A stretch of 64,000 bases of DNA from Oscillospiraceae bacterium (GTDB lineage Bacteria > Bacillota > Clostridia > Oscillospirales > CAG-272): NCBI GenBank assembly GCA_015064445.1, contig SVSE01000004.1, positions 62,001 through 126,000 on the forward strand, written 5' to 3'. The notes beneath the pieces were generated by a model. That model worked only from the letters and a program-made list of their open reading frames with translations. It made no database searches and was not told the DNA's origin. A program made the position numbers and the translations under genes. Numbering within the stretch: position 1 is the first letter of the stretch; the number at the start of each line of letters is the position of its first letter. Below are positions 1 to 64,000 of the stretch, in pieces.

Positions 1-53
1 CGCATTCCAAATTCCTCATTCCGAATTCCGCATTCCGAATTCCGCACTCTGAA
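1..53. repeat. GAATTC-type dispersed repeat (R family)
   Basis: Short alternating units of the form ATTCCGAATTCCGC / GGAATTCGGAATG fill the left edge of the window. The same units recur near 10.2, 18.0, 20.6, 25.6, 28.9, 47.4, 49.7, 62.3 and 63.6 kb. The units are self-complementary around GAATTC, so a run can fold as a hairpin on either strand. Here the repeat runs into the 3' end of the ABC exporter gene and provides its last codons and stop. Confidence 0.8.
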
Positions 54-1743
54 TCAGCCTTGCATACTCGCCATCAAGTGCTAAAAGCTCGGTATGTGTG
101 CCCTTTTCTACGATTTTTCCGTTATCTACTACTGCTATTTGATGGGCATTTTTAACAGTTGAGAGTCTATGGGCTACCACTATTGTGGTTCTGCCCTTAC
201 AGAGCTCATCAAGTGATTTTTGAATCAAGATTTCGGTTGTGTTATCGAGCGCGCTTGTCGCCTCATCAAGAATCAAAATCGGTGGATTTTTAAGGAAAAC
301 TCTTGCAATTGAAAGCCTTTGCTTTTGTCCACCTGAGAGCTTAACTCCCCTCTCGCCGATAACCGTATCATATCCGTTTTCGAGTGTCATTACAAAGTCG
401 TGAATGCTTGCGCGCTTTGCTGCCTCGATTACCTCATCCTCGCTCGCATCTGGGCGACCGTAAAGAATGTTGTCGCGAATGCTTGCGTTAAAGAGATAAA
501 CATCCTGCTGGACGATACCGATGTTTTTACGCAGGCTCTCCATTGTGATGCTATGAATTTCTCTATCGTCAATAAAGATTTCGCCCCTGTCAATTCTGTA
601 AAAATGAGGAATCAGATGGCAAATTGTGGTTTTACCTCCACCACTCGGACCTACGAGCGCAAAAATCTCGCCCTGCTTTATGTCAAGTGAAAGACCGTGC
701 AAAACATCGCTTGAGCCGTCGTAGCCATAGTGAACATCATTAAAGCGAATGTCGCCACGCACGCCCTCGATAGGTGTTGCGTCCTCGCTATCTGCCTCGG
801 GGGGAGTGTCCATAATTTCAAGAAATCTCTTGAAGCCCGTTACACCGTTTTGGTACTGCTCCATAAAGCCGATAAGCGTATTAACTGGACCTATAAAGAG
901 GTTAACCGAAACGATAAATGCTGTATAGTCGCCAAGCTGAATTTGTCCGTTATAGAGGAAAATTCCACCTGCGATAAGAACGATTACATTGAAAACATCT
1001 GTTACAAAAACGGTCGAGGAATGGAAAAGTCCCATTGCCTTGTATGCCTTTTTGCGACATTTTACAAATTCGCCATTACCAACCTCAAACTTGTCACTCT
1101 CCTCCTTGGCGTTTGTGTACGCCTTTGTTACACGAATACCAGAGATGCTACTCTCAATTGATGCGTTGATTTGTCCTGTCGCCTCTCTTGTTTGAGTGAA
1201 CGCCTCCTTCATTCTCTTGCGAAGCGCGCGAGAAATGATGATAAGGAAAGGAACGCACGCAAAAATTATGAGCGTGAGCCAAATATTGATTGTGGCAAGA
1301 TAAGTAAATGACAAAACGATTGAAATAGAGGAAATCAGGAGATTTTCAGGGCCGTGATGGGCGAGCTCACTAATTTCCCAAAGGTCGTTTGTCATACGAG
1401 TCATTATTTTTCCTGTCTCGTTGTCGTCGTAAAACTTATAGGGCAATTTTTGAAGATGATTGAACATATCACTTCTCATTTGCGCCTGCATTCTTACGCC
1501 TATTGTGTGTCCTTGATACTGAATGAAGTAGTTAAGAAGCATTCTTATCAGATACAAAGCAAGAAGCACACAGCCGAAAATCACGATAAGCCTAAATTGC
1601 TTGTTTGGAATGAAATCATTTAGCATATAGCGCGTGATTATCGGATAAAAAATTGCAATAACTGCCACCAAAAGTGACGCAAGCATATCAAAGATAAATA
1701 GCGTTTTGTGTGGCTTGTAGTATGAAATAAATCTTTTTATCAT
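16..1743 (-). CDS. ABC exporter, fused permease-ATPase subunit (MsbA/LmrA-like)
   Basis: A 575-residue half-transporter that should work as a dimer in the cytoplasmic membrane. An N-terminal domain of about six membrane segments (residues about 15-300) precedes a nucleotide-binding domain. Visible motifs are Walker A GPSGGGKTT, the signature LSGGQKQR, Walker B ILILDEATSALD and the switch histidine in VVAHRLS. The substrate cannot be read from sequence; the family exports lipids, peptides and drugs. The gene starts 3 bp after the lactate dehydrogenase stop with only a weak ribosome site (GACCTAT), suggesting translational coupling. The last nine residues (AEFGMRNSE) and the stop codon lie in the dispersed GAATTC repeat, so the native C-terminus was probably replaced or extended by repeat DNA. 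Confidence 0.93.
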   Translation of the reverse strand: MIKRFISYYKPHKTLFIFDMLASLLVAVIAIFYPIITRYMLNDFIPNKQFRLIVIFGCVLLALYLIRMLLNYFIQYQGHTIGVRMQAQMRSDMFNHLQKLPYKFYDDNETGKIMTRMTNDLWEISELAHHGPENLLISSISIVLSFTYLATINIWLTLIIFACVPFLIIISRALRKRMKEAFTQTREATGQINASIESSISGIRVTKAYTNAKEESDKFEVGNGEFVKCRKKAYKAMGLFHSSTVFVTDVFNVIVLIAGGIFLYNGQIQLGDYTAFIVSVNLFIGPVNTLIGFMEQYQNGVTGFKRFLEIMDTPPEADSEDATPIEGVRGDIRFNDVHYGYDGSSDVLHGLSLDIKQGEIFALVGPSGGGKTTICHLIPHFYRIDRGEIFIDDREIHSITMESLRKNIGIVQQDVYLFNASIRDNILYGRPDASEDEVIEAAKRASIHDFVMTLENGYDTVIGERGVKLSGGQKQRLSIARVFLKNPPILILDEATSALDNTTEILIQKSLDELCKGRTTIVVAHRLSTVKNAHQIAVVDNGKIVEKGTHTELLALDGEYARLIQSAEFGMRNSE

Positions 1744-1746
1744 TTT

Positions 1747-2700
1747 TTATAGGTCAAGGGAGTCGAAGATTTTCTTTAGCTGATCTGCGCTCTCCTGAAG
1801 CTTTACTCTTTCCTCGTCATTAAAGGTAATCGGCACATCTGCCTCAATTCCGTCGCTACCTACAATTGCAGGCATGCTGAGCACTACTCCGTCGATACCG
1901 TGCTCACCGTGAGTCATATGCGAGATAGGCAAAATCGACTTTTCATCTCTTGCAATTGCCTCGCAAATTCTCTTAACTGAGGTTGCAATTCCGTAATAGG
2001 TTGCTCTCTTACGATTGATTATCTCGTAGGCGCTGTTTCTTACCTTGCTTGCAATTTCCTCGGTTGTTTGCTCGTGCTTGAAGTGACCACGCATCTCGCA
2101 GAAGCGGTCAAGGGCAATTCCCGATATATTTGCAGAACTCCAAGCGACAACCTCGCTATCTCCGTGCTCTCCAACGATAAATGCATGCACGCTTCGGCTA
2201 TCTACCATAAGATGCTCGCTTAGCTGATATTTGAGCCTTGCTGTATCAAGCACCGTGCCAGAGCCGATAACGCGATGCTCTGGGAAGCCTGAGAGCTTAA
2301 GGGCAACCTGTGTGAGAATATCAACAGGATTTGACACAATAAGAAGAACTCCGTCAAAGCCACGCTTTGAGATTTCGGGGATTATTTTTTTAAAGATTTC
2401 AACATTCTTGTGCACGAGGTCAAGTCGAGTTTCGCCTGGCTTTTGTCCTGCGCCTGCTGAAATTATAATGATATGCGCGTCGACTATATCGTCGTAGTCG
2501 CCTGCATATATTTTCATATGTCTTGTAAAGGGGATGCCGTGGCTTATATCCATAGCCTCGCCCTCTGCCTTTTCCTTGTCTGAATCTATTAGGACGATTT
2601 CAGAAAAAAGTCCACTTTGCATAAGTGCGAAAACGCTCGCCGAGCCAACATAGCCACAGCCTATCATCGCAACCTTTCGGATATTAACACATTCTCTCAT
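1747..2700 (-). CDS. ldh: L-lactate dehydrogenase
   Basis: A 317-residue NAD-dependent dehydrogenase interconverting pyruvate and L-lactate in the cytoplasm. The Rossmann motif GCGYVG (residues 14-19), the substrate loop with Q86 and R92 in GQKPGETR, R155 in DTARLKY and the catalytic H179 in VGEHGDS are all present. Glutamine at position 86, in the GQKPGETR loop, favours lactate over malate dehydrogenase. The length is normal for the family. The start has a good ribosome site (GAGGTG, 6 nt upstream) and lies behind a consensus promoter at 2762-2791. It is the first gene of a probable two-gene operon with the ABC exporter, an unusual pairing that gives no clear functional hint. Confidence 0.95.
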   Translation of the reverse strand: MRECVNIRKVAMIGCGYVGSASVFALMQSGLFSEIVLIDSDKEKAEGEAMDISHGIPFTRHMKIYAGDYDDIVDAHIIIISAGAGQKPGETRLDLVHKNVEIFKKIIPEISKRGFDGVLLIVSNPVDILTQVALKLSGFPEHRVIGSGTVLDTARLKYQLSEHLMVDSRSVHAFIVGEHGDSEVVAWSSANISGIALDRFCEMRGHFKHEQTTEEIASKVRNSAYEIINRKRATYYGIATSVKRICEAIARDEKSILPISHMTHGEHGIDGVVLSMPAIVGSDGIEADVPITFNDEERVKLQESADQLKKIFDSLDL

Positions 2701-2761
2701 AATACACCTCTTTATTTTTTAAAAGTAGTATTTGCGAATATTTATAAAATATTACAACAAC

Positions 2762-2791
2762 ATAATAACACACGCGCGCCCTCAATGTCAA
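2762..2791 (-). promoter_or_regulatory. Sigma-A-type promoter of ldh
   Basis: Read on the minus strand: TTGACA, 18-bp spacer, TATTAT, about 60 bp before the ldh start codon. The -35 box matches the consensus perfectly and the -10 box matches five of six positions. Confidence 0.75.
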
Positions 2792-2925
2792 GAAAAAGGA
2801 ACGGAAAATCCGTTCCTTTTCGTGTTATAAAATTTCTTTTTTATTTTTTGGACAAGCACCGCTTCTCGTTTCTTTATTCCTATTAGCAAAATAAATGCTA
2901 ACAATATTGAAAGTAGTTTTTTCAT
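2788..2925 (-). pseudogene. Truncated secreted-protein leader (45 codons)
   Basis: A 45-codon frame starts with MKKLLSILLAFILLIG, a clear signal-peptide core, then turns into a short basic tail that reads straight through a rho-independent terminator before stopping. The 5' flank (CTAATTTTATTTTAGCATACG on the plus strand) resembles the region upstream of the lipoprotein genes at 6190 and 7345. The likeliest reading is a relic of a third lipoprotein gene that has lost its body. A functional small hydrophobic peptide cannot be excluded. Confidence 0.5.
2794..2820 (-). terminator. Rho-independent terminator of the peptidase/lipoprotein unit
   Basis: An 11-bp inverted repeat AAAAGGAACGG / CCGTTCCTTTT with a 5-nt A-rich loop, followed on the minus strand by CTTTTTCTT. 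The same hairpin occurs at 8781-9128, where a 320-bp hairpin array interrupts the loop. Confidence 0.8.
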
Positions 2926-2972
2926 AAAATCAGCTCATTTCTAATTTTATTTTAGCATACGAAAATATTAAG

Positions 2973-3731
2973 TTATTTTACGATATTAGATTTGCGCTTC
3001 TTTACTATGATCAACGCACCTATAACACAAACAGCGCCAAAAGTTACAACCATACCTAAAATCGCTTCCCAAGAAATAAGCCTTGGCTCAATCTCGTTTT
3101 TTGAAATATCAGCAACATCATCTAACCTTATTCCTCCAAAAACAGGCATTGTAAGTGATAGAATTTTATCAGTATGCATATCTGAAATTTCTCTATATTC
3201 CTCGGCTGTAAACAAGTAAATCTCTTCATTCGGATCATACTCGCCAACGCACGGAGCATGAGTTGCCAAGACATAATCTCCCTTGCTCGTTTCGTAATAT
3301 ATACACAAAATATCCATACCATATCCCGAATATGTGCAATACACATTGTTTATTTTTGTAAAATATCCAAATATTTTTTCAGGATATAAAGCATAATCAA
3401 AAAACTCACTTTTAGTCGCTTTTTTTATTTCTCCATTTACAAAATTTCCATTATAATCGTAATATTTATCCTTTGTCAATAAATTTATAGAAAGCGGATG
3501 AACTATATAATAATCATAAAATATAGCTCTAACATTCAAATCATCCGCAATTGTCTTTGGCAAGGATTCATAAGAAGATATTTTTATTACCGAATCAAAA
3601 ACAGTTGTTCGTGCCAAAGAACGCTCTTCTCGAGACAAGACTACTGAATTGTTTACTTTTTCAGTAGCACAAGAAACAAAAGAGAAAAAACATAAAATAA
3701 TCGCGAGAAATAATGCTATTGGCCTTTTCAT
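2973..3731 (-). CDS. Lipoprotein with C-terminal membrane anchor, unknown function
   Basis: A 252-residue protein not recognised as a named family. It has a signal peptide with lipobox FVSC (Cys21), an extracellular domain of about 190 residues rich in Tyr and Asp, a single membrane segment near residues 220-243 (LGMVVTFGAVCVIGALIIV) and a basic tail KKRKSNIVK. Both ends would therefore be membrane-held. The start has a ribosome site (AAAGGAGAT). It lies 14 bp behind the secreted cysteine peptidase gene and is almost certainly co-transcribed with it, so a role as partner, substrate or inhibitor of that peptidase is possible; this is inference from position only. Confidence 0.75.
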   Translation of the reverse strand: MKRPIALFLAIILCFFSFVSCATEKVNNSVVLSREERSLARTTVFDSVIKISSYESLPKTIADDLNVRAIFYDYYIVHPLSINLLTKDKYYDYNGNFVNGEIKKATKSEFFDYALYPEKIFGYFTKINNVYCTYSGYGMDILCIYYETSKGDYVLATHAPCVGEYDPNEEIYLFTAEEYREISDMHTDKILSLTMPVFGGIRLDDVADISKNEIEPRLISWEAILGMVVTFGAVCVIGALIIVKKRKSNIVK

Positions 3732-3745
3732 GTTATCATCTCCTT

Positions 3746-6190
3746 TTATGGTTGATACGACGGGATCGTTTCGTTAGCAAAATATGTATCTTTAACAACC
3801 GATCCTTGCCACGCCCTATGTGTTGCCATATCATTGTCAGTCGTCTCGCCAAAGTACAAATCATCGTAATGCAACATATAAATACTTCCTGTTCCTTGGG
3901 GAGATGGATCTTTTATAAGAAAATGATAAGAAGAACCTATCGTTACATAACCATATATCAACACCGCGTGGCCATTAGGAATTTGCACAAAACTATCATT
4001 CATAAATCTATAATAGCTCCATCCTGCAAAAACAACCGTTCCCATGTCCAAAAAATCGGCCAACCTTTCGGCGGTATAAACGTTTCCTGCTGTATAGCGT
4101 GTGTTGATGATAGCGCCAGATATCGAAGAAATATAATAGTTTATGGCGCTTTGCGCTTGTATTACTGTTCCACCTTCATCAACGACGCTTCCTTTTACAT
4201 ACGATACTGCTTGTTCTTGTGTATATGAAACGGAACTATAAAAATGCTTTGCAAACATTCTAGCGACGGCAGCCCAACACCAATTAGACATTTGTTGAGC
4301 TTCCAAAGCAACATTCGATTCGTATTCTATTTTGGCAAAATACCACTCGTCCTTGCCATTGCTTTTCTCTTTTCGTTGTTCGATGTTAGTACCATTGACA
4401 GCAAGAGTTGCGCCTGCTGCCACATAAAATGAATTGTTAGTGCGAGGAGAAATTTTATACATTCCATTTCCCACATCAATTATATCCCATTGTTGTCTAT
4501 CAAGGACATTGTAAGATTCTAATAATAGTTTTTGGTTTGCAGTCGCCTCTTTTCCTGCTGGAGAAGATAGAGCCAATCCAGTCGAAGCAGAAGTTATTTT
4601 GTAATACCCATTGTGAAGATATTCAACATCCCATTTTTGATCCATCGTACCTTTGAATTCGTATAACTCCGCAAAATTCCCACCATTGTCATCCAATTGC
4701 ATATATCCCGCGGTGTGCTCGACGTTCCTAAAATAATATTTTGAATCTTCTTCCAAAACCGCATCTCTCTGATAATACAAATCATAGGTGGAATAGGTCG
4801 TTAGATATGTTTCTCCCGAAAGAATTGATATGTACGATGGATATTCATCTGATGAATAAGTCAGCGCCATTCCGTAAAATGGTTCTCCTGCATAGGCGTT
4901 TACAAAAATGCCGGTTATATCAATAGGCGCAAACTCGGGAAAATCCTGACTAGATGTGTATGATTCCGGAAGATATGCGTAGCCTAGATCTCTGCTTTCC
5001 AGTCCCAAGAAGTCATATTGAGATGCCGTACTATATGTCCAAGTGTTTTCGCTCCAAGGAACTACAACGGGATACACATCTAGCTCAACACCATCTTCGG
5101 GCACCGCAGAAGGATAATAGTAATAAATATTTAGTGTTGCATAGAAAACAGTTGCGTCATCTGGGATAGTCGGCAATGATACAGGTCTCATATAAACCAT
5201 TTGCGATGAGCTAACATACATATTTCTATTATTTCCGTAATTTGTGTTTGGATTATTCACGTCAATATATGTGTCATAAACACATGCAGAATTGCTCACG
5301 GTAGTTACCGTCGTCGGATCAATCACAACAGGAAGCTCGGCTGAGCTTATCCAATCGCTGTTTGCGCTTACCGTAAGGGCATAGTCTCCGTTTTCGAGTG
5401 ATTCAAGAGAATATTCTACATCGTATGAAAGATTTCCGTTTGCATCATACATATACGGAACAGGGATTAAATATCTTTCCTCTCCGCTTTCGCTATCGAA
5501 AAGCGAAACCGAGCCGTCCTCGTTCAAGGTAGCTACGAGATTTTCAAGAGAATAGATAAAGGTATAGCTATACTCGTCTTGAAGTCTCTTTACTATTATA
5601 TTCTCCTTGACGTTATTTGAGCTTAGCACATATTCAAGGTCGATTCCCTTTAAGGTGTTTTTATACAAAAGTGTTGTATTATTGTCTATTTGCTTTACTT
5701 TCTTAAATTGCGTGTCAAGATCATCTCTGCCAGACGGAGTATATTTACTTGCATGATTTGAAAGCTTCGCATTTGAGCTCTTGATATTTTCATTTGCAAA
5801 TGAAACGGTTATTCTATATCCGTTTTCACTTAAGGTATATATCTCGTTTTCATCTTGCTTTATCTTTTTTGCAAAGGTAATTCTTCCGTCCGAAGTTATA
5901 TACGCTTGCTTATTCTTTATTTCAGTCTCGGACATTGTATTGTCAATGTCCTGCCAATTTCCGTTTGAATCCTTTCTGTGTACTGCGTTATTATACATAA
6001 TTGCAGTATATGAGCCATCGGGATTTTCAAAGTGCTTTGTGTTTTCATCACGAAGCTCTACGACCTCGTTTAAAGTCTCGTATCTGTTTTCAAGAGCATA
6101 AGCAATAGAGCTAAGAGGGAAAACAAGCAACACGAGTATCAATGACATAACAAACGATATGAGCTTTAAATTTCTTGTTCTTTTTTTCAT
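3746..6190 (-). CDS. Secreted multidomain cysteine peptidase (DNRLRE - ricin lectin - papain-like)
   Basis: An 814-residue exported protein. I place the start at 6190 because AAAGGAGA lies just upstream and the next residues (MKKRTRNLKLISFVMS...) form a signal peptide; an upstream in-frame ATG at 6262 has no such support. Order of domains: a poorly conserved N-terminal region to about residue 295; a DNRLRE-type beta domain (about 298-440, with NTNYGNNRNMYV); a ricin-type lectin region (about 483-625, QKWDVEYL and RQQWDII repeats); and a C-terminal papain-like peptidase of the C39-like/AvrRpt2-like type. The peptidase shows Cys in MSNWCWAAV (about residue 638), His in NGHAVLIYGY and Asp in LIKDPS. 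It probably acts at the cell surface or outside the cell. Co-transcribed with the lipoprotein behind it. Its promoter region carries phased repeats shared with the 6488-7345 gene. Confidence 0.85.
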   Translation of the reverse strand: MKKRTRNLKLISFVMSLILVLLVFPLSSIAYALENRYETLNEVVELRDENTKHFENPDGSYTAIMYNNAVHRKDSNGNWQDIDNTMSETEIKNKQAYITSDGRITFAKKIKQDENEIYTLSENGYRITVSFANENIKSSNAKLSNHASKYTPSGRDDLDTQFKKVKQIDNNTTLLYKNTLKGIDLEYVLSSNNVKENIIVKRLQDEYSYTFIYSLENLVATLNEDGSVSLFDSESGEERYLIPVPYMYDANGNLSYDVEYSLESLENGDYALTVSANSDWISSAELPVVIDPTTVTTVSNSACVYDTYIDVNNPNTNYGNNRNMYVSSSQMVYMRPVSLPTIPDDATVFYATLNIYYYYPSAVPEDGVELDVYPVVVPWSENTWTYSTASQYDFLGLESRDLGYAYLPESYTSSQDFPEFAPIDITGIFVNAYAGEPFYGMALTYSSDEYPSYISILSGETYLTTYSTYDLYYQRDAVLEEDSKYYFRNVEHTAGYMQLDDNGGNFAELYEFKGTMDQKWDVEYLHNGYYKITSASTGLALSSPAGKEATANQKLLLESYNVLDRQQWDIIDVGNGMYKISPRTNNSFYVAAGATLAVNGTNIEQRKEKSNGKDEWYFAKIEYESNVALEAQQMSNWCWAAVARMFAKHFYSSVSYTQEQAVSYVKGSVVDEGGTVIQAQSAINYYISSISGAIINTRYTAGNVYTAERLADFLDMGTVVFAGWSYYRFMNDSFVQIPNGHAVLIYGYVTIGSSYHFLIKDPSPQGTGSIYMLHYDDLYFGETTDNDMATHRAWQGSVVKDTYFANETIPSYQP

Positions 6191-6372
6191 AAATGAAGTC
6201 TCCTTTTTAATATTAAATTTCTGTTTTCCTATGAAATCAATATTAAGCTTATTTGAAAGCAATACACCTCCCCTTCAATCTTTCTATAATTAAAAAGGAG
6301 TGTTTTAGGAGAAATCCTTCAAATTTTAGGAATGTTTTTGAATTTTTTATCGCTCTTATCTTTCCTAATTTT

Positions 6373-6438
6373 ATTGTAGCATACGAAAAATGTGCTTGTA
6401 AATGCTTTTCACTTAATTTTCAGCAAATGTTCACAAAA
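6373..6438 (-). promoter_or_regulatory. Promoter region with three 11-bp-phased repeats (peptidase operon)
   Basis: The plus strand reads TTTTCAC-TTAA-TTTTCAG-CAAA-TGTTCAC-AAAA at 6406-6438: three heptamers at exact 11-bp intervals, as expected for two or more OmpR/PhoB-family response regulator monomers on one DNA face. A minus-strand -10 box TACAAT lies at 6373-6378 with only a poor -35 match. The 33-bp block is identical to the one at 7400-7432. Confidence 0.6.
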
Positions 6439-6452
6439 TCAACTACCTAAAC

Positions 6453-6485
6453 AAAAAGTCCTCGACTATGTGTCGAGGACTTTTT
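6453..6485 (-). terminator. Terminator of the 6488-7345 lipoprotein gene
   Basis: A 14-bp stem AAAAAGTCCTCGAC / GTCGAGGACTTTTT with a 5-nt loop, 2 bp past the stop codon and followed by a T-rich tract on both strands. Confidence 0.85.
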
Positions 6486-6487
6486 GT

Positions 6488-7345
6488 TTATTCAATATAG
6501 GTAAGAACAGTTGAATGCTCAAGCGTTTCAAGGCCATTGGCATCCTTTATCCAAATGTAATAATTGGAAGCAAGCACTATTTTCCCGTTTTCCAAAACAA
6601 CAAGACGGCTTCCACGAGGCTGTTGACCTGTAATTTTTGCACCGTCCTTCTCATAGGTGCTATAAATTATGTCCTTAATGCTTTCCTCAACCTTTGATTT
6701 GTCAAATTCCTCAAGAGCGTCAAAAACACCTGTTTGTCCTATGGAGAGCTCATATATTTTTCCGCTATTTGTAATAGAAACGCACAAAAAATCAGTTGTC
6801 GAATAGCCCAATGCTCTTTTTGTATATGTGTATTTTGTGCCATAGTCTATTCCATTTTCGGACACATAAAGAGTTTCTGTTTTTAAATCATACAAGGAAG
6901 GATCTCCTAAATATTGCTTTGCTATCTCCTGCGCAACAGTTAGCGAAGAAGTATCTCCCAAAGCAGTCTCTTGTCTTATGTCAATACTTTGACCAAAATA
7001 AACCAGCCTATCCGTGCCTGTTTCAAGGGCAAACGACACTCCATCTCTTGCATAATAGTAATCTCTTTTTATCGCAGCGCCATACCTATAATCGTTTTCG
7101 GTGTTCATATATCTTGTCGATGTGTAATCTTTGCTATTAAAAGCAATAGTTTTAGACTCTGGGCGAGCGTTATCGGGCGGCTTAATGTGATCAAAATATA
7201 CATACCCCTCATCTTCGGGCAAGTTATCAAGAACAAACCCTTCTTTCGAAATTTCGCTGACATATTTTTCTCCACCTTCGTTGCAGGAAGCAAGCACTCC
7301 AAGGCAAAAAACTAGAGCAAGCAATAAAGCTAATAGTTTTTTCAT
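6488..7345 (-). CDS. Lipoprotein, unknown function
   Basis: A 285-residue lipoprotein with signal peptide MKKLLALLLALVFCLGVLASC (lipobox LASC, Cys21) and a soluble extracellular domain of about 260 residues with many Tyr, Lys and Asp. No family is recognised. The C-terminal part (residues about 130-285) alternates beta-like stretches such as GTKYTYTKRALG and SGKIYELSIGQ. The start is supported by AAAGGAGATGA. It is monocistronic, with its own terminator and an upstream region carrying the same 33-bp phased repeat block as the cysteine peptidase operon, so both are probably under one regulator. Confidence 0.75.
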   Translation of the reverse strand: MKKLLALLLALVFCLGVLASCNEGGEKYVSEISKEGFVLDNLPEDEGYVYFDHIKPPDNARPESKTIAFNSKDYTSTRYMNTENDYRYGAAIKRDYYYARDGVSFALETGTDRLVYFGQSIDIRQETALGDTSSLTVAQEIAKQYLGDPSLYDLKTETLYVSENGIDYGTKYTYTKRALGYSTTDFLCVSITNSGKIYELSIGQTGVFDALEEFDKSKVEESIKDIIYSTYEKDGAKITGQQPRGSRLVVLENGKIVLASNYYIWIKDANGLETLEHSTVLTYIE

Positions 7346-7368
7346 AAGATCATCTCCTTTCTGATTTT

Positions 7369-7432
7369 ATTTTAGCACGCATTGAGTGCCCTGTGTGGAT
7401 TTTCACTTAATTTTCAGCAAATGTTCACAAAA
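7369..7432 (-). promoter_or_regulatory. Promoter region with three 11-bp-phased repeats (lipoprotein gene)
   Basis: A 33-bp block at 7400-7432 is identical to 6406-6438. The minus-strand -10 box TAAAAT is at 7369-7374, and the position 17 bp upstream has no -35 match, which fits an activator-dependent promoter. The block ends about 26 bp from the -10 box, against 28 bp in the sister copy. Confidence 0.6.
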
Positions 7433-7448
7433 TCAAAAAGAAGCTAAT

Positions 7449-7471
7449 CCCGACCTGTCGGGATTTTTTAT
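7449..7471 (+). terminator. Terminator-like hairpin
   Basis: AATCCCGAC / GTCGGGATT with a 2-nt CT loop, then TTTTTTAT. It points along the plus strand but there is no gene upstream of it on that strand; it lies between two divergent genes and just before the flavoprotein promoter, so it may only insulate. Confidence 0.5.
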
Positions 7472-7472
7472 A

Positions 7473-7501
7473 TTGAAATTTTTTGATGCAGGTGGTATTA
7501 T
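7473..7501 (+). promoter_or_regulatory. Sigma-A-type promoter of the flavoprotein gene
   Basis: TTGAAA, 17-bp spacer, TATTAT, 17 bp before the start codon; ribosome site GAGGTGAG at 7508-7515. Confidence 0.7.
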
Positions 7502-7518
7502 TAAATTGAGGTGAGATT

Positions 7519-8781
7519 ATGAAGCATTATGATATTATCGTTGTTGGTGGCGGACTTTCGGGCGTCGGTGCGAGCATTGCCGGTGCGAGGGCTGGAAAGC
7601 GCACGCTTCTTATCGAAAAATATGGCTGTCTTGGTGGTGTGAGCGCCTTTAATCTTGTTATGCCATTTATGCCCTACTACACGCACGATTCAAAAACCGG
7701 TGCGCGAATTGATTTGAGTTGTGGCATATTTAGCGAGATAATGGAAGCGCTTAAGGCTCACGGTGGTGTGAGCGAGGAATGGGAGCAATGCTTTAACGAG
7801 GAAGCGCTCAAATATGTATTAAATAAAATGACAAGTGAGAGTGGTGTTGAGCTTCTCTTTGGCTCGTATGTGAGCGATGCTGTGTGCGAAAATGGCACTA
7901 TTAAGAGCCTTACCGTGTCGAGCGCTGGCAAAAGTGAGCAGATTAGCGCAGATTATTTCATTGACGCAACGGGCGATGCGAATTTAGCAACGCTTTGTGG
8001 CTTTGAAAGCATAGTCGGCAGAGAGAGCGACGGAAAATGTCAGCCACTTACTCTATCATTTAGGCTTGCGAATGTTGATATGGACGCATATGAGAGGTGC
8101 AAGCACGAGATAAATGCGCTTTACAAGAAGCAAAGGGAAAATGGAAAAATCACAAATCCACGCGAGAATGTGTTGATTTTCAAGACTCCTTGCAAGGGAC
8201 TTCTCCATTTCAACTCAACAAGAGTTGTTGGAATAGATCCGACAAATCCTTGGGAGCTTTCAAGGGCTGAGCTTATCGCGCGAGAGCAGGTTTTCGAGCT
8301 TGTTGACTTTTTAAAGGAGAGCTTTGACGCATTTAAGGACGCGTATCTTATATCAAGTGGTGTGCAAATCGGCGCGCGAGAAAGTCGCAAGATTGTGGGA
8401 GAATACACTCTAACAAGAGACGACATCGTGTCGCTTAAGCGCTTTGAGGACTCGATTGCTGTTTGTAATTACGACATTGACATTCACTCCCCAGACGGTA
8501 CTGGAACGAGCCATTATTATTTTAAGAGTGGGGATTACTACACAATTCCGTATAGGTGTCTTATTCCAAGGGCGAGCGTCAATTTGCTTGTCGCTGGCAG
8601 ATGCGTAAGTGCAACTCACGAGGCGCAGGCGTCACTTCGCATAATGTCAACCTGTGTAACTCTCGGTCAAGCGTGTGGTGTTGCGTGCGCGATTGCCCAT
8701 AATTCTCACACAGGAGTGCGTGAAATCGACATAAGGGCACTACAAGAGGCACTCGTTCAGAACGGTGCGAAAATATATTAA
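7519..8781 (+). CDS. FAD-dependent oxidoreductase
   Basis: A 420-residue flavoprotein. The N-terminus has the dinucleotide-binding motif GGGLSGVGASIAGARAG followed by LLIEK, and a second FAD contact GDANLATLCG near residue 155; the C-terminal end has NLLVAGRCVSATHEAQASLR, which closes the FAD site in the FAD_oxidored (PF12831-type) family. Substrates in this family are mostly unknown. No signal peptide, so cytoplasmic. The start is set by GAGGTGAG 4 bp upstream and the promoter at 7473-7501. It stands alone, and its stop codon abuts a terminator hairpin disrupted by a hairpin array. Confidence 0.85.
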   Translation: MKHYDIIVVGGGLSGVGASIAGARAGKRTLLIEKYGCLGGVSAFNLVMPFMPYYTHDSKTGARIDLSCGIFSEIMEALKAHGGVSEEWEQCFNEEALKYVLNKMTSESGVELLFGSYVSDAVCENGTIKSLTVSSAGKSEQISADYFIDATGDANLATLCGFESIVGRESDGKCQPLTLSFRLANVDMDAYERCKHEINALYKKQRENGKITNPRENVLIFKTPCKGLLHFNSTRVVGIDPTNPWELSRAELIAREQVFELVDFLKESFDAFKDAYLISSGVQIGARESRKIVGEYTLTRDDIVSLKRFEDSIAVCNYDIDIHSPDGTGTSHYYFKSGDYYTIPYRCLIPRASVNLLVAGRCVSATHEAQASLRIMSTCVTLGQACGVACAIAHNSHTGVREIDIRALQEALVQNGAKIY

Positions 8782-9128
8782 AAAGGAACGGAAAAGCCGA
8801 GCCCCTGCAAGGGATTCGGCAACTAAATAAATCCTAAACGGATTTGTGATATTCGTCTAACGACGAGTTATATTGCCTATCGGCAGTTATATTTGCCTAA
8901 CGGCAAGTTGTGGATTTATTTAATATAACTTTGGCGTTAGCCAAAATATAACGCAAGATTTGTCTTGCATATCACTTTTAGCCACAAGGCTAAAAATATA
9001 ACTAATTTAACTTAATCTTTTGTGGATGAGAAAAGCCCACCATATTTCGCTAATTGCGAAGTATAGTGGGCTATGTTTTTGTCTTAAATTAAATTTCCCT
9101 TATAGGAACTCTTTAATCCGTTCCTTTT
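8781..9128. repeat. Hairpin array A inserted in the loop of a terminator
   Basis: The outer arms AAAAGGAACGG (8781-8791) and CCGTTCCTTTT (9118-9128) equal the compact terminator at 2794-2820. Between them lie about 320 bp of consecutive hairpins. Left half: stems AAATCC/GGATTT, TCGTC/GACGA, TGCC/GGCA and TTGCC/GGCAA separated by GTGATAT or GTTATAT. Right half: TTTGGC/GCCAAA, GCAAGA/TCTTGC and TTTTAGCC/GGCTAAAA separated by ATATAAC or ATATCAC, the reverse complement of the left spacers. Further hairpins lie at 8797-8820 and 9035-9072. The whole 345-bp gap between genes is this structure. Confidence 0.8.
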
Positions 9129-10092
9129 ATTTTTCTAAGTGCTCAAATATTCTTTCCCAAACTGACATATCCTGCTCGGTTATCGCGTGCCAGTTATAAA
9201 GATTGACAAAGCGCGCCCTTGCCTCTGCACTTTTAAGAAGCTTCTTGCGCCTCATTTTCTTTAAATCCTTAAAGAAAATGTTCTTTTGCCTTACAGCCTC
9301 GGCGGAAAAGTTTGGATTGTGCTCCTTGCCCTTTTCCAAAATAAAGCTGATGTTTTCCCTGTCGGACAGCTCCCTTTTGAGAATGTCGTAGCTGTGCTTT
9401 TTATGCACCATTTTATCGTTATCCGAGTAGATAAGAAGCACGGGGGCGCTTGTTGATTTAAGCGAATCTATCGCGTTATAGGTGTAGAATACAGGATTTG
9501 CCTCACGCTCAACGGTTTCTATCGCCTTGCGATATGGGGCAAGAGGTCCACTAAAGTTTTGCTTTATCATCTTGTCAACCGAGATAAAGCCAGACATTGA
9601 CACTATTGAGTGAATTTCGGGATGCAACGCACAGGCATTCATTGTGGAAAAGCCACCCCAGCTGTGACCGATAACGCAAATTTTCTTGTCAGAGGTTACG
9701 GGATGTGTCTTTAAAAAGGCGAGCACATCGTCAAGGTCGGAAAGGGATTGCGAAAGACCGTTTGTGCCCTCTCCCTCGGAGTCCATACAGCCTGTGTGGT
9801 CGTATGCGACAACCAAAAATCCGTGATATGCAAGAAGCTCTATCTCCTTCATATATGCAGTATGCCCACCACCAAGACCGTGGTCAAAAACGACTACTCT
9901 GTCGGGAAATTTAATGTCATAGTGGTAAAAATAGCCACGCAGGGTATCGCCTCGCTTGCTCTTCACCTCAAAGGGCTCTGCGCAAAGTCCGTCAAAATCG
10001 TCCTTTGTGAAATAAAATATGCTTTCCTTGTCGTCACAACGCGCAAAGGTCATGCTCTTATATATTTCTATTGCCTTGTTTTTTAAAAACAT
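9127..10092 (-). CDS. Alpha/beta hydrolase
   Basis: A 321-residue serine hydrolase. Visible motifs are the oxyanion region FDHGLGGGHTAY, the nucleophile elbow GHSWGG, an acid residue in LIYSDNDKMV and a histidine in GKEHNPNFS, in the expected order and spacing. The family includes esterases, lipases and acyl-peptide hydrolases; the substrate is not evident. There is no signal peptide, so it is cytoplasmic. The start has AGAGGTGAT 4 bp upstream and a good promoter at 10123-10151. The stop codon overlaps the right arm of hairpin array A. Confidence 0.85.
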   Translation of the reverse strand: MFLKNKAIEIYKSMTFARCDDKESIFYFTKDDFDGLCAEPFEVKSKRGDTLRGYFYHYDIKFPDRVVVFDHGLGGGHTAYMKEIELLAYHGFLVVAYDHTGCMDSEGEGTNGLSQSLSDLDDVLAFLKTHPVTSDKKICVIGHSWGGFSTMNACALHPEIHSIVSMSGFISVDKMIKQNFSGPLAPYRKAIETVEREANPVFYTYNAIDSLKSTSAPVLLIYSDNDKMVHKKHSYDILKRELSDRENISFILEKGKEHNPNFSAEAVRQKNIFFKDLKKMRRKKLLKSAEARARFVNLYNWHAITEQDMSVWERIFEHLEK

Positions 10093-10122
10093 ATAATCAC
10101 CTCTAATTCTATCTGCTAATAT

Positions 10123-10151
10123 ATTTTACCACCTTTTTCACTTTTAGTCAA
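10123..10151 (-). promoter_or_regulatory. Sigma-A-type promoter of the hydrolase gene
   Basis: Minus strand TTGACT, 17-bp spacer, TAAAAT, about 30 bp before the start codon. Confidence 0.7.
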
Positions 10152-10153
10152 CA

Positions 10154-10180
10154 AAAAAGACGCTCGATGAGCGTCTTTTT
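10154..10180 (-). terminator. Terminator of the nusA-infB operon
   Basis: AAAAAGACGCTC / GAGCGTCTTTTT with a 3-nt loop and T tracts on both sides. On the minus strand it follows infB, separated from it by hairpin array B1. It also borders the promoter of the hydrolase. Confidence 0.8.
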
Positions 10181-10197
10181 AAATGTGAAATGCGAAG

Positions 10198-10325
10198 TGA
10201 ATGCGGAATTCGGAATTCGGAATGCGAAGGGCGCTTCGCAATGAATTGCAACTTTGTTGCATGAATCGACACTCCGTGTCATGAATTGCAGTAAACTGCA
10301 TGAATCGCCTGACGGCATTTTGCAA
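10198..10325. repeat. GAATTC repeat plus hairpin array B1
   Basis: R-family units (10198-10223) are followed by five hairpins with different stems: GCGAAG/CTTCGC, GCAAC/GTTGC, GACAC/GTGTC, GCAG/CTGC and GCC/GGC. Each is separated from the next by the spacer ATGAATT or ATGAATC. The array ends 5 bp from the infB stop codon. Confidence 0.8.
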
Positions 10326-10329
10326 GTGC

Positions 10330-12906
10330 TTATGCTCTGGAAACTTCTTCCATAATAAACGCTTCGAGAATATCGCCTTCCTTAATATCATTGAACTTCT
10401 CAAGTCCGATACCACATTCGTAGCCCTGTGCTACCTCCTTTACATCGTCCTTAAAGCGACGAAGTGAGGAGATTTTGTCCTCGAAAATAACGATACCGTC
10501 ACGAATAACACGAATTTGTGACTGACGGGTAACCTTTCCGTCTTGAACATAGCTTCCTGCGATTGTACCAACGTTTGGAACACGAATTGTTTGTCTTACC
10601 TCTGCGTGACCGTTGATAACCTCCTTGAAGGTTGGTGCAAGCATACCCTTCATGGCAGCTTCCATTTCCTCAATGATTTCATAGATGATTCTATGTGTTC
10701 TGATATCAACATTCTGTCTTTCAGCAGAGTCGATTGCGCCCTTGTCAGGACGAACATTAAAGCCTACGATAATTGCGTTAGATGCAGCAGCGAGCATTAC
10801 ATCGCTTTCGGTAATTCCACCGACACCTGTGTGAATAACATTAACCTTAACCTCTGCATTTGAGAGCTTAACAAGCGAAGCCTTGACAGCCTCTGAGCTA
10901 CCACCAACATCAGCCTTAACGATAACATTGATTTCCTTAGCTCCCTCGCTGATTTGTGCAAAGAGGTCATCGAGGTTAACCTTAGCATTTGCCTTGAATA
11001 CCTCTTCCTTAGCCTTTGCCTTTCTCTGCTCTGCGAGCTCTCTCGCCATTCTCTCGTCCTCAACAGCATTGAACTCGTCGCCTGCCATTGGAACCTCTGC
11101 AAGACCGATAATCTCAACAGCCTTACTTGGGCCTGCGCTCTTAAGAGTCTTGCCGTTATGGTCTGTCATTGCTCTTACATGTCCTACCGCTGTTCCTGCG
11201 ATAACTACATCTCCGCTATTAAGTGTACCATTCTGAACGAGAACAGTTGCAACAGGTCCACGACCCTTGTCAAGCTTAGCCTCAATTACGATACCCTTAG
11301 CGCGTCTATTTGGATTAGCCTTAAGCTCCTTAACCTCTGCAACGAGAAGTACATTTTCGAGAAGGTCATCAAGTCCCATTCCGGTCTTTGCAGATACAGG
11401 AACGCAGATAACATCTCCACCCCACTCCTCAGGAACGAGCTCATATTGTGTGAGCTCCTGCTTGATTGCGTCAGGATTTGCAGTTGGCTTATCCATTTTG
11501 TTGATTGCAATTATAATATCAACGCCAGCAGCCTTTGCGTGATTTATAGCCTCAACCGTCTGTGGCATAATTCCGTCGTCAGCTGCAACAACGATGATTG
11601 CGATATCTGTTGCCATAGCACCACGAAGACGCATTGCTGTAAACGCCTCGTGACCTGGTGTGTCAAGGAATGTGATTGGCTTTCCGTCGATTGTTACGCT
11701 ATAAGCACCGATATGCTGTGTGATACCACCAGCCTCGCCTGCTGTAACGCTTGTATGTCTGATTGCGTCAAGAACTGATGTCTTACCATGGTCAACATGT
11801 CCCATTACGCAGACAACAGGCGCTCTTTCAATAAGAGCAGATGCGTCGTCCTCGGTATCATCGAAAAGCTTCTCCTCGATTGTAACAACAACCTCTTTTG
11901 TAACCTTTGCACCAAGCTCATCTCCGATGAGGTATGCAGTATCATAGTCAACAACCTGATTTACAGTTGCCATTACGCCCATCATCATAAGGCGCTTGAT
12001 TACCTCGCTTGAGGTTACCTTAAGGCGTGAAGCAAGCTCACCAACTGTGATTTCGTCCGGAACCGTGATTGCAAGCTGTGTATTCTTTGCCTTTTCGAAG
12101 GCTGCACGCTTTGCCTTTTCCTGTGCCTGACGCTCCTTGTCCTTCTTGGAGTTGAAGCCTCCCTCTTGACCACGGTTGTTCTGCTTTTTAAGCTTTTGCT
12201 TACCAGAGCCATAGTTCTCGTATGCTCCGTAATCGCCTCTTTCCTCATACTTTGATGAGTCATATGAGCCAGAGCCTCTTGTATCAACTACACGAGTAGC
12301 TCCTGTCTTCTTTTTAACCTCAAAGGTAGAGCTTTCCTGCTTTTGTGGCTGTGGCTTTTGACCACCAAAGCCCTGACGATTTTGTCCCTGCTGGAAGTCC
12401 TTCCTTGGTCCTTTGTCCTTATTAAAGCCGTCCTTGCCAAGGTCCTTGTTAAATTCCTTGCGTGGAGCGCCCTGCTCACGCTGTGGCTGGAATTCCTTTT
12501 TTGGCTCAGCCTTCTTCTGCTGTGCAAGTCTTTCTGCCTCAGCCTTTGCCTTAGCCTGTGCCTCTGCTCTTGCTTTAGCCTCTGCTTCTGCCTTAGCTTT
12601 AGCCTCTGCGTCTGCCTTGGCCTTTGCCTTAGCCTTCCTTTCAGCCTCAGCCTTTGCCTCAGCCTCGGCCTTCTTTTGAGCCTCGGTTTTTCTTACCTTT
12701 CCTGCAGGAATGTCTGTTTTCTTAGCAAGATAGTCATTTAAGCTTACATTATCGCACAAAATTGCAATACGGTTTGCAACTACATTTGCGTCCTTGGTTT
12801 CAAGGGAATCGCCAGTCGTCTTAACGCCTGAATCCTTGATTACCTCAGTTACATCCTTTATATCTAATCCGAAATTTTTCGCAAAATCCTTAATCTTTAT
12901 TGCCAT
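10330..12906 (-). CDS. infB: Translation initiation factor IF-2
   Basis: An 858-residue GTPase that places initiator tRNA on the 30S subunit. The N-terminal IF2-N domain (residues 1-60) is followed by a long low-complexity arm (about 70-290) of AEAKAKAE repeats and Gln/Gly/Lys-rich sequence, then a second IF2-N domain and the G domain with [22 protein letters not shown] and SAKTG, then domains II, III and IV. Length is typical for Firmicutes given the extended arm. The start has GAGGTAAG upstream, overlapping the end of ylxQ. It is the last gene of the rimP-nusA-rnpM-ylxQ-infB operon. In many bacteria rbfA follows infB; here a repeat array and terminator follow instead. Confidence 0.98.
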
Positions 12907-12913
12907 ATATCTC

Positions 12914-13222
12914 TTACCTCGTTTCCACTTGATTTACGAGCTCACGCGAGAAGCTCTCGTCGGTTATGCCAAGCGCGCAAACTGCACTATCCTTGCCTAT
13001 CGCCCTTGATAATTCAAGAGAGGATGCGAGCGCCTCTATACATTTTACGCCATAGAATGCGCATTTATCTGTAATTTTCTTTTTTGTGTTCGCCGATGCA
13101 TCAGGTGCATATATAACGACCTTTACTTTGCCCTTTGGGAGTGATGCGGTCACCAAGGGAGTGCCGATTATCATTGCGCCTGCCCTGCGACACAAGCCCA
13201 GCATAAGAAGAAATTTGTTCAT
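12914..13222 (-). CDS. ylxQ: L7Ae-family RNA-binding protein YlxQ
   Basis: A 102-residue member of the L7Ae/L30e ribosomal protein family, which bind kink-turn RNA. It opens with [18 protein letters not shown] and contains [19 protein letters not shown], both typical of the family. It overlaps rnpM by 4 bp (ATGA) and lies 7 bp before infB, the standard place for ylxQ in Firmicutes. The exact RNA target is not known. Confidence 0.9.
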
Positions 13223-13485
13223 TTTTTAAGCTCCGCTCCAAGTGCTATTGCGATTTCCTCTGGAATCTCGATTTCAAGATTCGTCTGAAGTCGCTTAGCC
13301 TTAATTGCCTTTTTTAAGCACGCTTCATTTTTACATATATACGCGCCTCTGCCTGATTTCTTTCCCGTAAGGTCAATCTCGACCTCCGAGTCAGGAGTGC
13401 GTACAACTCTTATAAGCTCCTTTTTAGGAAACGATTGCATACAGCCAAGGCATTTTCTCTGCGGTATTTTCTTAACCTTTTCCAT
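13219..13485 (-). CDS. rnpM: RNase P modulator RnpM (YlxR)
   Basis: An 88-residue YlxR/DUF448 protein; members bind RNase P RNA and modulate its activity. It carries the diagnostic RKCLGCMQSFPKKELIR and SGRGAYICKNEACLKKA segments. I start it at the ATG at 13485: the TTG four codons upstream lies inside the ribosome site (TTGGAGGCACTT), so it cannot be the real start. Overlaps ylxQ by 4 bp. Position between nusA and ylxQ is the family norm. Confidence 0.93.
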   Translation of the reverse strand: MEKVKKIPQRKCLGCMQSFPKKELIRVVRTPDSEVEIDLTGKKSGRGAYICKNEACLKKAIKAKRLQTNLEIEIPEEIAIALGAELKK

Positions 13486-13503
13486 AAGTGCCTCCAAGAA
13501 GAA

Positions 13504-14571
13504 TTATTCGCTCTTTATATCAATCTTAAAGCCTGTAAGTCTTGCTGCAAGTCTTGCGTTCTGACCCTGTCTTCCGATTGCAAGGGAGAGCTGGTCTGCG
13601 CTTACAGTTACTCTTGCGCTACGGTCGCCCTCGATGTAAACATTCTTTACATTTGCTGGGAGAAGTGCGCTCTTGATATATTCATTTGGATCATCGTTGT
13701 AAGGGATTATATCAATCTTTTCGCCCCAAAGCTCATTAACAACTGCGTTGATTCTTGCGCCTCTGTTACCGATACAAGCACCAACCGCGTCAACCTCAGG
13801 GTCTCTTGAATATACAGCCATCTTTGTTCTTGAGCCTGCCTCACGACAAATGCTCTTGATAATTACTGTTCCGTCCTGAATTTCTGGAACCTCTGCCTCG
13901 AAAAGTCTCTTAACGAGGTCTGGATGAAGTCTTGTAAGTGATACAACAGGACCTCTCTGCTCGCCAGAGTTAACCTGAAGAGCATAAACCTTAATTCTGT
14001 CATCTACACGGAGTGACTCGCCAGGGATTTGCTCACTCTTAAGAAGAACTGCCTGTGAAATGCCTGTATCAACAACTACATTTCCTGTGCTGTCCTCTAC
14101 CTTTGTTACGATAGCGGACATAATCTCGCCCTTCTTCTCCTCGTACTCTCTTATCTGTCTTGACTTTTCAGCCTCTCTTATAGCCTGAACAATTACCTGC
14201 TTTGCGTTCTGTGCGCTAAGTCTACGGAATTCCTTTGTATGAAGCTCGTATTCATAGTCAGAGCCAACGCTACGCTTTCTTGAACGAGTCTTGTGCTTGA
14301 TGCCCTGTGCCTTTCTTTCAGCCTCAAATGCCTCGATTTGAGCCTTTGTCATTTCGGTTGTTGGGTCCTCAACCTCTGCTACAATCTTGTACTTACGGAA
14401 AACTCTCATATCTCTCTTTTCAGGATCAATAACTACTGTGATATTAGCTGTTCCGTATTCCTTTTTACAAGCTGCTGCAAGTGCTGCCTCAACCTTTTCA
14501 ATCATATATTCCTTTGGAATGTGTCTTTCTCTTTCAAGCATCTCAAGCGCTTCAAAAAATTCGTTGTTCAT
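13504..14571 (-). CDS. nusA: Transcription termination/antitermination factor NusA
   Basis: A 355-residue RNA polymerase-binding elongation factor. Domains in order: N-terminal RNAP-binding domain (1-125), S1 domain (about 135-200, GEIMSAIVTKVEDS), and two KH domains (GACIGNRGARINAVVNEL and LAIGRQGQNARLAARL). The short form without C-terminal acidic repeats is usual in Firmicutes. The ribosome site AAGGAGAT lies about 11 nt upstream. It lies 17 bp behind rimP in the operon. Confidence 0.97.
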   Translation of the reverse strand: MNNEFFEALEMLERERHIPKEYMIEKVEAALAAACKKEYGTANITVVIDPEKRDMRVFRKYKIVAEVEDPTTEMTKAQIEAFEAERKAQGIKHKTRSRKRSVGSDYEYELHTKEFRRLSAQNAKQVIVQAIREAEKSRQIREYEEKKGEIMSAIVTKVEDSTGNVVVDTGISQAVLLKSEQIPGESLRVDDRIKVYALQVNSGEQRGPVVSLTRLHPDLVKRLFEAEVPEIQDGTVIIKSICREAGSRTKMAVYSRDPEVDAVGACIGNRGARINAVVNELWGEKIDIIPYNDDPNEYIKSALLPANVKNVYIEGDRSARVTVSADQLSLAIGRQGQNARLAARLTGFKIDIKSE

Positions 14572-14588
14572 CTTTTTTAAATCTCCTT

Positions 14589-15050
14589 TTAAAATTCAAA
14601 ATAAATATTCATTTTGGCTATCGCCTTGCGTGGGATAACTATTTTTTCCTGTGCTATTACCGTTACGCTCTCGCCATCGAAGCTATCGAGCACTCCGATA
14701 ATCGCCTTTTGTCCGTCAAGGGGCGCATAAAGCTTCGCAATTACGGTTTGACCTATACAAGAGGACAGGTGGAAATCGTTTTTAATCTCCCTCTCTATGC
14801 CCGGCGAGGACACATCGAGATGATACTCGTCCTGAATAGGATCTGCCTCGTCAAGAATCGGATCAATTGCACGCGACATTTTCTCGCAGTCCTCAATTCC
14901 GATGCCGTTCGGGGAATCAATTGTTATTGTAAGGTGGTATTCTGCGCCGATTTTCTCGTACTCGACATCCCATATGGTGTAGCCGAGCTCCTGTGCGACC
15001 CCTTCGCAAAGTGCGCTAACCTCGCTTACTATTGCCTTTGAAGATTTCAT
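14589..15050 (-). CDS. rimP: Ribosome maturation factor RimP
   Basis: A 153-residue factor required for late 30S subunit assembly. It has the N-terminal alpha/beta domain (GYTIWDVEYEKIGAEYHLTI) with the family hallmark DLDVSSPGIER-like segment (YHLDVSSPGIEREI), and a C-terminal SH3-like domain. I use the ATG at 15050 because a GTG two codons upstream is part of the ribosome site (GGAAAGGAGTG). First gene of the operon; promoter at 15131-15159. Confidence 0.95.
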   Translation of the reverse strand: MKSSKAIVSEVSALCEGVAQELGYTIWDVEYEKIGAEYHLTITIDSPNGIGIEDCEKMSRAIDPILDEADPIQDEYHLDVSSPGIEREIKNDFHLSSCIGQTVIAKLYAPLDGQKAIIGVLDSFDGESVTVIAQEKIVIPRKAIAKMNIYFEF

Positions 15051-15077
15051 AAGCACTCCTTTCCTAAGTAAAACAAA

Positions 15078-15106
15078 ATCTGCGAAGGCTTTGGGTCCTC
15101 GCAGAT
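15078..15106 (-). promoter_or_regulatory. Leader hairpin of the rimP-nusA operon
   Basis: An 8-bp stem ATCTGCGA / TCGCAGAT with a 13-nt loop in the 5' untranslated region, about 30 nt before the rimP start codon. The leader is about 75 nt long. No run of T follows, so it is not a terminator as such. Confidence 0.5.
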
Positions 15107-15130
15107 AGTAAAATTACTATTATCGTGCCT

Positions 15131-15159
15131 ATTATAGCATAGCGCTTTTTAAATTGCAA
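15131..15159 (-). promoter_or_regulatory. Sigma-A-type promoter of the rimP-nusA-infB operon
   Basis: Minus strand TTGCAA, 17-bp spacer, TATAAT, about 80 bp before rimP. Confidence 0.8.
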
Positions 15160-15198
15160 GACTTTTTTTAATTTTTTTAGAAAAAATATAATATATAG

Positions 15199-15227
15199 TT
15201 TACAAATAAAAATATTTGTGCTAAAAT
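15199..15227 (+). promoter_or_regulatory. Promoter of the CAAX protease-cysS operon
   Basis: TTTACA, 17-bp spacer, TAAAAT. Transcription would begin near 15234, so structured element S1 copy 1 would lie wholly in the 5' untranslated leader. Confidence 0.65.
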
Positions 15228-15241
15228 AATGTGAAACAAAT

Positions 15242-15350
15242 GCGTATACGAGCGAAAGCGAGTATCAAGGTTCCAAGCGTGAAAATGCTATTTGATTTTC
15301 ACAAGCTACGTAGTAGCCTGTTCAAAAGAACAGCGAGCTTGGGTTCTTCA
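15242..15350 (+). repeat. Structured element S1, copy 1
   Basis: A multi-branched fold: 5' hairpin ATAC...GTAT; closing helix CCAAGC (15273-15278) with GCTTGG (15337-15342); inside it three hairpins in a row, GTGAAAAT/ATTTTCAC, GCTAC/GTAGC and CTGTTC/GAACAG. Flanks AAGGTTC and GGTTCTT are conserved in all copies. Others at 36994-37105, 47959-48066 and 49816-49927 (minus). Confidence 0.85.
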
Positions 15351-15414
15351 ATTCGGAATTCGCTCCAGCATAGGCTCGTCACACATAGTGTGTATTTCAA
15401 AAGGAGGTAGGCGT

Positions 15415-16263
15415 ATGGAAGAACAATCTCGTGCTAAGCGTGTGCTTGGCGCTATCGGCAAGGCGTGTGCGATTTTTGGTGTATACTTTGGCGCACAGGT
15501 TGCTGTTACCTCGTTTTTTACGGTGATTTTCACTGCCCTCTCGGTATCAAGCGGTGGCACGTTTGACCAAGAGGCGATAACCGAAAGGCTAAACTCGTGC
15601 CTTATGGAAATCACGCTTATCTCGAATGTGCTCGCTATCGTGCTTTGTATGCTTCTTTGCTCTATTTTCAGAAAAAAGCATCCGATAGAGGCAATCGACC
15701 TGACCGTTTCCTTTGATAAAAAGCCACTGACGCTTGGCGCTTGTGCTTTTCTTGGCATCTTCGGACAAATTGCAATTCTATTTTTGCTGAATATAATTCC
15801 ATTCCCAGAGTCGTGGCAACAAATGCTAAACGAAAACAACTCGCAAATCGCCTCGTCTGGTGTGCTAATCCAAGTCCTTTCCGTTGCGATTATGGCTCCT
15901 CTTGCAGAGGAAATCATCTTCCGTGCAGGAATTCAAGGCTCGCTTAAGGCTGGTATGCCAAGGTGGTGTGCGATTGTGGTGTCGGCGCTAATCTTCGGCA
16001 TTATGCACGGAAATCCTATCGGCATCATCTATGCAAGCGTGCTTGGTATTTTGATGGGCTGGATTTATTCAAAATTTGATTCGATAATTCCGTCAATGGT
16101 TTTCCATTTGGCGTTTAATACAATGTCGCTCATAATTTCACTTTTTGAGGGCATTCCATTTATAATCTGCATTATTTCGTGTGCATTATTCGCAGCTTGT
16201 ATTGCGTTTATTGCAACAATTGACAAAAGCAAGGGAGAAAATAACAATGATAAGACTTTATAA
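15415..16263 (+). CDS. CPBP-family intramembrane (CAAX-like) protease
   Basis: A 282-residue membrane protein with about eight hydrophobic segments. The C-terminal half holds the CPBP/Abi signature: EEIIFR, FGIMHGN and HLAFNT supply the conserved Glu, His and His. Bacterial relatives act in membrane protein processing or bacteriocin self-immunity; the substrate here is unknown. The start at 15415 follows a strong AAAGGAGGT; the in-frame sequence further upstream is only element S1. It overlaps cysS by 17 bp, so the two are co-expressed. Confidence 0.88.
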   Translation: MEEQSRAKRVLGAIGKACAIFGVYFGAQVAVTSFFTVIFTALSVSSGGTFDQEAITERLNSCLMEITLISNVLAIVLCMLLCSIFRKKHPIEAIDLTVSFDKKPLTLGACAFLGIFGQIAILFLLNIIPFPESWQQMLNENNSQIASSGVLIQVLSVAIMAPLAEEIIFRAGIQGSLKAGMPRWCAIVVSALIFGIMHGNPIGIIYASVLGILMGWIYSKFDSIIPSMVFHLAFNTMSLIISLFEGIPFIICIISCALFAACIAFIATIDKSKGENNNDKTL

Positions 16264-17653
16264 TACACTTTCAAGAGCAGTTGAGGATTTTATTCCAAGA
16301 GAGGAAGGCAAGGTACAAATGTACACCTGTGGTCCTACTGTTTACCACTTCGCACATATAGGAAACCTCCGTACATATATGATGGAGGATGTGCTTGAAA
16401 AGATGCTTCGCTTTAGTGGCTACAATGTTAAAAGAGTTATGAACATCACGGATGTTGGCCACCTTACAAGCGATGGCGACACAGGCGAGGACAAGATGCT
16501 CAAGGGCGCTAAGCGTGAGAAAAAGACCGTGCTTGAAATCGCTGAATTCTACAAGAACGCATTCTTCTCCGATTGCGAGAAGCTCAACATTAAAAAGCCT
16601 GATGTTATTGAGCCTGCAACTCAGTGCATCTCCGAGTTTATTAAAACAATCGAGGGACTTATCGAAAAGGGCTTTGCTTATATTGCTGACGGTAATGTTT
16701 ACTTTGACACCTCTAAGGTAAAGGATTACAACGCGCTTACAGGACATTCAAGCGATGAGCTTATGGTTGGCGTGCGTGAGGATGTTACCGAGGACACAAG
16801 CAAGAAAAATAAGAGCGACTTCGTGCTTTGGTTCACAAAATCAAAGTTCGATGACCAGGAGCTCAAATGGGACAGCCCTTGGGGCGTTGGCTATCCTGGC
16901 TGGCATATTGAATGCTCCTGCATTAGCATGAAGCACTGTGGAGAATATCTCGACATTCACTGTGGTGGTGTTGACAACATTTTCCCACATCATACAAACG
17001 AAATTGCACAAAGCGAGGCTTATCTCGGTCACAAATGGTGCAACTACTGGTTCCATGTTCATCACTTGAATGACGAAACAGGAAAAATGTCCAAGTCAAA
17101 GGGCGAATTCTTGACCGTTTCGCTCCTTGAAAGCAAGGGCTACAATCCACTTGCATACAGATTCTTCTGCTTGCAGTCGCATTATAGAAAGCCACTTGTG
17201 TTCTCCTACGAGGCACTCGATCAGGCAAGCGCAACCTATAACAAGCTTCTTAAAAAGATTGCTTCAATCAAGGACGAGGGCGAAATTGACGAGGCGTTCG
17301 TTCAACGCGTTCGTGCTGACTTTATTAAGAGCGTTGGAAATGATATGAACACAGCGCTCGGCATTACTGCAATCTACAATATCTTGAAGGCTGATGTCAA
17401 TGGCGCTTCAAAGCTCGATGCCCTTAAGGCAATTGATGAGGTGCTCTCTCTTGACCTCGTTAAGGAGGCTGCCAAGGAGGCTCCTGTTGAAAAGTCAGAG
17501 CTTGAGCTCGAAATTGAGGCTCTTATCGCAGAGCGCGCACAGGCAAAGAAGGACAAAAACTTCGCACGCGCTGACGAAATCAGAAATTCGCTTAAGGAAA
17601 GAGGTATTACCCTGCTCGATACAAGAGAAGGTACAACCTATACAATAGAATAA
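16247..17653 (+). CDS. cysS: Cysteinyl-tRNA synthetase
   Basis: A 468-residue class I synthetase charging tRNA-Cys. The signature HIGN (HIGH variant) follows CGPTVYHFA, the KMSKS motif is in GKMSKSKGE, and the zinc ligands are in MYTCGPT, ECSCIS and FPHHTNE. The C-terminal helical domain ends with the usual ARADEIRNSLKERGI...DT segment. The start at 16247 has GGGAGA upstream and lies within the end of the CAAX protease gene. No T-box leader is seen in front of the operon. A small protein gene begins on its stop codon. Confidence 0.97.
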   Translation: MIRLYNTLSRAVEDFIPREEGKVQMYTCGPTVYHFAHIGNLRTYMMEDVLEKMLRFSGYNVKRVMNITDVGHLTSDGDTGEDKMLKGAKREKKTVLEIAEFYKNAFFSDCEKLNIKKPDVIEPATQCISEFIKTIEGLIEKGFAYIADGNVYFDTSKVKDYNALTGHSSDELMVGVREDVTEDTSKKNKSDFVLWFTKSKFDDQELKWDSPWGVGYPGWHIECSCISMKHCGEYLDIHCGGVDNIFPHHTNEIAQSEAYLGHKWCNYWFHVHHLNDETGKMSKSKGEFLTVSLLESKGYNPLAYRFFCLQSHYRKPLVFSYEALDQASATYNKLLKKIASIKDEGEIDEAFVQRVRADFIKSVGNDMNTALGITAIYNILKADVNGASKLDALKAIDEVLSLDLVKEAAKEAPVEKSELELEIEALIAERAQAKKDKNFARADEIRNSLKERGITLLDTREGTTYTIE

Positions 17654-17829
17654 TGGCAAGTAACTGTGATAGCTGTGAATATTTCGACTATGACGAGGAA
17701 ATCGGCGACTATGTGTGCAAGATTGACCTCGACGAGGACGAATATCTCGATTATTTGACAAGAAAAAACAGCTCTTGTCCTTACTACAAGTTTTACGACG
17801 AATACAAATCAGTCCAAAAGCAAAACTGA
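17653..17829 (+). CDS. DUF6472-like small cysteine protein
   Basis: A 58-residue acidic protein whose ATG overlaps the cysS stop (TAATG). Cysteines at 5, 8, 22 and 42 (NCDSCEYF, YVCKID, SSCPYYKF) could bind one metal ion. The pattern CxxCxYxDYDEE...C...DEDEYLDYL...CPYYKFYDEYKSVQKQ matches my recollection of the DUF6472 family of Firmicutes. Function unknown. Translational coupling to cysS suggests a link with cysteine or translation, but this is inference. Confidence 0.8.
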   Translation: MASNCDSCEYFDYDEEIGDYVCKIDLDEDEYLDYLTRKNSSCPYYKFYDEYKSVQKQN

Positions 17830-18036
17830 TGATGCCAAGTGCGAAGTTGGAAATTCGAAGGGCGAAGTGAAATCCAATATAGGCTCCTTCCGGGATGGAA
17901 CTCCTGACGAACTCGGGCGAGGGAGAGCACGTTTTAAAAACGTTTGGATTTATATTTCCGAATTCCGAATTCCGCATTAGCTTCACACTCCGCACTTCGC
18001 ACTCCGCACTCTTAACGCGTCCTGACGGGCGCGTTA
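17830..18036. repeat. GAATTC-type repeats and a hairpin before dusB
   Basis: Contains R-family units (17842-17870 and 17955-18012, including the variants CACTCCGCACTTCGC), a palindromic stretch with CACGTTTT/AAAACGT near 17928-17943, and a GC hairpin AACGCG/CGCGTT at 18013-18035 just before the dusB ribosome site. No gene is seen. Confidence 0.65.
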
Positions 18037-18054
18037 TTTCCCGAAGGAGTACAA

Positions 18055-19032
18055 ATGGATTTTAAAAATATATTAATTTGCGCTCCTATGGCGGGCGTAA
18101 GCGACCATCCGTTTAGAGTGATGGCTCGAAGATTTGGTGCTGACCTTTGTGTTAGCGAAATGATAAGCTCTGTTGCTATGCATTACGAGGACAAGAAAAC
18201 TGCCTCGCTTGCTAAAATCGAGGGCGACGACACTCCGCTTTCTATTCAAATCTTTGGACACGACCCAGAGATTATGGCAAAAAGCGCCTATCAGCTCTCC
18301 TCTGGCACATACAAGCACACACAGGGCGACATTTTGCCTGTGGCAATCGACATAAATATGGGCTGTCCTGTAAAGAAAATTGTAAATTCGGGCGACGGTA
18401 GTGCGCTTATGCGTGACCTTCCTCTTTGCAAGAAAATAATTAGCGAATGCGTTAATGCCTCTCGCGTGCCTGTTACGGTTAAAATGCGCGCAGGCTGGGA
18501 CAAAAGCTCCATTAACTGTGTTGAGCTTGCTAAAATCGCCGAGGACGCAGGTGCGAGCGCTATTACAATTCACGCACGCACTCGCTCACAAATGTATGAG
18601 CCAAGCGCTAACTGGGAAATAATAAAAATGGTAAAGGATGCAGTTGCCATTCCTGTTATCGGCAACGGAGATATCTTTTCGGCAGAGGATGCCAAAAATA
18701 TGATAGCGCAGACAGGCTGTGACAGCGTTATGGTTGGTCGTGGGGCTATGGGAAATCCGTTTATATTCGAGCAAATACGCGCAATTTTAAATGGCGAGGA
18801 GTATTCCCTGCCAAGCGTGGAAAAGCGCCTTAATACAGCGAGGGAGCAGTTGACTATGCTCGCGCACGAAAAGGGCGAAAGAGTGGGCGTATGCGAGGCG
18901 AGAAAGCATCTTGCGTGGTACACAAAGGGAATGCGCTTCTCATCTGGGGCAAGGGGAATGATAAATTCCGTCTGCACGCTCGACGATGTAAATAAAGTAA
19001 TTGATTTTCTTATGGAAAGTGCAAATATATGA
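18055..19032 (+). CDS. dusB: tRNA-dihydrouridine synthase
   Basis: A 325-residue FMN enzyme that reduces uridines in tRNA. The TIM-barrel start CAPMAGVSDHPFR, the catalytic cysteine in NMGCPVKKIVNSGDGSALM, GNGDIFS and MVGRGAMGNPFIF (FMN phosphate binding) are all present. Length is normal for DusB. Ribosome site GAAGGAG 7 bp upstream. It overlaps the DMT transporter by 4 bp. Confidence 0.95.
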   Translation: MDFKNILICAPMAGVSDHPFRVMARRFGADLCVSEMISSVAMHYEDKKTASLAKIEGDDTPLSIQIFGHDPEIMAKSAYQLSSGTYKHTQGDILPVAIDINMGCPVKKIVNSGDGSALMRDLPLCKKIISECVNASRVPVTVKMRAGWDKSSINCVELAKIAEDAGASAITIHARTRSQMYEPSANWEIIKMVKDAVAIPVIGNGDIFSAEDAKNMIAQTGCDSVMVGRGAMGNPFIFEQIRAILNGEEYSLPSVEKRLNTAREQLTMLAHEKGERVGVCEARKHLAWYTKGMRFSSGARGMINSVCTLDDVNKVIDFLMESANI

Positions 19033-19973
19033 AAAAGAAATTTTTATCCGCAGGGCTTTGTCTGCTTGCCGCAGTTGTTTGGGGCACGGCCTTTAAAATT
19101 CAAGAGATTGCCTCTGAAAACGCAGACAAAATAGACGCCTTTTTCTTTGGGGGCATTCGCTTCCTGCTCGGTGGACTTATTCTTATTCCTCTTTGGTTTA
19201 TTTTCGAAAAGGAAAGGGATTTAACACCCGAAATAAAGGCTAAAAAGCATAAAAGCACCGTAATTTACGGAATTATAACAGGCGCTGTGTTGTTCGTTGC
19301 CTCTGCGCTTCAGCAATTCGGCATTCAGCTAACTGGCGAGAGTGGCAAGGCGGGCTTTATTACTGGTATGTATCTGATTTTCGTGCCTATTGCCTCGCTT
19401 ATCATCTTCCGTCAAAAGGCATCTCCTCTCGTTTGGGGCGCAGTTGTGTTCTCGTTTGTAGGTCTTTACTTCTTGTGCCTTAACGGTGGTAGCTTTGTAA
19501 TACAGCTTGGCGATGTGCTTGTATTTATGTGCGCAATATTCTTTACTGCACACATAATCGTAATAGACCGCTTTATCGGTAGAGTTAGCGCACTTCGCTA
19601 TTCATCGGTGCAGTTTATAACCGTTGGCGTTCTAAATCTCATCACAGGCACAATCTTCGGACACATAACCTGGGAGGGCCTTGTGGCTACATTGTTCCCT
19701 ATTATTTACTGTGGTGTTATGTCAACGGGTGTTGCATATACCTGTCAGATAATCGGTCAAAAATTCACGCCACCTGCGATTGCAGCTCTGCTCTTTTCAA
19801 CCGAGGGACTCTTCTCCGTTATCTTCGAGAGCATAGTTGAGGGACGCGTTCCATCAGGCACTATGATTGTCGGCTGTGTGCTTATGTTCATAGGAGTTGT
19901 TCTCTCACAGGTGCCCGACCCATTCAAGCGATTTTATAAGAAAAAAGAGCCCAGCGAAAACGATATAGAATAA
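19029..19973 (+). CDS. EamA/DMT-family transporter
   Basis: A 314-residue membrane protein of ten predicted segments arranged as two EamA repeats (about 8-145 and 155-295). Motifs AAVVWGTAFKIQEIA and IMVGCVLMFIGVVLSQV fit drug/metabolite exporters. Substrate unknown. Begins on the dusB stop (ATGA) and ends in a bidirectional terminator at 19976-20001. Confidence 0.9.
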   Translation: MKKKFLSAGLCLLAAVVWGTAFKIQEIASENADKIDAFFFGGIRFLLGGLILIPLWFIFEKERDLTPEIKAKKHKSTVIYGIITGAVLFVASALQQFGIQLTGESGKAGFITGMYLIFVPIASLIIFRQKASPLVWGAVVFSFVGLYFLCLNGGSFVIQLGDVLVFMCAIFFTAHIIVIDRFIGRVSALRYSSVQFITVGVLNLITGTIFGHITWEGLVATLFPIIYCGVMSTGVAYTCQIIGQKFTPPAIAALLFSTEGLFSVIFESIVEGRVPSGTMIVGCVLMFIGVVLSQVPDPFKRFYKKKEPSENDIE

Positions 19974-19975
19974 TA

Positions 19976-20001
19976 AAAACCGAGGCAGATGCCTCGGTTT
20001 T
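19976..20001 (+). terminator. Terminator of the dusB-DMT operon
   Basis: AAAACCGAGGC / GCCTCGGTTTT with a 4-nt loop. Confidence 0.85.
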
Positions 20002-20227
20002 CATTTTATGGAAATTGGTTAGCGAAACGAATGTAGAAGGCGTGAATTCGCGCTTGTCGGCGTACTTGGTACGGTAGAGCGCGAAGTCGCGACTAAAGCA
20101 AAACAAAAAAGAAGAGATTTGCGTTTGATGCAAATCTCAACCTTTTGTCTTTGATGAATACTTTTAAGGCGCAACCCTTTGGTTATCTCGTTTTGCTTGT
20201 TCTGCATCGTTGCAGCAAACAATTTAA
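20002..20227 (-). terminator. ydbC terminator inside a branched palindromic region
   Basis: Minus-strand terminator: GAGATTTGC / GCAAATCTC (20114-20138) then TTCTTTTTTGTTTT. It lies inside a longer pair AGCAAAAC (20096-20103) / GTTTTGCT (20190-20197). To the left, GCGTGAATTCGCGC and GCGCGAAGTCGCG form further hairpins. No gene is seen. Confidence 0.65.
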
Positions 20228-20449
20228 TTAGATGTCCATCTCGTTGAGCAATGCCTTAAGATTCTTGATTTCTTCCTCAGTAAGAGTGATGCCTTTACCA
20301 AGTTTTTCGTGACCTTCCTGCCATACGCGGATGTCATAGACAGGCTCGCGCTCGTTCCAGCTTACAAGGTTAACTTCCTTAACCCAGCCATTGTTGCTGT
20401 CAGAAACTGTACCGAAATTTTTCACGATGTCAAATTGAAATTCAGCCAT
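20228..20449 (-). CDS. ydbC: YdbC/PC4-family single-stranded nucleic-acid-binding protein
   Basis: A 73-residue protein similar to the bacterial PC4-like protein YdbC, a dimer that binds single-stranded DNA. Diagnostic stretches are GWVKEVNLVSWNEREPVYDIR and ITLTEEEIKNLKALL. A good ribosome site (GGGAGG) lies upstream and a promoter at 20520-20548. It stands alone between terminators and repeats. Confidence 0.88.
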   Translation of the reverse strand: MAEFQFDIVKNFGTVSDSNNGWVKEVNLVSWNEREPVYDIRVWQEGHEKLGKGITLTEEEIKNLKALLNEMDI

Positions 20450-20519
20450 TTTACGAACAAACCTCCCATAGAATTCTCGAAAAACTTACCAAAAAAGGCA
20501 AATTCTCCTTTGTAAGTTG

Positions 20520-20548
20520 ATTTTAGCACACTTTTTTAACAAATGCAA
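20520..20548 (-). promoter_or_regulatory. Promoter of ydbC
   Basis: Minus strand TTGCAT, 17-bp spacer, TAAAAT, about 70 bp before the start; a second AAAGGAGA lies in the leader. The stretch 20550-20600 is AT-rich with no other feature seen. Confidence 0.6.
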
Positions 20549-20602
20549 TATATTTTTAAAATTTTATAATATTATTTTAAATATTTATATAAAAGTAACA
20601 AA

Positions 20603-20664
20603 AAAGTGAAAAGTGAGAAGTGCGAAGTTAATTCATTCCGAATTCCTCATTCCGCACTCCGCAT
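20603..20664. repeat. GAATTC-type dispersed repeat
   Basis: Units AAAAGTGAGAAGTGCGAAG then ATTCCGAATTCCTCATTCCG; R family. It is directly followed by structured element S2 copy A. Confidence 0.75.
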
Positions 20665-20690
20665 TCCCTAGCAACAACGCACATCGCCTG

Positions 20691-20816
20691 TTTTAAGAGC
20701 GTTTAGGCTAAGCTAGGCTAGGCGCAACGAAAGCCACGGGCGCAGGTGTACTTAATGTACATCAAGGTCGTGGTTGAGGAAGCAACAACGCATAGCAACG
20801 CATAAACCTCTTAAAA
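20691..20816. repeat. Structured element S2, copy A
   Basis: Outer helix TTTTAAGAG + GTTTA (20691-20705) with TAAAC + CTCTTAAAA (20803-20816). Internal helix CCACG/CGTGG encloses GGGCG, a hairpin GTGTAC/GTACAT and TCAAGGT. Conserved 3' words AACAACGCA and CAACGCATAA follow. It ends 1 bp from the stop of the LUD gene. A 3'-end fragment of the same family (AGCAACAACGCAC) precedes it at about 20670. Confidence 0.75.
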
Positions 20817-20817
20817 A

Positions 20818-21450
20818 TTAGAAGCCGAGGGGCTCGTCGACTATTATAAGCTTAATCCTATCTGCATTCCCTGAAAACCTTGTTACTACTGTGTGGGCAC
20901 AGATTGTTGCGCCTGCCTTATAGCAATTGCCACATTCTCCTGTTTTGGCGCAGGGAGTGTCGCGATTTAGCCTTTGTGCGTTTTTAACGCAGGCTATTTC
21001 CTTGATTCTTTTTTGTGCCTGCTCTAAGTTCGGCACTATTTTATTTTTGCCGACAACGATGATGACTGTTTTTGGGCCAAAGATGAGTGCGCCCAAGCGA
21101 TTTCCGTTTCCGTCTATGTTTACAAGCTCTCCACTTTCGCAAATTGCGTTTGTGCCCATTAGAAACACATCGCTGAGCAGGGCTTGTCTTTTTGCCTCGT
21201 TTTGCTCCTCGGCAGTCTTTGGTGCGTATGGGTCAAGGGCGTTGTATTTTTCCCTTACGGCATCTCTTATTCCACACTCATCAAGAGTTAGCGAGCCTCC
21301 CCAGGAAACCAACAGCTCTTTTTCGGTTTTTCCACACAGGGTGCGCTTTTTTTCGATTATTTCGATAGCCTTTTCCCTTGCCGACTCTCTGTTCGGAACG
21401 AAAAACGCCTCGATTTGTGCTCTTTTAAGATTGTTTAACAGCTTTTCCAT
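20818..21450 (-). CDS. LUD-domain protein (lactate-utilisation-like, DUF162)
   Basis: A 210-residue LUD-domain protein related to LutC/YkgG. Family features include GGSLTLDECGI (helix-capping Gly-rich turn), FLMGTNAICESGELVNIDGNGNR and KTVIIVVGKNKIV. A C-terminal CAKTGECGNC motif provides cysteines that could hold a metal. Neither LutA nor LutB is nearby, so it is unlikely to be a classical lactate oxidase subunit. It is the last gene of a three-gene unit, 7 bp after the zinc-ribbon membrane protein. Confidence 0.85.
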   Translation of the reverse strand: MEKLLNNLKRAQIEAFFVPNRESAREKAIEIIEKKRTLCGKTEKELLVSWGGSLTLDECGIRDAVREKYNALDPYAPKTAEEQNEAKRQALLSDVFLMGTNAICESGELVNIDGNGNRLGALIFGPKTVIIVVGKNKIVPNLEQAQKRIKEIACVKNAQRLNRDTPCAKTGECGNCYKAGATICAHTVVTRFSGNADRIKLIIVDEPLGF

Positions 21451-21457
21451 ATTAGCC

Positions 21458-22150
21458 TCACAAGAAGAATTTCTTTTTAAGTGAATTGCGAAGTGGCTTA
21501 CACATTGCGATTATCAAAAGCATAGCTCCTATAATCCACGCAACGGTCAAGGGATATCTTGACCAAATAAACCTAACTCCACCGTCAAAGGTGTTACTTA
21601 TTAGCGCCTCTAAGCCAAGCATATATCCACCAAACGCCAAGAATGCGCCACCGTAAAGGTAGAGCCTGCCACGCCTTACATATCTATAAATTGATACAAA
21701 CGCTGTTGCAAGTATCGCAAACGAGCCCACAGCTGGGAACGCAAATTGCATAAACCACGAGCCGTGTGTCGTAAGGTCGATATAAAGAAGAAGTCCAAGC
21801 ACGCCAACAAAATCACAGGGGACAAAGATTACTGGATTTGGGCGTCTAAACCAAAACGGAAGCACTATCACAAGATATGCGAGTGCAATTCCAAGCATTG
21901 CGTAGCCCGACCAAATAACCGTTTTGTGCACGGAAATATCGCACAAAAAGCACAAAACAATCGGGATTAAGAACAGCATTGTTACAATGAACATTAGTCC
22001 CTTTTGCTCAAATTTCTCGGGGGGAGTGTCTTTTTTTGGATATGTGTCGTTCTCTGCCTTCAAAAACTCGGGATGATAAACCTCGGTTTCGCAAAGGGGG
22101 CATTTCTTTTGCCCCTCAGAGAGCTCCACTCCACATTTTATACAATACAT
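21458..22150 (-). CDS. Zinc-ribbon membrane protein (DUF6320-like)
   Basis: A 230-residue protein. Residues 1-25 form a zinc ribbon (MYCIKCGVELSEGQKKCPLC), followed by a linker and about six membrane segments from residue 50 on. I recall DUF6320 proteins encoded beside acyltransferase-like genes, matching this context. The start at 22150 has AGAGG 7 bp upstream; an in-frame codon eight residues earlier lies in the preceding gene's end. It lies 4 bp behind the hydrolase/acyltransferase fusion and is probably its membrane partner. Confidence 0.75.
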   Translation of the reverse strand: MYCIKCGVELSEGQKKCPLCETEVYHPEFLKAENDTYPKKDTPPEKFEQKGLMFIVTMLFLIPIVLCFLCDISVHKTVIWSGYAMLGIALAYLVIVLPFWFRRPNPVIFVPCDFVGVLGLLLYIDLTTHGSWFMQFAFPAVGSFAILATAFVSIYRYVRRGRLYLYGGAFLAFGGYMLGLEALISNTFDGGVRFIWSRYPLTVAWIIGAMLLIIAMCKPLRNSLKKKFFL

Positions 22151-22154
22151 ACTA

Positions 22155-24374
22155 TTACCTCTGATTTCCCTCAATTATCGTGTGAAGCTCCTCTCCCTTT
22201 ATAACCTCATAAAAGGCTCTTTCGAGAATCGGCTCCCTTATATTTCTTATGACATTGAGATTTGCCTTGCCTGCGTAGGTGATAAGTCCTACATTATAAG
22301 CGCCATAGGTTTGCGCACCAAGGACAAAATCCATTCTCTTTATATGATTTTCAAGCGCCTCCGGAAGCTTAATAACTCCGAGATTTGACATAGTAAAGCA
22401 TCCTGTTCTATCGCCTACTGCGTTAAAAATAAGCTTCATAACTATATTTTTCAAGAACAGTGGTGCAAGCTTCAAAATCATACTTCTCTCGCTTTGAACA
22501 TTCGTTGAAATTCGAGAGCTTAGGTGCTTTTCAGTAATTTGAAGCTTCATTTGCTGTGAGAAAATCTGACAAAGCTCATCAACCGTGTACTCTCCGAGCC
22601 TTGGGTCAACGCCTGGATATACAAAATACACAAAGTTACGAAGCGTTTCGGATTTGTATATCGGACGCAGATTCACAGGCACAATTAGCTTCACAGGCTT
22701 GCGCCTTTTTGGATTTTTTACTTGAATTTTTTGAACATCAAGGCACGCCTTGGCAAGAAGCGCACTCACATAGGCTGTAACTGTTACTCCGTGCGATTTT
22801 GCCTTTAAATAAAGCTCGTCGCTATCAAAAATAAAGGTTGTATTAGTCTTGTAGCCGTCCTTTTCGGGCGTTCCATATAGCTTATAGGCAACGGAATCCT
22901 TTCTTGGTGCGTGCACAGGACTATCTATTTTTAAAAACGAATCCTCTAATTCCTCGCTCCTTGGCTCTTCAAGAGTGTTAAGAATGCCATTTTCGCTTGG
23001 AACATCGACCCTGTGTTTGATTTTTACATATTCTGCAAGCAGAGTTTTAAGGAATACAAGTCCACCATTTCCGTCGGTTAATGCGTGGAAAAACTCGAGT
23101 GCTATTCTCTTTTTATAGACAATTACACGGAATGCGCATTTTCTTATATCATCAAAGAGCATACGCGAGAGTGGATATGGCTGCTCCTCCATTATGTCGG
23201 GAGCCTTTGGCACCTCCTCAAGATAGTACCAAAACACGCCCGTTTTAACTCGCACAGCAATAGATGGAAAGCGCCTTACGGTTATATCAAGTGCGCTTGA
23301 AAGCGCCTCCTTATCGACATCCTCATCAAGCGTCGCGCTAAGTCTAAATACATTTGTCCAGTTTCTTCTACGGGCAGCAGGATAAATCTTTGCCGAGTTG
23401 TCAAGCGCCATCCAACGAAGCTTTTTGCGTGCAGGAGCAACAACGCTTAGGAATTTTTCGATTTCCTCAAATGCAATTTTCGCCTCTCTTATAGGATAAA
23501 GTGGAAATGCGTGCCACATTTTAGGCGCTACAAATATTTTACTTCTAACTCCGTGAGAAAGAAGCATCTCGTGCATTTTGGTCGAGTCATCGAGCATAAT
23601 CTCGTGCCCACCTACCACGATAAGCGACGGTGGCATTCCGTCAAGGTCGGCAAAAAGTGGTGATGCGAGAGGATTTCGCTTTATATCGGCATCCTTTTTC
23701 TTGTCAGAAGCAGTGCTTGGCGTGCCCTTTGCGTCCCTTGTGCCATACATATAGCAGTTTGCGTAATAGCGAAGGTCCTTTATGCCGATTGAGGGGTCGC
23801 GCCTTGCGTTTTTATGATAGCTATCGCCCGACATTGTAAGGTCGGTCCAAGGGGAGATTGCAACCACGCACGAGGGCATAGGAAGCGCCCTTTCCTTGAT
23901 TTTAAGGCATAGGGCGTAGCAAAGCCCACCACCTGCACTCTCGCCACAAAGAATTATGCGTGTGCTGTCGTAGCCACTCTCCAAAAGGTATTCATAGGCT
24001 GCAAGCGCGTCGTCAAGGGCGCACGGAAATACATTTTCGGGGGCGAGTCGGTAATCGGGGGCATAAACCTTGCATCCAAATCTTGCGCTCAAAACGCTGG
24101 CAAACGCCTTTGTATACGCCATTCCACCACAGGTGTAGCCTCCACCGTGAAGATACAGGATAACATTATCGCTCGTTTCATCCTTGGGGAAAATCTCACA
24201 GGCATCTATTTCGCCTATGCTAAAAAACGAGGTGCGAACGCTATCCTTGTATTTAAGCGCCATAAAATCGCCAAGACGGTCCTGCCACTTGCGTCTGCGC
24301 TCAAGCGAAAAGCCATTAGATACGCTTTTTATCATCGCAACCTGCGCGCGCATAAACTTTGACGATAGCTTCAT
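22155..24374 (-). CDS. Fusion of alpha/beta hydrolase and condensation-type acyltransferase
   Basis: A 739-residue two-domain protein. Residues about 1-315 are an HSL/Aes-type hydrolase: oxyanion HGGG at 76-79, nucleophile Ser146 in GESAGG, and His288 in KMWHAFPLY. Residues about 325-739 resemble alcohol O-acetyltransferases/condensation domains, with the active-site motif FFHALTDGNGG at 428-438 (HHxxxDG-like) and a late NLRPIYKSETLRNFVYF segment. The protein could both cleave and form esters, for example on lipids. The start at 24374 is set by GGGAGGAAAATCT. It heads an operon with the membrane protein and the LUD protein. Confidence 0.85.
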   Translation of the reverse strand: MKLSSKFMRAQVAMIKSVSNGFSLERRRKWQDRLGDFMALKYKDSVRTSFFSIGEIDACEIFPKDETSDNVILYLHGGGYTCGGMAYTKAFASVLSARFGCKVYAPDYRLAPENVFPCALDDALAAYEYLLESGYDSTRIILCGESAGGGLCYALCLKIKERALPMPSCVVAISPWTDLTMSGDSYHKNARRDPSIGIKDLRYYANCYMYGTRDAKGTPSTASDKKKDADIKRNPLASPLFADLDGMPPSLIVVGGHEIMLDDSTKMHEMLLSHGVRSKIFVAPKMWHAFPLYPIREAKIAFEEIEKFLSVVAPARKKLRWMALDNSAKIYPAARRRNWTNVFRLSATLDEDVDKEALSSALDITVRRFPSIAVRVKTGVFWYYLEEVPKAPDIMEEQPYPLSRMLFDDIRKCAFRVIVYKKRIALEFFHALTDGNGGLVFLKTLLAEYVKIKHRVDVPSENGILNTLEEPRSEELEDSFLKIDSPVHAPRKDSVAYKLYGTPEKDGYKTNTTFIFDSDELYLKAKSHGVTVTAYVSALLAKACLDVQKIQVKNPKRRKPVKLIVPVNLRPIYKSETLRNFVYFVYPGVDPRLGEYTVDELCQIFSQQMKLQITEKHLSSRISTNVQSERSMILKLAPLFLKNIVMKLIFNAVGDRTGCFTMSNLGVIKLPEALENHIKRMDFVLGAQTYGAYNVGLITYAGKANLNVIRNIREPILERAFYEVIKGEELHTIIEGNQR

Positions 24375-24484
24375 AGATTTTCCTCCCTTCAAAAAAGCTC
24401 TTAAACATATTTTAACATATAAAGAGAAAATAATCAACAAATATTTTGCGCGCGAGAATTGTACTACATTTTTAATATTATTAT

Positions 24485-24577
24485 TTGCTCAAATATTCAT
24501 ATAAAGCGATTTTCAAGGAGCAAATTTGCGAAAAATCCTTTTGCCAAGCGCGTTTTGCTTTTATGAATATTTGCTCA
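24485..24577. repeat. Large inverted repeat upstream of the fusion gene
   Basis: Left arm GCTCAAATATTCATATAAAGC (about 24487-24507) and right arm GCTTTTATGAATATTTGCTCA (24557-24577) are reverse complements with few mismatches; the centre has a further palindrome GCAAATTTGC. It lies between the metAA terminator and the fusion gene, and may be a regulatory site or mobile remnant. Confidence 0.6.
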
Positions 24578-24599
24578 TATATAAATATATAGAGCAACA

Positions 24600-24623
24600 A
24601 AAAAGAGCCATTCGGCTCTTTTT
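24600..24623 (-). terminator. Terminator of the metY-metAA operon
   Basis: AAAAAGAGCC / GGCTCTTTTT with loop ATTC, 2 bp beyond the metAA stop codon. Confidence 0.85.
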
Positions 24624-24625
24624 GC

Positions 24626-25561
24626 TTATTTTTCAGACGCTGTCCTTATTTGAATTTTGCTTCTGTCGTATGGAGTTACCTGATATACATAGTAGTTAAG
24701 CCAGTTCGAATAGATTATATTCGCAGTTGAGAACCAGTTCGGAACAACGAGCGTTTTTGACGCATTTCTGAAATAGTTTCTTGGCTCTTCAATATCAAGC
24801 CCCTTCATAACATCTCTTTCATACTCCCTTTTAAGAGTATCACGGTCATATTCCATATGTCCCATGAAGTAAACCTGTCTTCCGTCATACGAGCGAGCAA
24901 TTGACACGCCTATCTCATCGCTACCTGCAAGGATTACAAGGTCGTTTGCCTTGTTGAACTCCTCGGCTACGATTGTGGTGTGACGGGAATGAGGCATATA
25001 GAACTCCTCATCCGTGCCCTTAAGAAGTGGGTCAAATTGAACATACTTTCTGTGTGGGAACACTCCGAAAAGCTTTTTGTCAAGAGTGGATTTGTTAAGA
25101 CCGTAATAGTAATGAAGCGCAGCCTGAGCTCCCCAGCAGATAAAGATTGTGCTTTGAACATTTGTTTTTGCAAAATCGAGAATCTCGGTTAGCTCCTTCC
25201 AGTACTTAACCTCCTCAAATTCCATTTGCTCAACAGGTGCACCTGTGATAATCATTCCGTCAAAGCGCTCATTTTTAACCTCGTTAAAGGTTTTGTAGAA
25301 GCGCTGAAGATGAGCAAGAGGAGTGTTTTTACCGATATAGCTCTCCGTACCGATAAGTGTTACCTTAATTTGAAGTGGAGAGTTGGAAAGAAGCCTTATA
25401 AGCTGTGTTTCAGTTTCGATTTTTGTAGGCATCAGGTTAAGAATCGCAATCTCAATAGGACGAATATCCTGCGAGGCAGCCCTCTCGTGATTCATTACAA
25501 AAATGTTTTCCTCGGACAGCGTGGAATACGCAGGTATGTCCTTTGGAATTATAATTGGCAT
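24626..25561 (-). CDS. metAA: Homoserine O-acetyltransferase (MetA type)
   Basis: A 311-residue enzyme that activates homoserine for methionine synthesis. The nucleophile Cys142 is in STIFICWGAQ, with His in MPHSRHT. Residue 111 is Glu (GAPVEQMEF), the residue that in this family selects acetyl-CoA over succinyl-CoA, so the product should be O-acetylhomoserine, the substrate of the neighbouring MetY. The start at 25561 follows AAAGGAGGT; sequence before it is repeat DNA. It is downstream of metY, separated by an 84-bp repeat-rich spacer. Confidence 0.94.
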   Translation of the reverse strand: MPIIIPKDIPAYSTLSEENIFVMNHERAASQDIRPIEIAILNLMPTKIETETQLIRLLSNSPLQIKVTLIGTESYIGKNTPLAHLQRFYKTFNEVKNERFDGMIITGAPVEQMEFEEVKYWKELTEILDFAKTNVQSTIFICWGAQAALHYYYGLNKSTLDKKLFGVFPHRKYVQFDPLLKGTDEEFYMPHSRHTTIVAEEFNKANDLVILAGSDEIGVSIARSYDGRQVYFMGHMEYDRDTLKREYERDVMKGLDIEEPRNYFRNASKTLVVPNWFSTANIIYSNWLNYYVYQVTPYDRSKIQIRTASEK

Positions 25562-25570
25562 AAATTCTAA

Positions 25571-25645
25571 CCTCCTTTGGTGTGCGAAGCGTGAAATCCG
25601 AGGTGCAAGGCTGTCCCTTCCACATTCCGAATTCCACATTCCGAA
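25571..25645. repeat. GAATTC-type repeat between metY and metAA
   Basis: Units GTGCGAAGCGTGAAATC and ATTCCGAATTCCACATTCCG fill the spacer between the two genes. Confidence 0.7.
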
Positions 25646-26914
25646 TTAAATATTTTCTAATGCATTCTTTATGTCTGCTATAATATCGTCTGCACTCTCA
25701 ATACCAACGCTAAGACGAATGAGGTTGTCGGCAATTCCGATTGCCTCAAGGTCTGCCTTTGAGAGCTGACGGTGAGTTGTAGATGCAGGATGAAGCACGC
25801 AGGAGCGAGCATCTGCTACATGAGTTACAATTTTAATCATCTTGAGCTTTTCCATAAACTCGGCAGCCTTTTCGCTTCCACCCTTAACGCCGAAGCTCAT
25901 CATACCACCCATTCCGTCTGGAAGATATTTCTTGCCAAGCTCATAATACTTGTCGCCCTCAAGAGATGGATGCTTAACCCATTCAACCTTTTCGTGTGTG
26001 GACAAGAATTTCGCAACCCTTTTCGCATTTTCGCTATGTCTTGCCATACGAAGCGCGAGTGTTTCCATGCCAAGGTTGGTAAGGAATGCGTTTTGTGGGC
26101 TCATAATAGCACCAAGGTCACGCATCATCTGAACTCTGCACTTAACTCCAAATGCAGTTGCACCAAGAGTTGAGTAAACAAGTCCATGATAGCTTTCGTC
26201 TGGAACGAGGAATTCCTCGTATCTGTTTGTTGCTGTAAAGTCAAAGTTACCACCGTCAACAATAACTCCACCAAGAGCTACTGCGTGACCGTCAAGATAC
26301 TTTGATGATGAATAAAGCACAACATTAGCGCCATATTCGATAGGACGGAAAAGCGCAGGTGTTACAAGAGTGTTGTCCACCATAAAGAGAACCTTGTGCT
26401 TTTTCGCAATTGCTGAAATCTTGTCAAAATCCAAAACAACGATGGTTGGATTTGCAAGAGTTTCTGCAAAGATAACCTTTGTTTTCTCGTCAACGAGCGC
26501 CTCGATTTCCTCCTGTGGAGCATCTGGATTGAAGAATCTGCACTCGATACCGTACTTTTTGAGAGTAATCGAGAAGAGATTGTATGTTCCACCATATATT
26601 GCGTTCGCTGAAACGATATTGTCGCCTGCGTTGCAAACATTGAGAATTGCGAGAAGTGTCGCGCTCATTCCCGATGCGCAAGCAATAGCGCATACACCAC
26701 CATCAAGGGCGGTAAGCTTGTTTTCAAGTGCTGAAACGGTAGGATTTGCAAGACGAGTGTAGAAATAACCGTCTGCCTTCAAGTCAAAAAGGTCAGCAAG
26801 CCCCGACGCTGTGTCGTATGCATAGGTTGTGCTTTGAACAATTGGCACAACTCTTGGCTCGCCATTCTTTGGCTCGTATCCTGCCTGCACGCATAGTGTA
26901 TCTATTTTTGACAT
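25646..26914 (-). CDS. metY: O-acetylhomoserine sulfhydrylase
   Basis: A 422-residue PLP enzyme (Cys/Met metabolism family) making homocysteine from O-acetylhomoserine and sulfide. The PLP lysine is in LYSSSKYLDGHAVALGG; other motifs are YFYTRLANPTVSALENKLTALDGG and SVGIESADDIIADI. Length 422 matches MetY rather than the shorter MetB/MetC. Ribosome site GAGGTGA lies right behind a GC-rich hairpin (26928-26943). No SAM riboswitch was found upstream. Operon with metAA. Confidence 0.95.
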   Translation of the reverse strand: MSKIDTLCVQAGYEPKNGEPRVVPIVQSTTYAYDTASGLADLFDLKADGYFYTRLANPTVSALENKLTALDGGVCAIACASGMSATLLAILNVCNAGDNIVSANAIYGGTYNLFSITLKKYGIECRFFNPDAPQEEIEALVDEKTKVIFAETLANPTIVVLDFDKISAIAKKHKVLFMVDNTLVTPALFRPIEYGANVVLYSSSKYLDGHAVALGGVIVDGGNFDFTATNRYEEFLVPDESYHGLVYSTLGATAFGVKCRVQMMRDLGAIMSPQNAFLTNLGMETLALRMARHSENAKRVAKFLSTHEKVEWVKHPSLEGDKYYELGKKYLPDGMGGMMSFGVKGGSEKAAEFMEKLKMIKIVTHVADARSCVLHPASTTHRQLSKADLEAIGIADNLIRLSVGIESADDIIADIKNALENI

Positions 26915-26927
26915 ATTTTCACCTCAA

Positions 26928-27018
26928 GCGGGGGCTTCCCCGCGGACAAATATAAATTCTAAATCTTTTTTAATCCTAAGAACTAAGAAGCCGGATTATA
27001 TAGATAGCTTTAATCCGC
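26928..27018 (-). promoter_or_regulatory. metY leader: GC palindrome and second hairpin
   Basis: GCGGGG/CCCCGC with 4-nt loop (26928-26943) sits directly before the metY ribosome site. Further up, GGATTA/TAATCC forms a hairpin (about 26992-27017). A similar GC palindrome stands before the ACT gene. This could be a regulatory leader, or members of one repeat family. Confidence 0.45.
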
Positions 27019-27063
27019 TATGTTCAGGAATTTTTCTAAGAAGCAAGCTGGCTTGCATTAATC

Positions 27064-27190
27064 GATGCTACGCATCATGAATTGAAATCATAGATTTCAT
27101 GAATCGAATTGCCTGTATGCGACGAAGGAGCGATTCATGGCTTTGCCAATTCACGCGATTTATCGCAATTCATGCCAACGGCAATTCATT
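27064..27190. repeat. Hairpin array B2
   Basis: Left half: GATGC/GCATC and GAAATC/GATTTC separated by ATGAATT or ATGAATC. Right half: GGC/GCC, GCGAT/ATCGC and GCC/GGC separated by the complement (AATTCA, GATTCAT). The array lies 3' of the UPF0210 gene. Confidence 0.75.
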
Positions 27191-27228
27191 ATACATAGCT
27201 TTCGCAGTTAATTGCGTAAGCTATGTAT
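27191..27228 (-). terminator. Hairpin spanning the stop codon of the UPF0210 gene
   Basis: ATACATAGCTT (27191-27201) pairs with AAGCTATGTAT (27218-27228); inner GCA/TGC. The right arm is coding (last six codons) and the stop codon lies in the loop. No clear T tract follows, so a stabilising 3' hairpin is as likely as a terminator. Confidence 0.5.
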
Positions 27229-28566
27229 AGGCGCTGGAATTCGTCCACCCCTCTTAATAAACTCCTCTGATGAATATTTATTAAGTGGCATAATAGGTGC
27301 GTGTCCAAGGAGTCCACCGAATTCTACGCTTTCTCCTACATCCTTGCCTATTACTGGAATTAGACGAACGGCTGTTGTTTTGTTATTGATTACGCCGATT
27401 GCGATTTCGTCAGCGATAATTCCACTCAAGGTTGATGCGCTTGTGTCGCCAGGAACTGCAATCATATCAAGTCCTACTGAGCAAACAGCTGTCATAGCCT
27501 CAAGCTTTTCGATTGTGAGCGCACCACATTCAGCTGCGCTAATCATTCCTGCATCCTCAGAAACAGGAATAAATGCACCACTAAGTCCTCCTACATGGCT
27601 TGATGCCATAACTCCGCCCTTCTTAACTGCGTCGTTAAGCATTGCAAGAGCCGCGGTTGTTCCGTGTGTGCCACACTTTTCAAGTCCCATATTCTCAAGA
27701 ATATGAGCAACGCTATCTCCAACTGCAGGAGTTGGGGCAAGCGAAAGGTCAATAATTCCGTAAGGAGTGTTCAAGCGCTTCGACGCCTCGTATGCGATAA
27801 GCTGACCAACTCTTGTAATCTTGAATGCGGTCTTCTTGATTGTGTCAGCGAGGTGTGAGAAGTCGCAAAAGCCCTCTCTCTTAATTGCAGATGCAACAAC
27901 GCCAGGACCACTAACGCCGACATTGATAACAGTATCGCTCTCACCCATACCGTGCATTGCGCCTGCCATAAATGGATTATCCTCGGGAATGTTTGCGAAA
28001 ACAACGAGCTTCGCACAGCCGATTGAATCCTGATCCTTTGTAAGAATCGCTGTTTCACGCATAATTTCGCCCATGCGCTTAACTGCGTCCATATTTATAC
28101 CAGCCTTGGTTGATGCTACATTAACGCTTGAGCATACCTTTGTTGTAGATGCAAGCGCCTCTGGAATTGCCTCGATGAGATTTTTTGCGCCTCTTGTCAT
28201 TCCCTTTTGAACGAGCGCACCAAAGCCACCGATAAAGTTGATACCAAGCTCGTTAGCTGCCTTTTCAAGCACACCAGCCAAGCGAACATACTCATCTGGT
28301 CCAAAATCTGCACCAACAAGCGAGATAGGTGTTACCGACACACGCTTATTGATGATAGGAATACCATAGGTATGCTCAAGGTCGAGCGCTGTTTTTACAA
28401 GGTCCCTTGCACTCTTGGTAATTTTATCGTAAATTTTTGTTTCAAGACGAGCTCTGTCGTCGCTTATGCAGTCGAGAAGCGAGATACCCATAGTGATAGT
28501 ACGAATATCAAGATTTTCCTGCTTTATCATATTTATAGTTTCAAGAACGTCGTTTGTGTTAAGCAT
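27208..28566 (-). CDS. UPF0210 family protein (DUF711, PFL-like)
   Basis: A 452-residue protein of the UPF0210 family. It has the family's opening [17 protein letters not shown] and Gly-rich stretches [11 protein letters not shown] and [15 protein letters not shown]. Distant resemblance to pyruvate formate-lyase folds has been noted for the family; the activity is unknown. It starts 8 bp behind the ACT protein gene with GAGGTGAA. The ACT-UPF0210 gene pair is a widely conserved arrangement, suggesting an amino-acid-sensing function. Confidence 0.9.
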
Positions 28567-28574
28567 TTTTCACC

Positions 28575-28844
28575 TCATATGCGGTGCATTGTGTTGAAAA
28601 TGTCCTCGTGCATTACACGAATGTCGAGATTCTTTTCCTCGCCAACTCTCTCAAGCTCCTTTTGGAAGCTCATAAAGGTTGAGGACATATTATCAATCTC
28701 AACGAGCATTATCATAGCAAAATAATCTTGAATTACACTTTGTGTAATGTCAACAATGTTAACGGAATATTTTGCACATTCTGCACTTACTGTGGCAATT
28801 ATGCCTACACTGTCTTTTCCAATTACTGTAATTACTGCTTTCAT
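28575..28844 (-). CDS. ACT domain protein (UPF0237, GcvR-like)
   Basis: An 89-residue single ACT domain (MKAVITVIGKDSVGIIATVS... with NIVDITQSV), a ligand-binding regulatory fold. The start at 28844 has GAAAGG upstream; longer versions run into a GC palindrome. It is the first gene of the ACT-UPF0210 pair and may sense an amino acid for its partner. Confidence 0.9.
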   Translation of the reverse strand: MKAVITVIGKDSVGIIATVSAECAKYSVNIVDITQSVIQDYFAMIMLVEIDNMSSTFMSFQKELERVGEEKNLDIRVMHEDIFNTMHRI

Positions 28845-28865
28845 TTCTATAACCTTTCTCTTGTT

Positions 28866-28881
28866 GCGGGGGCGCCCCCGC
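28866..28881 (-). promoter_or_regulatory. Perfect GC palindrome before the ACT gene
   Basis: GCGGGGGC/GCCCCCGC, a perfect 16-bp palindrome about 21 bp before the start codon, similar in place and sequence to the one before metY. Confidence 0.5.
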
Positions 28882-28925
28882 GGGCAGTCAGTGCGGACCG
28901 ACAACCAAATATTTGATTTCGATGC

Positions 28926-28967
28926 ACGAATTATTTCATTCCGAATTCCTCATTCCGAATTCCGAAT
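28926..28967. repeat. GAATTC-type repeat after livF
   Basis: ATTCCGAATTCCTCATTCCG units end directly at the livF stop codon. No ordinary terminator for the liv operon is visible. Confidence 0.7.
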
Positions 28968-29678
28968 TTATCCGCCTAAGTACGCCTTTTTAATATCCTC
29001 AGACGCAAGCAATTCTGCACCCGTGCCTGTCAAAACAATTTTTCCGTTTTCGAGAACATAGGCTCTATCGCTTATTGCGAGGGATTTGTTCGCATTTTGC
29101 TCTACCAAAAGGATTGTTGTTCCCTTTTCGTGGAATTTCTTTATAATTTCAAATACCTGATCAACGAGCAATGGAGAAAGTCCCATTGAAGGCTCGTCAA
29201 GCATAAGAAGGTCTGGGCGCGACATCATTGCTCTACCCATTGCGAGCATCTGCTGTTCTCCACCCGAAAGTGTTCCTGCAACCTGATTTTTTCTTTCAAG
29301 CAAGCGAGGGAACATTTCATAAATTTCATCAAGGTCGCCCTTTACTGCGTCCTTGTCTGTTCTTGTATATGCGCCCATCATAAGATTCTCGTACACTGTG
29401 AGCTCCGAGAAAATTCTTCTTCCCTCCGGAACCTGTGTCATACCGAGCTTAACAATCTTATGTGATGGAATGCCATTGATTTTTTGACCGTTATAGATAA
29501 TCTCGCCAGCCCTTGCGTGGATAAGTCCCATAATGCTCTGCATTGTGGTGGTCTTACCTGCACCGTTTGCGCCGATAAGTGTTACTATTTCGCCCTTGTT
29601 TACCTCGAAGGAGATGCCCTTTATAGCTTGAATTACGCCATAGTAAACTTCAAGATTTTTTACCTCTAAAAGTGCCAT
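28968..29678 (-). CDS. livF: Branched-chain amino acid ABC transporter ATP-binding protein LivF
   Basis: A 236-residue ATPase of the high-affinity branched-chain amino acid importer. Walker A GANGAGKTT, signature LSGGEQQM and Walker B LLMLDEPSMG are present; QVPEGRRIFSELTVYENL is typical of LivF. Ribosome site AAGGAGGAAG. It lies 9 bp behind livG and is the last gene of the operon. Confidence 0.96.
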   Translation of the reverse strand: MALLEVKNLEVYYGVIQAIKGISFEVNKGEIVTLIGANGAGKTTTMQSIMGLIHARAGEIIYNGQKINGIPSHKIVKLGMTQVPEGRRIFSELTVYENLMMGAYTRTDKDAVKGDLDEIYEMFPRLLERKNQVAGTLSGGEQQMLAMGRAMMSRPDLLMLDEPSMGLSPLLVDQVFEIIKKFHEKGTTILLVEQNANKSLAISDRAYVLENGKIVLTGTGAELLASEDIKKAYLGG

Positions 29679-29687
29679 ACTTCCTCC

Positions 29688-30458
29688 TTAGTTTCCTATA
29701 TACGCCTTGATTACATCAGGATGGTTAAGAGCCTCCTGCGCTGTTCCCTCGGTCAAAACTGTACCGAAGTTAAGAACTGTAATTCTATCGCAAAGTCCAG
29801 ATACGAATTTAAGGTCGTGCTCAATCAAAAGCACGGTCATATCAAACTTATCACGAATTAGGCGAATTGTATTCATCAAATCCTCAGTTTCGTGAGGGTT
29901 CATTCCTGCTGCTGGCTCATCAAGGAGCAAGAGCTTTGGATTTGTTGCGAGTGCACGCGCGATTTCGAGCTTTCTCTGCTTACCATAAGGAAGATTGCAC
30001 GCAAGAGCGTTTCTATCCTCTAAAAGTCCGAAGATGTCAAGGAGCTCCTTTGCTCTTGCTCTCATTTCCTTTTCCACCTTGAAGTGGCGAGGCAAGCGGA
30101 AGATGCTCTCAAAAAGGTTGCACCTATATTCAGGCTGATTTGCAAGTCCAACCATTACATTTCTTACAACGCTCATATTGTTGAAAAGGCGAATGTTTTG
30201 GAAGGTTCTCGCAATTCCCTTGTGATTGATTTTGTCCTGTGGCAAGCCCTTAAGCTCCTCGCCACAAAGGCAGAAGGTTCCCTCTGTTGGCTGATAAACG
30301 CCTGTGAGAAGGTTAAAGATTGTGGTCTTACCTGCACCGTTTGGTCCGATAAGTCCATAAATTTCGTTCTTTTTAATTTTAAGGTTTACATTTTGTGCTG
30401 CCTTAAGACCACCGAACGAGATACCGAGGTTATTAGTTTCAAGAACAAATTCTTCCAT
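29688..30458 (-). CDS. livG: Branched-chain amino acid ABC transporter ATP-binding protein LivG
   Basis: A 256-residue ATPase, partner of LivF. Walker A GPNGAGKTT, KGIARTFQNIRLF (LivG hallmark) and Walker B LLLLDEPAAGMNPHE are visible; the signature LSGGQ is degenerate (LPYGKQRKLEIARAL), as is common in LivG. Two starts are possible, a GTG at 30461 and the ATG at 30458; I use the ATG, which overlaps the livM stop (TGATG). Confidence 0.96.
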   Translation of the reverse strand: MEEFVLETNNLGISFGGLKAAQNVNLKIKKNEIYGLIGPNGAGKTTIFNLLTGVYQPTEGTFCLCGEELKGLPQDKINHKGIARTFQNIRLFNNMSVVRNVMVGLANQPEYRCNLFESIFRLPRHFKVEKEMRARAKELLDIFGLLEDRNALACNLPYGKQRKLEIARALATNPKLLLLDEPAAGMNPHETEDLMNTIRLIRDKFDMTVLLIEHDLKFVSGLCDRITVLNFGTVLTEGTAQEALNHPDVIKAYIGN

Positions 30459-31597
30459 CACTTATTTCCTCCTCTCTCTCCGATGTCTGCGCTGTTGTCG
30501 CCATAATTGTCGATTATAACATCTGTTGAGATAACCTCGTCCATTGAAATCTTCGTTGGAACGACATCCCATCTTGCAGCATCGTCACGAACCTTAGCTG
30601 GGTCGTGCTTTGGCTTAAATATCAAATTGATAAGATTTTTGAAGTTGTACTTCTCACGGAAGCCCTTAAGAGCTGGTGCGTTGTTATAAATAACAAGGAG
30701 AATAAGAATAAGTGCGTAGAAGAGATTTTGAAGCACCGCAAGCTCACCTGTAAGGACAAGTGGAAGCTTTGTATTAAGGAATGTGATAAGTGTAGCAGCG
30801 ATAATTGAGCCGTTGATTTTACCCATTCCGCCAAGAACAACCATAACAAGAATCTCAATTGAGTAGTTATAGCCGAACTTTGCTGGCTGAATGTTGAAGT
30901 TAGAATAGCTATAAAGAACGCCTGCAACACCTGCGAATGCAGAGGAAAGCGCAAATACAACGAGCTTGTACTTTGTTACATTGATGCCTGTTGCCTTTGC
31001 TGCAATTTCATTATCACGAATAGCTGTGATTGCGCGTCCGTGCTTGCTCTTCAAAAGGTTTTGGATTACTGCAATAGTAGCCAAAACGAGAAGGAAGCCG
31101 ATAACGAAGAGATATTTTCTGTCAAATCTTGGTGTAGGCATTCCCTGTGCGCCACCAAACACCTTTGCGTTTGTGAAGATAACTCTTACAATTTCGCCAA
31201 AGGCAAGAGTTACGATTGCAAGGTAGTCGCCCTTCAAGCGAAGTGCAGGAAGTCCGATTACAAATCCACACACGCCAGCAGATACAGCGCCGATTACGAG
31301 TGCGAGAATGAATACAAGGAAGTTACTGTCGCCAAGTCCAAGACCCTCAACGATAAGCTGTGAAATCTTACCACCAAGATATGCGCCAACGCACATAAAT
31401 GCTGCGTGGCCGAGCGAAAGCTCTCCCAAGAAGCCAACAACGAGTCCAAGAGATACTGCAAGGATTACGCTGATTGAAATCTTCTCAAAGAGATACTGAT
31501 ACGATGGTGTGAGCACGCCTGCTATTGAAAGCGCACCGAAAAGAATTGCGAGAGCACCTATTATAGCATAGGTGAGGTATTTCTTTACAAAGTTCAT
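30458..31597 (-). CDS. livM: Branched-chain amino acid ABC transporter permease LivM
   Basis: A 379-residue permease with about nine membrane segments. It has the family motif GLPALRLKGDYLAIVTLAFGEIVR and a second GRAITAIRDNEIAAKATGIN loop that contacts the ATPase. A hydrophilic C-terminal tail (about 50 residues, ending GDNSADIGERGGNK) extends beyond the usual end. Overlaps livH and livG by 1 bp each. Confidence 0.96.
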   Translation of the reverse strand: MNFVKKYLTYAIIGALAILFGALSIAGVLTPSYQYLFEKISISVILAVSLGLVVGFLGELSLGHAAFMCVGAYLGGKISQLIVEGLGLGDSNFLVFILALVIGAVSAGVCGFVIGLPALRLKGDYLAIVTLAFGEIVRVIFTNAKVFGGAQGMPTPRFDRKYLFVIGFLLVLATIAVIQNLLKSKHGRAITAIRDNEIAAKATGINVTKYKLVVFALSSAFAGVAGVLYSYSNFNIQPAKFGYNYSIEILVMVVLGGMGKINGSIIAATLITFLNTKLPLVLTGELAVLQNLFYALILILLVIYNNAPALKGFREKYNFKNLINLIFKPKHDPAKVRDDAARWDVVPTKISMDEVISTDVIIDNYGDNSADIGERGGNK

Positions 31598-32469
31598 TAT
31601 ACCTTTTCCCTCCTTTTCTTGCCGAGGAAGCCAGTAGGCTTAACGAGCAATATTACTATAAGAATAGCAAACTCGATAGCATCGGTGTATGGTGCGATAG
31701 CTGGCACGGAGTTTGCAAATACCTCAACTATACCGAGCAAAATTCCACCAAGCATAGCACCAGGGATTGAGCCGATACCACCGATAACCGCAGCAGTAAA
31801 TGCCTTGATACCAGGGAGTGAGCCAAAGGTGCTACAAATACTTGGCGAGCGCATAAGGTAGAATGTACCTGCGAGCGCTGCGAGTGCCGAGCCGATAGCG
31901 AAGGTAATCATAATGATTGAGTTTACATTGATGCCCATGAGCTGTGCTGCGCCCTTATCCTCGGAAACTGCAACCATTGCGCGTCCGATTTTTGTGTACT
32001 TAACAAAGAGGTTAAGTCCAACCATTACGATAATGCACGCAATAAGAGTTACAATTGTAGAAACATTGATAATGAGCTTGCCGATAGTAAGGCTACCGAG
32101 CTCAAGCCCTCGAACCATCTTTGTTCCCGAGCCGAAAATCATCTGTGCAAGGCTCTGCAAAAGGTAGCTGACACCGATAGCAGTAATAAGAACTGCAAGA
32201 GGCGATGCGCCACGAAGTGGCTTATAAGCAACCTTCTCTATTGCAATACCAAGTCCCACGCAGAATACAACAGCCAAGACAATTGCAATAAGTGGATGAA
32301 CGCCAGATGCAGCAAATACCAAGATTGTATAGCCACCGACCATTATGATATCACCGTGTGCAAAGTTAAGCATCTTTGCAATACCGTAAACCATAGTGTA
32401 GCCGAGAGCGATCATGGCATAAATACCACCAAGGCTAAGTCCACCTATAAGGTTTGTGATAAAATTCAT
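31597..32469 (-). CDS. livH: Branched-chain amino acid ABC transporter permease LivH
   Basis: A 290-residue permease with about eight membrane segments, beginning MNFITNLIGGLSLGGIYAMIALGY, the standard LivH start. The ATPase-contact loop IGRAMVAVSEDKGAAQLMGIN is present. The start at 32469 has TTAGGAGAA upstream; the frame continues further up into the intercistronic hairpin and is not used. Second gene of the operon. Confidence 0.96.
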   Translation of the reverse strand: MNFITNLIGGLSLGGIYAMIALGYTMVYGIAKMLNFAHGDIIMVGGYTILVFAASGVHPLIAIVLAVVFCVGLGIAIEKVAYKPLRGASPLAVLITAIGVSYLLQSLAQMIFGSGTKMVRGLELGSLTIGKLIINVSTIVTLIACIIVMVGLNLFVKYTKIGRAMVAVSEDKGAAQLMGINVNSIIMITFAIGSALAALAGTFYLMRSPSICSTFGSLPGIKAFTAAVIGGIGSIPGAMLGGILLGIVEVFANSVPAIAPYTDAIEFAILIVILLVKPTGFLGKKRREKV

Positions 32470-32496
32470 TTTACTGTTTTCTCCTAATCTAAACAA

Positions 32497-32525
32497 TTTG
32501 CCGACACAGAAGCTGTGTCGGCAAA
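32497..32525 (-). terminator. Intercistronic hairpin between livJ and livH
   Basis: A 13-bp perfect stem TTTGCCGACACAG / CTGTGTCGGCAAA with a 3-nt loop and no long T run after it. It probably protects the livJ message or terminates partially, giving more binding protein than membrane components. Confidence 0.65.
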
Positions 32526-32537
32526 CCAAAACTTTAA

Positions 32538-33704
32538 TTACTGAGCGTTAGCTGCCTTTACAACATACTTAACAGCACCCTTTTGAACGAATCCGTCTGC
32601 GTTCCAAGTGATGTTTGTTCCTGTTACGCCTGTGAAGGTGTAGCCACCATTGAATTCAGCCTTGAGAATTTCGCAAAGATCTGTTGCAGAAATGTCAGAT
32701 GGGATTTCTGTTCCCTTGTCCTGTGCGTTCTTCATTGCGCCATAGATTGCATATACGCAGTCATAAGCTGAAGCGCCGAACTGGCTGAGTGTGCCTGCTC
32801 CATACTTTGCAACATACTTGTCGATGAATTCCTTTGCCATGCCATCAGTTGCCTTTGAGTTAAAGTGTGAAAGCATAGAAACCTCTTGTGGGATTGTTGT
32901 AATATCGAAGCCCTCGATAGCTGTATCAATACCATCAAGACCATCGCATCCATAGTAAACTGCGTTTGCAGGAACGATGTCCTTAGCCTGTGTCATAAAT
33001 GTTGAGGCTGGTGTGTAGTAGATAGGCATAAAGATGAAGTCGCAGTTCTTGAGGGACTGGATTTGTCCGCTGAAGTCAGCAAGCTTATCATCTGTGAAGG
33101 CAGCATCGATTGTTGTGATGCTTGAATCAAGAGATGCCTTGAACTGTGTGTAGATACCGCTTGAGTAAGAGTCAGCACTGTTGTAGAGAATACCGATTGT
33201 CTTTCCCTGATCCTTGAAGAGGGAGTTTACATAGTCAGCTGCAACTGTACCCTGGTTACCGTCTGCGAAGCACATCTGATATCCGTTTGCGAATTCAGGA
33301 ATCTTGTCACCTGTAGCAGATGGTGTAAGGAAGAATACATTATCCTGCTTTGCATACTTTGAGAATTCAAGACCTGGAGCTGTTGTTACAGTACCAAGGG
33401 ATACCTGCATTCCCTGCTCTACGAGAGAAGCATAGTTTGTGGAAATGTTGTTTGCGTCATGCTTGTCATCGATAAATACGAGCTTAAACTTAACGCCGTT
33501 GAGGCCACCTGCCTCGTTGATTTCATCAACTGCCATTTGTGCTGCATTTCTTACAGCCTCGCCGTATACTGCTGCAACGCCTGTAACAGGACCTGAAACG
33601 CCGATTACATATTCCTCGTCGCCACCGTTACAAGAAACGAATGCACATACAGCCATCATGCAAGCAAGAGCAAGACAGATGATCTTTGTGAGTGTTCTTT
33701 TCAT
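32538..33704 (-). CDS. livJ: Branched-chain amino acid ABC transporter substrate-binding lipoprotein
   Basis: A 388-residue lipoprotein (lipobox FVSC, Cys25) with the Leu/Ile/Val-binding fold: EEYVIGVSGPVTGVAAVYGEAVRNAAQMAVDEIN, then IGILYNSADSYSSGI. It captures amino acids outside the membrane for LivHMGF. Ribosome site AAGGAGAAAAG; strong promoter at 33761-33790. First gene of the operon. Confidence 0.96.
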   Translation of the reverse strand: MKRTLTKIICLALACMMAVCAFVSCNGGDEEYVIGVSGPVTGVAAVYGEAVRNAAQMAVDEINEAGGLNGVKFKLVFIDDKHDANNISTNYASLVEQGMQVSLGTVTTAPGLEFSKYAKQDNVFFLTPSATGDKIPEFANGYQMCFADGNQGTVAADYVNSLFKDQGKTIGILYNSADSYSSGIYTQFKASLDSSITTIDAAFTDDKLADFSGQIQSLKNCDFIFMPIYYTPASTFMTQAKDIVPANAVYYGCDGLDGIDTAIEGFDITTIPQEVSMLSHFNSKATDGMAKEFIDKYVAKYGAGTLSQFGASAYDCVYAIYGAMKNAQDKGTEIPSDISATDLCEILKAEFNGGYTFTGVTGTNITWNADGFVQKGAVKYVVKAANAQ

Positions 33705-33760
33705 TTTCTTTTCTCCTTAAAATGAACTATTTTTTAAATGTTTTAGCATTTAATGAATGT

Positions 33761-33790
33761 AGTATATCACAAGACTCTCTTATATGTCAA
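33761..33790 (-). promoter_or_regulatory. Promoter of the liv operon
   Basis: Minus strand TTGACA, 18-bp spacer, TATACT, followed by a leader of about 50 nt. A palindrome TATGTCTTGACATA spans the -35 box and could be an operator. Confidence 0.75.
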
Positions 33791-33819
33791 GACATATTTT
33801 AAATTTTTTTATTTATTTT

Positions 33820-33855
33820 AATATAAAAAGAAAATCCACCGAGGATTGCTCGGTG
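33820..33855 (-). terminator. Terminator of the SLOG-family gene
   Basis: CACCGAG/CTCGGTG (33837-33855) then GGATTTTCTTTTTAT on the minus strand, 2 bp past the stop codon. Confidence 0.75.
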
Positions 33856-33857
33856 AA

Positions 33858-34349
33858 TTATAATTCGTTTATAGCGCCAGCGCCCTCCTTGGCAAGATTG
33901 AAGAGTCTTTTTCCCTGCCTTTTGGCGTATCTCAGCGTTTGTGCCGTCCCCGACACTCTTTTTCCGTTGAAGTAGGCAACCCCACAGTCGCAAGCATCGA
34001 CCATTTTGTAATTTCGCACCTTCATCACAGTGCTGTTGTAATAGGTCTGTGGGCAATCTATGTAATCGGCGTTGTCAATTAGCATCTGGCGACGCGCCTT
34101 ATCGGTGGCGTTCCACCTTTGGTCTTGATCTAAGCAGGGCAAAAACAGCCACAGCTTAACATCACTTTTTTCCTTTTTTAGCCTTAAGACAAGCTCTCCC
34201 ATAGCTATATCAAAGCCGACAGCGCCACCACAAACGAAGGTGTCTATGTCGTGCTTTTCGTTAAGTATTTTTAACAAATAGTATGCCTTCTCGGAATCAA
34301 AATCCGAGCCAAGCCCTCTATGCCCTGTAAAAAAGCATTTTCGTTTCAT
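33858..34349 (-). CDS. SLOG-family protein (YpsA/DUF1273-like)
   Basis: A 163-residue Rossmann-like protein of the SLOG superfamily (nucleotide or nucleotide-sugar binding). Motifs: CFFTGHRG at the start, FVCGGAVGFDIAMGELVLRLK in the middle, and GVAYFNGKRVSGTAQTLRYAKRQGK near the end, equivalent to the YpsA Gly-rich loops. I use the ATG at 34349, 8 nt from AAGGAAG; a second ATG two codons earlier is possible. Function is unknown; relatives occur in cell division control and in anti-phage systems. It stands alone. Confidence 0.82.
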   Translation of the reverse strand: MKRKCFFTGHRGLGSDFDSEKAYYLLKILNEKHDIDTFVCGGAVGFDIAMGELVLRLKKEKSDVKLWLFLPCLDQDQRWNATDKARRQMLIDNADYIDCPQTYYNSTVMKVRNYKMVDACDCGVAYFNGKRVSGTAQTLRYAKRQGKRLFNLAKEGAGAINEL

Positions 34350-34572
34350 TTTCATCACTTCCTTTTCTAATTTTAGCATAAACGGAATTTGATTTCAACA
34401 AATCGCACGATTTTTTGCGAGGTTTTTTGACAATGTGCCACTCTGTGTGCGATTTTCGAGCATTTCCCACCTCAAATGAGCTATTTTTGACAGCACACAG
34501 CGACATACTTGCCTGCCCTTTTGAGCTAAAATAAATTTACCGAACTAAATTTATGCAAAAAAGGAGAAAATT
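34350..34572. promoter_or_regulatory. Region between the SLOG gene and spoIIE
   Basis: Two TTTGACA words (34426 and 34486 regions) resemble an inverted Spo0A box with one mismatch, and TAAAAT (34527-34532) could be a -10 element, but spacing is wrong for a simple promoter. Ribosome site AAAAAAGGAGAAAA precedes spoIIE. Nothing else is seen. Confidence 0.3.
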
Positions 34573-37050
34573 ATGAACAAACCGATTTCAAAAAGGCTTA
34601 AAAAGCTAAAATTACAAAGCGAGCCAAAGGAGCTTCTTTTAGAGATTTTTACAATGCTTATCGCTTTTGCGATAACTCCGATAAAATTTCTGTTTGATAT
34701 TTATCCGTTTGGGCTTGCTCTTTGTGCCTCGACAAGAAGGCGTGCGCCCTTTGCCCTTGCAGGAAGCGCCTTGTCGTTTGTTTTGTTTGTGGACAAGCCT
34801 GTTCCGTATGTGATTGCCCTGCTCGCCCTTGTTGGAATGCGACTGGTAGGAAGCGTTTGGCTACACGATAACGGAGAAAGGGAGCTTTCGCTCGGAAAAT
34901 CCTCACGACCAAGCTTTGTGAGCTTGATTTTTATGGAAAGAGCCTCGGTAAGAGTCGCCCTGTGTGCGCTTTGTGCGCTCGGGCTTGGCGTTTGGAGAGT
35001 TATAGCAAGCGCGTATTCGTACTACGAAATCTTTGTTTTGATATTCTTTTGCGTGCTTGCAAGTGTGCTTTGCTATGCGCTATGCTCGCTCGACGAGGGA
35101 AGCTCCGACAGGCTTCTTGGAATTTGTGCGCTTCTTTTCATTTTTATCTATGCGATAAGGGGCAAGGAAATCTTTGGACTTGATATTTCAATGGTGCTGT
35201 CCTATGCGTCAATTCTCTATGCCTCAAAATACATATCGGGGGCAAAAAGCTGTGCCCTCGGTGCGCTACTCGGCATCTGTCACGGCCCTTTGTTCGCCCC
35301 TGTGTTTGCAATTTGCGCCATAACAAGCTCTTTTCTTTGGAGCTTTTCGTACTATCTTGCAATAATAAGCGCCCTTGTTATGAGCGTTGGCTATGGCGTT
35401 TTCGCATCGGGCTATCAGGCGCTCGTTTACCTTTTGCCAGAGCTACTTCTCGCCTCGCTTGCTATGTATCCGATAACGCGCTTTGAGATTTTGCCACGCG
35501 CCGACAGGCTTTTGGGAATCAAATCATCGTCGCCCAAGGTGGTAAGCACCACGGATGCCTCAAGAGAGGCAACGCTTGAAATGTCAAGGACCTTTTCCGA
35601 GATTTCGGAGCTTCTTAGTGAGCTATCACAAAAAGGAAAATCGCCCGACAGGGAGTTTTACAAGAGCGCAAGCCTCGAAATATGCGAGAGCCATTGCTTT
35701 TCGTGCCCAAAGCGCACAATTTGCTGGGAAAAGGAAATTCTAACAACAAAGGACAACATCGCAAGAATGGGCGAGGGAGTGTTTGTAAATGGCTCGCCAA
35801 GCGTCGATTCTCTTGATGAAAGATTTTTGCATCGTTGTCCAAACATTGAGCTTATATTCGATGAGCTTTCTGCCTTTAAGGAGTCGTGCGACAAGCGACT
35901 CTTTGCCACTGACAAGCTTGAAATTAGCGCACAGGATTATGCGCTTATGTCGAGGCTGATTGATGAGATTTTCTTGTCAATTGACAAGGATTCGCGCCCA
36001 AATCCACTTCTTTACGACAAGGTGGTGCGTGCCTGCGATAGAATCGGATTAAGATACGGCTTTTGCACCGTTACTGGCACGGAAAATGTTAAAATCACTC
36101 TCGGAGAGGTCGATAGCGAGGGCTCAAAATGCTCACTTAATGATTTGAAAATAGCGCTTGAGGACGCACTCGACATTTCTCTTGACGCGCCCGTGCTTTG
36201 CGAGGACGAGGACACGAGCAAAATCACAATAAAAAGGGCAAAATCGCTTGCAATCGTGAGCGAAAGCGCGTTTTTATCAGAGAACGAAAAGGAGCAAAAC
36301 GGCGACACAGTGTGCGAGATTTTCTCATCTGATGACAAATATTACTCGCTTTTGTGTGACGGAATGGGAACAGGCGCTGAGGCGCACGCAACCTCGCAAA
36401 TGTGTGCCGAATTTATGAGAAAGCTCCTTCCTGTTTGTAAGAGCAAGGAGCTCGCAATGTGTATGCTTAACAATTTTGTAAGGGCAAAGGCGCTGGAATC
36501 CTCGTCAAGCGTTGATTTGCTTGAAATCGACCTCTTAAACGGAAGCGCTTGCCTTGTAAAAAGTGGGGCTGCGCCCTCGTTTATCAAAAGAGGCACGAGT
36601 GTTTTTAGACTCCATTCTCGCACAGCGCCTATCGGCATTATGAGGGAGCTTGATGCCGAAAAGCTCGACTTCTCTCTGCGCGAGGGCGACATTATTGTTA
36701 TGATAAGCGACGGAATCGCAAGCGATGAAAGGGACAGCAAGTATTTAGTTGACTTTCTTTCAAGCGTTGAGGTGGTAGAAAATGATGAAATTATCGACAC
36801 TCTCCCCCTCGATAATATCAAAAAAGAGGTTCTTGCCCCTGCAAACTCGGCTGGCGCTATAAAATCGAGCGAGCCTCTTGAAAGAGCGCCCAAAAGAATC
36901 CCCTTCGCCTCTCTTGCTGATGCGATAATCAAGCTCGCCAAGCAAAGAGTCACCTCGTGCGATGATATGAGCGTGAGCGTGATTAAAATCACGAATGCGT
37001 ATACGAGCGAAAGCGAGTATCAAGGTTCCAAGCGTGAAAATGCTATTTGA
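34573..37050 (+). CDS. spoIIE: Stage II sporulation protein E
   Basis: An 825-residue membrane phosphatase that activates sigma-F in the forespore by dephosphorylating SpoIIAA and takes part in asymmetric division. Residues about 30-315 hold roughly ten membrane segments; 330-560 form the middle oligomerisation region with a cysteine cluster CESHCFSCPKRTICW; 570-790 are the PP2C phosphatase with LLCDGMGTGAEAHATS (metal Asp), VKSGAAPSFI and GDIIVMISDG. DDMSVSVIKI closes the domain. The final 19 residues (TNAYTSESEYQGSKRENAI) and the stop codon come from structured element S1 copy 2, so the native C-terminus has been replaced. Confidence 0.95.
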   Translation: MNKPISKRLKKLKLQSEPKELLLEIFTMLIAFAITPIKFLFDIYPFGLALCASTRRRAPFALAGSALSFVLFVDKPVPYVIALLALVGMRLVGSVWLHDNGERELSLGKSSRPSFVSLIFMERASVRVALCALCALGLGVWRVIASAYSYYEIFVLIFFCVLASVLCYALCSLDEGSSDRLLGICALLFIFIYAIRGKEIFGLDISMVLSYASILYASKYISGAKSCALGALLGICHGPLFAPVFAICAITSSFLWSFSYYLAIISALVMSVGYGVFASGYQALVYLLPELLLASLAMYPITRFEILPRADRLLGIKSSSPKVVSTTDASREATLEMSRTFSEISELLSELSQKGKSPDREFYKSASLEICESHCFSCPKRTICWEKEILTTKDNIARMGEGVFVNGSPSVDSLDERFLHRCPNIELIFDELSAFKESCDKRLFATDKLEISAQDYALMSRLIDEIFLSIDKDSRPNPLLYDKVVRACDRIGLRYGFCTVTGTENVKITLGEVDSEGSKCSLNDLKIALEDALDISLDAPVLCEDEDTSKITIKRAKSLAIVSESAFLSENEKEQNGDTVCEIFSSDDKYYSLLCDGMGTGAEAHATSQMCAEFMRKLLPVCKSKELAMCMLNNFVRAKALESSSSVDLLEIDLLNGSACLVKSGAAPSFIKRGTSVFRLHSRTAPIGIMRELDAEKLDFSLREGDIIVMISDGIASDERDSKYLVDFLSSVEVVENDEIIDTLPLDNIKKEVLAPANSAGAIKSSEPLERAPKRIPFASLADAIIKLAKQRVTSCDDMSVSVIKITNAYTSESEYQGSKRENAI

Positions 37051-37105
37051 TTTTCACAAGCTACATAGTAGCCTGTTCGAAAGAACAGTGGGCTTGGGTT
37101 CTTCA
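36994..37105 (+). repeat. Structured element S1, copy 2
   Basis: Nearly identical to copy 1, with GCTAC/GTAGC around ATA instead of GTA and CTGTTC/GAACAG around GAAA instead of AAAA; the closing helix keeps CCAAGC/GCTTGG. The first 57 bp are translated as the end of SpoIIE. Confidence 0.85.
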
Positions 37106-37300
37106 ATGAGGAATGAGGAACGCGGAGTGAGCTTCGCAATGAATTGCAACCTCACAGTTGCATGAATCGACACTCCGTGTCATGAATTGCGAGGGTCGCA
37201 TGAATTGCCTTCGGCATGACGGGTTGCGATTCGATTCATGGCGCAAGCCGATTCATGGAGCGCAGCGAGAATTCATGATGCAATAGCATCAATTCATCGC
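37106..37300. repeat. GAATTC-like units and hairpin array B3
   Basis: Hairpins GCAAC/GTTGC, GACAC/GTGTC, GCGA/TCGC and GCC/GGC with ATGAATY spacers, then, in the opposite sense, GGC/GCC, CGC/GCG and GATGC/GCATC with RATTCAT spacers. The midpoint is near 37225. The array occupies most of the 317-bp gap between spoIIE and pncB; no gene is seen. Confidence 0.8.
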
Positions 37301-37336
37301 CGAAGATGTATAAGTGTGAAGCGACTGTTTGACATC

Positions 37337-37365
37337 AAAAAAGCACTCCAAGTAGAGTGCTTTTT
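37337..37365 (-). terminator. Terminator of pncB
   Basis: AAAAAAGCACTC / GAGTGCTTTTT with a 6-nt loop, bidirectional by composition, 2 bp past the pncB stop. Confidence 0.85.
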
Positions 37366-37367
37366 CT

Positions 37368-38813
37368 TTATTTCCTTTTCGATTTCAAAAGCTCGTGCTT
37401 TTCATCCCACAGCCTTTGAGAGAGGTCAACATAGTAGTTATGAGGATTTTCAAGACGAAGCACCTCATCCCACATGGAATCGAGCTCTTTTTTGCATTTT
37501 TCACGGATTTTATCGACACTTGGCGAGGTATAAACGCATTTTCCACTCTCGAAAATCTTAACACGAAGGTCACGCAAAATGTAATTTTCCATTGTCTTGC
37601 GCTTCCAAACATACTCGCTATCAAAGAGCTCATATGGCTTACTCTCGTCGATTTTCTCATCAAAAATCGTGATAAGGTCTGCCTCTGCCTTGCCTGTTTC
37701 CTTGGAATAGAAGCGATAAAGGCTCTTGAAGTTTGGATTTGTTATCTTGCCTGCGTTTTCGCTTATCTTAATCTTTGGAATTAGCTTGCCATTCTTTTCA
37801 ACTGCGCAAAGCTTATAAACTCCACCAAAAACGCTCTCACTCTTGGCAGTTACAAGTCTTTCGCCAACGCCAAACGCATCAACTCGTGCGCCCTGCAAGA
37901 GAATATCTCTTATAATGTACTCATCAAGTGAGTTTGAAATTACAATCTTGCACTCGGTAAGCCCTGCACTGTCAAGCAATTTTCTTGCCTTTTTGGAAAG
38001 ATAGGTAATGTCGCCCGAGTCAATTCGAATTGCACAGTGCTTTAATTGCTCCTCGCTCAAATTGCTCTTGAATGCCTTAATTGCGTTAGGCACGCCACTC
38101 TTTAAAACATCATAGGTGTCAACTAAGAGCGTTGGATTATCAGGATAAAGCTTAACATATGCCTCAAACGCCTCATATTCGCTATCAAACATTTGAATCC
38201 AGGAGTGCGCCATTGTGCCACCTGCCTTGACTCCAAACATTTTATCGGCAATTGTGCAGGAGGTTGAGGCACAGCCACCTATATACGATGCACGCGCTCC
38301 GTAAATTGAGGCATCTGCACCGTGTGCGCGTCTTGCACCAAATTCAGATACAGGTCTTCCCTGCGCCGACCTTGCAATTCTCGACGCCTTTGTCGCAATC
38401 AAGCATTGATGATTGATTGTAAGAAGCACAAAGGTTTCAATAAACTGCGCCTCAATGGCTGGGGCACGCACGGTCATTATCGGCTCGTGTGGGAAGATAA
38501 CTGTTCCCTCCTCGACGCTCCAAATGTCGCCTGTGAACTTGAAATTTTTAAGATATGCAAGAAATTCCTCATCAAAAATTCCCTTTGAGCGAAGATATTC
38601 AATGTCCTCATCCTCAAATTTTATCGAATTGATATATTCAATCACCTGCTCAAGTCCTGCAAAAATGGCATAACCACCACCGTCAGGCACACGACGGAAG
38701 AACACATCAAAGTATGCAATTTGGTCCCTTACCTCGCTGTGAAAATAGCCACGCGCCATAGTCAGCTCGTAAAAATCGCAAAGAAGCGTAAGCTCTCTTT
38801 TTCCTATATTCAT
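37368..38813 (-). CDS. pncB: Nicotinate phosphoribosyltransferase
   Basis: A 481-residue enzyme joining nicotinate and PRPP to form nicotinate mononucleotide in NAD salvage. Recognisable segments are LLCDFYELTMARGYF, EFGARRAHGADASIYGARASYIGG, HSWIQMFDSEYEAF and IRIDSGDITYLSKKARKLLD. Length is typical of the longer bacterial form. It is divergent from nadE, with promoters only about 10 bp apart. Confidence 0.95.
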   Translation of the reverse strand: MNIGKRELTLLCDFYELTMARGYFHSEVRDQIAYFDVFFRRVPDGGGYAIFAGLEQVIEYINSIKFEDEDIEYLRSKGIFDEEFLAYLKNFKFTGDIWSVEEGTVIFPHEPIMTVRAPAIEAQFIETFVLLTINHQCLIATKASRIARSAQGRPVSEFGARRAHGADASIYGARASYIGGCASTSCTIADKMFGVKAGGTMAHSWIQMFDSEYEAFEAYVKLYPDNPTLLVDTYDVLKSGVPNAIKAFKSNLSEEQLKHCAIRIDSGDITYLSKKARKLLDSAGLTECKIVISNSLDEYIIRDILLQGARVDAFGVGERLVTAKSESVFGGVYKLCAVEKNGKLIPKIKISENAGKITNPNFKSLYRFYSKETGKAEADLITIFDEKIDESKPYELFDSEYVWKRKTMENYILRDLRVKIFESGKCVYTSPSVDKIREKCKKELDSMWDEVLRLENPHNYYVDLSQRLWDEKHELLKSKRK

Positions 38814-38844
38814 ATCAAAAATCCCTCACAATTTAAAAAATCTC

Positions 38845-38873
38845 TTGAATTTCTCTTTCAATAAATGTATAAT
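38845..38873 (+). promoter_or_regulatory. Promoter of nadE
   Basis: TTGAAT, 17-bp spacer, TATAAT. Confidence 0.7.
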
Positions 38874-38881
38874 CTAAATAT

Positions 38882-38910
38882 ATAATATCTTAAAATTGTC
38901 GAAAAGTCAA
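38882..38910 (-). promoter_or_regulatory. Promoter of pncB
   Basis: Minus strand TTGACT, 17-bp spacer, TATTAT. The pncB and nadE promoters face away with their -10 boxes 8 bp apart; the transcripts cross, so one regulator could act on both. Confidence 0.7.
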
Positions 38911-38933
38911 GGCTTTCGCCGGAAAGGGGACAC

Positions 38934-40832
38934 ATGAAACACGGATTTGTAAAGGTTAAGGCGCTCTCGCCCGAGCTACGAGTAGCCGATGTAAAATTTA
39001 ATACTGCTAAGATTATTCAAGCGATTTGGGACAGTGCCGAAAACGGTGTTAAGGTGCTTGTGCTTCCCGAGCTTTGCCTTTGTGGGGCAAGCTGTGGCGA
39101 TTTGCTTTTGCAATCGGCTATGCTCGATGCGTGCGAGGATGCCCTTGATAGCATTCGTGCATCAAGCGTTGGAAAGGACATCGTTACCTTCGTTGGTGCT
39201 CCACTAAGAGGGGCTTCGGCAATTTATAATTGCGCTGTCGCAATTTGCAACGGAGAAATTTTGGGAGTTTTCCCAAAAGTAACGCCATCAAGCTATACCG
39301 GTGCGCGTGATTCCCGTTATTTTTCGAGCCTTCCTGCCGACAATGGAATTAAAATTTGCAAGCAGGTGTACGATTTTTCAAGCGAATGTGTGCTTGAATG
39401 TGATTCTATGCCATCGCTTAAAATCGGCGTCGTAATCGGCGATGATGCCCTTTCATTTAAGAGCCTTATCGGTGGACGCTGTCAAGGTGGTGCTACCGTA
39501 ATTGCTCATCTTGATGCAAGATGCGCGCTTGTCGGCTCTTATGAGCGAAAGATGCAATCGCTTGTAGCGCAAAGCGCAATGTATAAGTGTGCAATAGTTA
39601 GTGCGAGCGCAGGCGAGGGAGAAACCTCAACCGATATGCTCTTCGCACCACATAATATTATTTGCGAAAATGGCGAAATTCTTACACAGAGTGGACCATT
39701 TTCCTCTCAAAATGGCGAATGTGTGTCAGAGATTGACACGGAGCTACTTGTAAACGCTCGAGCCACAGATGCAAGCGTGCAGGTGTTCGCCTCTACCACT
39801 CCATTTAGCCTCAAGAGTGAAAAAACCACTCTTACGCGCAAAATTGATGCTTATCCGTTCATTTCGGGCGATAAGGATAGATACGAATTTATCTTGACCG
39901 TACAGGCAAGGGCGCTTGCAAAAAGGCTTGTCGCCTCACATTCGAGGACAGCAGTGCTTGGAATCTCTGGTGGTCTTGATTCAACGCTTGCCCTGCTCGT
40001 TTTGTGTCGCGCAACCGACCATCTCGGCTGGGAAAGAGAGAAAATTCACGCAATTACAATGCCCTGCTTCGGCACTACCAAGCGCACAAAATCGAATGCA
40101 ACTCTGCTTTGCGAGGCTCTTGGTGTTACCTTTAAGGAAATCAATATTGCCGACAGCGTAAGGCTTCATTTCAAGGACATAGGTCACGATGAGGGCGACC
40201 ATAGCGTAACCTTTGAGAATGCCCAAGCGCGAGAGCGCACACAAATTCTTATGGACTACGCAAATCGCACAGGTGGTCTTGTTGTTGGCACAGGCGACCT
40301 AAGTGAAATCGCACTCGGCTGGTCAACCTATAATGCCGACCATATGTCAATGTATAATCCAAACTGCGATATTCCAAAAACGCTTGTGCGTCATCTCGTT
40401 TATCACGAGGCAATCAGATTAGAGGGCGAGAGCCGTGATATTTTGAGCGATATTCTCGACACTCCCGTTTCTCCTGAGCTTTTGCCACCTGACGAAAATG
40501 GACAAATCGAGCAAAGGACCGAGGACCTTGTTGGACCTTATGAGCTTCACGATTTCTTTATCTACAATTTTGTAAGAAGACGCTTTGCCCCGTCCAAGAT
40601 TTACAGGCTTGCAAAATATGCATTTAACGGAAAATTTGATGAAAAAACAATATACAAGTGGCTTGAGGTGTTTATAAAACGCTTCTTCACACAACAATTC
40701 AAGCGCTCCTGCGCCCCTGACGGTGTCAAGGTTGGCTCGGTTGCTCTCTCTCCAAGAGGGGAGCTTTTGATGCCAAGCGATGCGACCTCGTGGGCGTGGC
40801 TTGACGAGCTTGAAGCAAACAAAGACTATTAA
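38934..40832 (+). CDS. nadE: NAD synthetase with degenerate glutaminase domain
   Basis: A 632-residue protein: N-terminal nitrilase-like glutaminase (1-260) and C-terminal ATP-dependent NAD synthetase (about 310-632). The synthetase has the P-loop GISGGLDSTLAL and the GTGDLSEIALGWSTYNADHMSMYN loop. In the glutaminase, Glu46 (LPELCLCG) and Lys115 (FPKVTPSSY) are present, but the nucleophile Cys of the usual VEICED motif is Gly169 (VVIGDD; GGC codon at 39438-39440). The enzyme should therefore use free ammonia. Ribosome site GGAAAGGGG. It lies 10 bp before the Lrp-type regulator. Confidence 0.93.
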   Translation: MKHGFVKVKALSPELRVADVKFNTAKIIQAIWDSAENGVKVLVLPELCLCGASCGDLLLQSAMLDACEDALDSIRASSVGKDIVTFVGAPLRGASAIYNCAVAICNGEILGVFPKVTPSSYTGARDSRYFSSLPADNGIKICKQVYDFSSECVLECDSMPSLKIGVVIGDDALSFKSLIGGRCQGGATVIAHLDARCALVGSYERKMQSLVAQSAMYKCAIVSASAGEGETSTDMLFAPHNIICENGEILTQSGPFSSQNGECVSEIDTELLVNARATDASVQVFASTTPFSLKSEKTTLTRKIDAYPFISGDKDRYEFILTVQARALAKRLVASHSRTAVLGISGGLDSTLALLVLCRATDHLGWEREKIHAITMPCFGTTKRTKSNATLLCEALGVTFKEINIADSVRLHFKDIGHDEGDHSVTFENAQARERTQILMDYANRTGGLVVGTGDLSEIALGWSTYNADHMSMYNPNCDIPKTLVRHLVYHEAIRLEGESRDILSDILDTPVSPELLPPDENGQIEQRTEDLVGPYELHDFFIYNFVRRRFAPSKIYRLAKYAFNGKFDEKTIYKWLEVFIKRFFTQQFKRSCAPDGVKVGSVALSPRGELLMPSDATSWAWLDELEANKDY

Positions 40833-40842
40833 GGAGTTTATT

Positions 40843-41322
40843 ATGGAAAAAATTTTAACTTTACTTGAAAACGATTCAACTCTTACCGCTGACGAGCTTT
40901 CTGTAATGCTCAAAAAAGAGGTTGGCGAGGTTAAGGATATGATTGAAAAATACGAGCGTGACGGTGTTATTCTCGGCTACCATACAGTAGTTGATTGGGA
41001 CAAGACCGACCGTGAGTATGTAAGCGCGCTTATCGAGGTTAAGGTTATGCCTCAAAGAGATAAGGGCTTTGACAAAATTGCCGAAAAAATCACACTTCAC
41101 CCAGAGGTTAAGTCGCTTTACCTTATGTCAGGTGGCTTTGACTTTACCGTAATTATTGAGGGCAAAACTATGAAAGAGGTGGCTTACTTTGTAGCACAAA
41201 AGCTCGCTCCTATCGAGTTTGTTACATCGACTGCTACTCACTTTGTTTTGAAGAAATACAAGGACAAGGGTGTTGTTTACACCTCTAAGGAAAAGGACGA
41301 AAGAGGTAATATGCCCCTATGA
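40843..41322 (+). CDS. Lrp/AsnC-family transcription regulator
   Basis: A 159-residue regulator with an N-terminal winged helix-turn-helix (1-55, LTADELSVMLKKEVGEVKDMIEKYERDGVI) and a C-terminal RAM ligand domain (60-150, VKSLYLMSGGFDFTVIIEG). Start at 40843 has AAGGAG upstream. Overlaps the aminotransferase by 4 bp, so it probably controls or senses amino acid metabolism linked to it. Confidence 0.92.
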   Translation: MEKILTLLENDSTLTADELSVMLKKEVGEVKDMIEKYERDGVILGYHTVVDWDKTDREYVSALIEVKVMPQRDKGFDKIAEKITLHPEVKSLYLMSGGFDFTVIIEGKTMKEVAYFVAQKLAPIEFVTSTATHFVLKKYKDKGVVYTSKEKDERGNMPL

Positions 41323-42497
41323 TAGACTACTCAAAGATGCTCTGTGACACGGTGCAGGAAATCAAGCCCTCGGGCATTCGAAAATTCTTCGATATGCTCT
41401 CTGATATGGGCGATGATGTTGTTGCACTCACAGTAGGTCAGCCCGATTTTGTTACCCCGTGGCACATACGCGAGGCAGCAATCGACTCTCTCGAAAAGGG
41501 AAAGACCTACTACACCTCGAATGCAGGTATGCCAGAGCTACGAAACGAAATTTCGAGGTATATGAAAAGAAAATTCTCGCTTGACTATAAGCCAGACGAG
41601 ATAATTGTTACAGTTGGTGGAAGCGAGGCTATTGATATTGCAATTCGCTCTCTCGTCAATCCTGGCGATGAGGTAATTTTGCCAACACCGTCATTCGTTT
41701 GCTATGAGCCTATTGCTAAAATGTGTGGCGCTAAGGTTGTGACCGTTGAGACAAAGCTCGAAAACAACTTCAAGCTCACAGCAAGGGAGCTTCGTGAGGC
41801 TATAAGCGACAAAACAAAGCTTCTTATTCTTCCATTCCCTAACAATCCAACAGGCGCAATTTTGACGCGTGAGGAGCTTGAGGAATTAGCAGAGGTGCTT
41901 CGTGATACAAATATCGCAGTCCTCTCTGATGAAATCTATGCTGAGCTTACATATGGAAGAAGCCATGTGTCGATTGCATCAATTGACGGTATGCGTGAGC
42001 GTACAATTATTGCAAGTGGATTTTCAAAGGCTTATGCTATGACAGGCTGGCGCCTTGGCTATCTTTGCGCACCTGCTCCCCTTGCAATTCAAATGCTAAA
42101 GCTTCATCAATTTGCTATTATGTGCTCGCCTACTGCTTCACAGTTTGCCGCAACAGAGGCTATGAAAAATGGCGATGATGATATCGAATATATGAGAAAC
42201 GAATACAACAGGCGTCGCGTCTTCATTCTTGAGGGACTTCGCAAGATAGGCATTGAGTGCTTTGAGCCAGAGGGCGCATTCTATATCTATCCAAATGTTG
42301 GAAAATTCGGACTTTCAAGCGAGGAATTTTGCGAAAGACTCTTGTTTGAGCACAAGTGCGCTATCGTTCCTGGCACAGCCTTTGGCGACGGTGGCGAGGG
42401 ATTTGCAAGAATTTCCTACGCTTACTCAGTAAAGCATATCTCAGAGGCACTCAAGCGCATAGAGGCGTTTGTTAATCGACTCAAAAGCGAAAAATAA
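41319..42497 (+). CDS. Class I/II PLP aminotransferase
   Basis: A 392-residue fold-type I aminotransferase, similar to aspartate/aromatic aminotransferases of the PatA/AspC type. The PLP lysine is in SGFSKAYAMTGWRLGY, FPNNPTGAIL holds the cofactor Asn, and the C-terminal substrate arginine is in FARISYAYS. The amino acid pair used cannot be fixed. Translationally coupled to the Lrp regulator. Confidence 0.93.
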   Translation: MIDYSKMLCDTVQEIKPSGIRKFFDMLSDMGDDVVALTVGQPDFVTPWHIREAAIDSLEKGKTYYTSNAGMPELRNEISRYMKRKFSLDYKPDEIIVTVGGSEAIDIAIRSLVNPGDEVILPTPSFVCYEPIAKMCGAKVVTVETKLENNFKLTARELREAISDKTKLLILPFPNNPTGAILTREELEELAEVLRDTNIAVLSDEIYAELTYGRSHVSIASIDGMRERTIIASGFSKAYAMTGWRLGYLCAPAPLAIQMLKLHQFAIMCSPTASQFAATEAMKNGDDDIEYMRNEYNRRRVFILEGLRKIGIECFEPEGAFYIYPNVGKFGLSSEEFCERLLFEHKCAIVPGTAFGDGGEGFARISYAYSVKHISEALKRIEAFVNRLKSEK

Positions 42498-42527
42498 GAA
42501 ATTTTAATACACTATAAGGAGAAAATT

Positions 42528-44468
42528 ATGAAGAAAAGACTTTTTATCGCCTTGCTCGTTGCAATCGTTGCCTGTCTTTTTGCTCTCTCAGTTAGCGCCG
42601 CAAATGAGGTAACCTTGACAAGTGGCGAAACAGTAGATTTTGAAACCGTTTTCAAGATCAGCTCCATCAATTGGAAAGGACTAGATGGTGTAACAACCAA
42701 GGTTGACAATGTAGTAACCGGATATAACACAGGCTACTCAGAGAATAGTATTGTTCACGTTACATTCCCTGATGAGATCAACGGTATCGACTGTAACGGA
42801 CTTTTTGGCCCTTACGGAGATTCCGGATCGTCAAGTATCAAAACCATCACATTCGCCGCAACTGATACATTCTTCATCAACGGCGACAATACATTCTCAA
42901 GCTGCTCCGTTACAACAGTAACCTTTAACCCTAACTGTGTTGTTGATTTCAGAAAGGGTAGCTTTGCGGAATGCAAATCACTTACACAGATCACTTTCCC
43001 TAAGTTCATCTCTCTTGCAGGTGGCGCATTCAAGAGTTGCTCTAACATGGTAAACACAAACGACCTTATTTTCGCAGAGGGATTGACCTCAATTGGTGGC
43101 CACGCATTCAACGGATGCACATCTCTTACAGGAACAATTTATCTCCCAAACTCAATTGAAACAATAGGCGAGTATGTATTTAATAACACCGGCTTTACAG
43201 GTGTTGATTTCAGCAAATGCTCTAACCTAACCGTAGCAGGCGGAAACTACGAGGCTCCGTTTGGAAATATGGACAATCTTACAACTCTTGATATGAGCGC
43301 TTGCACAAGCCTTAATGCTATAAGGCCTAACTTCTCTCAGGGCAGCGACAACTTGACTGAGGTAATTTTGCCACCCAACCTTACAGCAATCCCAGGCAAG
43401 GCGTTTGCGCAATGTCCTAAGCTCCAATCAATTGTAATTCCTGCATCCTGCACAAGCATCGGCGATGAAGCGTTTATGCAGGCAGGTAACTCTCTTACCA
43501 CCAAGACATTCACAATGTATATTCAAAGCAATGTTGTATTCCCTTCATCAGGATACGGCGTATTTAACCAATCAAGCGCAAAGATCGAATTTGTTTTGTT
43601 TGGCAACGGCGTAACAGTTGAAAGCTTTAAGACGGCAAACGCAAGTGCGAAAAATCTCCCTGGAAGTGTGAGCATTTCAAGCTTGTCAGCTGACAACTAT
43701 ATGGACCCTGATGACAAGTGGGGATATACAGTTGGCGGAGCGATTTCCGCACACACTATCGTTTACAACTACTGTCCAACACTTGCCCTTACAAAGAGCC
43801 ACTCCGCAACTGACACAATTTGTGGAAACGACGATTATTGCTCGGATTGTGGTTATCACACCTTAACTCCACACGTTGGCGAGCCATCTGTAACTTATCC
43901 AAACGGATACACAAAGAGCGGTCTTGCTCAAACCTGCCACCTTGCAGCTTGCAACGGCAACATCAAGACAACTCTAAAGCCGATTTTCGAAACCGTTGGC
44001 TATTCCGTTAAGGAAAAGGGTGGATACGGAATTGTCTCGACCTTCTACGTAAATCCAACCGCGCTTAAGGCGTACGAGGATATAAACGGAAAGCTCACAA
44101 TCGGTATTATCGTTGCTAACGCAAAAACTATCGGTCAAGATGCGTTTATGACAAAGGGCGACGACGGAAAATACAAGCTCAACGCGACAAAGGGAATTCA
44201 GGTTGAAATGTCCGACGTTTATTCAAGAATAGATGCAACTCTCGACCAATTTACCCAAGATGCAGTAGACCTCAATCTCGTAATTGCGCTCTACGTTGCC
44301 GATGAAAATGGCGTTTCGTTCGTTCAACACGAGGGAACTTACGCAGGCGAGGTAACAAAGGGCGAGTCAACTCTTGATTTCGTAACTATTTCAAAAATAG
44401 CCGAGCTCACAGATGTAACTCTTCCATTCGTTGTTCCAACACCGTCAGGAAACGAAGAAAACGAGTAA
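42528..44468 (+). CDS. Secreted leucine-rich repeat (BspA-like) protein
   Basis: A 646-residue exported protein with signal peptide MKKRLFIALLVAIVACLFAL. Residues about 60-400 are BspA/LRR_5 repeats (LTSIGGHAFNGCTSLTG, NSIETIGEYVF, SCTSIGDEAFM), which form an extracellular solenoid. From about 415 there is a CGNDDYCSDCG cysteine motif and a C-terminal beta-rich domain (480-640) shared with the protein at 52663-54261. No sortase motif, lipobox or obvious anchor is seen. It follows the aminotransferase by 30 bp with AAGGAGAAAA and may be co-transcribed. Confidence 0.85.
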   Translation: MKKRLFIALLVAIVACLFALSVSAANEVTLTSGETVDFETVFKISSINWKGLDGVTTKVDNVVTGYNTGYSENSIVHVTFPDEINGIDCNGLFGPYGDSGSSSIKTITFAATDTFFINGDNTFSSCSVTTVTFNPNCVVDFRKGSFAECKSLTQITFPKFISLAGGAFKSCSNMVNTNDLIFAEGLTSIGGHAFNGCTSLTGTIYLPNSIETIGEYVFNNTGFTGVDFSKCSNLTVAGGNYEAPFGNMDNLTTLDMSACTSLNAIRPNFSQGSDNLTEVILPPNLTAIPGKAFAQCPKLQSIVIPASCTSIGDEAFMQAGNSLTTKTFTMYIQSNVVFPSSGYGVFNQSSAKIEFVLFGNGVTVESFKTANASAKNLPGSVSISSLSADNYMDPDDKWGYTVGGAISAHTIVYNYCPTLALTKSHSATDTICGNDDYCSDCGYHTLTPHVGEPSVTYPNGYTKSGLAQTCHLAACNGNIKTTLKPIFETVGYSVKEKGGYGIVSTFYVNPTALKAYEDINGKLTIGIIVANAKTIGQDAFMTKGDDGKYKLNATKGIQVEMSDVYSRIDATLDQFTQDAVDLNLVIALYVADENGVSFVQHEGTYAGEVTKGESTLDFVTISKIAELTDVTLPFVVPTPSGNEENE

Positions 44469-44472
44469 AAAA

Positions 44473-44503
44473 CAAAACGCACTCAATCGAGTGCGTTTTT
44501 TGT
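44473..44503 (+). terminator. Terminator of the surface protein gene
   Basis: AAAACGCACTC / GAGTGCGTTTT with loop AATC and a following TTTTTTG run. Confidence 0.85.
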
Positions 44504-44522
44504 GTGTGATTTTCAAGAAGCA

Positions 44523-44843
44523 AGTTAGACAAGGCGCACCGCAGTAGACGGATTCATCAAATTAAGCGTCTTTGTGCTAAATTATCCTGCGAACCCCCAA
44601 AACTTACTTCGTGCATTTCGGGGAACCCCAGCGCTAGGCTCTGCTTTCGCCTTGGGCGACGGTGTACTCAGTGTACATCTAGGTCAAGGGGAAAGCTAGT
44701 AACGACGCATAATGACGCACAAAGCGATTTAAGCATCTTTGTGCTAAATTAGACAAGGCGTACCGGAAGATAGCGGGCGATGGCTATCTTTGTGATAGTC
44801 AAGGTCGCTATCATGGAACAACGCAGTATAATGACGCACAAAG
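44523..44843. repeat. Structured element S2: a 5' fragment and copies B and C in tandem
   Basis: A 5' fragment (44523-44552) is followed by copy B (44570-44724) with outer helix CTTTGTGC/GCACAAAG and inner helix GCTTTC+CCTTG / CAAGG+GAAAGC, then copy C (44737-44843) with the same outer helix and inner GATAGC/GCTATC plus CTATC/GATAG. Copy C ends 3 bp from the GH36 stop codon. This accounts for the whole 378-bp gap; no gene is seen. Confidence 0.78.
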
Positions 44844-44846
44844 TGC

Positions 44847-46442
44847 TTAGGGGTTGAAGCTTTCGGTGCCCTTCTCCCCATACCAGTTATACTCAACTCT
44901 TTCGCCATTGATTTTATAGATTTGTGGGCGAGTGGTTTCCATCCAGTCGAGTGGGATTAGCTCATCCCTTTGAACGGATGCTATCTCGAATGCTCTTGAG
45001 AGCTCCTTTTCCTGCTCGGCGCTCAAAATTCCTGGCTTACAGGAAACAAACAATGCTGAGCCACTTCTTGACAAGATGTCAAGCCACTTGGAGTTGAGCT
45101 CCCACGGAACGAGTCCCATAATTCCAACACAGTCGGCATCTGCACCAAAGAATGCGTTATTTTGACAAGCTCTAAATGCAAGGGTGTTGATGCCCATTTT
45201 CGCTGTGCGTTGCCATTCAACGCCACTTGTATCATCGCCCGTTCTATTGAGCTGATGAAGTCCTGCGCAAAGGTGTCCTATTGCGTTACAGCCGATGATT
45301 ACAGCACCGTTTGAGCTGTCCTTTATTACCTTGTAAAAGGTCTTCACAATCTCGGCGCTTGTTTTTGTTTTATCGTAGAAGCTCCATTTTCCAACCGTGA
45401 GGGCATCTTGAAGCTCAAAGCCCCATTTTCCAAAAATATCAAAGGTTGAAAAGTCGTGCTTGATTAGCTGATAGCCCCAGTCAACAATTCTCTTGGTTGT
45501 TTGAGCTACATATTCGAGCACCCTTGGATGCGACGGATCGAGGACGCAATCGTTTCTTTCAAGATACACATCCTCGGAGAAGGTGTCAACCTTTCTTGGC
45601 TCGTCATCCTTACCGTTTATGAGGTAGCGCACCCAAATTCCAGGGCGCACGCCGATTTCCTTCATCTCATCGCAAAGGCGCTTCATATCAGGAAAGCGCT
45701 CATTTCCTCTGTCCCATGGCGCATCGGTTGGATTTGGTTGCCAACCGTCGTCAATTACCATATAAGGCACATTTTGACAGCCCTGTGTCAATCTTTTAAC
45801 AAATTTTGTGTCGGAAATAATCTGCTCGTGCGAGCTTTTTCCGTATGCATAGTACCAGTTATTTGAGCCATAGACAACATGGTCGGTTGTATATGGGCTT
45901 GGGCTCATAACGGAGCAGAATTTTTTAAGAGCGCTAAACGCACTTTGGTCCTTGTATTCCTTAAAGAATATGCTCGCACACTCAAGCTCTCTTGTGCCAA
46001 GGTCAGTTCCTCTTGTACCGTTTCCAATATCGAGCCAAAGAGTTACGCCTGCGAGGTCGCATTGCCAAAAGCAAAGCGCATTCGGCTGAACACCAACACC
46101 AAAGCAAGAGGTTTCTCTGCCCTCGTAATTTTCATTTAGGTCGCTACCGTTTGAGGTTACAAAATACCATGGCATACATCTTTGAGGGTCTATTCCTCGC
46201 CATTCGAGGTCGCCATAGCCTCTCTCCCACGCGTCGCCAAGCACCTTTACGCCGTGCTTTAAGGGCTCATTCCAACGAAGTCGCAAATATCTTACTGGCT
46301 TTTTTGCGCTAATATATGGCTTCAGGGTGTCGTTTTCAAGCGAAAAACGCACACATACCTCGCCGTTTTCGGTTTTGCTTGCAAAATCAACGCACGAGTC
46401 CTCGAAATATACGCTTGTAATGTCAGGCAATCTAATTTTCAT
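44847..46442 (-). CDS. GH36-like glycoside hydrolase (alpha-galactosidase clan)
   Basis: A 531-residue clan GH-D type protein. An N-terminal beta domain (1-190) precedes a TIM barrel. PYMVIDDGWQPN, GIWVRYLI, the putative nucleophile Asp in LIKHDFSTFD (about residue 331) and the putative acid/base in NRTGDDTSG (about 403) follow the family order. The protein lacks a signal peptide and would act on imported sugars. Start at 46442 has AAAGGAG; it overlaps the end of the radical SAM gene by 11 bp, an odd partner. Confidence 0.83.
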   Translation of the reverse strand: MKIRLPDITSVYFEDSCVDFASKTENGEVCVRFSLENDTLKPYISAKKPVRYLRLRWNEPLKHGVKVLGDAWERGYGDLEWRGIDPQRCMPWYFVTSNGSDLNENYEGRETSCFGVGVQPNALCFWQCDLAGVTLWLDIGNGTRGTDLGTRELECASIFFKEYKDQSAFSALKKFCSVMSPSPYTTDHVVYGSNNWYYAYGKSSHEQIISDTKFVKRLTQGCQNVPYMVIDDGWQPNPTDAPWDRGNERFPDMKRLCDEMKEIGVRPGIWVRYLINGKDDEPRKVDTFSEDVYLERNDCVLDPSHPRVLEYVAQTTKRIVDWGYQLIKHDFSTFDIFGKWGFELQDALTVGKWSFYDKTKTSAEIVKTFYKVIKDSSNGAVIIGCNAIGHLCAGLHQLNRTGDDTSGVEWQRTAKMGINTLAFRACQNNAFFGADADCVGIMGLVPWELNSKWLDILSRSGSALFVSCKPGILSAEQEKELSRAFEIASVQRDELIPLDWMETTRPQIYKINGERVEYNWYGEKGTESFNP

Positions 46443-47328
46443 ATTGTTCTCCTTTGAAGCTCGGCGTATATTCCTTGCTTGCCGAGGTCTTTTCTTGTAT
46501 ATATCCGTCGTAGCCGAGCTCGATTGCCCTGTCAACGACGCTTTGATATTCAAAGGTTGTTATTCTGCGACGGAGCGCCTTGTCCTCTCCGTCATAAAAA
46601 TCGGGAGTGTATTGACTCATAAGCGAGAGCTTTATGGCGCTTATATCGACACGCTCTGCCACCCTTTCGAGAATTTTAATTGAATCCTCTCGGTGCGAGG
46701 GCAGAACGAGGTGGCGCAAAATCACGCCTTTTTTCATCATTCCATCATTGTCAAAATCGCATTTTGGCACTATTTCAAGCATTTTTTCAAGCGATGCAAG
46801 CGCCCACTTAAAATAGTCTGGGGCAAGGGAATATTTTCTTGCAAGCTCGGGCGAAAAATACTTGATATCGGTCAAGAAAATGTCCACATACGAGGACATT
46901 TTTTCAATTTCAAAGGGCTTTTCATAGCCACCTGTATTATACACAACGGGAATTTTCAGCGTCTCCCTTATCTTGTCGAGCGCCTCTCGTATAAACGGAG
47001 AAAACTGCGTTGGAGACACGAGATTTATGTTGTGTGCGCCTCTCTCTTGTAGGGACAGCATCGCATCTGAGAGCGCGTCAACGCTCATTTTCTCGCCATT
47101 TAGCGTATGGCTTATGTCCTTGTTTTGACAGTAAACGCATTTTAGAGGACAGCCCGAAAAGAAAATCGCGCCACTTCCGTTTTTGCCACTAATGCAGGGC
47201 TCTTCCCAGCTGTGTAGCATCGTTTTCGCTACGCTTACATAGTCGAGCGCTCCACATACGCCTGCGCGCTCACTACGGTTAGCTCCACACTCTCTTGGAC
47301 AAAGAGTGCAATTTAATATTTCGTTCAT
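46432..47328 (-). CDS. Radical SAM protein, PflX-like (COG1313 type)
   Basis: A 298-residue Fe-S protein. The radical SAM cluster site is SGCPLKCVYCQN; an N-terminal cysteine set CTLCPRECG resembles that of PflX/activase-related proteins. NLVSPTQFSPFIREAL and VVYNTGGYE follow the family. Its target is unknown. The start at 47328 has AGGAGTG upstream; sequence beyond is a dispersed 75-bp repeat that happens to be open. Overlaps the GH36-like gene. Confidence 0.88.
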   Translation of the reverse strand: MNEILNCTLCPRECGANRSERAGVCGALDYVSVAKTMLHSWEEPCISGKNGSGAIFFSGCPLKCVYCQNKDISHTLNGEKMSVDALSDAMLSLQERGAHNINLVSPTQFSPFIREALDKIRETLKIPVVYNTGGYEKPFEIEKMSSYVDIFLTDIKYFSPELARKYSLAPDYFKWALASLEKMLEIVPKCDFDNDGMMKKGVILRHLVLPSHREDSIKILERVAERVDISAIKLSLMSQYTPDFYDGEDKALRRRITTFEYQSVVDRAIELGYDGYIQEKTSASKEYTPSFKGEQYEN

Positions 47329-47340
47329 TTTCGCACTCCT

Positions 47341-47473
47341 TAGCATTCCGAATTCCGCACGGACCAGCGTCCGAGGCAAATCCCGCGTTCGCTTAGTAAG
47401 TATTGAATAACTCCCACGAAGCAATCTCATTCCTCATTCCGAATTCCTCATTCCGAATTCCTCATTCCGAATT
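47341..47473. repeat. GAATTC repeats flanking a 75-bp repeat (copy 1)
   Basis: R-family units at 47341-47358 and 47428-47473 border a 75-bp unit (47357-47433) that starts CACGGACCAGCGTCCGAGGC and ends CGAAGCAATCTCATTCC. The same unit with one or two changes is at 49728-49800. Confidence 0.8.
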
Positions 47474-47803
47474 TTAAAGTGCCCCTGTGGTTAGCTTGAT
47501 AATCTTCTTAATATCATCCGGCTGAATCTCTGCCTCGTGAGCTGTGCGATTTTTGGATTCGTAGCCACATTTTTCGCACTTATGCACTATTACATAGCCC
47601 TTTTTAGAGCTGATTTCAACTCTTATCGGGCGCATTATTCCACCACAATCGCTCGCTCTGTCGCCTGGCATTATGTCAACATGCTTCGAGCAAAGGCACT
47701 TCGGACAATGATTTCTCGACGAGTAGCCAAGAGGCTCTACCTCGTACCCACAATTTTCACATATAAATCCGTTATCGTTTTTTGTAAATCTTTTTGTTTC
47801 CAT
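47474..47803 (-). CDS. RNHCP-domain zinc protein
   Basis: A 109-residue protein with six or more metal-type cysteines: FICENCG, HCPKCLCSKH, DCGG and HKCEKCG. The RNHCP motif (SRNHCPKC) defines the family PF12647. Probably a zinc-binding RNA- or ribosome-associated protein; the role is unknown. Ribosome site CGGAG 6 bp upstream. Confidence 0.88.
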   Translation of the reverse strand: METKRFTKNDNGFICENCGYEVEPLGYSSRNHCPKCLCSKHVDIMPGDRASDCGGIMRPIRVEISSKKGYVIVHKCEKCGYESKNRTAHEAEIQPDDIKKIIKLTTGAL

Positions 47804-47896
47804 TTTAACTCCGATTAAATAGATGGCGAGGCATAAAAACCCGCCGTTTGAAAGTCTTTAGGCAAAGCTAGTAATGACGCATAAATGCCCACACAA

Positions 47897-48119
47897 TGAG
47901 GCTTTTAGGCAAAATTAGACAAGGCGTACCGGAAGATAGCGGGCGAAGGCTATCTTTGCTTATTACGATGTGCAACAAGTAACAAGGTTCTGACTTGCAA
48001 AAATTCTACTTGATTTTTGCAACACGCATAGCGTGCTATTTGCAAAAATAGAATGTCAGGTTCTTATAGTCAAGGTCGCTATCGTGGAACAGCGCAGTAT
48101 AATGAAGCATAAAAGCCTC
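47897..48119. repeat. Structured element S2, copy D, interrupted by S1
   Basis: Outer helix GAGGCTTTTA (47897-47906) with TAAAAGCCTC (48110-48119), the latter overlapping the mnmE stop codon. Inside, the sequence matches copy C up to GGCTATCTTTG and resumes at TAGTCAAGGTC; the intervening ~108 bp is an S1 element. A 3' fragment of S2 lies at about 47859-47888. Confidence 0.78.
47959..48066 (+). repeat. Structured element S1, copy 4 (diverged)
   Basis: Same plan as copies 1-3 with different helices: closing CTGAC/GTCAG, then TTGCAAAAAT/ATTTTTGCAA, CACGC/GCGTG and CTATTT/AAATAG. Retained words are AAGGTTC, CTA.TTG in the first loop, and GGTTCTT at the end. Confidence 0.82.
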
Positions 48120-49497
48120 ATTTGCCGACACAGAAGCGCGAAAAAATTGTATTCACTACCTCTTCACTCACGCCTCTTGCATCAATCTCGTTAAGAGATG
48201 CGAGGGCTTCCTCTAAGGAGAAGCAGATTATGTCAGGGCTTTCGCCTATTTTCAAGCGCTCACTTGCCTCTCCTACCCTTTCAAGGGCTACGGACAAGGC
48301 GCTTGCCTGTCTTGCGTTTGTAATTACGGCATCGTTTGAAATGTCAATCTCGTCAAGGGCGTACATTTCGCTAAGCTCCTTGGCAAGAGAGTCAAGACCG
48401 TCGCCACTTTTTGCGCTCATATACACAACTCTTGGCACGGTGTTTTTTATCTTTTCCTCGAATTCGAGGCTCATTTTTCTTTCGGAATCGCTCTTGTTTA
48501 TAATTGCGATAGCGCTTTTTAACGACACGCTATCAAGGATTTCGTAATCCTCGCTATTTTCGTGCACGCTTCCGTCAAAGACTGCAAGCACCAGCTCGCT
48601 CTCGTCAAGACGCGCCCTCGCCCTTTCAACGCCGATTTTCTCGACTGCATCCTGAGTTTCTCTTATTCCCGCAGTATCGGACAAGCGAAGCGTTACATCG
48701 CCTACGCTAACCGTGTGCTCAATTACATCTCGAGTTGTGCCTGCAATATCGGTAACTATTGCGAGGTCCTCGCCACTTATTGCGTTATAAAGCGAGCTTT
48801 TTCCTGCGTTAGGGCGACCTACAATTGCGGTTTTCACGCCCTGGATTACAGCTCTTGATGCGCGATATGTGCGTTTAAGTGTCGATAATTTGAGCAAAAT
48901 AGACTCAACGCTATCAGTCATCTGCTCCCTTTCAAGCACGGGAAGCTCCTCGTCGGGATAGTCAACTATAACATAGGCTCTCGCCAAAAGGTCAAGCATC
49001 TCGGCTCTAATTATATCGAGCGCCTGCGAGAGTGCGCTACCTCTTGCATTAACAGACAAACGAAGCTGTGCATCATTTGTGGCATCTATTGCCTGCCCTA
49101 CTGCCTCGGCGCGAGAAAGCGAAAGCTTGCCATTTATGTACGCGCGCCTTGTGAACTCGCCTGGGAGCGCCATGCGCGCACCTGCACCAAGCACAGTCTC
49201 AAGCACTGCCTGTGTTATGTAAAGTCCACCGTGACACGAAATCTCGCACACATCCTCGCCCGTATAGGACGCAGGACCTTTAAAAAATGTCAAAACGACA
49301 TCGTCGATCTCCTTGCCATCGCGCAGAATTTTGCCATAATAGCATTTTCTGCCCTCTGGATTTTCAAGTCTTTTCCCATTTGGCAAAACGAAAATACGCC
49401 CCACAATGTCGAGCGCCTCTTGTCCGCTTATTCTAATTATCGCAACTCCACCCTTGCCCTTGGCACTCGAAATTGCACCGATTGTGTCGTTTATCAT
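48118..49497 (-). CDS. mnmE: tRNA modification GTPase MnmE
   Basis: A 459-residue enzyme that, with MnmG, builds the cmnm5 group on U34 of tRNAs. N-terminal tetrahydrofolate-binding domain (DTIGAISSAKGKGGVAIIRISG, GPASYTGEDVCEISCHGG), helical domain, G domain (GRPNAGKSSLYN, DTAGIRETQD, INKSD), and the C-terminal catalytic CVGK. Ribosome site AGAGG; promoter at 49522-49550. It is away from mnmG, which often neighbours it near the origin in Firmicutes. Confidence 0.97.
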   Translation of the reverse strand: MINDTIGAISSAKGKGGVAIIRISGQEALDIVGRIFVLPNGKRLENPEGRKCYYGKILRDGKEIDDVVLTFFKGPASYTGEDVCEISCHGGLYITQAVLETVLGAGARMALPGEFTRRAYINGKLSLSRAEAVGQAIDATNDAQLRLSVNARGSALSQALDIIRAEMLDLLARAYVIVDYPDEELPVLEREQMTDSVESILLKLSTLKRTYRASRAVIQGVKTAIVGRPNAGKSSLYNAISGEDLAIVTDIAGTTRDVIEHTVSVGDVTLRLSDTAGIRETQDAVEKIGVERARARLDESELVLAVFDGSVHENSEDYEILDSVSLKSAIAIINKSDSERKMSLEFEEKIKNTVPRVVYMSAKSGDGLDSLAKELSEMYALDEIDISNDAVITNARQASALSVALERVGEASERLKIGESPDIICFSLEEALASLNEIDARGVSEEVVNTIFSRFCVGK

Positions 49498-49521
49498 AAT
49501 AGCACCTGCCTTATCCTCTTT

Positions 49522-49550
49522 ATTTTATCATACGCGAGCGAAAAATTCAA
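49522..49550 (-). promoter_or_regulatory. Promoter of mnmE
   Basis: Minus strand TTGAAT, 17-bp spacer, TAAAAT. Confidence 0.7.
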
Positions 49551-49565
49551 TATTATAAAGCAATA

Positions 49566-49815
49566 TCATTCCGAATTTCTCACGGACAAGCGTCCGAGGC
49601 AAATATACACCTATTGGTGATGATATACAAGGCAAGCCTTGATGATATGCAATTCTGCGAATTGATGATATACGATTTCTTCGAAATCAATGATATACAC
49701 ACTATGTGTGATTTCATTCCGCATTCCTCACGGACCAGCGTCCGAGGCAAATCCCGCGTTCGCTTAGTAAGTATTGAACAACTCCCACGAAGCAATCTCA
49801 TTCCGAATTCCGCAT
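49566..49815. repeat. Hairpin array C with the 75-bp repeat (copy 2) and GAATTC units
   Basis: Array C (49608-49710): stems CACC/GGTG, CAAGG/CCTTG, CAATT/AATTG, GATTTC/GAAATC and CACAC/GTGTG, each separated by ATGATATA or ATGATATG. A truncated 75-bp repeat lies at 49577-49605 and a full one at 49728-49800. R-family units link them. No gene is seen between 49498 and 49957. Confidence 0.8.
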
Positions 49816-49927
49816 TGAAGAACCCAAGCTCGCTGTTCTTTCGAACAGGCTACTACGTAGTTTGTGAAAATCAAATAGCATTTTCACGCTTGGAACCTTG
49901 ATACTCGCTTTCGCTCGTATACGCATT
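49816..49927 (-). repeat. Structured element S1, copy 3
   Basis: Reverse orientation; nearly identical to copy 1, with GAAA in the third hairpin loop. It directly follows the terminator at 49928-49956 on the minus strand. Confidence 0.85.
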
Positions 49928-49956
49928 AAAAAAACCGACACAGTGTGTCGGTTTTT
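49928..49956 (-). terminator. Terminator of the HAD phosphatase gene
   Basis: AAAAACCGACAC / GTGTCGGTTTTT with a 3-nt loop and a T run on the minus strand. The same stem is reused at 62466-62492. Confidence 0.85.
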
Positions 49957-49957
49957 C

Positions 49958-50668
49958 TTATTTTTGTTTTTTCTTTATCTTTTTAGCGTCCTTTTCAGCT
50001 TGAAGGCGTGCCTCCAAGGTGTCAACAATTTCGAGGATTTCCTCTGGCCTTTCTACTAAGTGGTTAGCGCCTGTTTCCTCAAGAAGCTCTCTTTCACGAT
50101 AGCCCCAGCAAACACCGATTGACTCAATTTGAGCGTTTTGCGCTGTCTTTATATCGACATCACTATCTCCTATCATAACGCAGAGGTTAGGCTTAGCACC
50201 TGTCGCCCTTACGATTGCGAGAGTAGATGTTGGATCAGGCTTTGTAGGATATGGGCCCTGACCTACCACCATATTGAAAATTCCCTTGCCAAAAACGGTG
50301 TCGATTATAGTGCTTGCAAGCGAGTGCTGTTTGTTTGTCAAAACTGCAAGCTTGTAGCCCCTGCCCTTGAGCTCCATAATAAGATTTTTGATACCATCAA
50401 ACGCCTTAGTGCGCTGACAGTAGCTCTTTGCATACTCGGCCGTATAGACCTCAAGTGCGCTATCGACGATAAATTCAATCTTCTGCACTTCCTTTGGAAG
50501 TGATCTGCGCACGAGCTCTCTTGCACCGTTATTTATAAATTTCAAAAGCTCGCCACGAGTGCGTGTCTTATAGCCAAGCCTTACGAGCATTCCGTTTATC
50601 GCTGTACGAATATCGTCCAAGGTATCGCAAAGCGTTCCGTCCAAGTCAAAAATAATGGTTTTTAGCAA
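49958..50668 (-). CDS. HAD-family phosphatase (phosphoglycolate phosphatase-like)
   Basis: A 236-residue HAD hydrolase with a cap domain. Motif I IIFDLDGTLCDT, motif II LAVLTNKQ, motif III K in PTKPDP and motif IV MIGDSDVDIKTAQNA are present. I start at a TTG (50668) because AGAGGACAAAAAA precedes it and the HAD motif must lie near the N-terminus; the frame beyond has no homology and runs into the prophage remnant. A C-terminal Lys-rich tail (KDAKKIKKKQK) is odd but harmless. Confidence 0.87.
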   Translation of the reverse strand: MLKTIIFDLDGTLCDTLDDIRTAINGMLVRLGYKTRTRGELLKFINNGARELVRRSLPKEVQKIEFIVDSALEVYTAEYAKSYCQRTKAFDGIKNLIMELKGRGYKLAVLTNKQHSLASTIIDTVFGKGIFNMVVGQGPYPTKPDPTSTLAIVRATGAKPNLCVMIGDSDVDIKTAQNAQIESIGVCWGYRERELLEETGANHLVERPEEILEIVDTLEARLQAEKDAKKIKKKQK

Positions 50669-50735
50669 TTTTTTGTCCTCTTTTTCAAATCGTTGTAAAT
50701 ATTTTACCACAAAGAGCGCTAAAAATAAAGAGCTT

Positions 50736-51008
50736 TTACAAATTTTCCGAGTTTTGCTCCTCGATTTTAGCATCCTGCGTGCTTTCGCCCTCGATTTTTG
50801 CGTTTTCGAGGGGGGATGTGTCGGAATTTTGTCTTTTTGCATCAACATAGCCCTCGGCAAAAATGTACGCGCAAAGAGTGCCAAGCGCACCTAAAAGCGT
50901 GCAAATCTGCTCAATTGTGATATCGTCAACTCCAAAAATGACCAAAATCGCGCTCACAAATCCGATAAGCGAAAGCCAAAGCTTTCTGCTCGCTAATTTT
51001 TTCATCAT
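50736..51008 (-). CDS. Phage holin-like protein
   Basis: A 90-residue protein with two membrane segments (LWLSLIGFVSAILVIFGV and ICTLLGALGTLCAYIFAEGYVDA) and a charged tail, typical of holins of phages from Firmicutes. The start overlaps the stop of the XhlA-like gene (ATGATG/TGA). No endolysin gene follows; the HAD phosphatase comes next. Confidence 0.7.
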   Translation of the reverse strand: MMKKLASRKLWLSLIGFVSAILVIFGVDDITIEQICTLLGALGTLCAYIFAEGYVDAKRQNSDTSPLENAKIEGESTQDAKIEEQNSENL

Positions 51009-51265
51009 AAAAATATGCAAACAAGTGTGGCAACTATTGCCGAGATAAGCGCGTCGACTATTTTTGATACGATATCCGACGGGCGCCTTTCAAGGCTGTC
51101 AAGACGACTCTCGTGGTCGCTCAATCTTTGATTGTGAATTTCCACCATCTCCGTGAGCTTAACCGAGCACACCCTTAAGGCGTCTATTGTGTCGGAGTGC
51201 TTGTCAAGTCGCCTCCTTGTCTGCTCGCTCCTTTCCTTACATAATTCCTTTGATATTTCTTCCAT
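51005..51265 (-). CDS. XhlA-like phage lysis protein
   Basis: An 86-residue protein: a coiled coil (MEEISKELCKERSEQTRRRLDKHSDTI... to LDSLERR) and a C-terminal membrane segment (VDALISAIVATLVCIF), the architecture of haemolysin XhlA. Ribosome site TTGGAGGTA. Overlaps its neighbours by 1 and 4 bp. Confidence 0.75.
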   Translation of the reverse strand: MEEISKELCKERSEQTRRRLDKHSDTIDALRVCSVKLTEMVEIHNQRLSDHESRLDSLERRPSDIVSKIVDALISAIVATLVCIFL

Positions 51266-52080
51266 TATATTACCTCCAAGACAAGCTCCTCATATTCCTC
51301 GCCTCGATTGAGCACATACTCTCGCTTGCTTATGGCAACCTTGTAGGATTCGCCAAGCATTTCGCTCTCAAAAAGGCAAATTTGCCCCACTCTGTGTGTG
51401 CTTTTGCCCGAAATTCTCACTCTTAGCTCGTTGGTTTTTCTGTACCTTTCAAAAACCTCGGCAACTCTCTTTTCCAAGAGCGCCTCAACCTCCTCCGAGG
51501 TATCTGCAATTATCTGCGGAGCCTCCGAATATGTTCTTTTAAGCTCGTTTGAGGGCGTTTTGTCGTAGACGATGCTACTATAGCTCTGAATTGCGTTTAT
51601 TCGATAGAGGAACTCTATTCTCGTTTTGTAATTTGACATATCGCGAGTAAATTCAAGGTCAAGAAACGGTGTACGCCTATCGCTTATCACGGAATAGCCA
51701 AGAGAATTTTGCACCGACCTGTCAATTTGCTTGTCAACGAGAAAGCGAAGCTCTTTTGAAGCGCTGTCAAGAATAATTCGAAAATACAAGCCGTTGTCAA
51801 TACAAAGTCGAGTGATGACTCCCTCGTAGCTTGTACACCATTCGAGCTTCTTTTGTATGGGCAACGAGGTGTCGGTAATCCCATAAACCTTATAGTCTGC
51901 ACCGTTAAAGGACAGCTCCCCAGCGAGTGTGCAAACAATATCTGCGCCCGTGTATTTATTATCGGAGAGCTTTAATATGTAATCTCGTGCTATATTTACA
52001 CTTTTTCCACTTCCTGCCGACCCGCACTCCACTCGGTATCTTCTCCTTGATGCGTTAGAGGCACGGAAGCTCTCATTCAT
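51265..52080 (-). CDS. In-frame fusion: terminase large-subunit N-terminus joined to a Gp37-like tail protein
   Basis: A 271-residue prophage remnant. Residues 1-45 (MNESFRASNASRRRYRVECG then SAGSGKSVNIARDYILKLSD) match the start of phage terminase large subunits, including Walker A GSAGSGKS. From about residue 46 the sequence becomes a siphovirus Gp37-like tail protein C-terminal half (GLYFRIILDSASKELRFLVD, FTRDMSNYKTRIEFLYR, VGQICLFESEMLGESYKVAI). The remaining terminase, portal, capsid and tail genes are missing. The start at 52080 overlaps the terminase small subunit gene. Confidence 0.75.
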   Translation of the reverse strand: MNESFRASNASRRRYRVECGSAGSGKSVNIARDYILKLSDNKYTGADIVCTLAGELSFNGADYKVYGITDTSLPIQKKLEWCTSYEGVITRLCIDNGLYFRIILDSASKELRFLVDKQIDRSVQNSLGYSVISDRRTPFLDLEFTRDMSNYKTRIEFLYRINAIQSYSSIVYDKTPSNELKRTYSEAPQIIADTSEEVEALLEKRVAEVFERYRKTNELRVRISGKSTHRVGQICLFESEMLGESYKVAISKREYVLNRGEEYEELVLEVI

Positions 52081-52507
52081 CTTGACCTGCTTTTTCATTT
52101 GTGCCAACATAATCGTAATCAATGTAGAGTGCGCCATCCGAAGCGTCACACGACATTCCCATAAGCTTGAAATAGAGCTCGATTGCCTTTAGCTTATCGC
52201 ATAGCTTGATGTCGACCTCAAGCGTATTCTTGTCAGCCCTTAGCTTCATCGAGGACACAGCCAAGGCAAGCTCTCGGCTTAGCCTTATATCGCCATCTCC
52301 CGACATATGCTCCTTTCCCCATCGAATTACCTCGTTAGCATTCGCGCTTGCTATCGAAAGTAGTATTTTTTTGAGCCTTTTTATCTCCTTTTCCTCTATT
52401 TCTATCTCTCCTTTCGCAATTTTGACAGGACTGTGCACCGTCCCGTCATATTTAGCATAGCACATAAAAACGGACAAAACGGACAAGTTGAGAGCCTCAG
52501 GTGGCAT
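52073..52507 (-). pseudogene. Probable terminase small-subunit remnant
   Basis: A 144-residue frame. Its C-terminal half (LRADKNTLEVDIKLCDKLKAIELYFKLMGM) resembles the end of phage terminase small subunits, and it overlaps the terminase large-subunit fragment as in phage. The N-terminal DNA-binding region is absent and no ribosome site precedes any ATG, so it is probably truncated at the 5' end. Confidence 0.5.
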
Positions 52508-52600
52508 ATTCCGATTTTAATACACAAATTGCTTAATTCTCACGAAGCAATCTCGTTCCAAATCCCCCCTTCTCCCAAGAGGCGATAAGATTTTTTACTA
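52508..52600. other. Spacer with a repeat fragment
   Basis: Contains a fragment of the 75-bp repeat family (CACGAAGCAATCTCGTTCC at about 52538-52560). It is the right border of the prophage remnant. Confidence 0.5.
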
Positions 52601-52629
52601 TTGACTTACGAATAGTTTTGCGTTATAAT
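52601..52629 (+). promoter_or_regulatory. Promoter of the secreted protein gene
   Basis: TTGACT, 17-bp spacer, TATAAT, about 35 bp before the start codon. Confidence 0.75.
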
Positions 52630-52662
52630 ATAGTAAATAATTGCTCACACACGGGAGGATTT

Positions 52663-54261
52663 ATGAAAAAATTACTAATTTTAGGAGTTAGCGTTCTTGC
52701 CTTTGCTTTGATGCTTTGCGTTGGAATTAGCGCAAAGGAATATCATGTGTCAAGCTACGATGAGCTTAGCGACGCTTTTTCCGAAATCAACTCAAAATAT
52801 GGAGAGGACTCGACAATTATTTTCGATTGCGATATAACAGGCTTGTATGGATTTGGTGTTACCTATCCATTCGAGATTACCGTCGACCTCAACACCTTTA
52901 AATTCACCGTTACCCAAAATCAAAACGGTATCCTTGGCTCTGCCTTTTACACAAACAACGACAAGGCTGTTGCTTCTATTAAAAGCGGAAGCATAGAGGT
53001 AAACGATGTTTGCCTTTGGCCTGCTAAGGGAAGAATCATCGCTACGGATGTTGACATTTATACATCAAAAGAAGAGCTTGTTTGGTGGGGTGCAGACGAA
53101 TATGGAGATATAATTCTCGACCATTGTACTCTTGAGGCAAAAGATGGCGTTGTTATGGAAAGCAAGGGTGGTTGCTCAAAAACACACGGAAGACTTGTTC
53201 AAATAATCGACTGTAAAATTGAAAAGGGCACTGTAACCGTACCTTGCCCTGCTCCCGGCTCTATTGTAAAAAATTCCACCTTTTCTGATGGCCTTAAAAT
53301 CGACGCTTGGCACCATCACGACGGCTTTTCCAGTAGCAATGTTTTTGAGATTGAGGTAATCGGCGTTACTGCAAGCTCGTTATCATCGCTCTCTGGTGCG
53401 TGCTATGTAAGGGCAATTGATTGCACAATCGATAGCTACTCTGCCAGCAAGGACGGCTCGGGAAATTCAAAAATAACAGTAATTGACTCCCCTACCTGCT
53501 CCGAGACAGGCTTGGAAACCATTTACAATGTAGGTAGCACCTCTGGGCCAACAACGCTTGACATCGTTCCACACTCTGCTCTGAGCACCGACTGCACAGC
53601 TGATGTTTACTGCTCAATGTGTGGTACTGAGCTCGTTTATGCAAAGAAAAATGACGCGCACAATATATATTACACAACCGTAACATACGCAAAGGGCTTT
53701 AACAAGCCAGGCGAAAAGATTGAAAAATGCACCGACTGTGAGGGTTACAGCAAGGTAATCACTCTTCCTGCAATTTTTGACGCAAAGGGCTACACCTCAA
53801 AGGGCACAACGGGCTTTGGCACTGGCTTCTCCCTAAACATAGAGGCGTTAGAGGAATACGAGGCATCGACAGGTAAAACTCTCTGCTACGGAATAGTTGC
53901 ATTTAATCCAAAGTTCTTAAAAGAGGGCGACTCCTTCTTCGTTGACGGCATAGCAAATGTATCAAAGGGCGTCCTTCAGGTTGAAATGAAGGAGCTTTAT
54001 AGAACCTTTAGCCTTTTGATTACAGGCTTCACTCCTGAAATGGACTCACTTGAGCTTGTTTTTGCGGGCTATGTATACGAAAGCGACAACAAGAGCTCCG
54101 TTCAGCTATTCCAAAAGGAATATGGCGGAAGCGAGGAAACTCCTATGAAAACTCAGGTTGTAAAGGACACTGTCCTTCATACAATCACAATCTCAACCGT
54201 TTGCACTCCTGTAAAAACAGGTGGCAAGGCTTACCTTGATGAGTACACCTCTGTGGAATAA
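52663..54261 (+). CDS. Secreted protein with C-terminal domain shared with the LRR protein
   Basis: A 532-residue exported protein (signal peptide MKKLLILGVSVLAFALMLCVGISA). Residues about 25-290 appear as a beta-helix or pectate-lyase-like fold by pattern (short hydrophobic strands, NTFKFTV, DVDIYTS, IVKNSTF). About residue 308 there is a cysteine motif DVYCSMCG, then CTDCEGYSK, then a C-terminal domain (FDAKGYTSKGTTGFGTGFSL..., VSKGVLQVEMKELY) related to that of the protein at 42528-44468. No enzyme motif is recognised. Ribosome site GGGAGG at 52653-52658. Confidence 0.8.
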   Translation: MKKLLILGVSVLAFALMLCVGISAKEYHVSSYDELSDAFSEINSKYGEDSTIIFDCDITGLYGFGVTYPFEITVDLNTFKFTVTQNQNGILGSAFYTNNDKAVASIKSGSIEVNDVCLWPAKGRIIATDVDIYTSKEELVWWGADEYGDIILDHCTLEAKDGVVMESKGGCSKTHGRLVQIIDCKIEKGTVTVPCPAPGSIVKNSTFSDGLKIDAWHHHDGFSSSNVFEIEVIGVTASSLSSLSGACYVRAIDCTIDSYSASKDGSGNSKITVIDSPTCSETGLETIYNVGSTSGPTTLDIVPHSALSTDCTADVYCSMCGTELVYAKKNDAHNIYYTTVTYAKGFNKPGEKIEKCTDCEGYSKVITLPAIFDAKGYTSKGTTGFGTGFSLNIEALEEYEASTGKTLCYGIVAFNPKFLKEGDSFFVDGIANVSKGVLQVEMKELYRTFSLLITGFTPEMDSLELVFAGYVYESDNKSSVQLFQKEYGGSEETPMKTQVVKDTVLHTITISTVCTPVKTGGKAYLDEYTSVE

Positions 54262-54266
54262 AAAAT

Positions 54267-54296
54267 AAAAAGAGCCTCGTTTGAGGTTCTTTTTTT
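54267..54296 (+). terminator. Terminator of the secreted protein gene
   Basis: AGAGCCTC / GAGGTTCT with a 4-nt loop and TTTTTTT. Confidence 0.8.
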
Positions 54297-54311
54297 GTGG
54301 TTTTTCGAAAA

Positions 54312-54367
54312 TTTTCATCAAACCTTCACATTAAATTTAAGTAAATTTTAGGTTTTGTTGCTATAAT
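54312..54367 (+). promoter_or_regulatory. Promoter region of the structured RNA candidate
   Basis: TATAAT at 54362-54367 with no clear -35 box. Upstream, TTTTCAT (54312-54318) and CCTTCAC (54323-54329) are 11 bp apart, like the phased heptamers before the genes at 6190 and 7345. Confidence 0.5.
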
Positions 54368-54373
54368 CTAATT

Positions 54374-54538
54374 GTAAAAACTCCTGTGGCATCTTTCTCT
54401 CCTTAATTAGATGACGGTTTTGTAGTGATTTTCCCGTCTGCAAGCACCACTTGCACCACAGGTCCTCGGCTTTTTCCATATGTTGCTAGCACTTCATATG
54501 CCGAGAGAAAAGGAGCCTCGCAAGAGGCTCCCTTTTTT
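54374..54538 (+). ncRNA. Candidate structured small RNA with four-way junction
   Basis: About 165 nt, from a TATAAT promoter to a strong terminator, with no convincing ORF. Helix P1 CCTGTGG (54383-54389) / CCACAGG (54456-54462) closes three hairpins that abut without linkers: CATCT/AGATG, GACGG/CCGTC and TGCAAG/CTTGCA. A second hairpin CTCGGC...CATATG / CATATG...CCGAG follows (54464-54505), then the terminator GGAGCCTC/GAGGCTCC and T7. The first loop has CTCTCCTT and the second TTCCC, both able to pair with Shine-Dalgarno sequences. I do not recognise the RNA family. It lies between convergent genes. Confidence 0.7.
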
Positions 54539-54545
54539 TGATATT

Positions 54546-54572
54546 AAAAGAGGACTCATTGAGCCCTCTTTT
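54546..54572 (-). terminator. Terminator of the HtrA-like operon
   Basis: AAAAGAGG.CTC / GAG.CCTCTTTT with loop ATT, 3 bp beyond the stop of the protease gene, then T-rich on the minus strand. Confidence 0.8.
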
Positions 54573-54575
54573 TTA

Positions 54576-55919
54576 TTATTTGAATTGAGCAAGACATTCC
54601 TCGGTTATTATAAAGCTAACAGTCTCAATCTTGCCTGTTTCCACCCTTTCAACGCGAAGCTGTACTGTTTCTCCAACTCTTGCGTTGATAAGTGCATCGA
54701 TTAGATGATACTGTCTTTCAACAACCTTAACAGGAGATGTGCCCACCTGTGCAGAAATAACGATGTCGCCAACATTAACCTTGCCGTCAGCGAGTGAGCC
54801 CTCGGTTACTAAAACAACCTTGCTTTTCTCGTGTCTTTCGATAAGCCCTGTGGTTTTGTCAAGCTCGGTCCACATTTCGCAAACCTGTATGCTAATTCCA
54901 AGCAGAGGTCTTACAACGCTCTTGCACTCCTGCTTATAGCAATAGTAGATAATATTGCTTGTTATTGCCTCGTATACGCTTGCAGGGATTGCGTAGCCGA
55001 TATTCTCAACATCGGAGCTCATTATCTTTGCGTTTACAATTCCAACAAGCTCGCCCCTGTCGTTATAAAGTCCACCACCAGAGTTGCCCTGATTTATCGG
55101 TGTATCTGTACGCATAACACGAAATTCAACGGTTGTTTGGTTGTCTGCGCCAAGCATTTGAATATACTCGGAATCAACGCTTATAACTCCACTTGTTACT
55201 GCAATTCCCTCTGCACTTGGATTTCCTACTGCGATAACCCTTTGTCCTGGTGTTGGCTCGCTAAGCGCGACATCAACCGCCCTTGCAGTTCCACGAGCAT
55301 ACGCGTCCTTTAAAATCTCGTTTTTCTCAACGCGAAGCACAGCAAGGTCGTAATTCATTGAGCCACCGACATAGGTTGCATCAATCTTCGCATCAACCGT
55401 TTCCATTCCATAAAGGTACAAAACGATATTGTCGCTTATTCCGTCCTCGCTCACTGAATCGGGGGAGAAAACAACGTGATAGTTAGTTACAATAAACGCA
55501 TCTCCCATAGCATTGATTGATGCAATAACACCAGAGCCTGCCGAGGACAAGAGCTCCCCGTGCTCGCCCGTAAAATGCGCAAAAACGCTAACTGCGCTTG
55601 CAAGTCCCTTGCTCGTAGCGCCCAAAAGGTCGCCACCTGTGGTTGAAATTGCGATATTATTTTGTGTAATATCTTGATTTATAATAGGTTGCCTTTCGAT
55701 TACCTCTGTGTCTGCCTTTAAGCTTTCAAGCCACTCCTGCTCCGTGCCTGTAAAGCCATTCTTTACAGCTATATCATAGGCACTAAGCCCGTCAAGAGGC
55801 TCCCTTACCTCGCTTGATGACGAGTCCTCGCTATCAAGTGACGAGGTATCACACGAGGCGAGCGCCAAAAATAGCATACACAGCGCCATCAAAAGCGCCA
55901 TAATCTTTGTTTTCTTCAT
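54576..55919 (-). CDS. HtrA/DegP-like trypsin-fold serine protease, lipoprotein
   Basis: A 447-residue lipoprotein (lipobox ALASC). After a Ser-rich stretch and LSAYDIAVKNGFTGTEQEWLESL (a short motif often met in Firmicutes surface proteins), a trypsin-like domain shows His in TNYHVVF, Asp in NYDLAVLRVE and Ser in GNSGGGLYND. The C-terminal part (about 340-440) is a PDZ-like domain. It would degrade or fold exported proteins at the cell surface. It is the last gene of a four-gene operon. Confidence 0.9.
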   Translation of the reverse strand: MKKTKIMALLMALCMLFLALASCDTSSLDSEDSSSSEVREPLDGLSAYDIAVKNGFTGTEQEWLESLKADTEVIERQPIINQDITQNNIAISTTGGDLLGATSKGLASAVSVFAHFTGEHGELLSSAGSGVIASINAMGDAFIVTNYHVVFSPDSVSEDGISDNIVLYLYGMETVDAKIDATYVGGSMNYDLAVLRVEKNEILKDAYARGTARAVDVALSEPTPGQRVIAVGNPSAEGIAVTSGVISVDSEYIQMLGADNQTTVEFRVMRTDTPINQGNSGGGLYNDRGELVGIVNAKIMSSDVENIGYAIPASVYEAITSNIIYYCYKQECKSVVRPLLGISIQVCEMWTELDKTTGLIERHEKSKVVLVTEGSLADGKVNVGDIVISAQVGTSPVKVVERQYHLIDALINARVGETVQLRVERVETGKIETVSFIITEECLAQFK

Positions 55920-55963
55920 TTATACCAGCCTTTCATTTGCACCCTCAAAATTGAGAAGCGCCA

Positions 55964-57379
55964 TTAATTGCCATCTAAGCCTTGCTGCTCAAGGCTTTGA
56001 GAGAACATCCAGTTAGAATGTGCGCCATTTGTTCCTATATTGCTCCAAATTGTGTGTCCTGCGTTCAATACAGGAGTGAACATTATGTTCGACTTTACGC
56101 CAGCCTCCTCGGCTGCCGCCTTGATTGCCTTTGCCATTGCGTCAGTTCCGGCATATGGAACGGTTGTATCGTTTATACCGTGGAAGGTGCGAATAGGCAT
56201 GCTTACAAGAACGCTCGCCTTTTCTACATCTGCTCCACCACAAATAGGAATCGCTGCCGCAAATCTTTCGGGATGACGCATAATCAAATCCCAAGTGCCG
56301 AAGCCTCCCATTGAAAGCCCCGTTACATAGTAACGATTTGTATCGGTTGAATAGGTGTCCTTAACCTCATCAAGAATTTCAAGCACAGCAGTAAGCTCAT
56401 TTGACTGCTTAACTGTCTCGGTGCTATAATTTCCATTTCCCCAAGGAGTGTCAACCCATTGTTGTCCATCTGGACATTGTGGGCAAATTACGATTGCGCC
56501 CCAGTATGGAGATTTTGCCTGTGAAAATAGCTCTGGAACATAGGTGGTTAGCTGACTTGCATTATCGCTTCCACGCTCGCCTGCGCCGTGCAAAATTAGA
56601 ACAACAGGCACCTCTGCCCCCTCATAATAGCTTGACGGAATGTAAATTCTATAGTTAAGATTTGTTCCGTCCTCAGCTGTAAAGGTCTTCGCCTCAAAGA
56701 GCTGGTTTGCAAGCATTGTAGTTGAAATTCTTTTGTTGTTTTTTGCCCTCAAATAGCCTGCATATGCCATATCCTTATACTCGGATTTATGATAAATGAA
56801 GCTATCCTGTGGCTCGATTTCGCCATTTTCAAGAAGCTCCTTTGCAATTGCGAGCATATAAGGATAAAGATACTCACTTCTCGCAATAAGCACAAGGTCA
56901 TTACCACAAACGCTTACTGCAAAGTCGTTATTTTCATAGAGCTTATCGTCAATAAACTGTGCATTCTCGCGCACATTGCCGATTATAATCTCTCGATCAG
57001 CCTCGGGCGCGTCCTTATCAACAACCTCGAGAGTCATCTGATGCTTTTGCGCAAAAAAGTCGTTTAGCTCCTCTACAAGAGCGCCGATTTTCTCATCAGA
57101 GGTATCATAGGCAATCTTAACGCCTCCCTCTCCCAAGATGAACTTTTCATCATCTGGCGCATCGGGATTAACTATATCTGCTATATCAATGCTTGATGAG
57201 CTACTGCTCGATTCCTCGCTTGAGCTTTCCTCACTTGACGAGCTACTGCTTGATGAGCTTTCGCTTGACGAGGATCTTTCGCTTGACGAGCTTTCGTCAT
57301 TATTATCACAGCTAAAAAGCGCAAATGACGCACACAGCATCGCCAAAATCATTAAAATACTTATTATTTTCTTCATCAT
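55964..57379 (-). CDS. Secreted alpha/beta hydrolase (PHB-depolymerase/prolyl-oligopeptidase-like), lipoprotein
   Basis: A 471-residue lipoprotein (LFSCDNNDE) with a Ser/Glu-rich linker at about residues 30-65. Residues 70-190 form a spacer domain. The hydrolase domain (about 215-471) has LILHGAGERGSDN, Ser in GLSMGGFGTWDL, an acidic residue in HGINDTTVP and His in NAGHTIWSN, so it is an esterase or peptidase. An ATG one codon later is equally possible as the start. It begins at the stop of the phosphoesterase gene. Confidence 0.87.
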   Translation of the reverse strand: MMKKIISILMILAMLCASFALFSCDNNDESSSSERSSSSESSSSSSSSSEESSSEESSSSSSSIDIADIVNPDAPDDEKFILGEGGVKIAYDTSDEKIGALVEELNDFFAQKHQMTLEVVDKDAPEADREIIIGNVRENAQFIDDKLYENNDFAVSVCGNDLVLIARSEYLYPYMLAIAKELLENGEIEPQDSFIYHKSEYKDMAYAGYLRAKNNKRISTTMLANQLFEAKTFTAEDGTNLNYRIYIPSSYYEGAEVPVVLILHGAGERGSDNASQLTTYVPELFSQAKSPYWGAIVICPQCPDGQQWVDTPWGNGNYSTETVKQSNELTAVLEILDEVKDTYSTDTNRYYVTGLSMGGFGTWDLIMRHPERFAAAIPICGGADVEKASVLVSMPIRTFHGINDTTVPYAGTDAMAKAIKAAAEEAGVKSNIMFTPVLNAGHTIWSNIGTNGAHSNWMFSQSLEQQGLDGN

Positions 57380-59226
57380 TCGTTTGCATCCTCTACTGCT
57401 CCATCAATTAAAGCATTATTTTCATATGTCCTTGCGAGCATTACGTCGTCAATATAGAACGCAACGTCAATGTAGGTGTCATCCTTTATATCACCGTAGA
57501 AGTAGAAGCCTGTAATAAGCTCATCGTCTGCGAGCGACTTGGCACCTTGACGAAGCTTTTCAAGGGAGAATGCAAAATAGCCCTTCTTGCCCTTAAGTGA
57601 TGAGCCGTCGCCCTCTCCAAAGCAACCGTCGCCACCGAGAGTGCCTGTTGTCCATTCCTCTTGACCGTCAGCACGATAATAATAGGTTGTAGTCGCATCG
57701 TAATCGTCTGTACGGAACGGATGCTTTACACCGTCGTTTCCAACAAGGCCGACACAGCCCTTTCTAAATTCCATATTTGTGAAGTCCATCCAAACGATAA
57801 GATACTCGCTTTCGTTTAGCTTACCGCCCTCGAAATCAAGCACGAACTCGAAGTTTCCCGTCTTATCTCTCTTAACCTCGAGCGCCTTGCTTCCGCCAAC
57901 GCCCTTACCGTCCTTAATTTCAAGGAATACATTTCCGGGAAGTGATTGTGCCGACCAGCCAGACATTACATAGCTTGGCATACCGTTTTCAAAGTCGTGC
58001 ATCATTGTATATGGCATAAGAAGCTCATAATCATCGACATTGCGTCCGCCTCTGTCCATTAAATACTCAACATATGTTGGAATATCATCAAGGGTTTCGG
58101 TGTTAAGGTCAAAGACTCTTGAGCCCGAGAAAATATCATTATAATATGTCTGCTCTCCAAGATTAGGCGATGAGCAAAGCTTAATGCCCTGATAGTTATA
58201 CATATAGTCGTTTACATGGTCGTGTCCTGTAACGATAGCCATAATATCGCCTCTTTCGAGCGCTGTTTCATAGAGAGTAGTATCCGTCTTTGAAGGACAC
58301 ATATTCTCGTTTCTGCCACCGTCGTACTCGTAAACGAGCTCCTTGTTATCTCTGTTTTGATATGCTGTTTCGTTTTCGATAAGAGGAATATGGAATGCCA
58401 TCATTCCCTTTACCTTTTCGCCATTGTTATATTCCTCAAGAAGCTCTGAATTCTCCTTGTACCAGTCAATCTGCTTTTGAGATATGTACGCATAGCCACC
58501 ATTTACATTATCATACGCACCAGAGTTAAGACACCAAATAACCGAGCCAAGGCTTCCGTCTGCGTTATAAATGCCAAGCGCATATGTGCCTGGACGAGAG
58601 CCGATTGTGCCTGCCTTTGAAACGCAGAACTCATACTGCTCGTGCACGCCCTGCTGAAGACTGTTTGCAAGCGCACCCTCGTGGTCGTGGTTACCGTATA
58701 CATGACACCAAGGAATTTCCTTTTCCTCAAGATAGCCTATGCACATATCAAGATTTGCCTTAAGCTTTTCGTTTGTCGAGGAGTGTATTGTGTTATCTCC
58801 TGTCATAATGCAAAGGTCTGGGTCTACTCTATCAACGATTTCCTTAACTCTGTCGGACACTCTCTGCGCCTTTATAGGGTCTGCGGCAACATCAACGTGC
58901 AAATCTGCCAAAATAAGAACCTTAAACGAGCCGTCCTCGTTATAGGTTAGGCGAATTTTACTATCTAAAAGTGCCTCTGCCTTTTCAATTACCTCTTGTG
59001 ATGCGTTGCTTTTCCACATACCGTCGTCCTCTTCCTCACTACTTGATTCCTCGCTTGATGAGCTACTCGACTCCTCGCTTGAGGATTCCTCGCTCGATGA
59101 GCTCGATGAGCTACTGCTCGACTGCTCGCTTGATGAGCTACTCTCATCATTATTATCGCACGAAATCAATCCAAAAATCATAATAAGCGCAACTAAAAGC
59201 GCAATCAAAATCCTAAAGGTCCTCAT
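57376..59226 (-). CDS. Metallophosphoesterase lipoprotein
   Basis: A 616-residue lipoprotein (lipobox LISC) with a Ser/Glu-rich linker (about 22-65). The calcineurin-like domain (about 90-380) has ADLHVD, TGDNTI, YGNHDHEG and TGHDHVNDY with all metal-binding residues. The C-terminal part (about 410-610) looks like a carbohydrate- or lipid-binding beta domain. It would remove phosphate from extracellular substrates. The start at 59226 follows GAGGAGA. Confidence 0.9.
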   Translation of the reverse strand: MRTFRILIALLVALIMIFGLISCDNNDESSSSSEQSSSSSSSSSSEESSSEESSSSSSEESSSEEEDDGMWKSNASQEVIEKAEALLDSKIRLTYNEDGSFKVLILADLHVDVAADPIKAQRVSDRVKEIVDRVDPDLCIMTGDNTIHSSTNEKLKANLDMCIGYLEEKEIPWCHVYGNHDHEGALANSLQQGVHEQYEFCVSKAGTIGSRPGTYALGIYNADGSLGSVIWCLNSGAYDNVNGGYAYISQKQIDWYKENSELLEEYNNGEKVKGMMAFHIPLIENETAYQNRDNKELVYEYDGGRNENMCPSKTDTTLYETALERGDIMAIVTGHDHVNDYMYNYQGIKLCSSPNLGEQTYYNDIFSGSRVFDLNTETLDDIPTYVEYLMDRGGRNVDDYELLMPYTMMHDFENGMPSYVMSGWSAQSLPGNVFLEIKDGKGVGGSKALEVKRDKTGNFEFVLDFEGGKLNESEYLIVWMDFTNMEFRKGCVGLVGNDGVKHPFRTDDYDATTTYYYRADGQEEWTTGTLGGDGCFGEGDGSSLKGKKGYFAFSLEKLRQGAKSLADDELITGFYFYGDIKDDTYIDVAFYIDDVMLARTYENNALIDGAVEDANE

Positions 59227-59227
59227 T

Positions 59228-59932
59228 TCAATCGTCTCCTCTATATAAAATATCAAGCGCATCAAATCTTTCCTTTACAGCGTGCGCTCTTTTCGCTGGC
59301 GCCTTATCATTTAAGAACTTTTCGCCACAATAGCCATCACACTCTGCAAGCCAGGGCTTAATGAACATTGATTCAATCATAGTTCTTGCCATCTTTCCCT
59401 TTGTGTGCCTTGCTTCTCTATCCTCGTCGGCTGTTGTCGCATCAATAAATGCCTCAACCGTTTCATAAAAATTAGCCAGCATTTCCTCGAAATAATCGTG
59501 ATAATGCATGCACGAAATAGGGGCAATTGCTTTAATCACAAAGGTTGTTCTATCATACAGGAGCTCGGCAAATGACACAAGCCCCACAACAACTCCGTCC
59601 TTGCCATTGGCGTTTATAACATGAAAAAGAGTTTCCCAGTCCATCGGAACGCTATCAACATCTGCTTCTTCAATATCATTATATGTTTCAAGCAAATCGC
59701 CATAAAGGGAAATTCCTCTTACAAGCTTGTGATCGAGCTCCTTATATACGCCAGTGCTTGAGGCTGTACACAAAAGAATATATTGCACAAGCTCATCAAA
59801 CCTTCTAAGTATAAATTGCGAGGTCATACATTCAATTGAATGCTGTGCCTGAATCGACAGCTCCTCTACCTCGCCCATAAGTGCCCTGTAGCTCCTGTCA
59901 AGTCTTGCCATTCTTTTTGTTAGCTCACTCAT
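59228..59932 (-). CDS. Unknown helical protein, first gene of the lipoprotein operon
   Basis: A 234-residue protein with no recognised domain; predominantly helical, with no signal peptide or membrane segment. Segments include LTKRMARLDRSYRALMGEVEELSIQAQ and YHDYFEEMLANFYETVEAFIDA. I chose the ATG at 59932 because AGGAGAATAAAA stands before it; a longer frame to 60070 has no ribosome site and its first codon lies inside the likely -10 box. It precedes the phosphoesterase gene by 1 bp. Confidence 0.65.
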   Translation of the reverse strand: MSELTKRMARLDRSYRALMGEVEELSIQAQHSIECMTSQFILRRFDELVQYILLCTASSTGVYKELDHKLVRGISLYGDLLETYNDIEEADVDSVPMDWETLFHVINANGKDGVVVGLVSFAELLYDRTTFVIKAIAPISCMHYHDYFEEMLANFYETVEAFIDATTADEDREARHTKGKMARTMIESMFIKPWLAECDGYCGEKFLNDKAPAKRAHAVKERFDALDILYRGDD

Positions 59933-60060
59933 TTTTATTCTCCTATCAAGGTCATTTAGTCCTATTGTTTGTGATTTGGTGGCGCTTACTCTCGCCCTTG
60001 AGCGCATAATCTCGCCTTTTTCGTTGGAAATCATCATTTTTCGATACTTATCCAATTTAT

Positions 60061-60089
60061 ATCTTACCATACTACAACAAATTTTTCAA
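60061..60089 (-). promoter_or_regulatory. Promoter of the lipoprotein operon
   Basis: Minus strand TTGAAA, 17-bp spacer, TAAGAT; leader of about 120 nt. Confidence 0.6.
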
Positions 60090-60145
60090 TATTTTAAATA
60101 TATTTATTTAATATCAGTCCCAAAAAAACAAAGTTTTATTTTCTC

Positions 60146-60174
60146 TTGAATTATTTTTTTCGTTGTGTTATTAT
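60146..60174 (+). promoter_or_regulatory. Promoter of the topoisomerase gene
   Basis: TTGAAT, 17-bp spacer, TATTAT. Confidence 0.65.
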
Positions 60175-60209
60175 AATATTTGATTGATAGAACCTATTGG
60201 AGGGTAAAA

Positions 60210-62198
60210 ATGGCAGAAAAGCAGTACAACGACCAAACCATATCGTCACTTAAGGGTGCTAACCGTGTTAGAAAAAGACCTGCGGTTATCTTCGGCTCTG
60301 AGGGGCTTGAGGGATGCGAGCATTCGTTTTTTGAGATTCTCTCGAACTCGATAGACGAGGCACGCGAGGGCTACGGTAAGGAAATTGTCGTTACAGTATA
60401 TCAGGACAGAACAATAGAGGTTGACGACCACGGCCGTGGCGTTCCTCTCGATTTTAATAAAAAAGAAAATCGCTATAACTGGGAGCTCGTTTATTGTGAG
60501 CTTTATGCTGGTGGTAAATATGAAAACAACGAAATTGACAGCGTATATAAGTTCTCTCTTGGAACTAACGGTCTTGGCGCTTGTGCAACTCAATACTCCT
60601 CGGAGTTTATGGATGTATACAGCTTCAAGGGCGATACTCTCTACGAAATCCACTTCGAAAAGGGAGAGCCTGCCTCTGAGCTTATAGTTAGCCCACTTGA
60701 GCGCAAGCAAAAAAGGACAGGAACGCTCACTCGTTGGCGTCCTGACCTTGAGGTATTTACCGAAACTAAGATTCCAAAGGAGCGCTTCCTCGACATTCTT
60801 CACAAGCAGGCTGTTGTAAATAAGGGCCTCAAGCTTGTGCTTGTTTATGAGGAGGAAAACGGCTCACTCTCCACCACAGAATTCTATTACGAAAATGGTA
60901 TTTCCGACTACATTAGCGAGCTCGCAGGCGAAAAATCGCTCACAGCCCCTTACATTTGGGATATGAAGGCCAAGGGACGCGACCGTGATGACAAGGAGGA
61001 TTACGAGCTTAAGGCTGAGATTTGCTTCTGCGTTTCTAACACAGTAAATCAGCTCGAATATTACCACAACTCAAGCTTTTTGGAGCACGGTGGCTCTCCT
61101 GCTAATGCAGTAAGGCGTGCCTTTACCTTCGAAATTGACAAGTATTTAGCCGAAAATAATAAGTATCTCAAAAAAGAGGAAAGGATTTCGTTTGTTGACA
61201 TTCAGGACTGCCTTGTCCTCGTTATCAACAGCTTCTCTACAAAGACCTCTTACGAGAACCAAACAAAGAAGTCAATCACAAACAAGTTCATTGAAAATGC
61301 TCTTTATGAGTCAATAAAGCACAATCTTGAGGTTTACTTTGCTGAAAATGCTCAGCAGGCTGAGCTTTTTGCCAACCAGGTGCTTGTAAATAAGCGCTCT
61401 CGTGAAAAGGCAGAAAGCACTCGTATCGACCTTAAAAAGAAGCTCGCAACCTCATCTGACATAACTCAAAGAGTTGAAAAGTTCGTTTCCTGTCGCTCCA
61501 AGGACCCTGCGCTTCGTGAGCTTTATATAGTTGAGGGTGACTCTGCTCTTACCTCATGTAAGCTCGCAAGAAATGCAGAATTTCAGGCAATTATTCCAGT
61601 TAGAGGTAAAACCCTTAACTGTCTTAAGAGCTCATACGACAAGATTTTCAAGAGCGACATTATCGTAGATTTGCTCAAGGTTATCGGCTGTGGAGTCGAG
61701 GTTAAGACAAAGGGCAAGGACGATATGAGCGCATTCAACCTCGACAACCTCAAATGGCGCAGAATTATCATCTGTACCGATGCTGACGAGGACGGCTTCC
61801 AGATAAGAACTCTTATTCTTACAATGTTTTACAGGCTTTTGCCAACTCTCATTCGTGAGGGCAAGGTATTTATTGCCGAGTCACCTCTCTATGAGATAAC
61901 CGAGGCAAAGGGCGAAATCTATTTTGCATACAACGAGGCAGAAAAAACCGAAATCTTGAACAAGCTTGAGGGCAAAAAGTACACCATTCAGCGTTCAAAG
62001 GGACTTGGCGAAAACGAGGCAGAGATGATGTCAAAAACGACTATGCATCCTGCTACAAGACGCTTAATTCAGGTTAGCCCTGCCGACGAGGAGCAAACTC
62101 GAATCATATTCGAAACACTTCTCGGCGACGATATCGTTGCAAGAAAGCAATTTATCGCCGATAATGGCTATAAATATATGGACATTGCAGACATTTAA
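60210..62198 (+). CDS. Type IIA topoisomerase ATPase subunit (GyrB/ParE family)
   Basis: A 662-residue GyrB/ParE protein. GHKL ATPase motifs are NSIDEAREGYG, VDDHGRGVPLD and SLGTNGLGACATQYSS; the TOPRIM domain has EGDSALTSCKLARN and CTDADEDG; the C-terminus has KGLGENEAEMM. Departures from the usual GyrB, such as PVRGKTLNCLKSSYDKIF instead of PLRGKILNV-KA, suggest a ParE-like paralogue. Start at 60210 has GGAGGG upstream. It is not followed by a gyrA/parC-type gene; repeats and minus-strand genes come next. Confidence 0.9.
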   Translation: MAEKQYNDQTISSLKGANRVRKRPAVIFGSEGLEGCEHSFFEILSNSIDEAREGYGKEIVVTVYQDRTIEVDDHGRGVPLDFNKKENRYNWELVYCELYAGGKYENNEIDSVYKFSLGTNGLGACATQYSSEFMDVYSFKGDTLYEIHFEKGEPASELIVSPLERKQKRTGTLTRWRPDLEVFTETKIPKERFLDILHKQAVVNKGLKLVLVYEEENGSLSTTEFYYENGISDYISELAGEKSLTAPYIWDMKAKGRDRDDKEDYELKAEICFCVSNTVNQLEYYHNSSFLEHGGSPANAVRRAFTFEIDKYLAENNKYLKKEERISFVDIQDCLVLVINSFSTKTSYENQTKKSITNKFIENALYESIKHNLEVYFAENAQQAELFANQVLVNKRSREKAESTRIDLKKKLATSSDITQRVEKFVSCRSKDPALRELYIVEGDSALTSCKLARNAEFQAIIPVRGKTLNCLKSSYDKIFKSDIIVDLLKVIGCGVEVKTKGKDDMSAFNLDNLKWRRIIICTDADEDGFQIRTLILTMFYRLLPTLIREGKVFIAESPLYEITEAKGEIYFAYNEAEKTEILNKLEGKKYTIQRSKGLGENEAEMMSKTTMHPATRRLIQVSPADEEQTRIIFETLLGDDIVARKQFIADNGYKYMDIADI

Positions 62199-62202
62199 GT
62201 CA

Positions 62203-62290
62203 GCAATGAATTGCAACCCCACAACAAGTGCGAAATGCGAAGTGCGAAACGCGAAATTAATGCGGAATTCGGAATGCGAAATGCGGAATA
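62203..62290. repeat. Fragment of hairpin array B and GAATTC units
   Basis: GCAATGAATTGCAAC at 62204-62218 is the start of a B-type array; R-family units follow at 62226-62290. Confidence 0.65.
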
Positions 62291-62293
62291 AGT

Positions 62294-62428
62294 AAGCATT
62301 CTCCTTGAGGAGAAGGGGGACCACATTAGTGGTGGCTGAGGTGTAGCCACTTGTGGCGTATCCAAATCTACACCTCATCAGTCAACATTCGTTGACAGCT
62401 TCCCCTCCAATCAAAGGGGAAGCCTATC
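62294..62428. repeat. Palindromic clostridial repeat
   Basis: Consecutive hairpins TTCTCC/GGAGAA, CCAC/GTGG, GAGGTGTA/TACACCTC enclosing GCCAC/GTGGC, GTCAAC/GTTGAC, and GCTTCCCCT/AGGGGAAGC. I recall elements with similar words as common intergenic repeats in Ruminococcaceae-type genomes. A last R-family unit follows to 62466. Confidence 0.65.
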
Positions 62429-62465
62429 AAATTCATTCCGAATTCCGAACTCCGCATTCCGCATT

Positions 62466-62492
62466 AAAAAAACCGACACCCTGTGTCGGTTT
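62466..62492 (-). terminator. Terminator of the tadA-acetyltransferase unit
   Basis: AAAAACCGACAC / GTGTCGGTTTTTT with loop CCT. Confidence 0.85.
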
Positions 62493-62496
62493 TTTC

Positions 62497-63117
62497 TTAT
62501 ATTTTAGAGTAGTCAATCTTTCTATTTTTAAAGTAATATTCCTTGTCGTGGTCATTAATTTCACGAACGACCTTGCAGGGTGTTCCGTGTGCGACAACGC
62601 CTGAGGGAATGTCCTTTGTTACAACGCTACCTGCGCCGATAACGCTATTATCTCCGATTGTAACACCAGGCATTACAATAACGCCAGCGCCAAGCCAAAC
62701 ATTGTTGCCTATTCTTATCGGCATATTGAATTGATAGTCGCTTTTGCGAAGCGTTGGGTCTATCGGATGACCTGCTGTTGCAAGAATAACATTTGGTGCA
62801 AAAAGCACATCGTTTCCAACATAAACATGAGTGTCATCAACTACGGTCAAATTGAAATTTGCGTACACATGGTTGCCAAAATGTAGATTATGACCACCCC
62901 AATTTGCGTGCAACGGTGGCTCAATATAACAGCCCTCGCCACACTCTGCGAGCATTTCCTTTAAAAGCGCCCTTCTCCTTGCGCCCTCGCTTGGACGAGT
63001 GTGATTATACTCGTACTGAAGCTCGAGGCATTTTGCCTGCTCTGCAACAAGCTCATCATTCATACAGTTATAAAGCTCGCCATTATGTATACTTTCTATA
63101 AGCTCCTTAAGCTCCAT
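62497..63117 (-). CDS. Sugar O-acetyltransferase (maltose/galactoside acetyltransferase type)
   Basis: A 206-residue left-handed beta-helix enzyme of the LacA/Maa family, acetylating sugars from acetyl-CoA. Hexapeptide repeats IGNNVWLGAGVIVMPGVTIGDNSVIGAGSVVTKDI are clear; NWGGHNLHFGNHVYANFNLT and the catalytic His in TAGHPID match the family. Ribosome site GAGGG. It begins on the last base of the tadA stop. Confidence 0.93.
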   Translation of the reverse strand: MELKELIESIHNGELYNCMNDELVAEQAKCLELQYEYNHTRPSEGARRRALLKEMLAECGEGCYIEPPLHANWGGHNLHFGNHVYANFNLTVVDDTHVYVGNDVLFAPNVILATAGHPIDPTLRKSDYQFNMPIRIGNNVWLGAGVIVMPGVTIGDNSVIGAGSVVTKDIPSGVVAHGTPCKVVREINDHDKEYYFKNRKIDYSKI

Positions 63118-63563
63118 TATTTTTCCCTCTTTGTCTTAAAAAATTTACTTAAAACACTGCCACATTCCTCAGATAAAACTCCACCTGTTATTTGTGGCTT
63201 GAAAAGAGGATAGTCGTTTAGATTTATCATAGTGCCAAACGCACCTGCCTTATGGTCGGGCGCACCGTAAACAACTCTCTCAACGCGTGCATTGACAATC
63301 GCACCTGCACACATAGGACAGGGCTCAAGCGTAACATAAAGCGTACAGCCAACAAGTCGCCAGCCACCAAGATACGCACACGCCTCGTTTATCGCCTTAA
63401 TTTCTGCGTGACAAAGCGCATTCTTGTCCTTCTCTCTTGTGTTATAAGCACGGGCAATTATCTTACCGTCTCGCACAATAATAGCGCCAACGGGCACCTC
63501 ATCAAGCGCCGATGCCTTTTCTGCCTCGCATAGCGCCTCACGCATAAAAATTTCGTCTGTCAT
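63117..63563 (-). CDS. tadA: tRNA-specific adenosine deaminase
   Basis: A 148-residue deaminase that makes inosine at the wobble position of tRNA-Arg. The zinc site is CHAEIKAI (His and catalytic Glu) and PCPMCAGAI (two Cys). It has MREALCEAEKASALDEVPVGAIIV at the start as usual. Start at 63563 with AAGAGGA; in-frame codons upstream lie in GAATTC repeat. Confidence 0.94.
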   Translation of the reverse strand: MTDEIFMREALCEAEKASALDEVPVGAIIVRDGKIIARAYNTREKDKNALCHAEIKAINEACAYLGGWRLVGCTLYVTLEPCPMCAGAIVNARVERVVYGAPDHKAGAFGTMINLNDYPLFKPQITGGVLSEECGSVLSKFFKTKREK

Positions 63564-63572
63564 ATCGTCCTC

Positions 63573-63600
63573 TTTTGCAGAATTCCGAATTCTGCATTTC
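63573..63600. repeat. GAATTC-type repeat between two genes
   Basis: GCAGAATTCCGAATTCTGC is a near-perfect palindrome of the R family; it ends at the stop of the next gene. Confidence 0.65.
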
Positions 63601-64000
63601 TCATTCAATGACTATATTATACCTGTCCTCTGCCTCGAGATAAACATCGCAAAGCGCCCTCATCTCTTCCTTTGATTCATAGACATTCTTATCGAAAACG
63701 CAGACGGTTTTGAAGCCTCCCTCGTGTGCTGTTTTAAGCGCATAATGTGCGTCCTCAAATATGTATGTTTCGTCCTTTGGTGTGCCGAGATATTCAAGAG
63801 CTGTGTTGTAAATTTTTGTCTCTCTTTTGCTTCCGCTCTCGCTACATGTGAAAATTTTTGGGAAATATTTAGCGATACCAAGGCGCGCCAAAACCTTTTC
63901 AACGGTTGGTCTGTCTGTCGCTGTCGCAAGGCAAATTTTAACACCCGAATCAGTGAGCCTTTGCAAAAGCTCCTTCGCCCCGTCCTTTAAGGTAACAAGC
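63601..64000 (-). CDS. HAD-family hydrolase, N-terminus beyond the window
   Basis: A 133-codon C-terminal part of a HAD phosphatase; the frame is open to the right edge (reading LVTLKDGAKELLQRLTDSGV there), so the start is outside. Visible are motif II CLATATD, a cap-like LGIAKYFPKIFTCSESGSKRE, motif III region and the motif IV TYIFEDAHYALKTAHEGG. It resembles beta-phosphoglucomutase/phosphatase-like HADs. Confidence 0.85.
   Translation of the reverse strand, partial: LVTLKDGAKELLQRLTDSGVKICLATATDRPTVEKVLARLGIAKYFPKIFTCSESGSKRETKIYNTALEYLGTPKDETYIFEDAHYALKTAHEGGFKTVCVFDKNVYESKEEMRALCDVYLEAEDRYNIVIE

Follow-up and report, generated by a model that had tools for sequence, protein, structure and literature searches.

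The window, by which we mean the whole stretch of 64,000 nucleotides analysed here from contig SVSE01000004.1 of an Oscillospiraceae bacterium (a window coordinate is the contig coordinate minus 62000), holds four copies of a multibranched element named S1. A first-pass annotation made from the letters alone had reported them, and they are real: AAGGTTC-N50..80-GGTTCTT, used as a search pattern, has four matches in the window and no more, against 0.01 expected by chance, and a covariance model of the kind that had been proposed, R1, built from 16 sequences, places S1 at 15242-15350 (+), 36997-37105 (+), 47959-48067 (+) and 49816-49924 (-). In copy 1 (15242..15350, +), found by R1 and read off the sequence and the fold, hairpin X (15246-15265) comes before the word AAGGTTC (15267-15273), a closing helix (15273-15278/15337-15342) that encloses three hairpins (15279-15302, 15305-15317 and 15318-15333), and the word GGTTCTT (15342-15348), all on the + strand. 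Copy 2 (36997..37105, +) forms the 3' end of spoIIE, copy 3 (47959..48067, +) is inserted in a repeat, and copy 4 (49816..49924, -) directly follows an inverted repeat that has a T run. The annotation had correctly separated three near-identical copies from a divergent one and had drawn the helices correctly, but it had swapped the labels of copies 3 and 4; the divergent copy (CTGAC/GTCAG, TTGCAAAAAT, CACGC, CTATTT) is the one at 47959-48067 (+), while the copy at 49816-49924 (-) is near-identical to copies 1 and 2.

In the whole genome R1 finds six S1 copies, five on contig 1 and one on contig 5, with those outside the window at 134826-134934 of contig 1 and 13909-14017 of contig 5. Copy 1 and three copies 94, 98 and 99% identical to it fall within 57.7 kb of the 1.77 Mb genome, a clustering with a simulated random-placement P of 1.3e-4 in this genome, the only one so treated. 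The window also contains dispersed repeats of 7-nt units of the GGAATTC/GGAATGC kind (11-68, 17948, 20628, 47402-47486, 49793 and 62226-62471), which abut S1 copies 1 and 4, and by eye two hairpin-word arrays (37105-37300 and 10181-10290) in which small variable hairpins are separated by a constant ATGAATTG or its complement. Relatives carry other hairpin-word arrays downstream of genes (L044, L061-L069 and L222), with the words GTGAAGTT, GTGATATT or TGAAATC.

Architecture and Covariation of the Family

All four window copies form the same multibranch, in agreement with the single common fold first drawn for them, with z values against shuffled sequences of -2.5 to -3.6 as RNA and -1.5 to -4.1 as DNA (element strand, four copies). 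This three-hairpin multibranch elaborates on a simpler core with two hairpins. The core, about 45-50 nt long, runs from hairpin X, which contains a GA/GA mismatch, through AAGGTTC and hairpin Y to GGTTCTTA, and it is common to a wider family of which S1 is the long form. Hairpin X is built of a stem, the GA/GA internal mismatch, a short stem and a tip, and is followed by C and AAGGTTC; in the Y region AAG pairs with CTT, GTT lies opposite GTT and C pairs with G, the remainder of Y being free. In S1 long forms the tip of Y holds three hairpins, the first having the loop word CTATTTG in most of the 16 members. Elsewhere in the family the tip is often tiny, many R1 matches being only 48-53 nt long with both ends kept, and in such short forms a small hairpin, for example CTGCGAAGCAG, replaces the three-hairpin tip. 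The X stems in Patescibacteria are TTAC/GTAA, TTGT/ACAA, ATTC/GAAT or AATAT/ATATT, next to an unchanged AAGGTTC..GGTTCTTA. The near-identical trio in the window (copies 1, 2 and 4) represents a subfamily with less certain boundaries that ends in CTTC, not CTTA. Two loci of genome G009 (L058 and L070) carry S1 variants in which an unrelated G+C-rich stretch replaces the inner hairpins, which suggests that the S1 tip is a swappable module.

The compensatory change originally described from four copies was borne out in 16 family members, where 15 pairs are altered on both sides (shuffles have a mean of 10.1, and 3 of 500 reach 15), 60 cells contain a both-sided pair change against 20.3 in shuffles, and the covariation score is 0.335 against 0.156, with 0 of 500 shuffles as high; the number of pair types, 23 versus 25.6, shows no excess, and in this 16-member test the outermost helix was entered two columns off. 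The words AAGGTTC and GGTTCTT had been described as constant and unpaired, and the constancy of AAG and CTT stands, but AAG can pair with CTT in 25 of 25 short forms. The AAG/CTT and C/G pairs never vary across these 25, so AAG/CTT gives no covariation evidence; among the inner pairs both partners change. With more copies, selection on a folded strand, either RNA or single-stranded DNA, still holds, and the evidence leans towards single-stranded DNA.

Occurrence of the Family

No named family had been recognised in S1, and in the Rfam search no family reached its gathering score in the window; in E-value mode, two short regions gave sub-threshold matches only. The open-access literature, searched by titles and abstract openings with subscription papers outside the scope, yielded no description of the S1 family. 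A plain DNA search found matches in 11 of 145 relatives, the own genome counted, and R1 matches 25 of 194 genomes, that is, 22 of the 29 of the genus and three others. A short-pattern search of genome contigs returned at least 119 stretches, those listed being mostly from uncultured Clostridia of gut and rumen; also among the matches listed are Patescibacteria AH-259, unclassified bacteria and two Desantisbacteria contigs whose hairpin X is atypical, and some without hairpin X that look like chance. The short-form model R2 matched 7 of 295 genomes from the order and 0 of 348 from the phylum, both being lower bounds given the stricter filters and a model that does not see the long form (the own genome scores nothing), with a phylum-wide sample that contained no positive genome. 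For the phylum to which a Patescibacteria carrier belongs, the R2 count is 10 of 239 genomes, and three Patescibacteria genomes of about 1.0, 0.8 and 0.7 Mb have 22, 23 and 18 R2 matches, respectively. Neither S1 copy 1 nor the short core matched phages, the short core (the only query used there) matched no plasmid, and the strict pattern gave 0 matches in viral contigs; 10 viral-contig matches of a looser pattern were discarded, being without hairpin X by eye.

Filled and Empty Insertion Sites

The flanks of 255 element contexts were joined, and the uninserted site was sought among the fetched loci. Spanning matches were obtained for 60 of the 255, most of them neighbours in tandem arrays, and we rely on six non-tandem filled and empty target sites, which compare repeats or other species, not resequenced strains. 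In the window, S1 copy 3 at 47959 lies between a left flank (repeat D12, 47904..47958, +) and a right flank (repeat D13, 48061..48113, +, whose first 7 bases overlap the S1 end), and both repeats recur in an empty copy at 44738..44842 (+), where the spanning match covers 44761-44827 at 91% identity. The other five sites are a tRNA-Arg locus filled in L087 and empty in L248, L025 and L027 versus L096, L057 versus L190, L090 versus L131, and L130 versus L126. Clear junctions read TTA|TATCC, GAGTTA|TATTGC and GCAGTTA|TATTCG, and a CCTA|TG junction has a 3-nt difference on its right side; the boundaries of window copy 3 and of L130 (compared with L126) are uncertain because their flanks mismatch at the exact junction, which leaves them ambiguous by a few bases. 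The larger repeat that hosts copy 3 spans 44480-44842 and 47840-48113 of the window, and similar flanks hold S1 in L006 and L052. Short forms also occur within other hairpin-word arrays, at TTA|TAT, in L057 and L090.

Among 122 unique non-tandem flanks, the left flank is TTA in 85, ATA in 17, CTA in 11 and something else in 9, against a TTA background of 2.0%, and the base to the right of the element is T in 107, C in 13 and A in 2. The right end is CTTA in 121 of the 122, under a search pattern that permitted only [CT]T[AC] there; the table leaves out X stems other than TTA[CT], TTGT, ATTC and TTTC and thus omits window copies 1, 2 and 4. Had CTA been duplicated, it would fit the pattern, yet none of the 11 CTA targets has a CCTA right end, so the TTA at the right end is part of the element. 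Judged from these comparisons of sequence, S1 looks mobile and behaves as an insertion 3' of (T)TA, mostly before T, with no clear target duplication.

Copies of the S1 family occupy intergenic stretches, other repeats and tRNA-Arg copies, and in at least one case a copy lies in frame within a gene. S1 copy 2 provides the end of the spoIIE frame (PF07228), roughly its final 18 codons together with the stop; the spoIIE orthologues in G009 and G007 extend about 4 and 14 codons and then stop, with no S1, and in G009 a short copy lies downstream of the orthologue. In a Patescibacteria paralogue pair (L320 versus L310), one protein has 15 extra in-frame residues read from a copy. Some copies end on a TTA that reads as a stop codon on the opposite strand, as in L247, where we take the adjoining gene end to be guaA-like. 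Several of the tRNA-Arg(CCT) loci (L014, L075, L087, L100, L101, L119, L125, L142, L153, L168 and L189) carry partial tRNA copies, some of them interrupted by S1. We rejected S1 as a tRNA intron, given that an intact tRNA-Arg(CCT) adjoins the interrupted copies in L087, L101 and L189, so these look like pseudogenes; splicing of the full-length interrupted copies in L087 is possible.

Taking fold and insertion sites together, we lean, with some reserve, towards reading S1 as the long form of a family of very small mobile DNA elements, non-autonomous and acting in the form of a folded single strand.

The Search for a Mobilising Gene

The search for a mover covered PF01797 (Y1), and neither the PF01797 hits in genomes, nor the 32 Y1 loci, nor the loci that bear copies revealed a mobilising gene linked to S1. 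PF01797 has 0 hits in the own genome, which is 97% complete, and none in Patescibacteria G196, which has 23 element matches; it is present in 15 of 29 other carriers and in 12 of the 29 genus genomes, where 9 of 22 with an R1 match and 3 of 7 without one have it, and there is no association. A complete core occurs in 0 of the 32 Y1 loci, most of them taken with up to 1.5 kb on each side, and two of these loci contain an isolated GGTTCTTA. A Y1 transposase as the linked mover is unsupported in the own genome, the 29 carriers, the 29 genus genomes and the 32 loci. Across 1.2 Mb of loci, 19 left-end words have no right end close by, and none of them belongs to a gene-carrying version; the genes near Patescibacteria copies look ordinary, being presumably rsmH-, mraZ- and ftsZ-like.

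These results bear directly on the explanation that a Y1 enzyme, either RAYT or IS200-type, which was lost or is missing from the assemblies, moves S1 in trans as a REP/BIME-like element. Y1 systems do use hairpins and a short 5' target (PMC6006769), and divergent Y1 genes of 162-175 aa, which we read as RAYT-like, occur in the genus, so a hit-and-run mover is possible. Besides the lack of Y1 in the own genome and G196, what weighs against such a mover is the sequence in front of the element: none of the 25 short-form rows has GT[AG]G or CGTC within its first 12 letters, before hairpin X, and in all 25 [G/A]TAAC, which is no REP tag, precedes AAGGTTC. We consider this explanation unlikely.

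Single-Stranded DNA or RNA

Folded single-stranded DNA fits better than RNA, on balance, by the G-T counts in stems, the cGNAg triloop tips favoured on one strand and the orientation to genes. The element stems total 1,260 Watson-Crick, 22 G-T, 14 A-C and 66 other pairs; the Y stems contribute 480, 7, 4 and 23, and the X stems 570, 7, 8 and 15 (outer) and 210, 8, 2 and 28 (inner), with the X counts biased to Watson-Crick because the 5' arm was picked for maximal pairing. In the same loci, 43 tRNA acceptor stems have 266 Watson-Crick, 34 G-T, 0 A-C and 1 other pair, and the G-T to A-C ratio differs between element and tRNA stems (Fisher p 2.7e-5). The tips are triloops in 72 of 96 copies for X and 70 of 96 for Y, with cGNAg in 37 and 49, respectively. 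A stricter recount, demanding three Watson-Crick tip pairs where X often has two, gave 35 cGNAg, 17 cANAg, 5 cTNTg, 3 complement-type cTNCg, 3 GNRA and 1 UNCG among 162 distinct Y strings, 29 being without a three-pair stem, so that the majority of Y tips are not cGNAg; for X it gave 9 cGNAg and 9 GNRA of 239 strings. Hairpins of DNA with GNA loops and G-C stems have exceptional stability (PMC4686876). Neighbouring genes are co-oriented with the element in 27 of 63 cases upstream and 26 of 63 downstream, as at random, in a count that omits 23 edge cases and 17 copies inside long frames. This random orientation to genes argues against a cis-acting RNA, and it is no proof that the strand is single in vivo. 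No lagging-strand preference was seen, the GC skew of the element strand being positive in 50 of 103.

An alternative is a structured RNA, a UTR element or small RNA repeatedly duplicated under selection on the transcript, which we regard as improbable. A fold more stable than shuffles and covarying helices would suit it, as would L249 and L252, in two genomes, where the element separates a Shine-Dalgarno-like word from the start codon of a gene that is presumably spoVT-like, and L251 (G096, 1403-1600), where two tandem copies lie directly 3' of a T-box leader terminator (RF00230) and just before a gene start; L249 and L252 are possibly a co-opted case. However, RNA would predict neither the missing tRNA-like G-T excess over A-C, nor the scarcity of GNRA and UNCG tips (4 of 162 Y strings), nor the copies inside other repeats and tRNA copies, and no Rfam family is present in the window.

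Equally improbable to us is a local hairpin spread with no dedicated enzyme, by replication slippage, template switching and homologous recombination, given that, while the clustered near-identical copies and common head-to-tail arrays (of period 104, seven copies of period 45 in L099, and others too) could come from slippage, in genomes where other hairpin-word arrays are present, TTA|T junctions in unrelated targets and a fixed AAGGTTC..GGTTCTTA core in both Clostridia and Patescibacteria are hard to obtain in this way.

A Proposed Mechanism

For the preferred reading of S1 as a mobile element acting as folded single-stranded DNA, we propose that hairpin X would mark the 5' end and hairpin Y followed by CTTA the 3' end, and that a trans-acting single-stranded DNA endonuclease, with HUH-like chemistry, might recognise both hairpins on one strand. 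This enzyme would cut after the TTA of the left flank and after the element's own right-end CTTA, and the excised strand would be joined to a new TTA target. By analogy with the ends of IS200/IS605, the invariant AAG...CTT may pair a guide with the cleavage site, and this would account for its constancy while the other stems drift. It is conceivable, though doubtful, that S1 represents an undescribed class of single-stranded DNA transposition, with two hairpins, a TTA|T target, an AAG:CTT guide, a distribution over Clostridia and Patescibacteria, and a non-Y1 enzyme that is possibly a housekeeping one.

The S1 family looks recently active because near-identical copies and identical arrays persist in genomes in which no Y1 was found. 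S1 is a clear natural case of selection on what seems to be folded single-stranded DNA: its ends and its target are defined, and its stems covary freely. With the same core in distant phyla, the spread of palindromic repeats without a known mover becomes directly testable.

Comparison with Known Systems

Several known systems share features with S1. Rickettsia palindromic elements are mobile palindromes that can lie in frame in genes (PMC10969869); likened here by description, they measure about 150 bp, and S1 is mostly intergenic. TIGR arrays, found in phages and parasitic bacteria, are tandem, some with variable palindromes (PMC12045711). Tandem arrays are common to both, but the linking words of S1 are near-invariant, in contrast to the variable spacers of TIGR arrays, and TIGR-Tas was rejected, with the Nop-domain gene (PF01798) in 0 of 12 carrier genomes. 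S1 was also rejected as a MITE, as its ends are different hairpins with no terminal inverted repeats, besides the CTA targets lacking a CCTA right end. Helitron and IS91 elements have a 3' hairpin, no target duplication and head-to-tail arrays, Helitrons inserting between A and T, and their consensus end is CTRR, whereas S1 ends in CTTA. Integron attC sites, set beside S1 by eye, carry RYYYAAC/GTTRRRY boxes and go with an IntI.

Like S1, the REP/BIME/REPIN repeats are small, palindromic, mostly extragenic, multi-copy and clustered, have some mis-paired stems and resemble IS200/IS605 ends (PMC3733652 and PMC6006769). REPs are defined by GTAG or CGTC tags (PMC3733652), and for five TnpA_REP subclasses REPs lie within 1 kb of the great majority of the genes (PMC6006769). 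Neither the own genome, nor the carriers, nor the 32 Y1 loci had a RAYT gene flanked by the repeats, and S1 differs from REP/RAYT further in its head-to-tail instead of inverted pairs, its two dissimilar hairpins and its TTA|T target.

IS200/IS605 elements make no target duplication, and insertion 3' of a short target without duplication is also what we found for S1, where TTA, at 85 of 122, is not absolute. IS200/IS605 ends combine hairpin recognition with a guide word that interacts with a cleavage word, and they have a hairpin near each end, as has S1, and a cleavage set by a short flanking word, as S1 would have (PMC6006769). The loci examined contained no IS200/IS605 parent with tnpA and the same ends, of which S1 could be a gene-less derivative, and S1 is much smaller, with a hairpin X that begins at the first base and leaves no room for a left guide. 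In summary, S1 is best read as falling outside REPs and IS200/IS605 by the features that define membership in each, while working in the manner of REPs or of IS200/IS605 ends.
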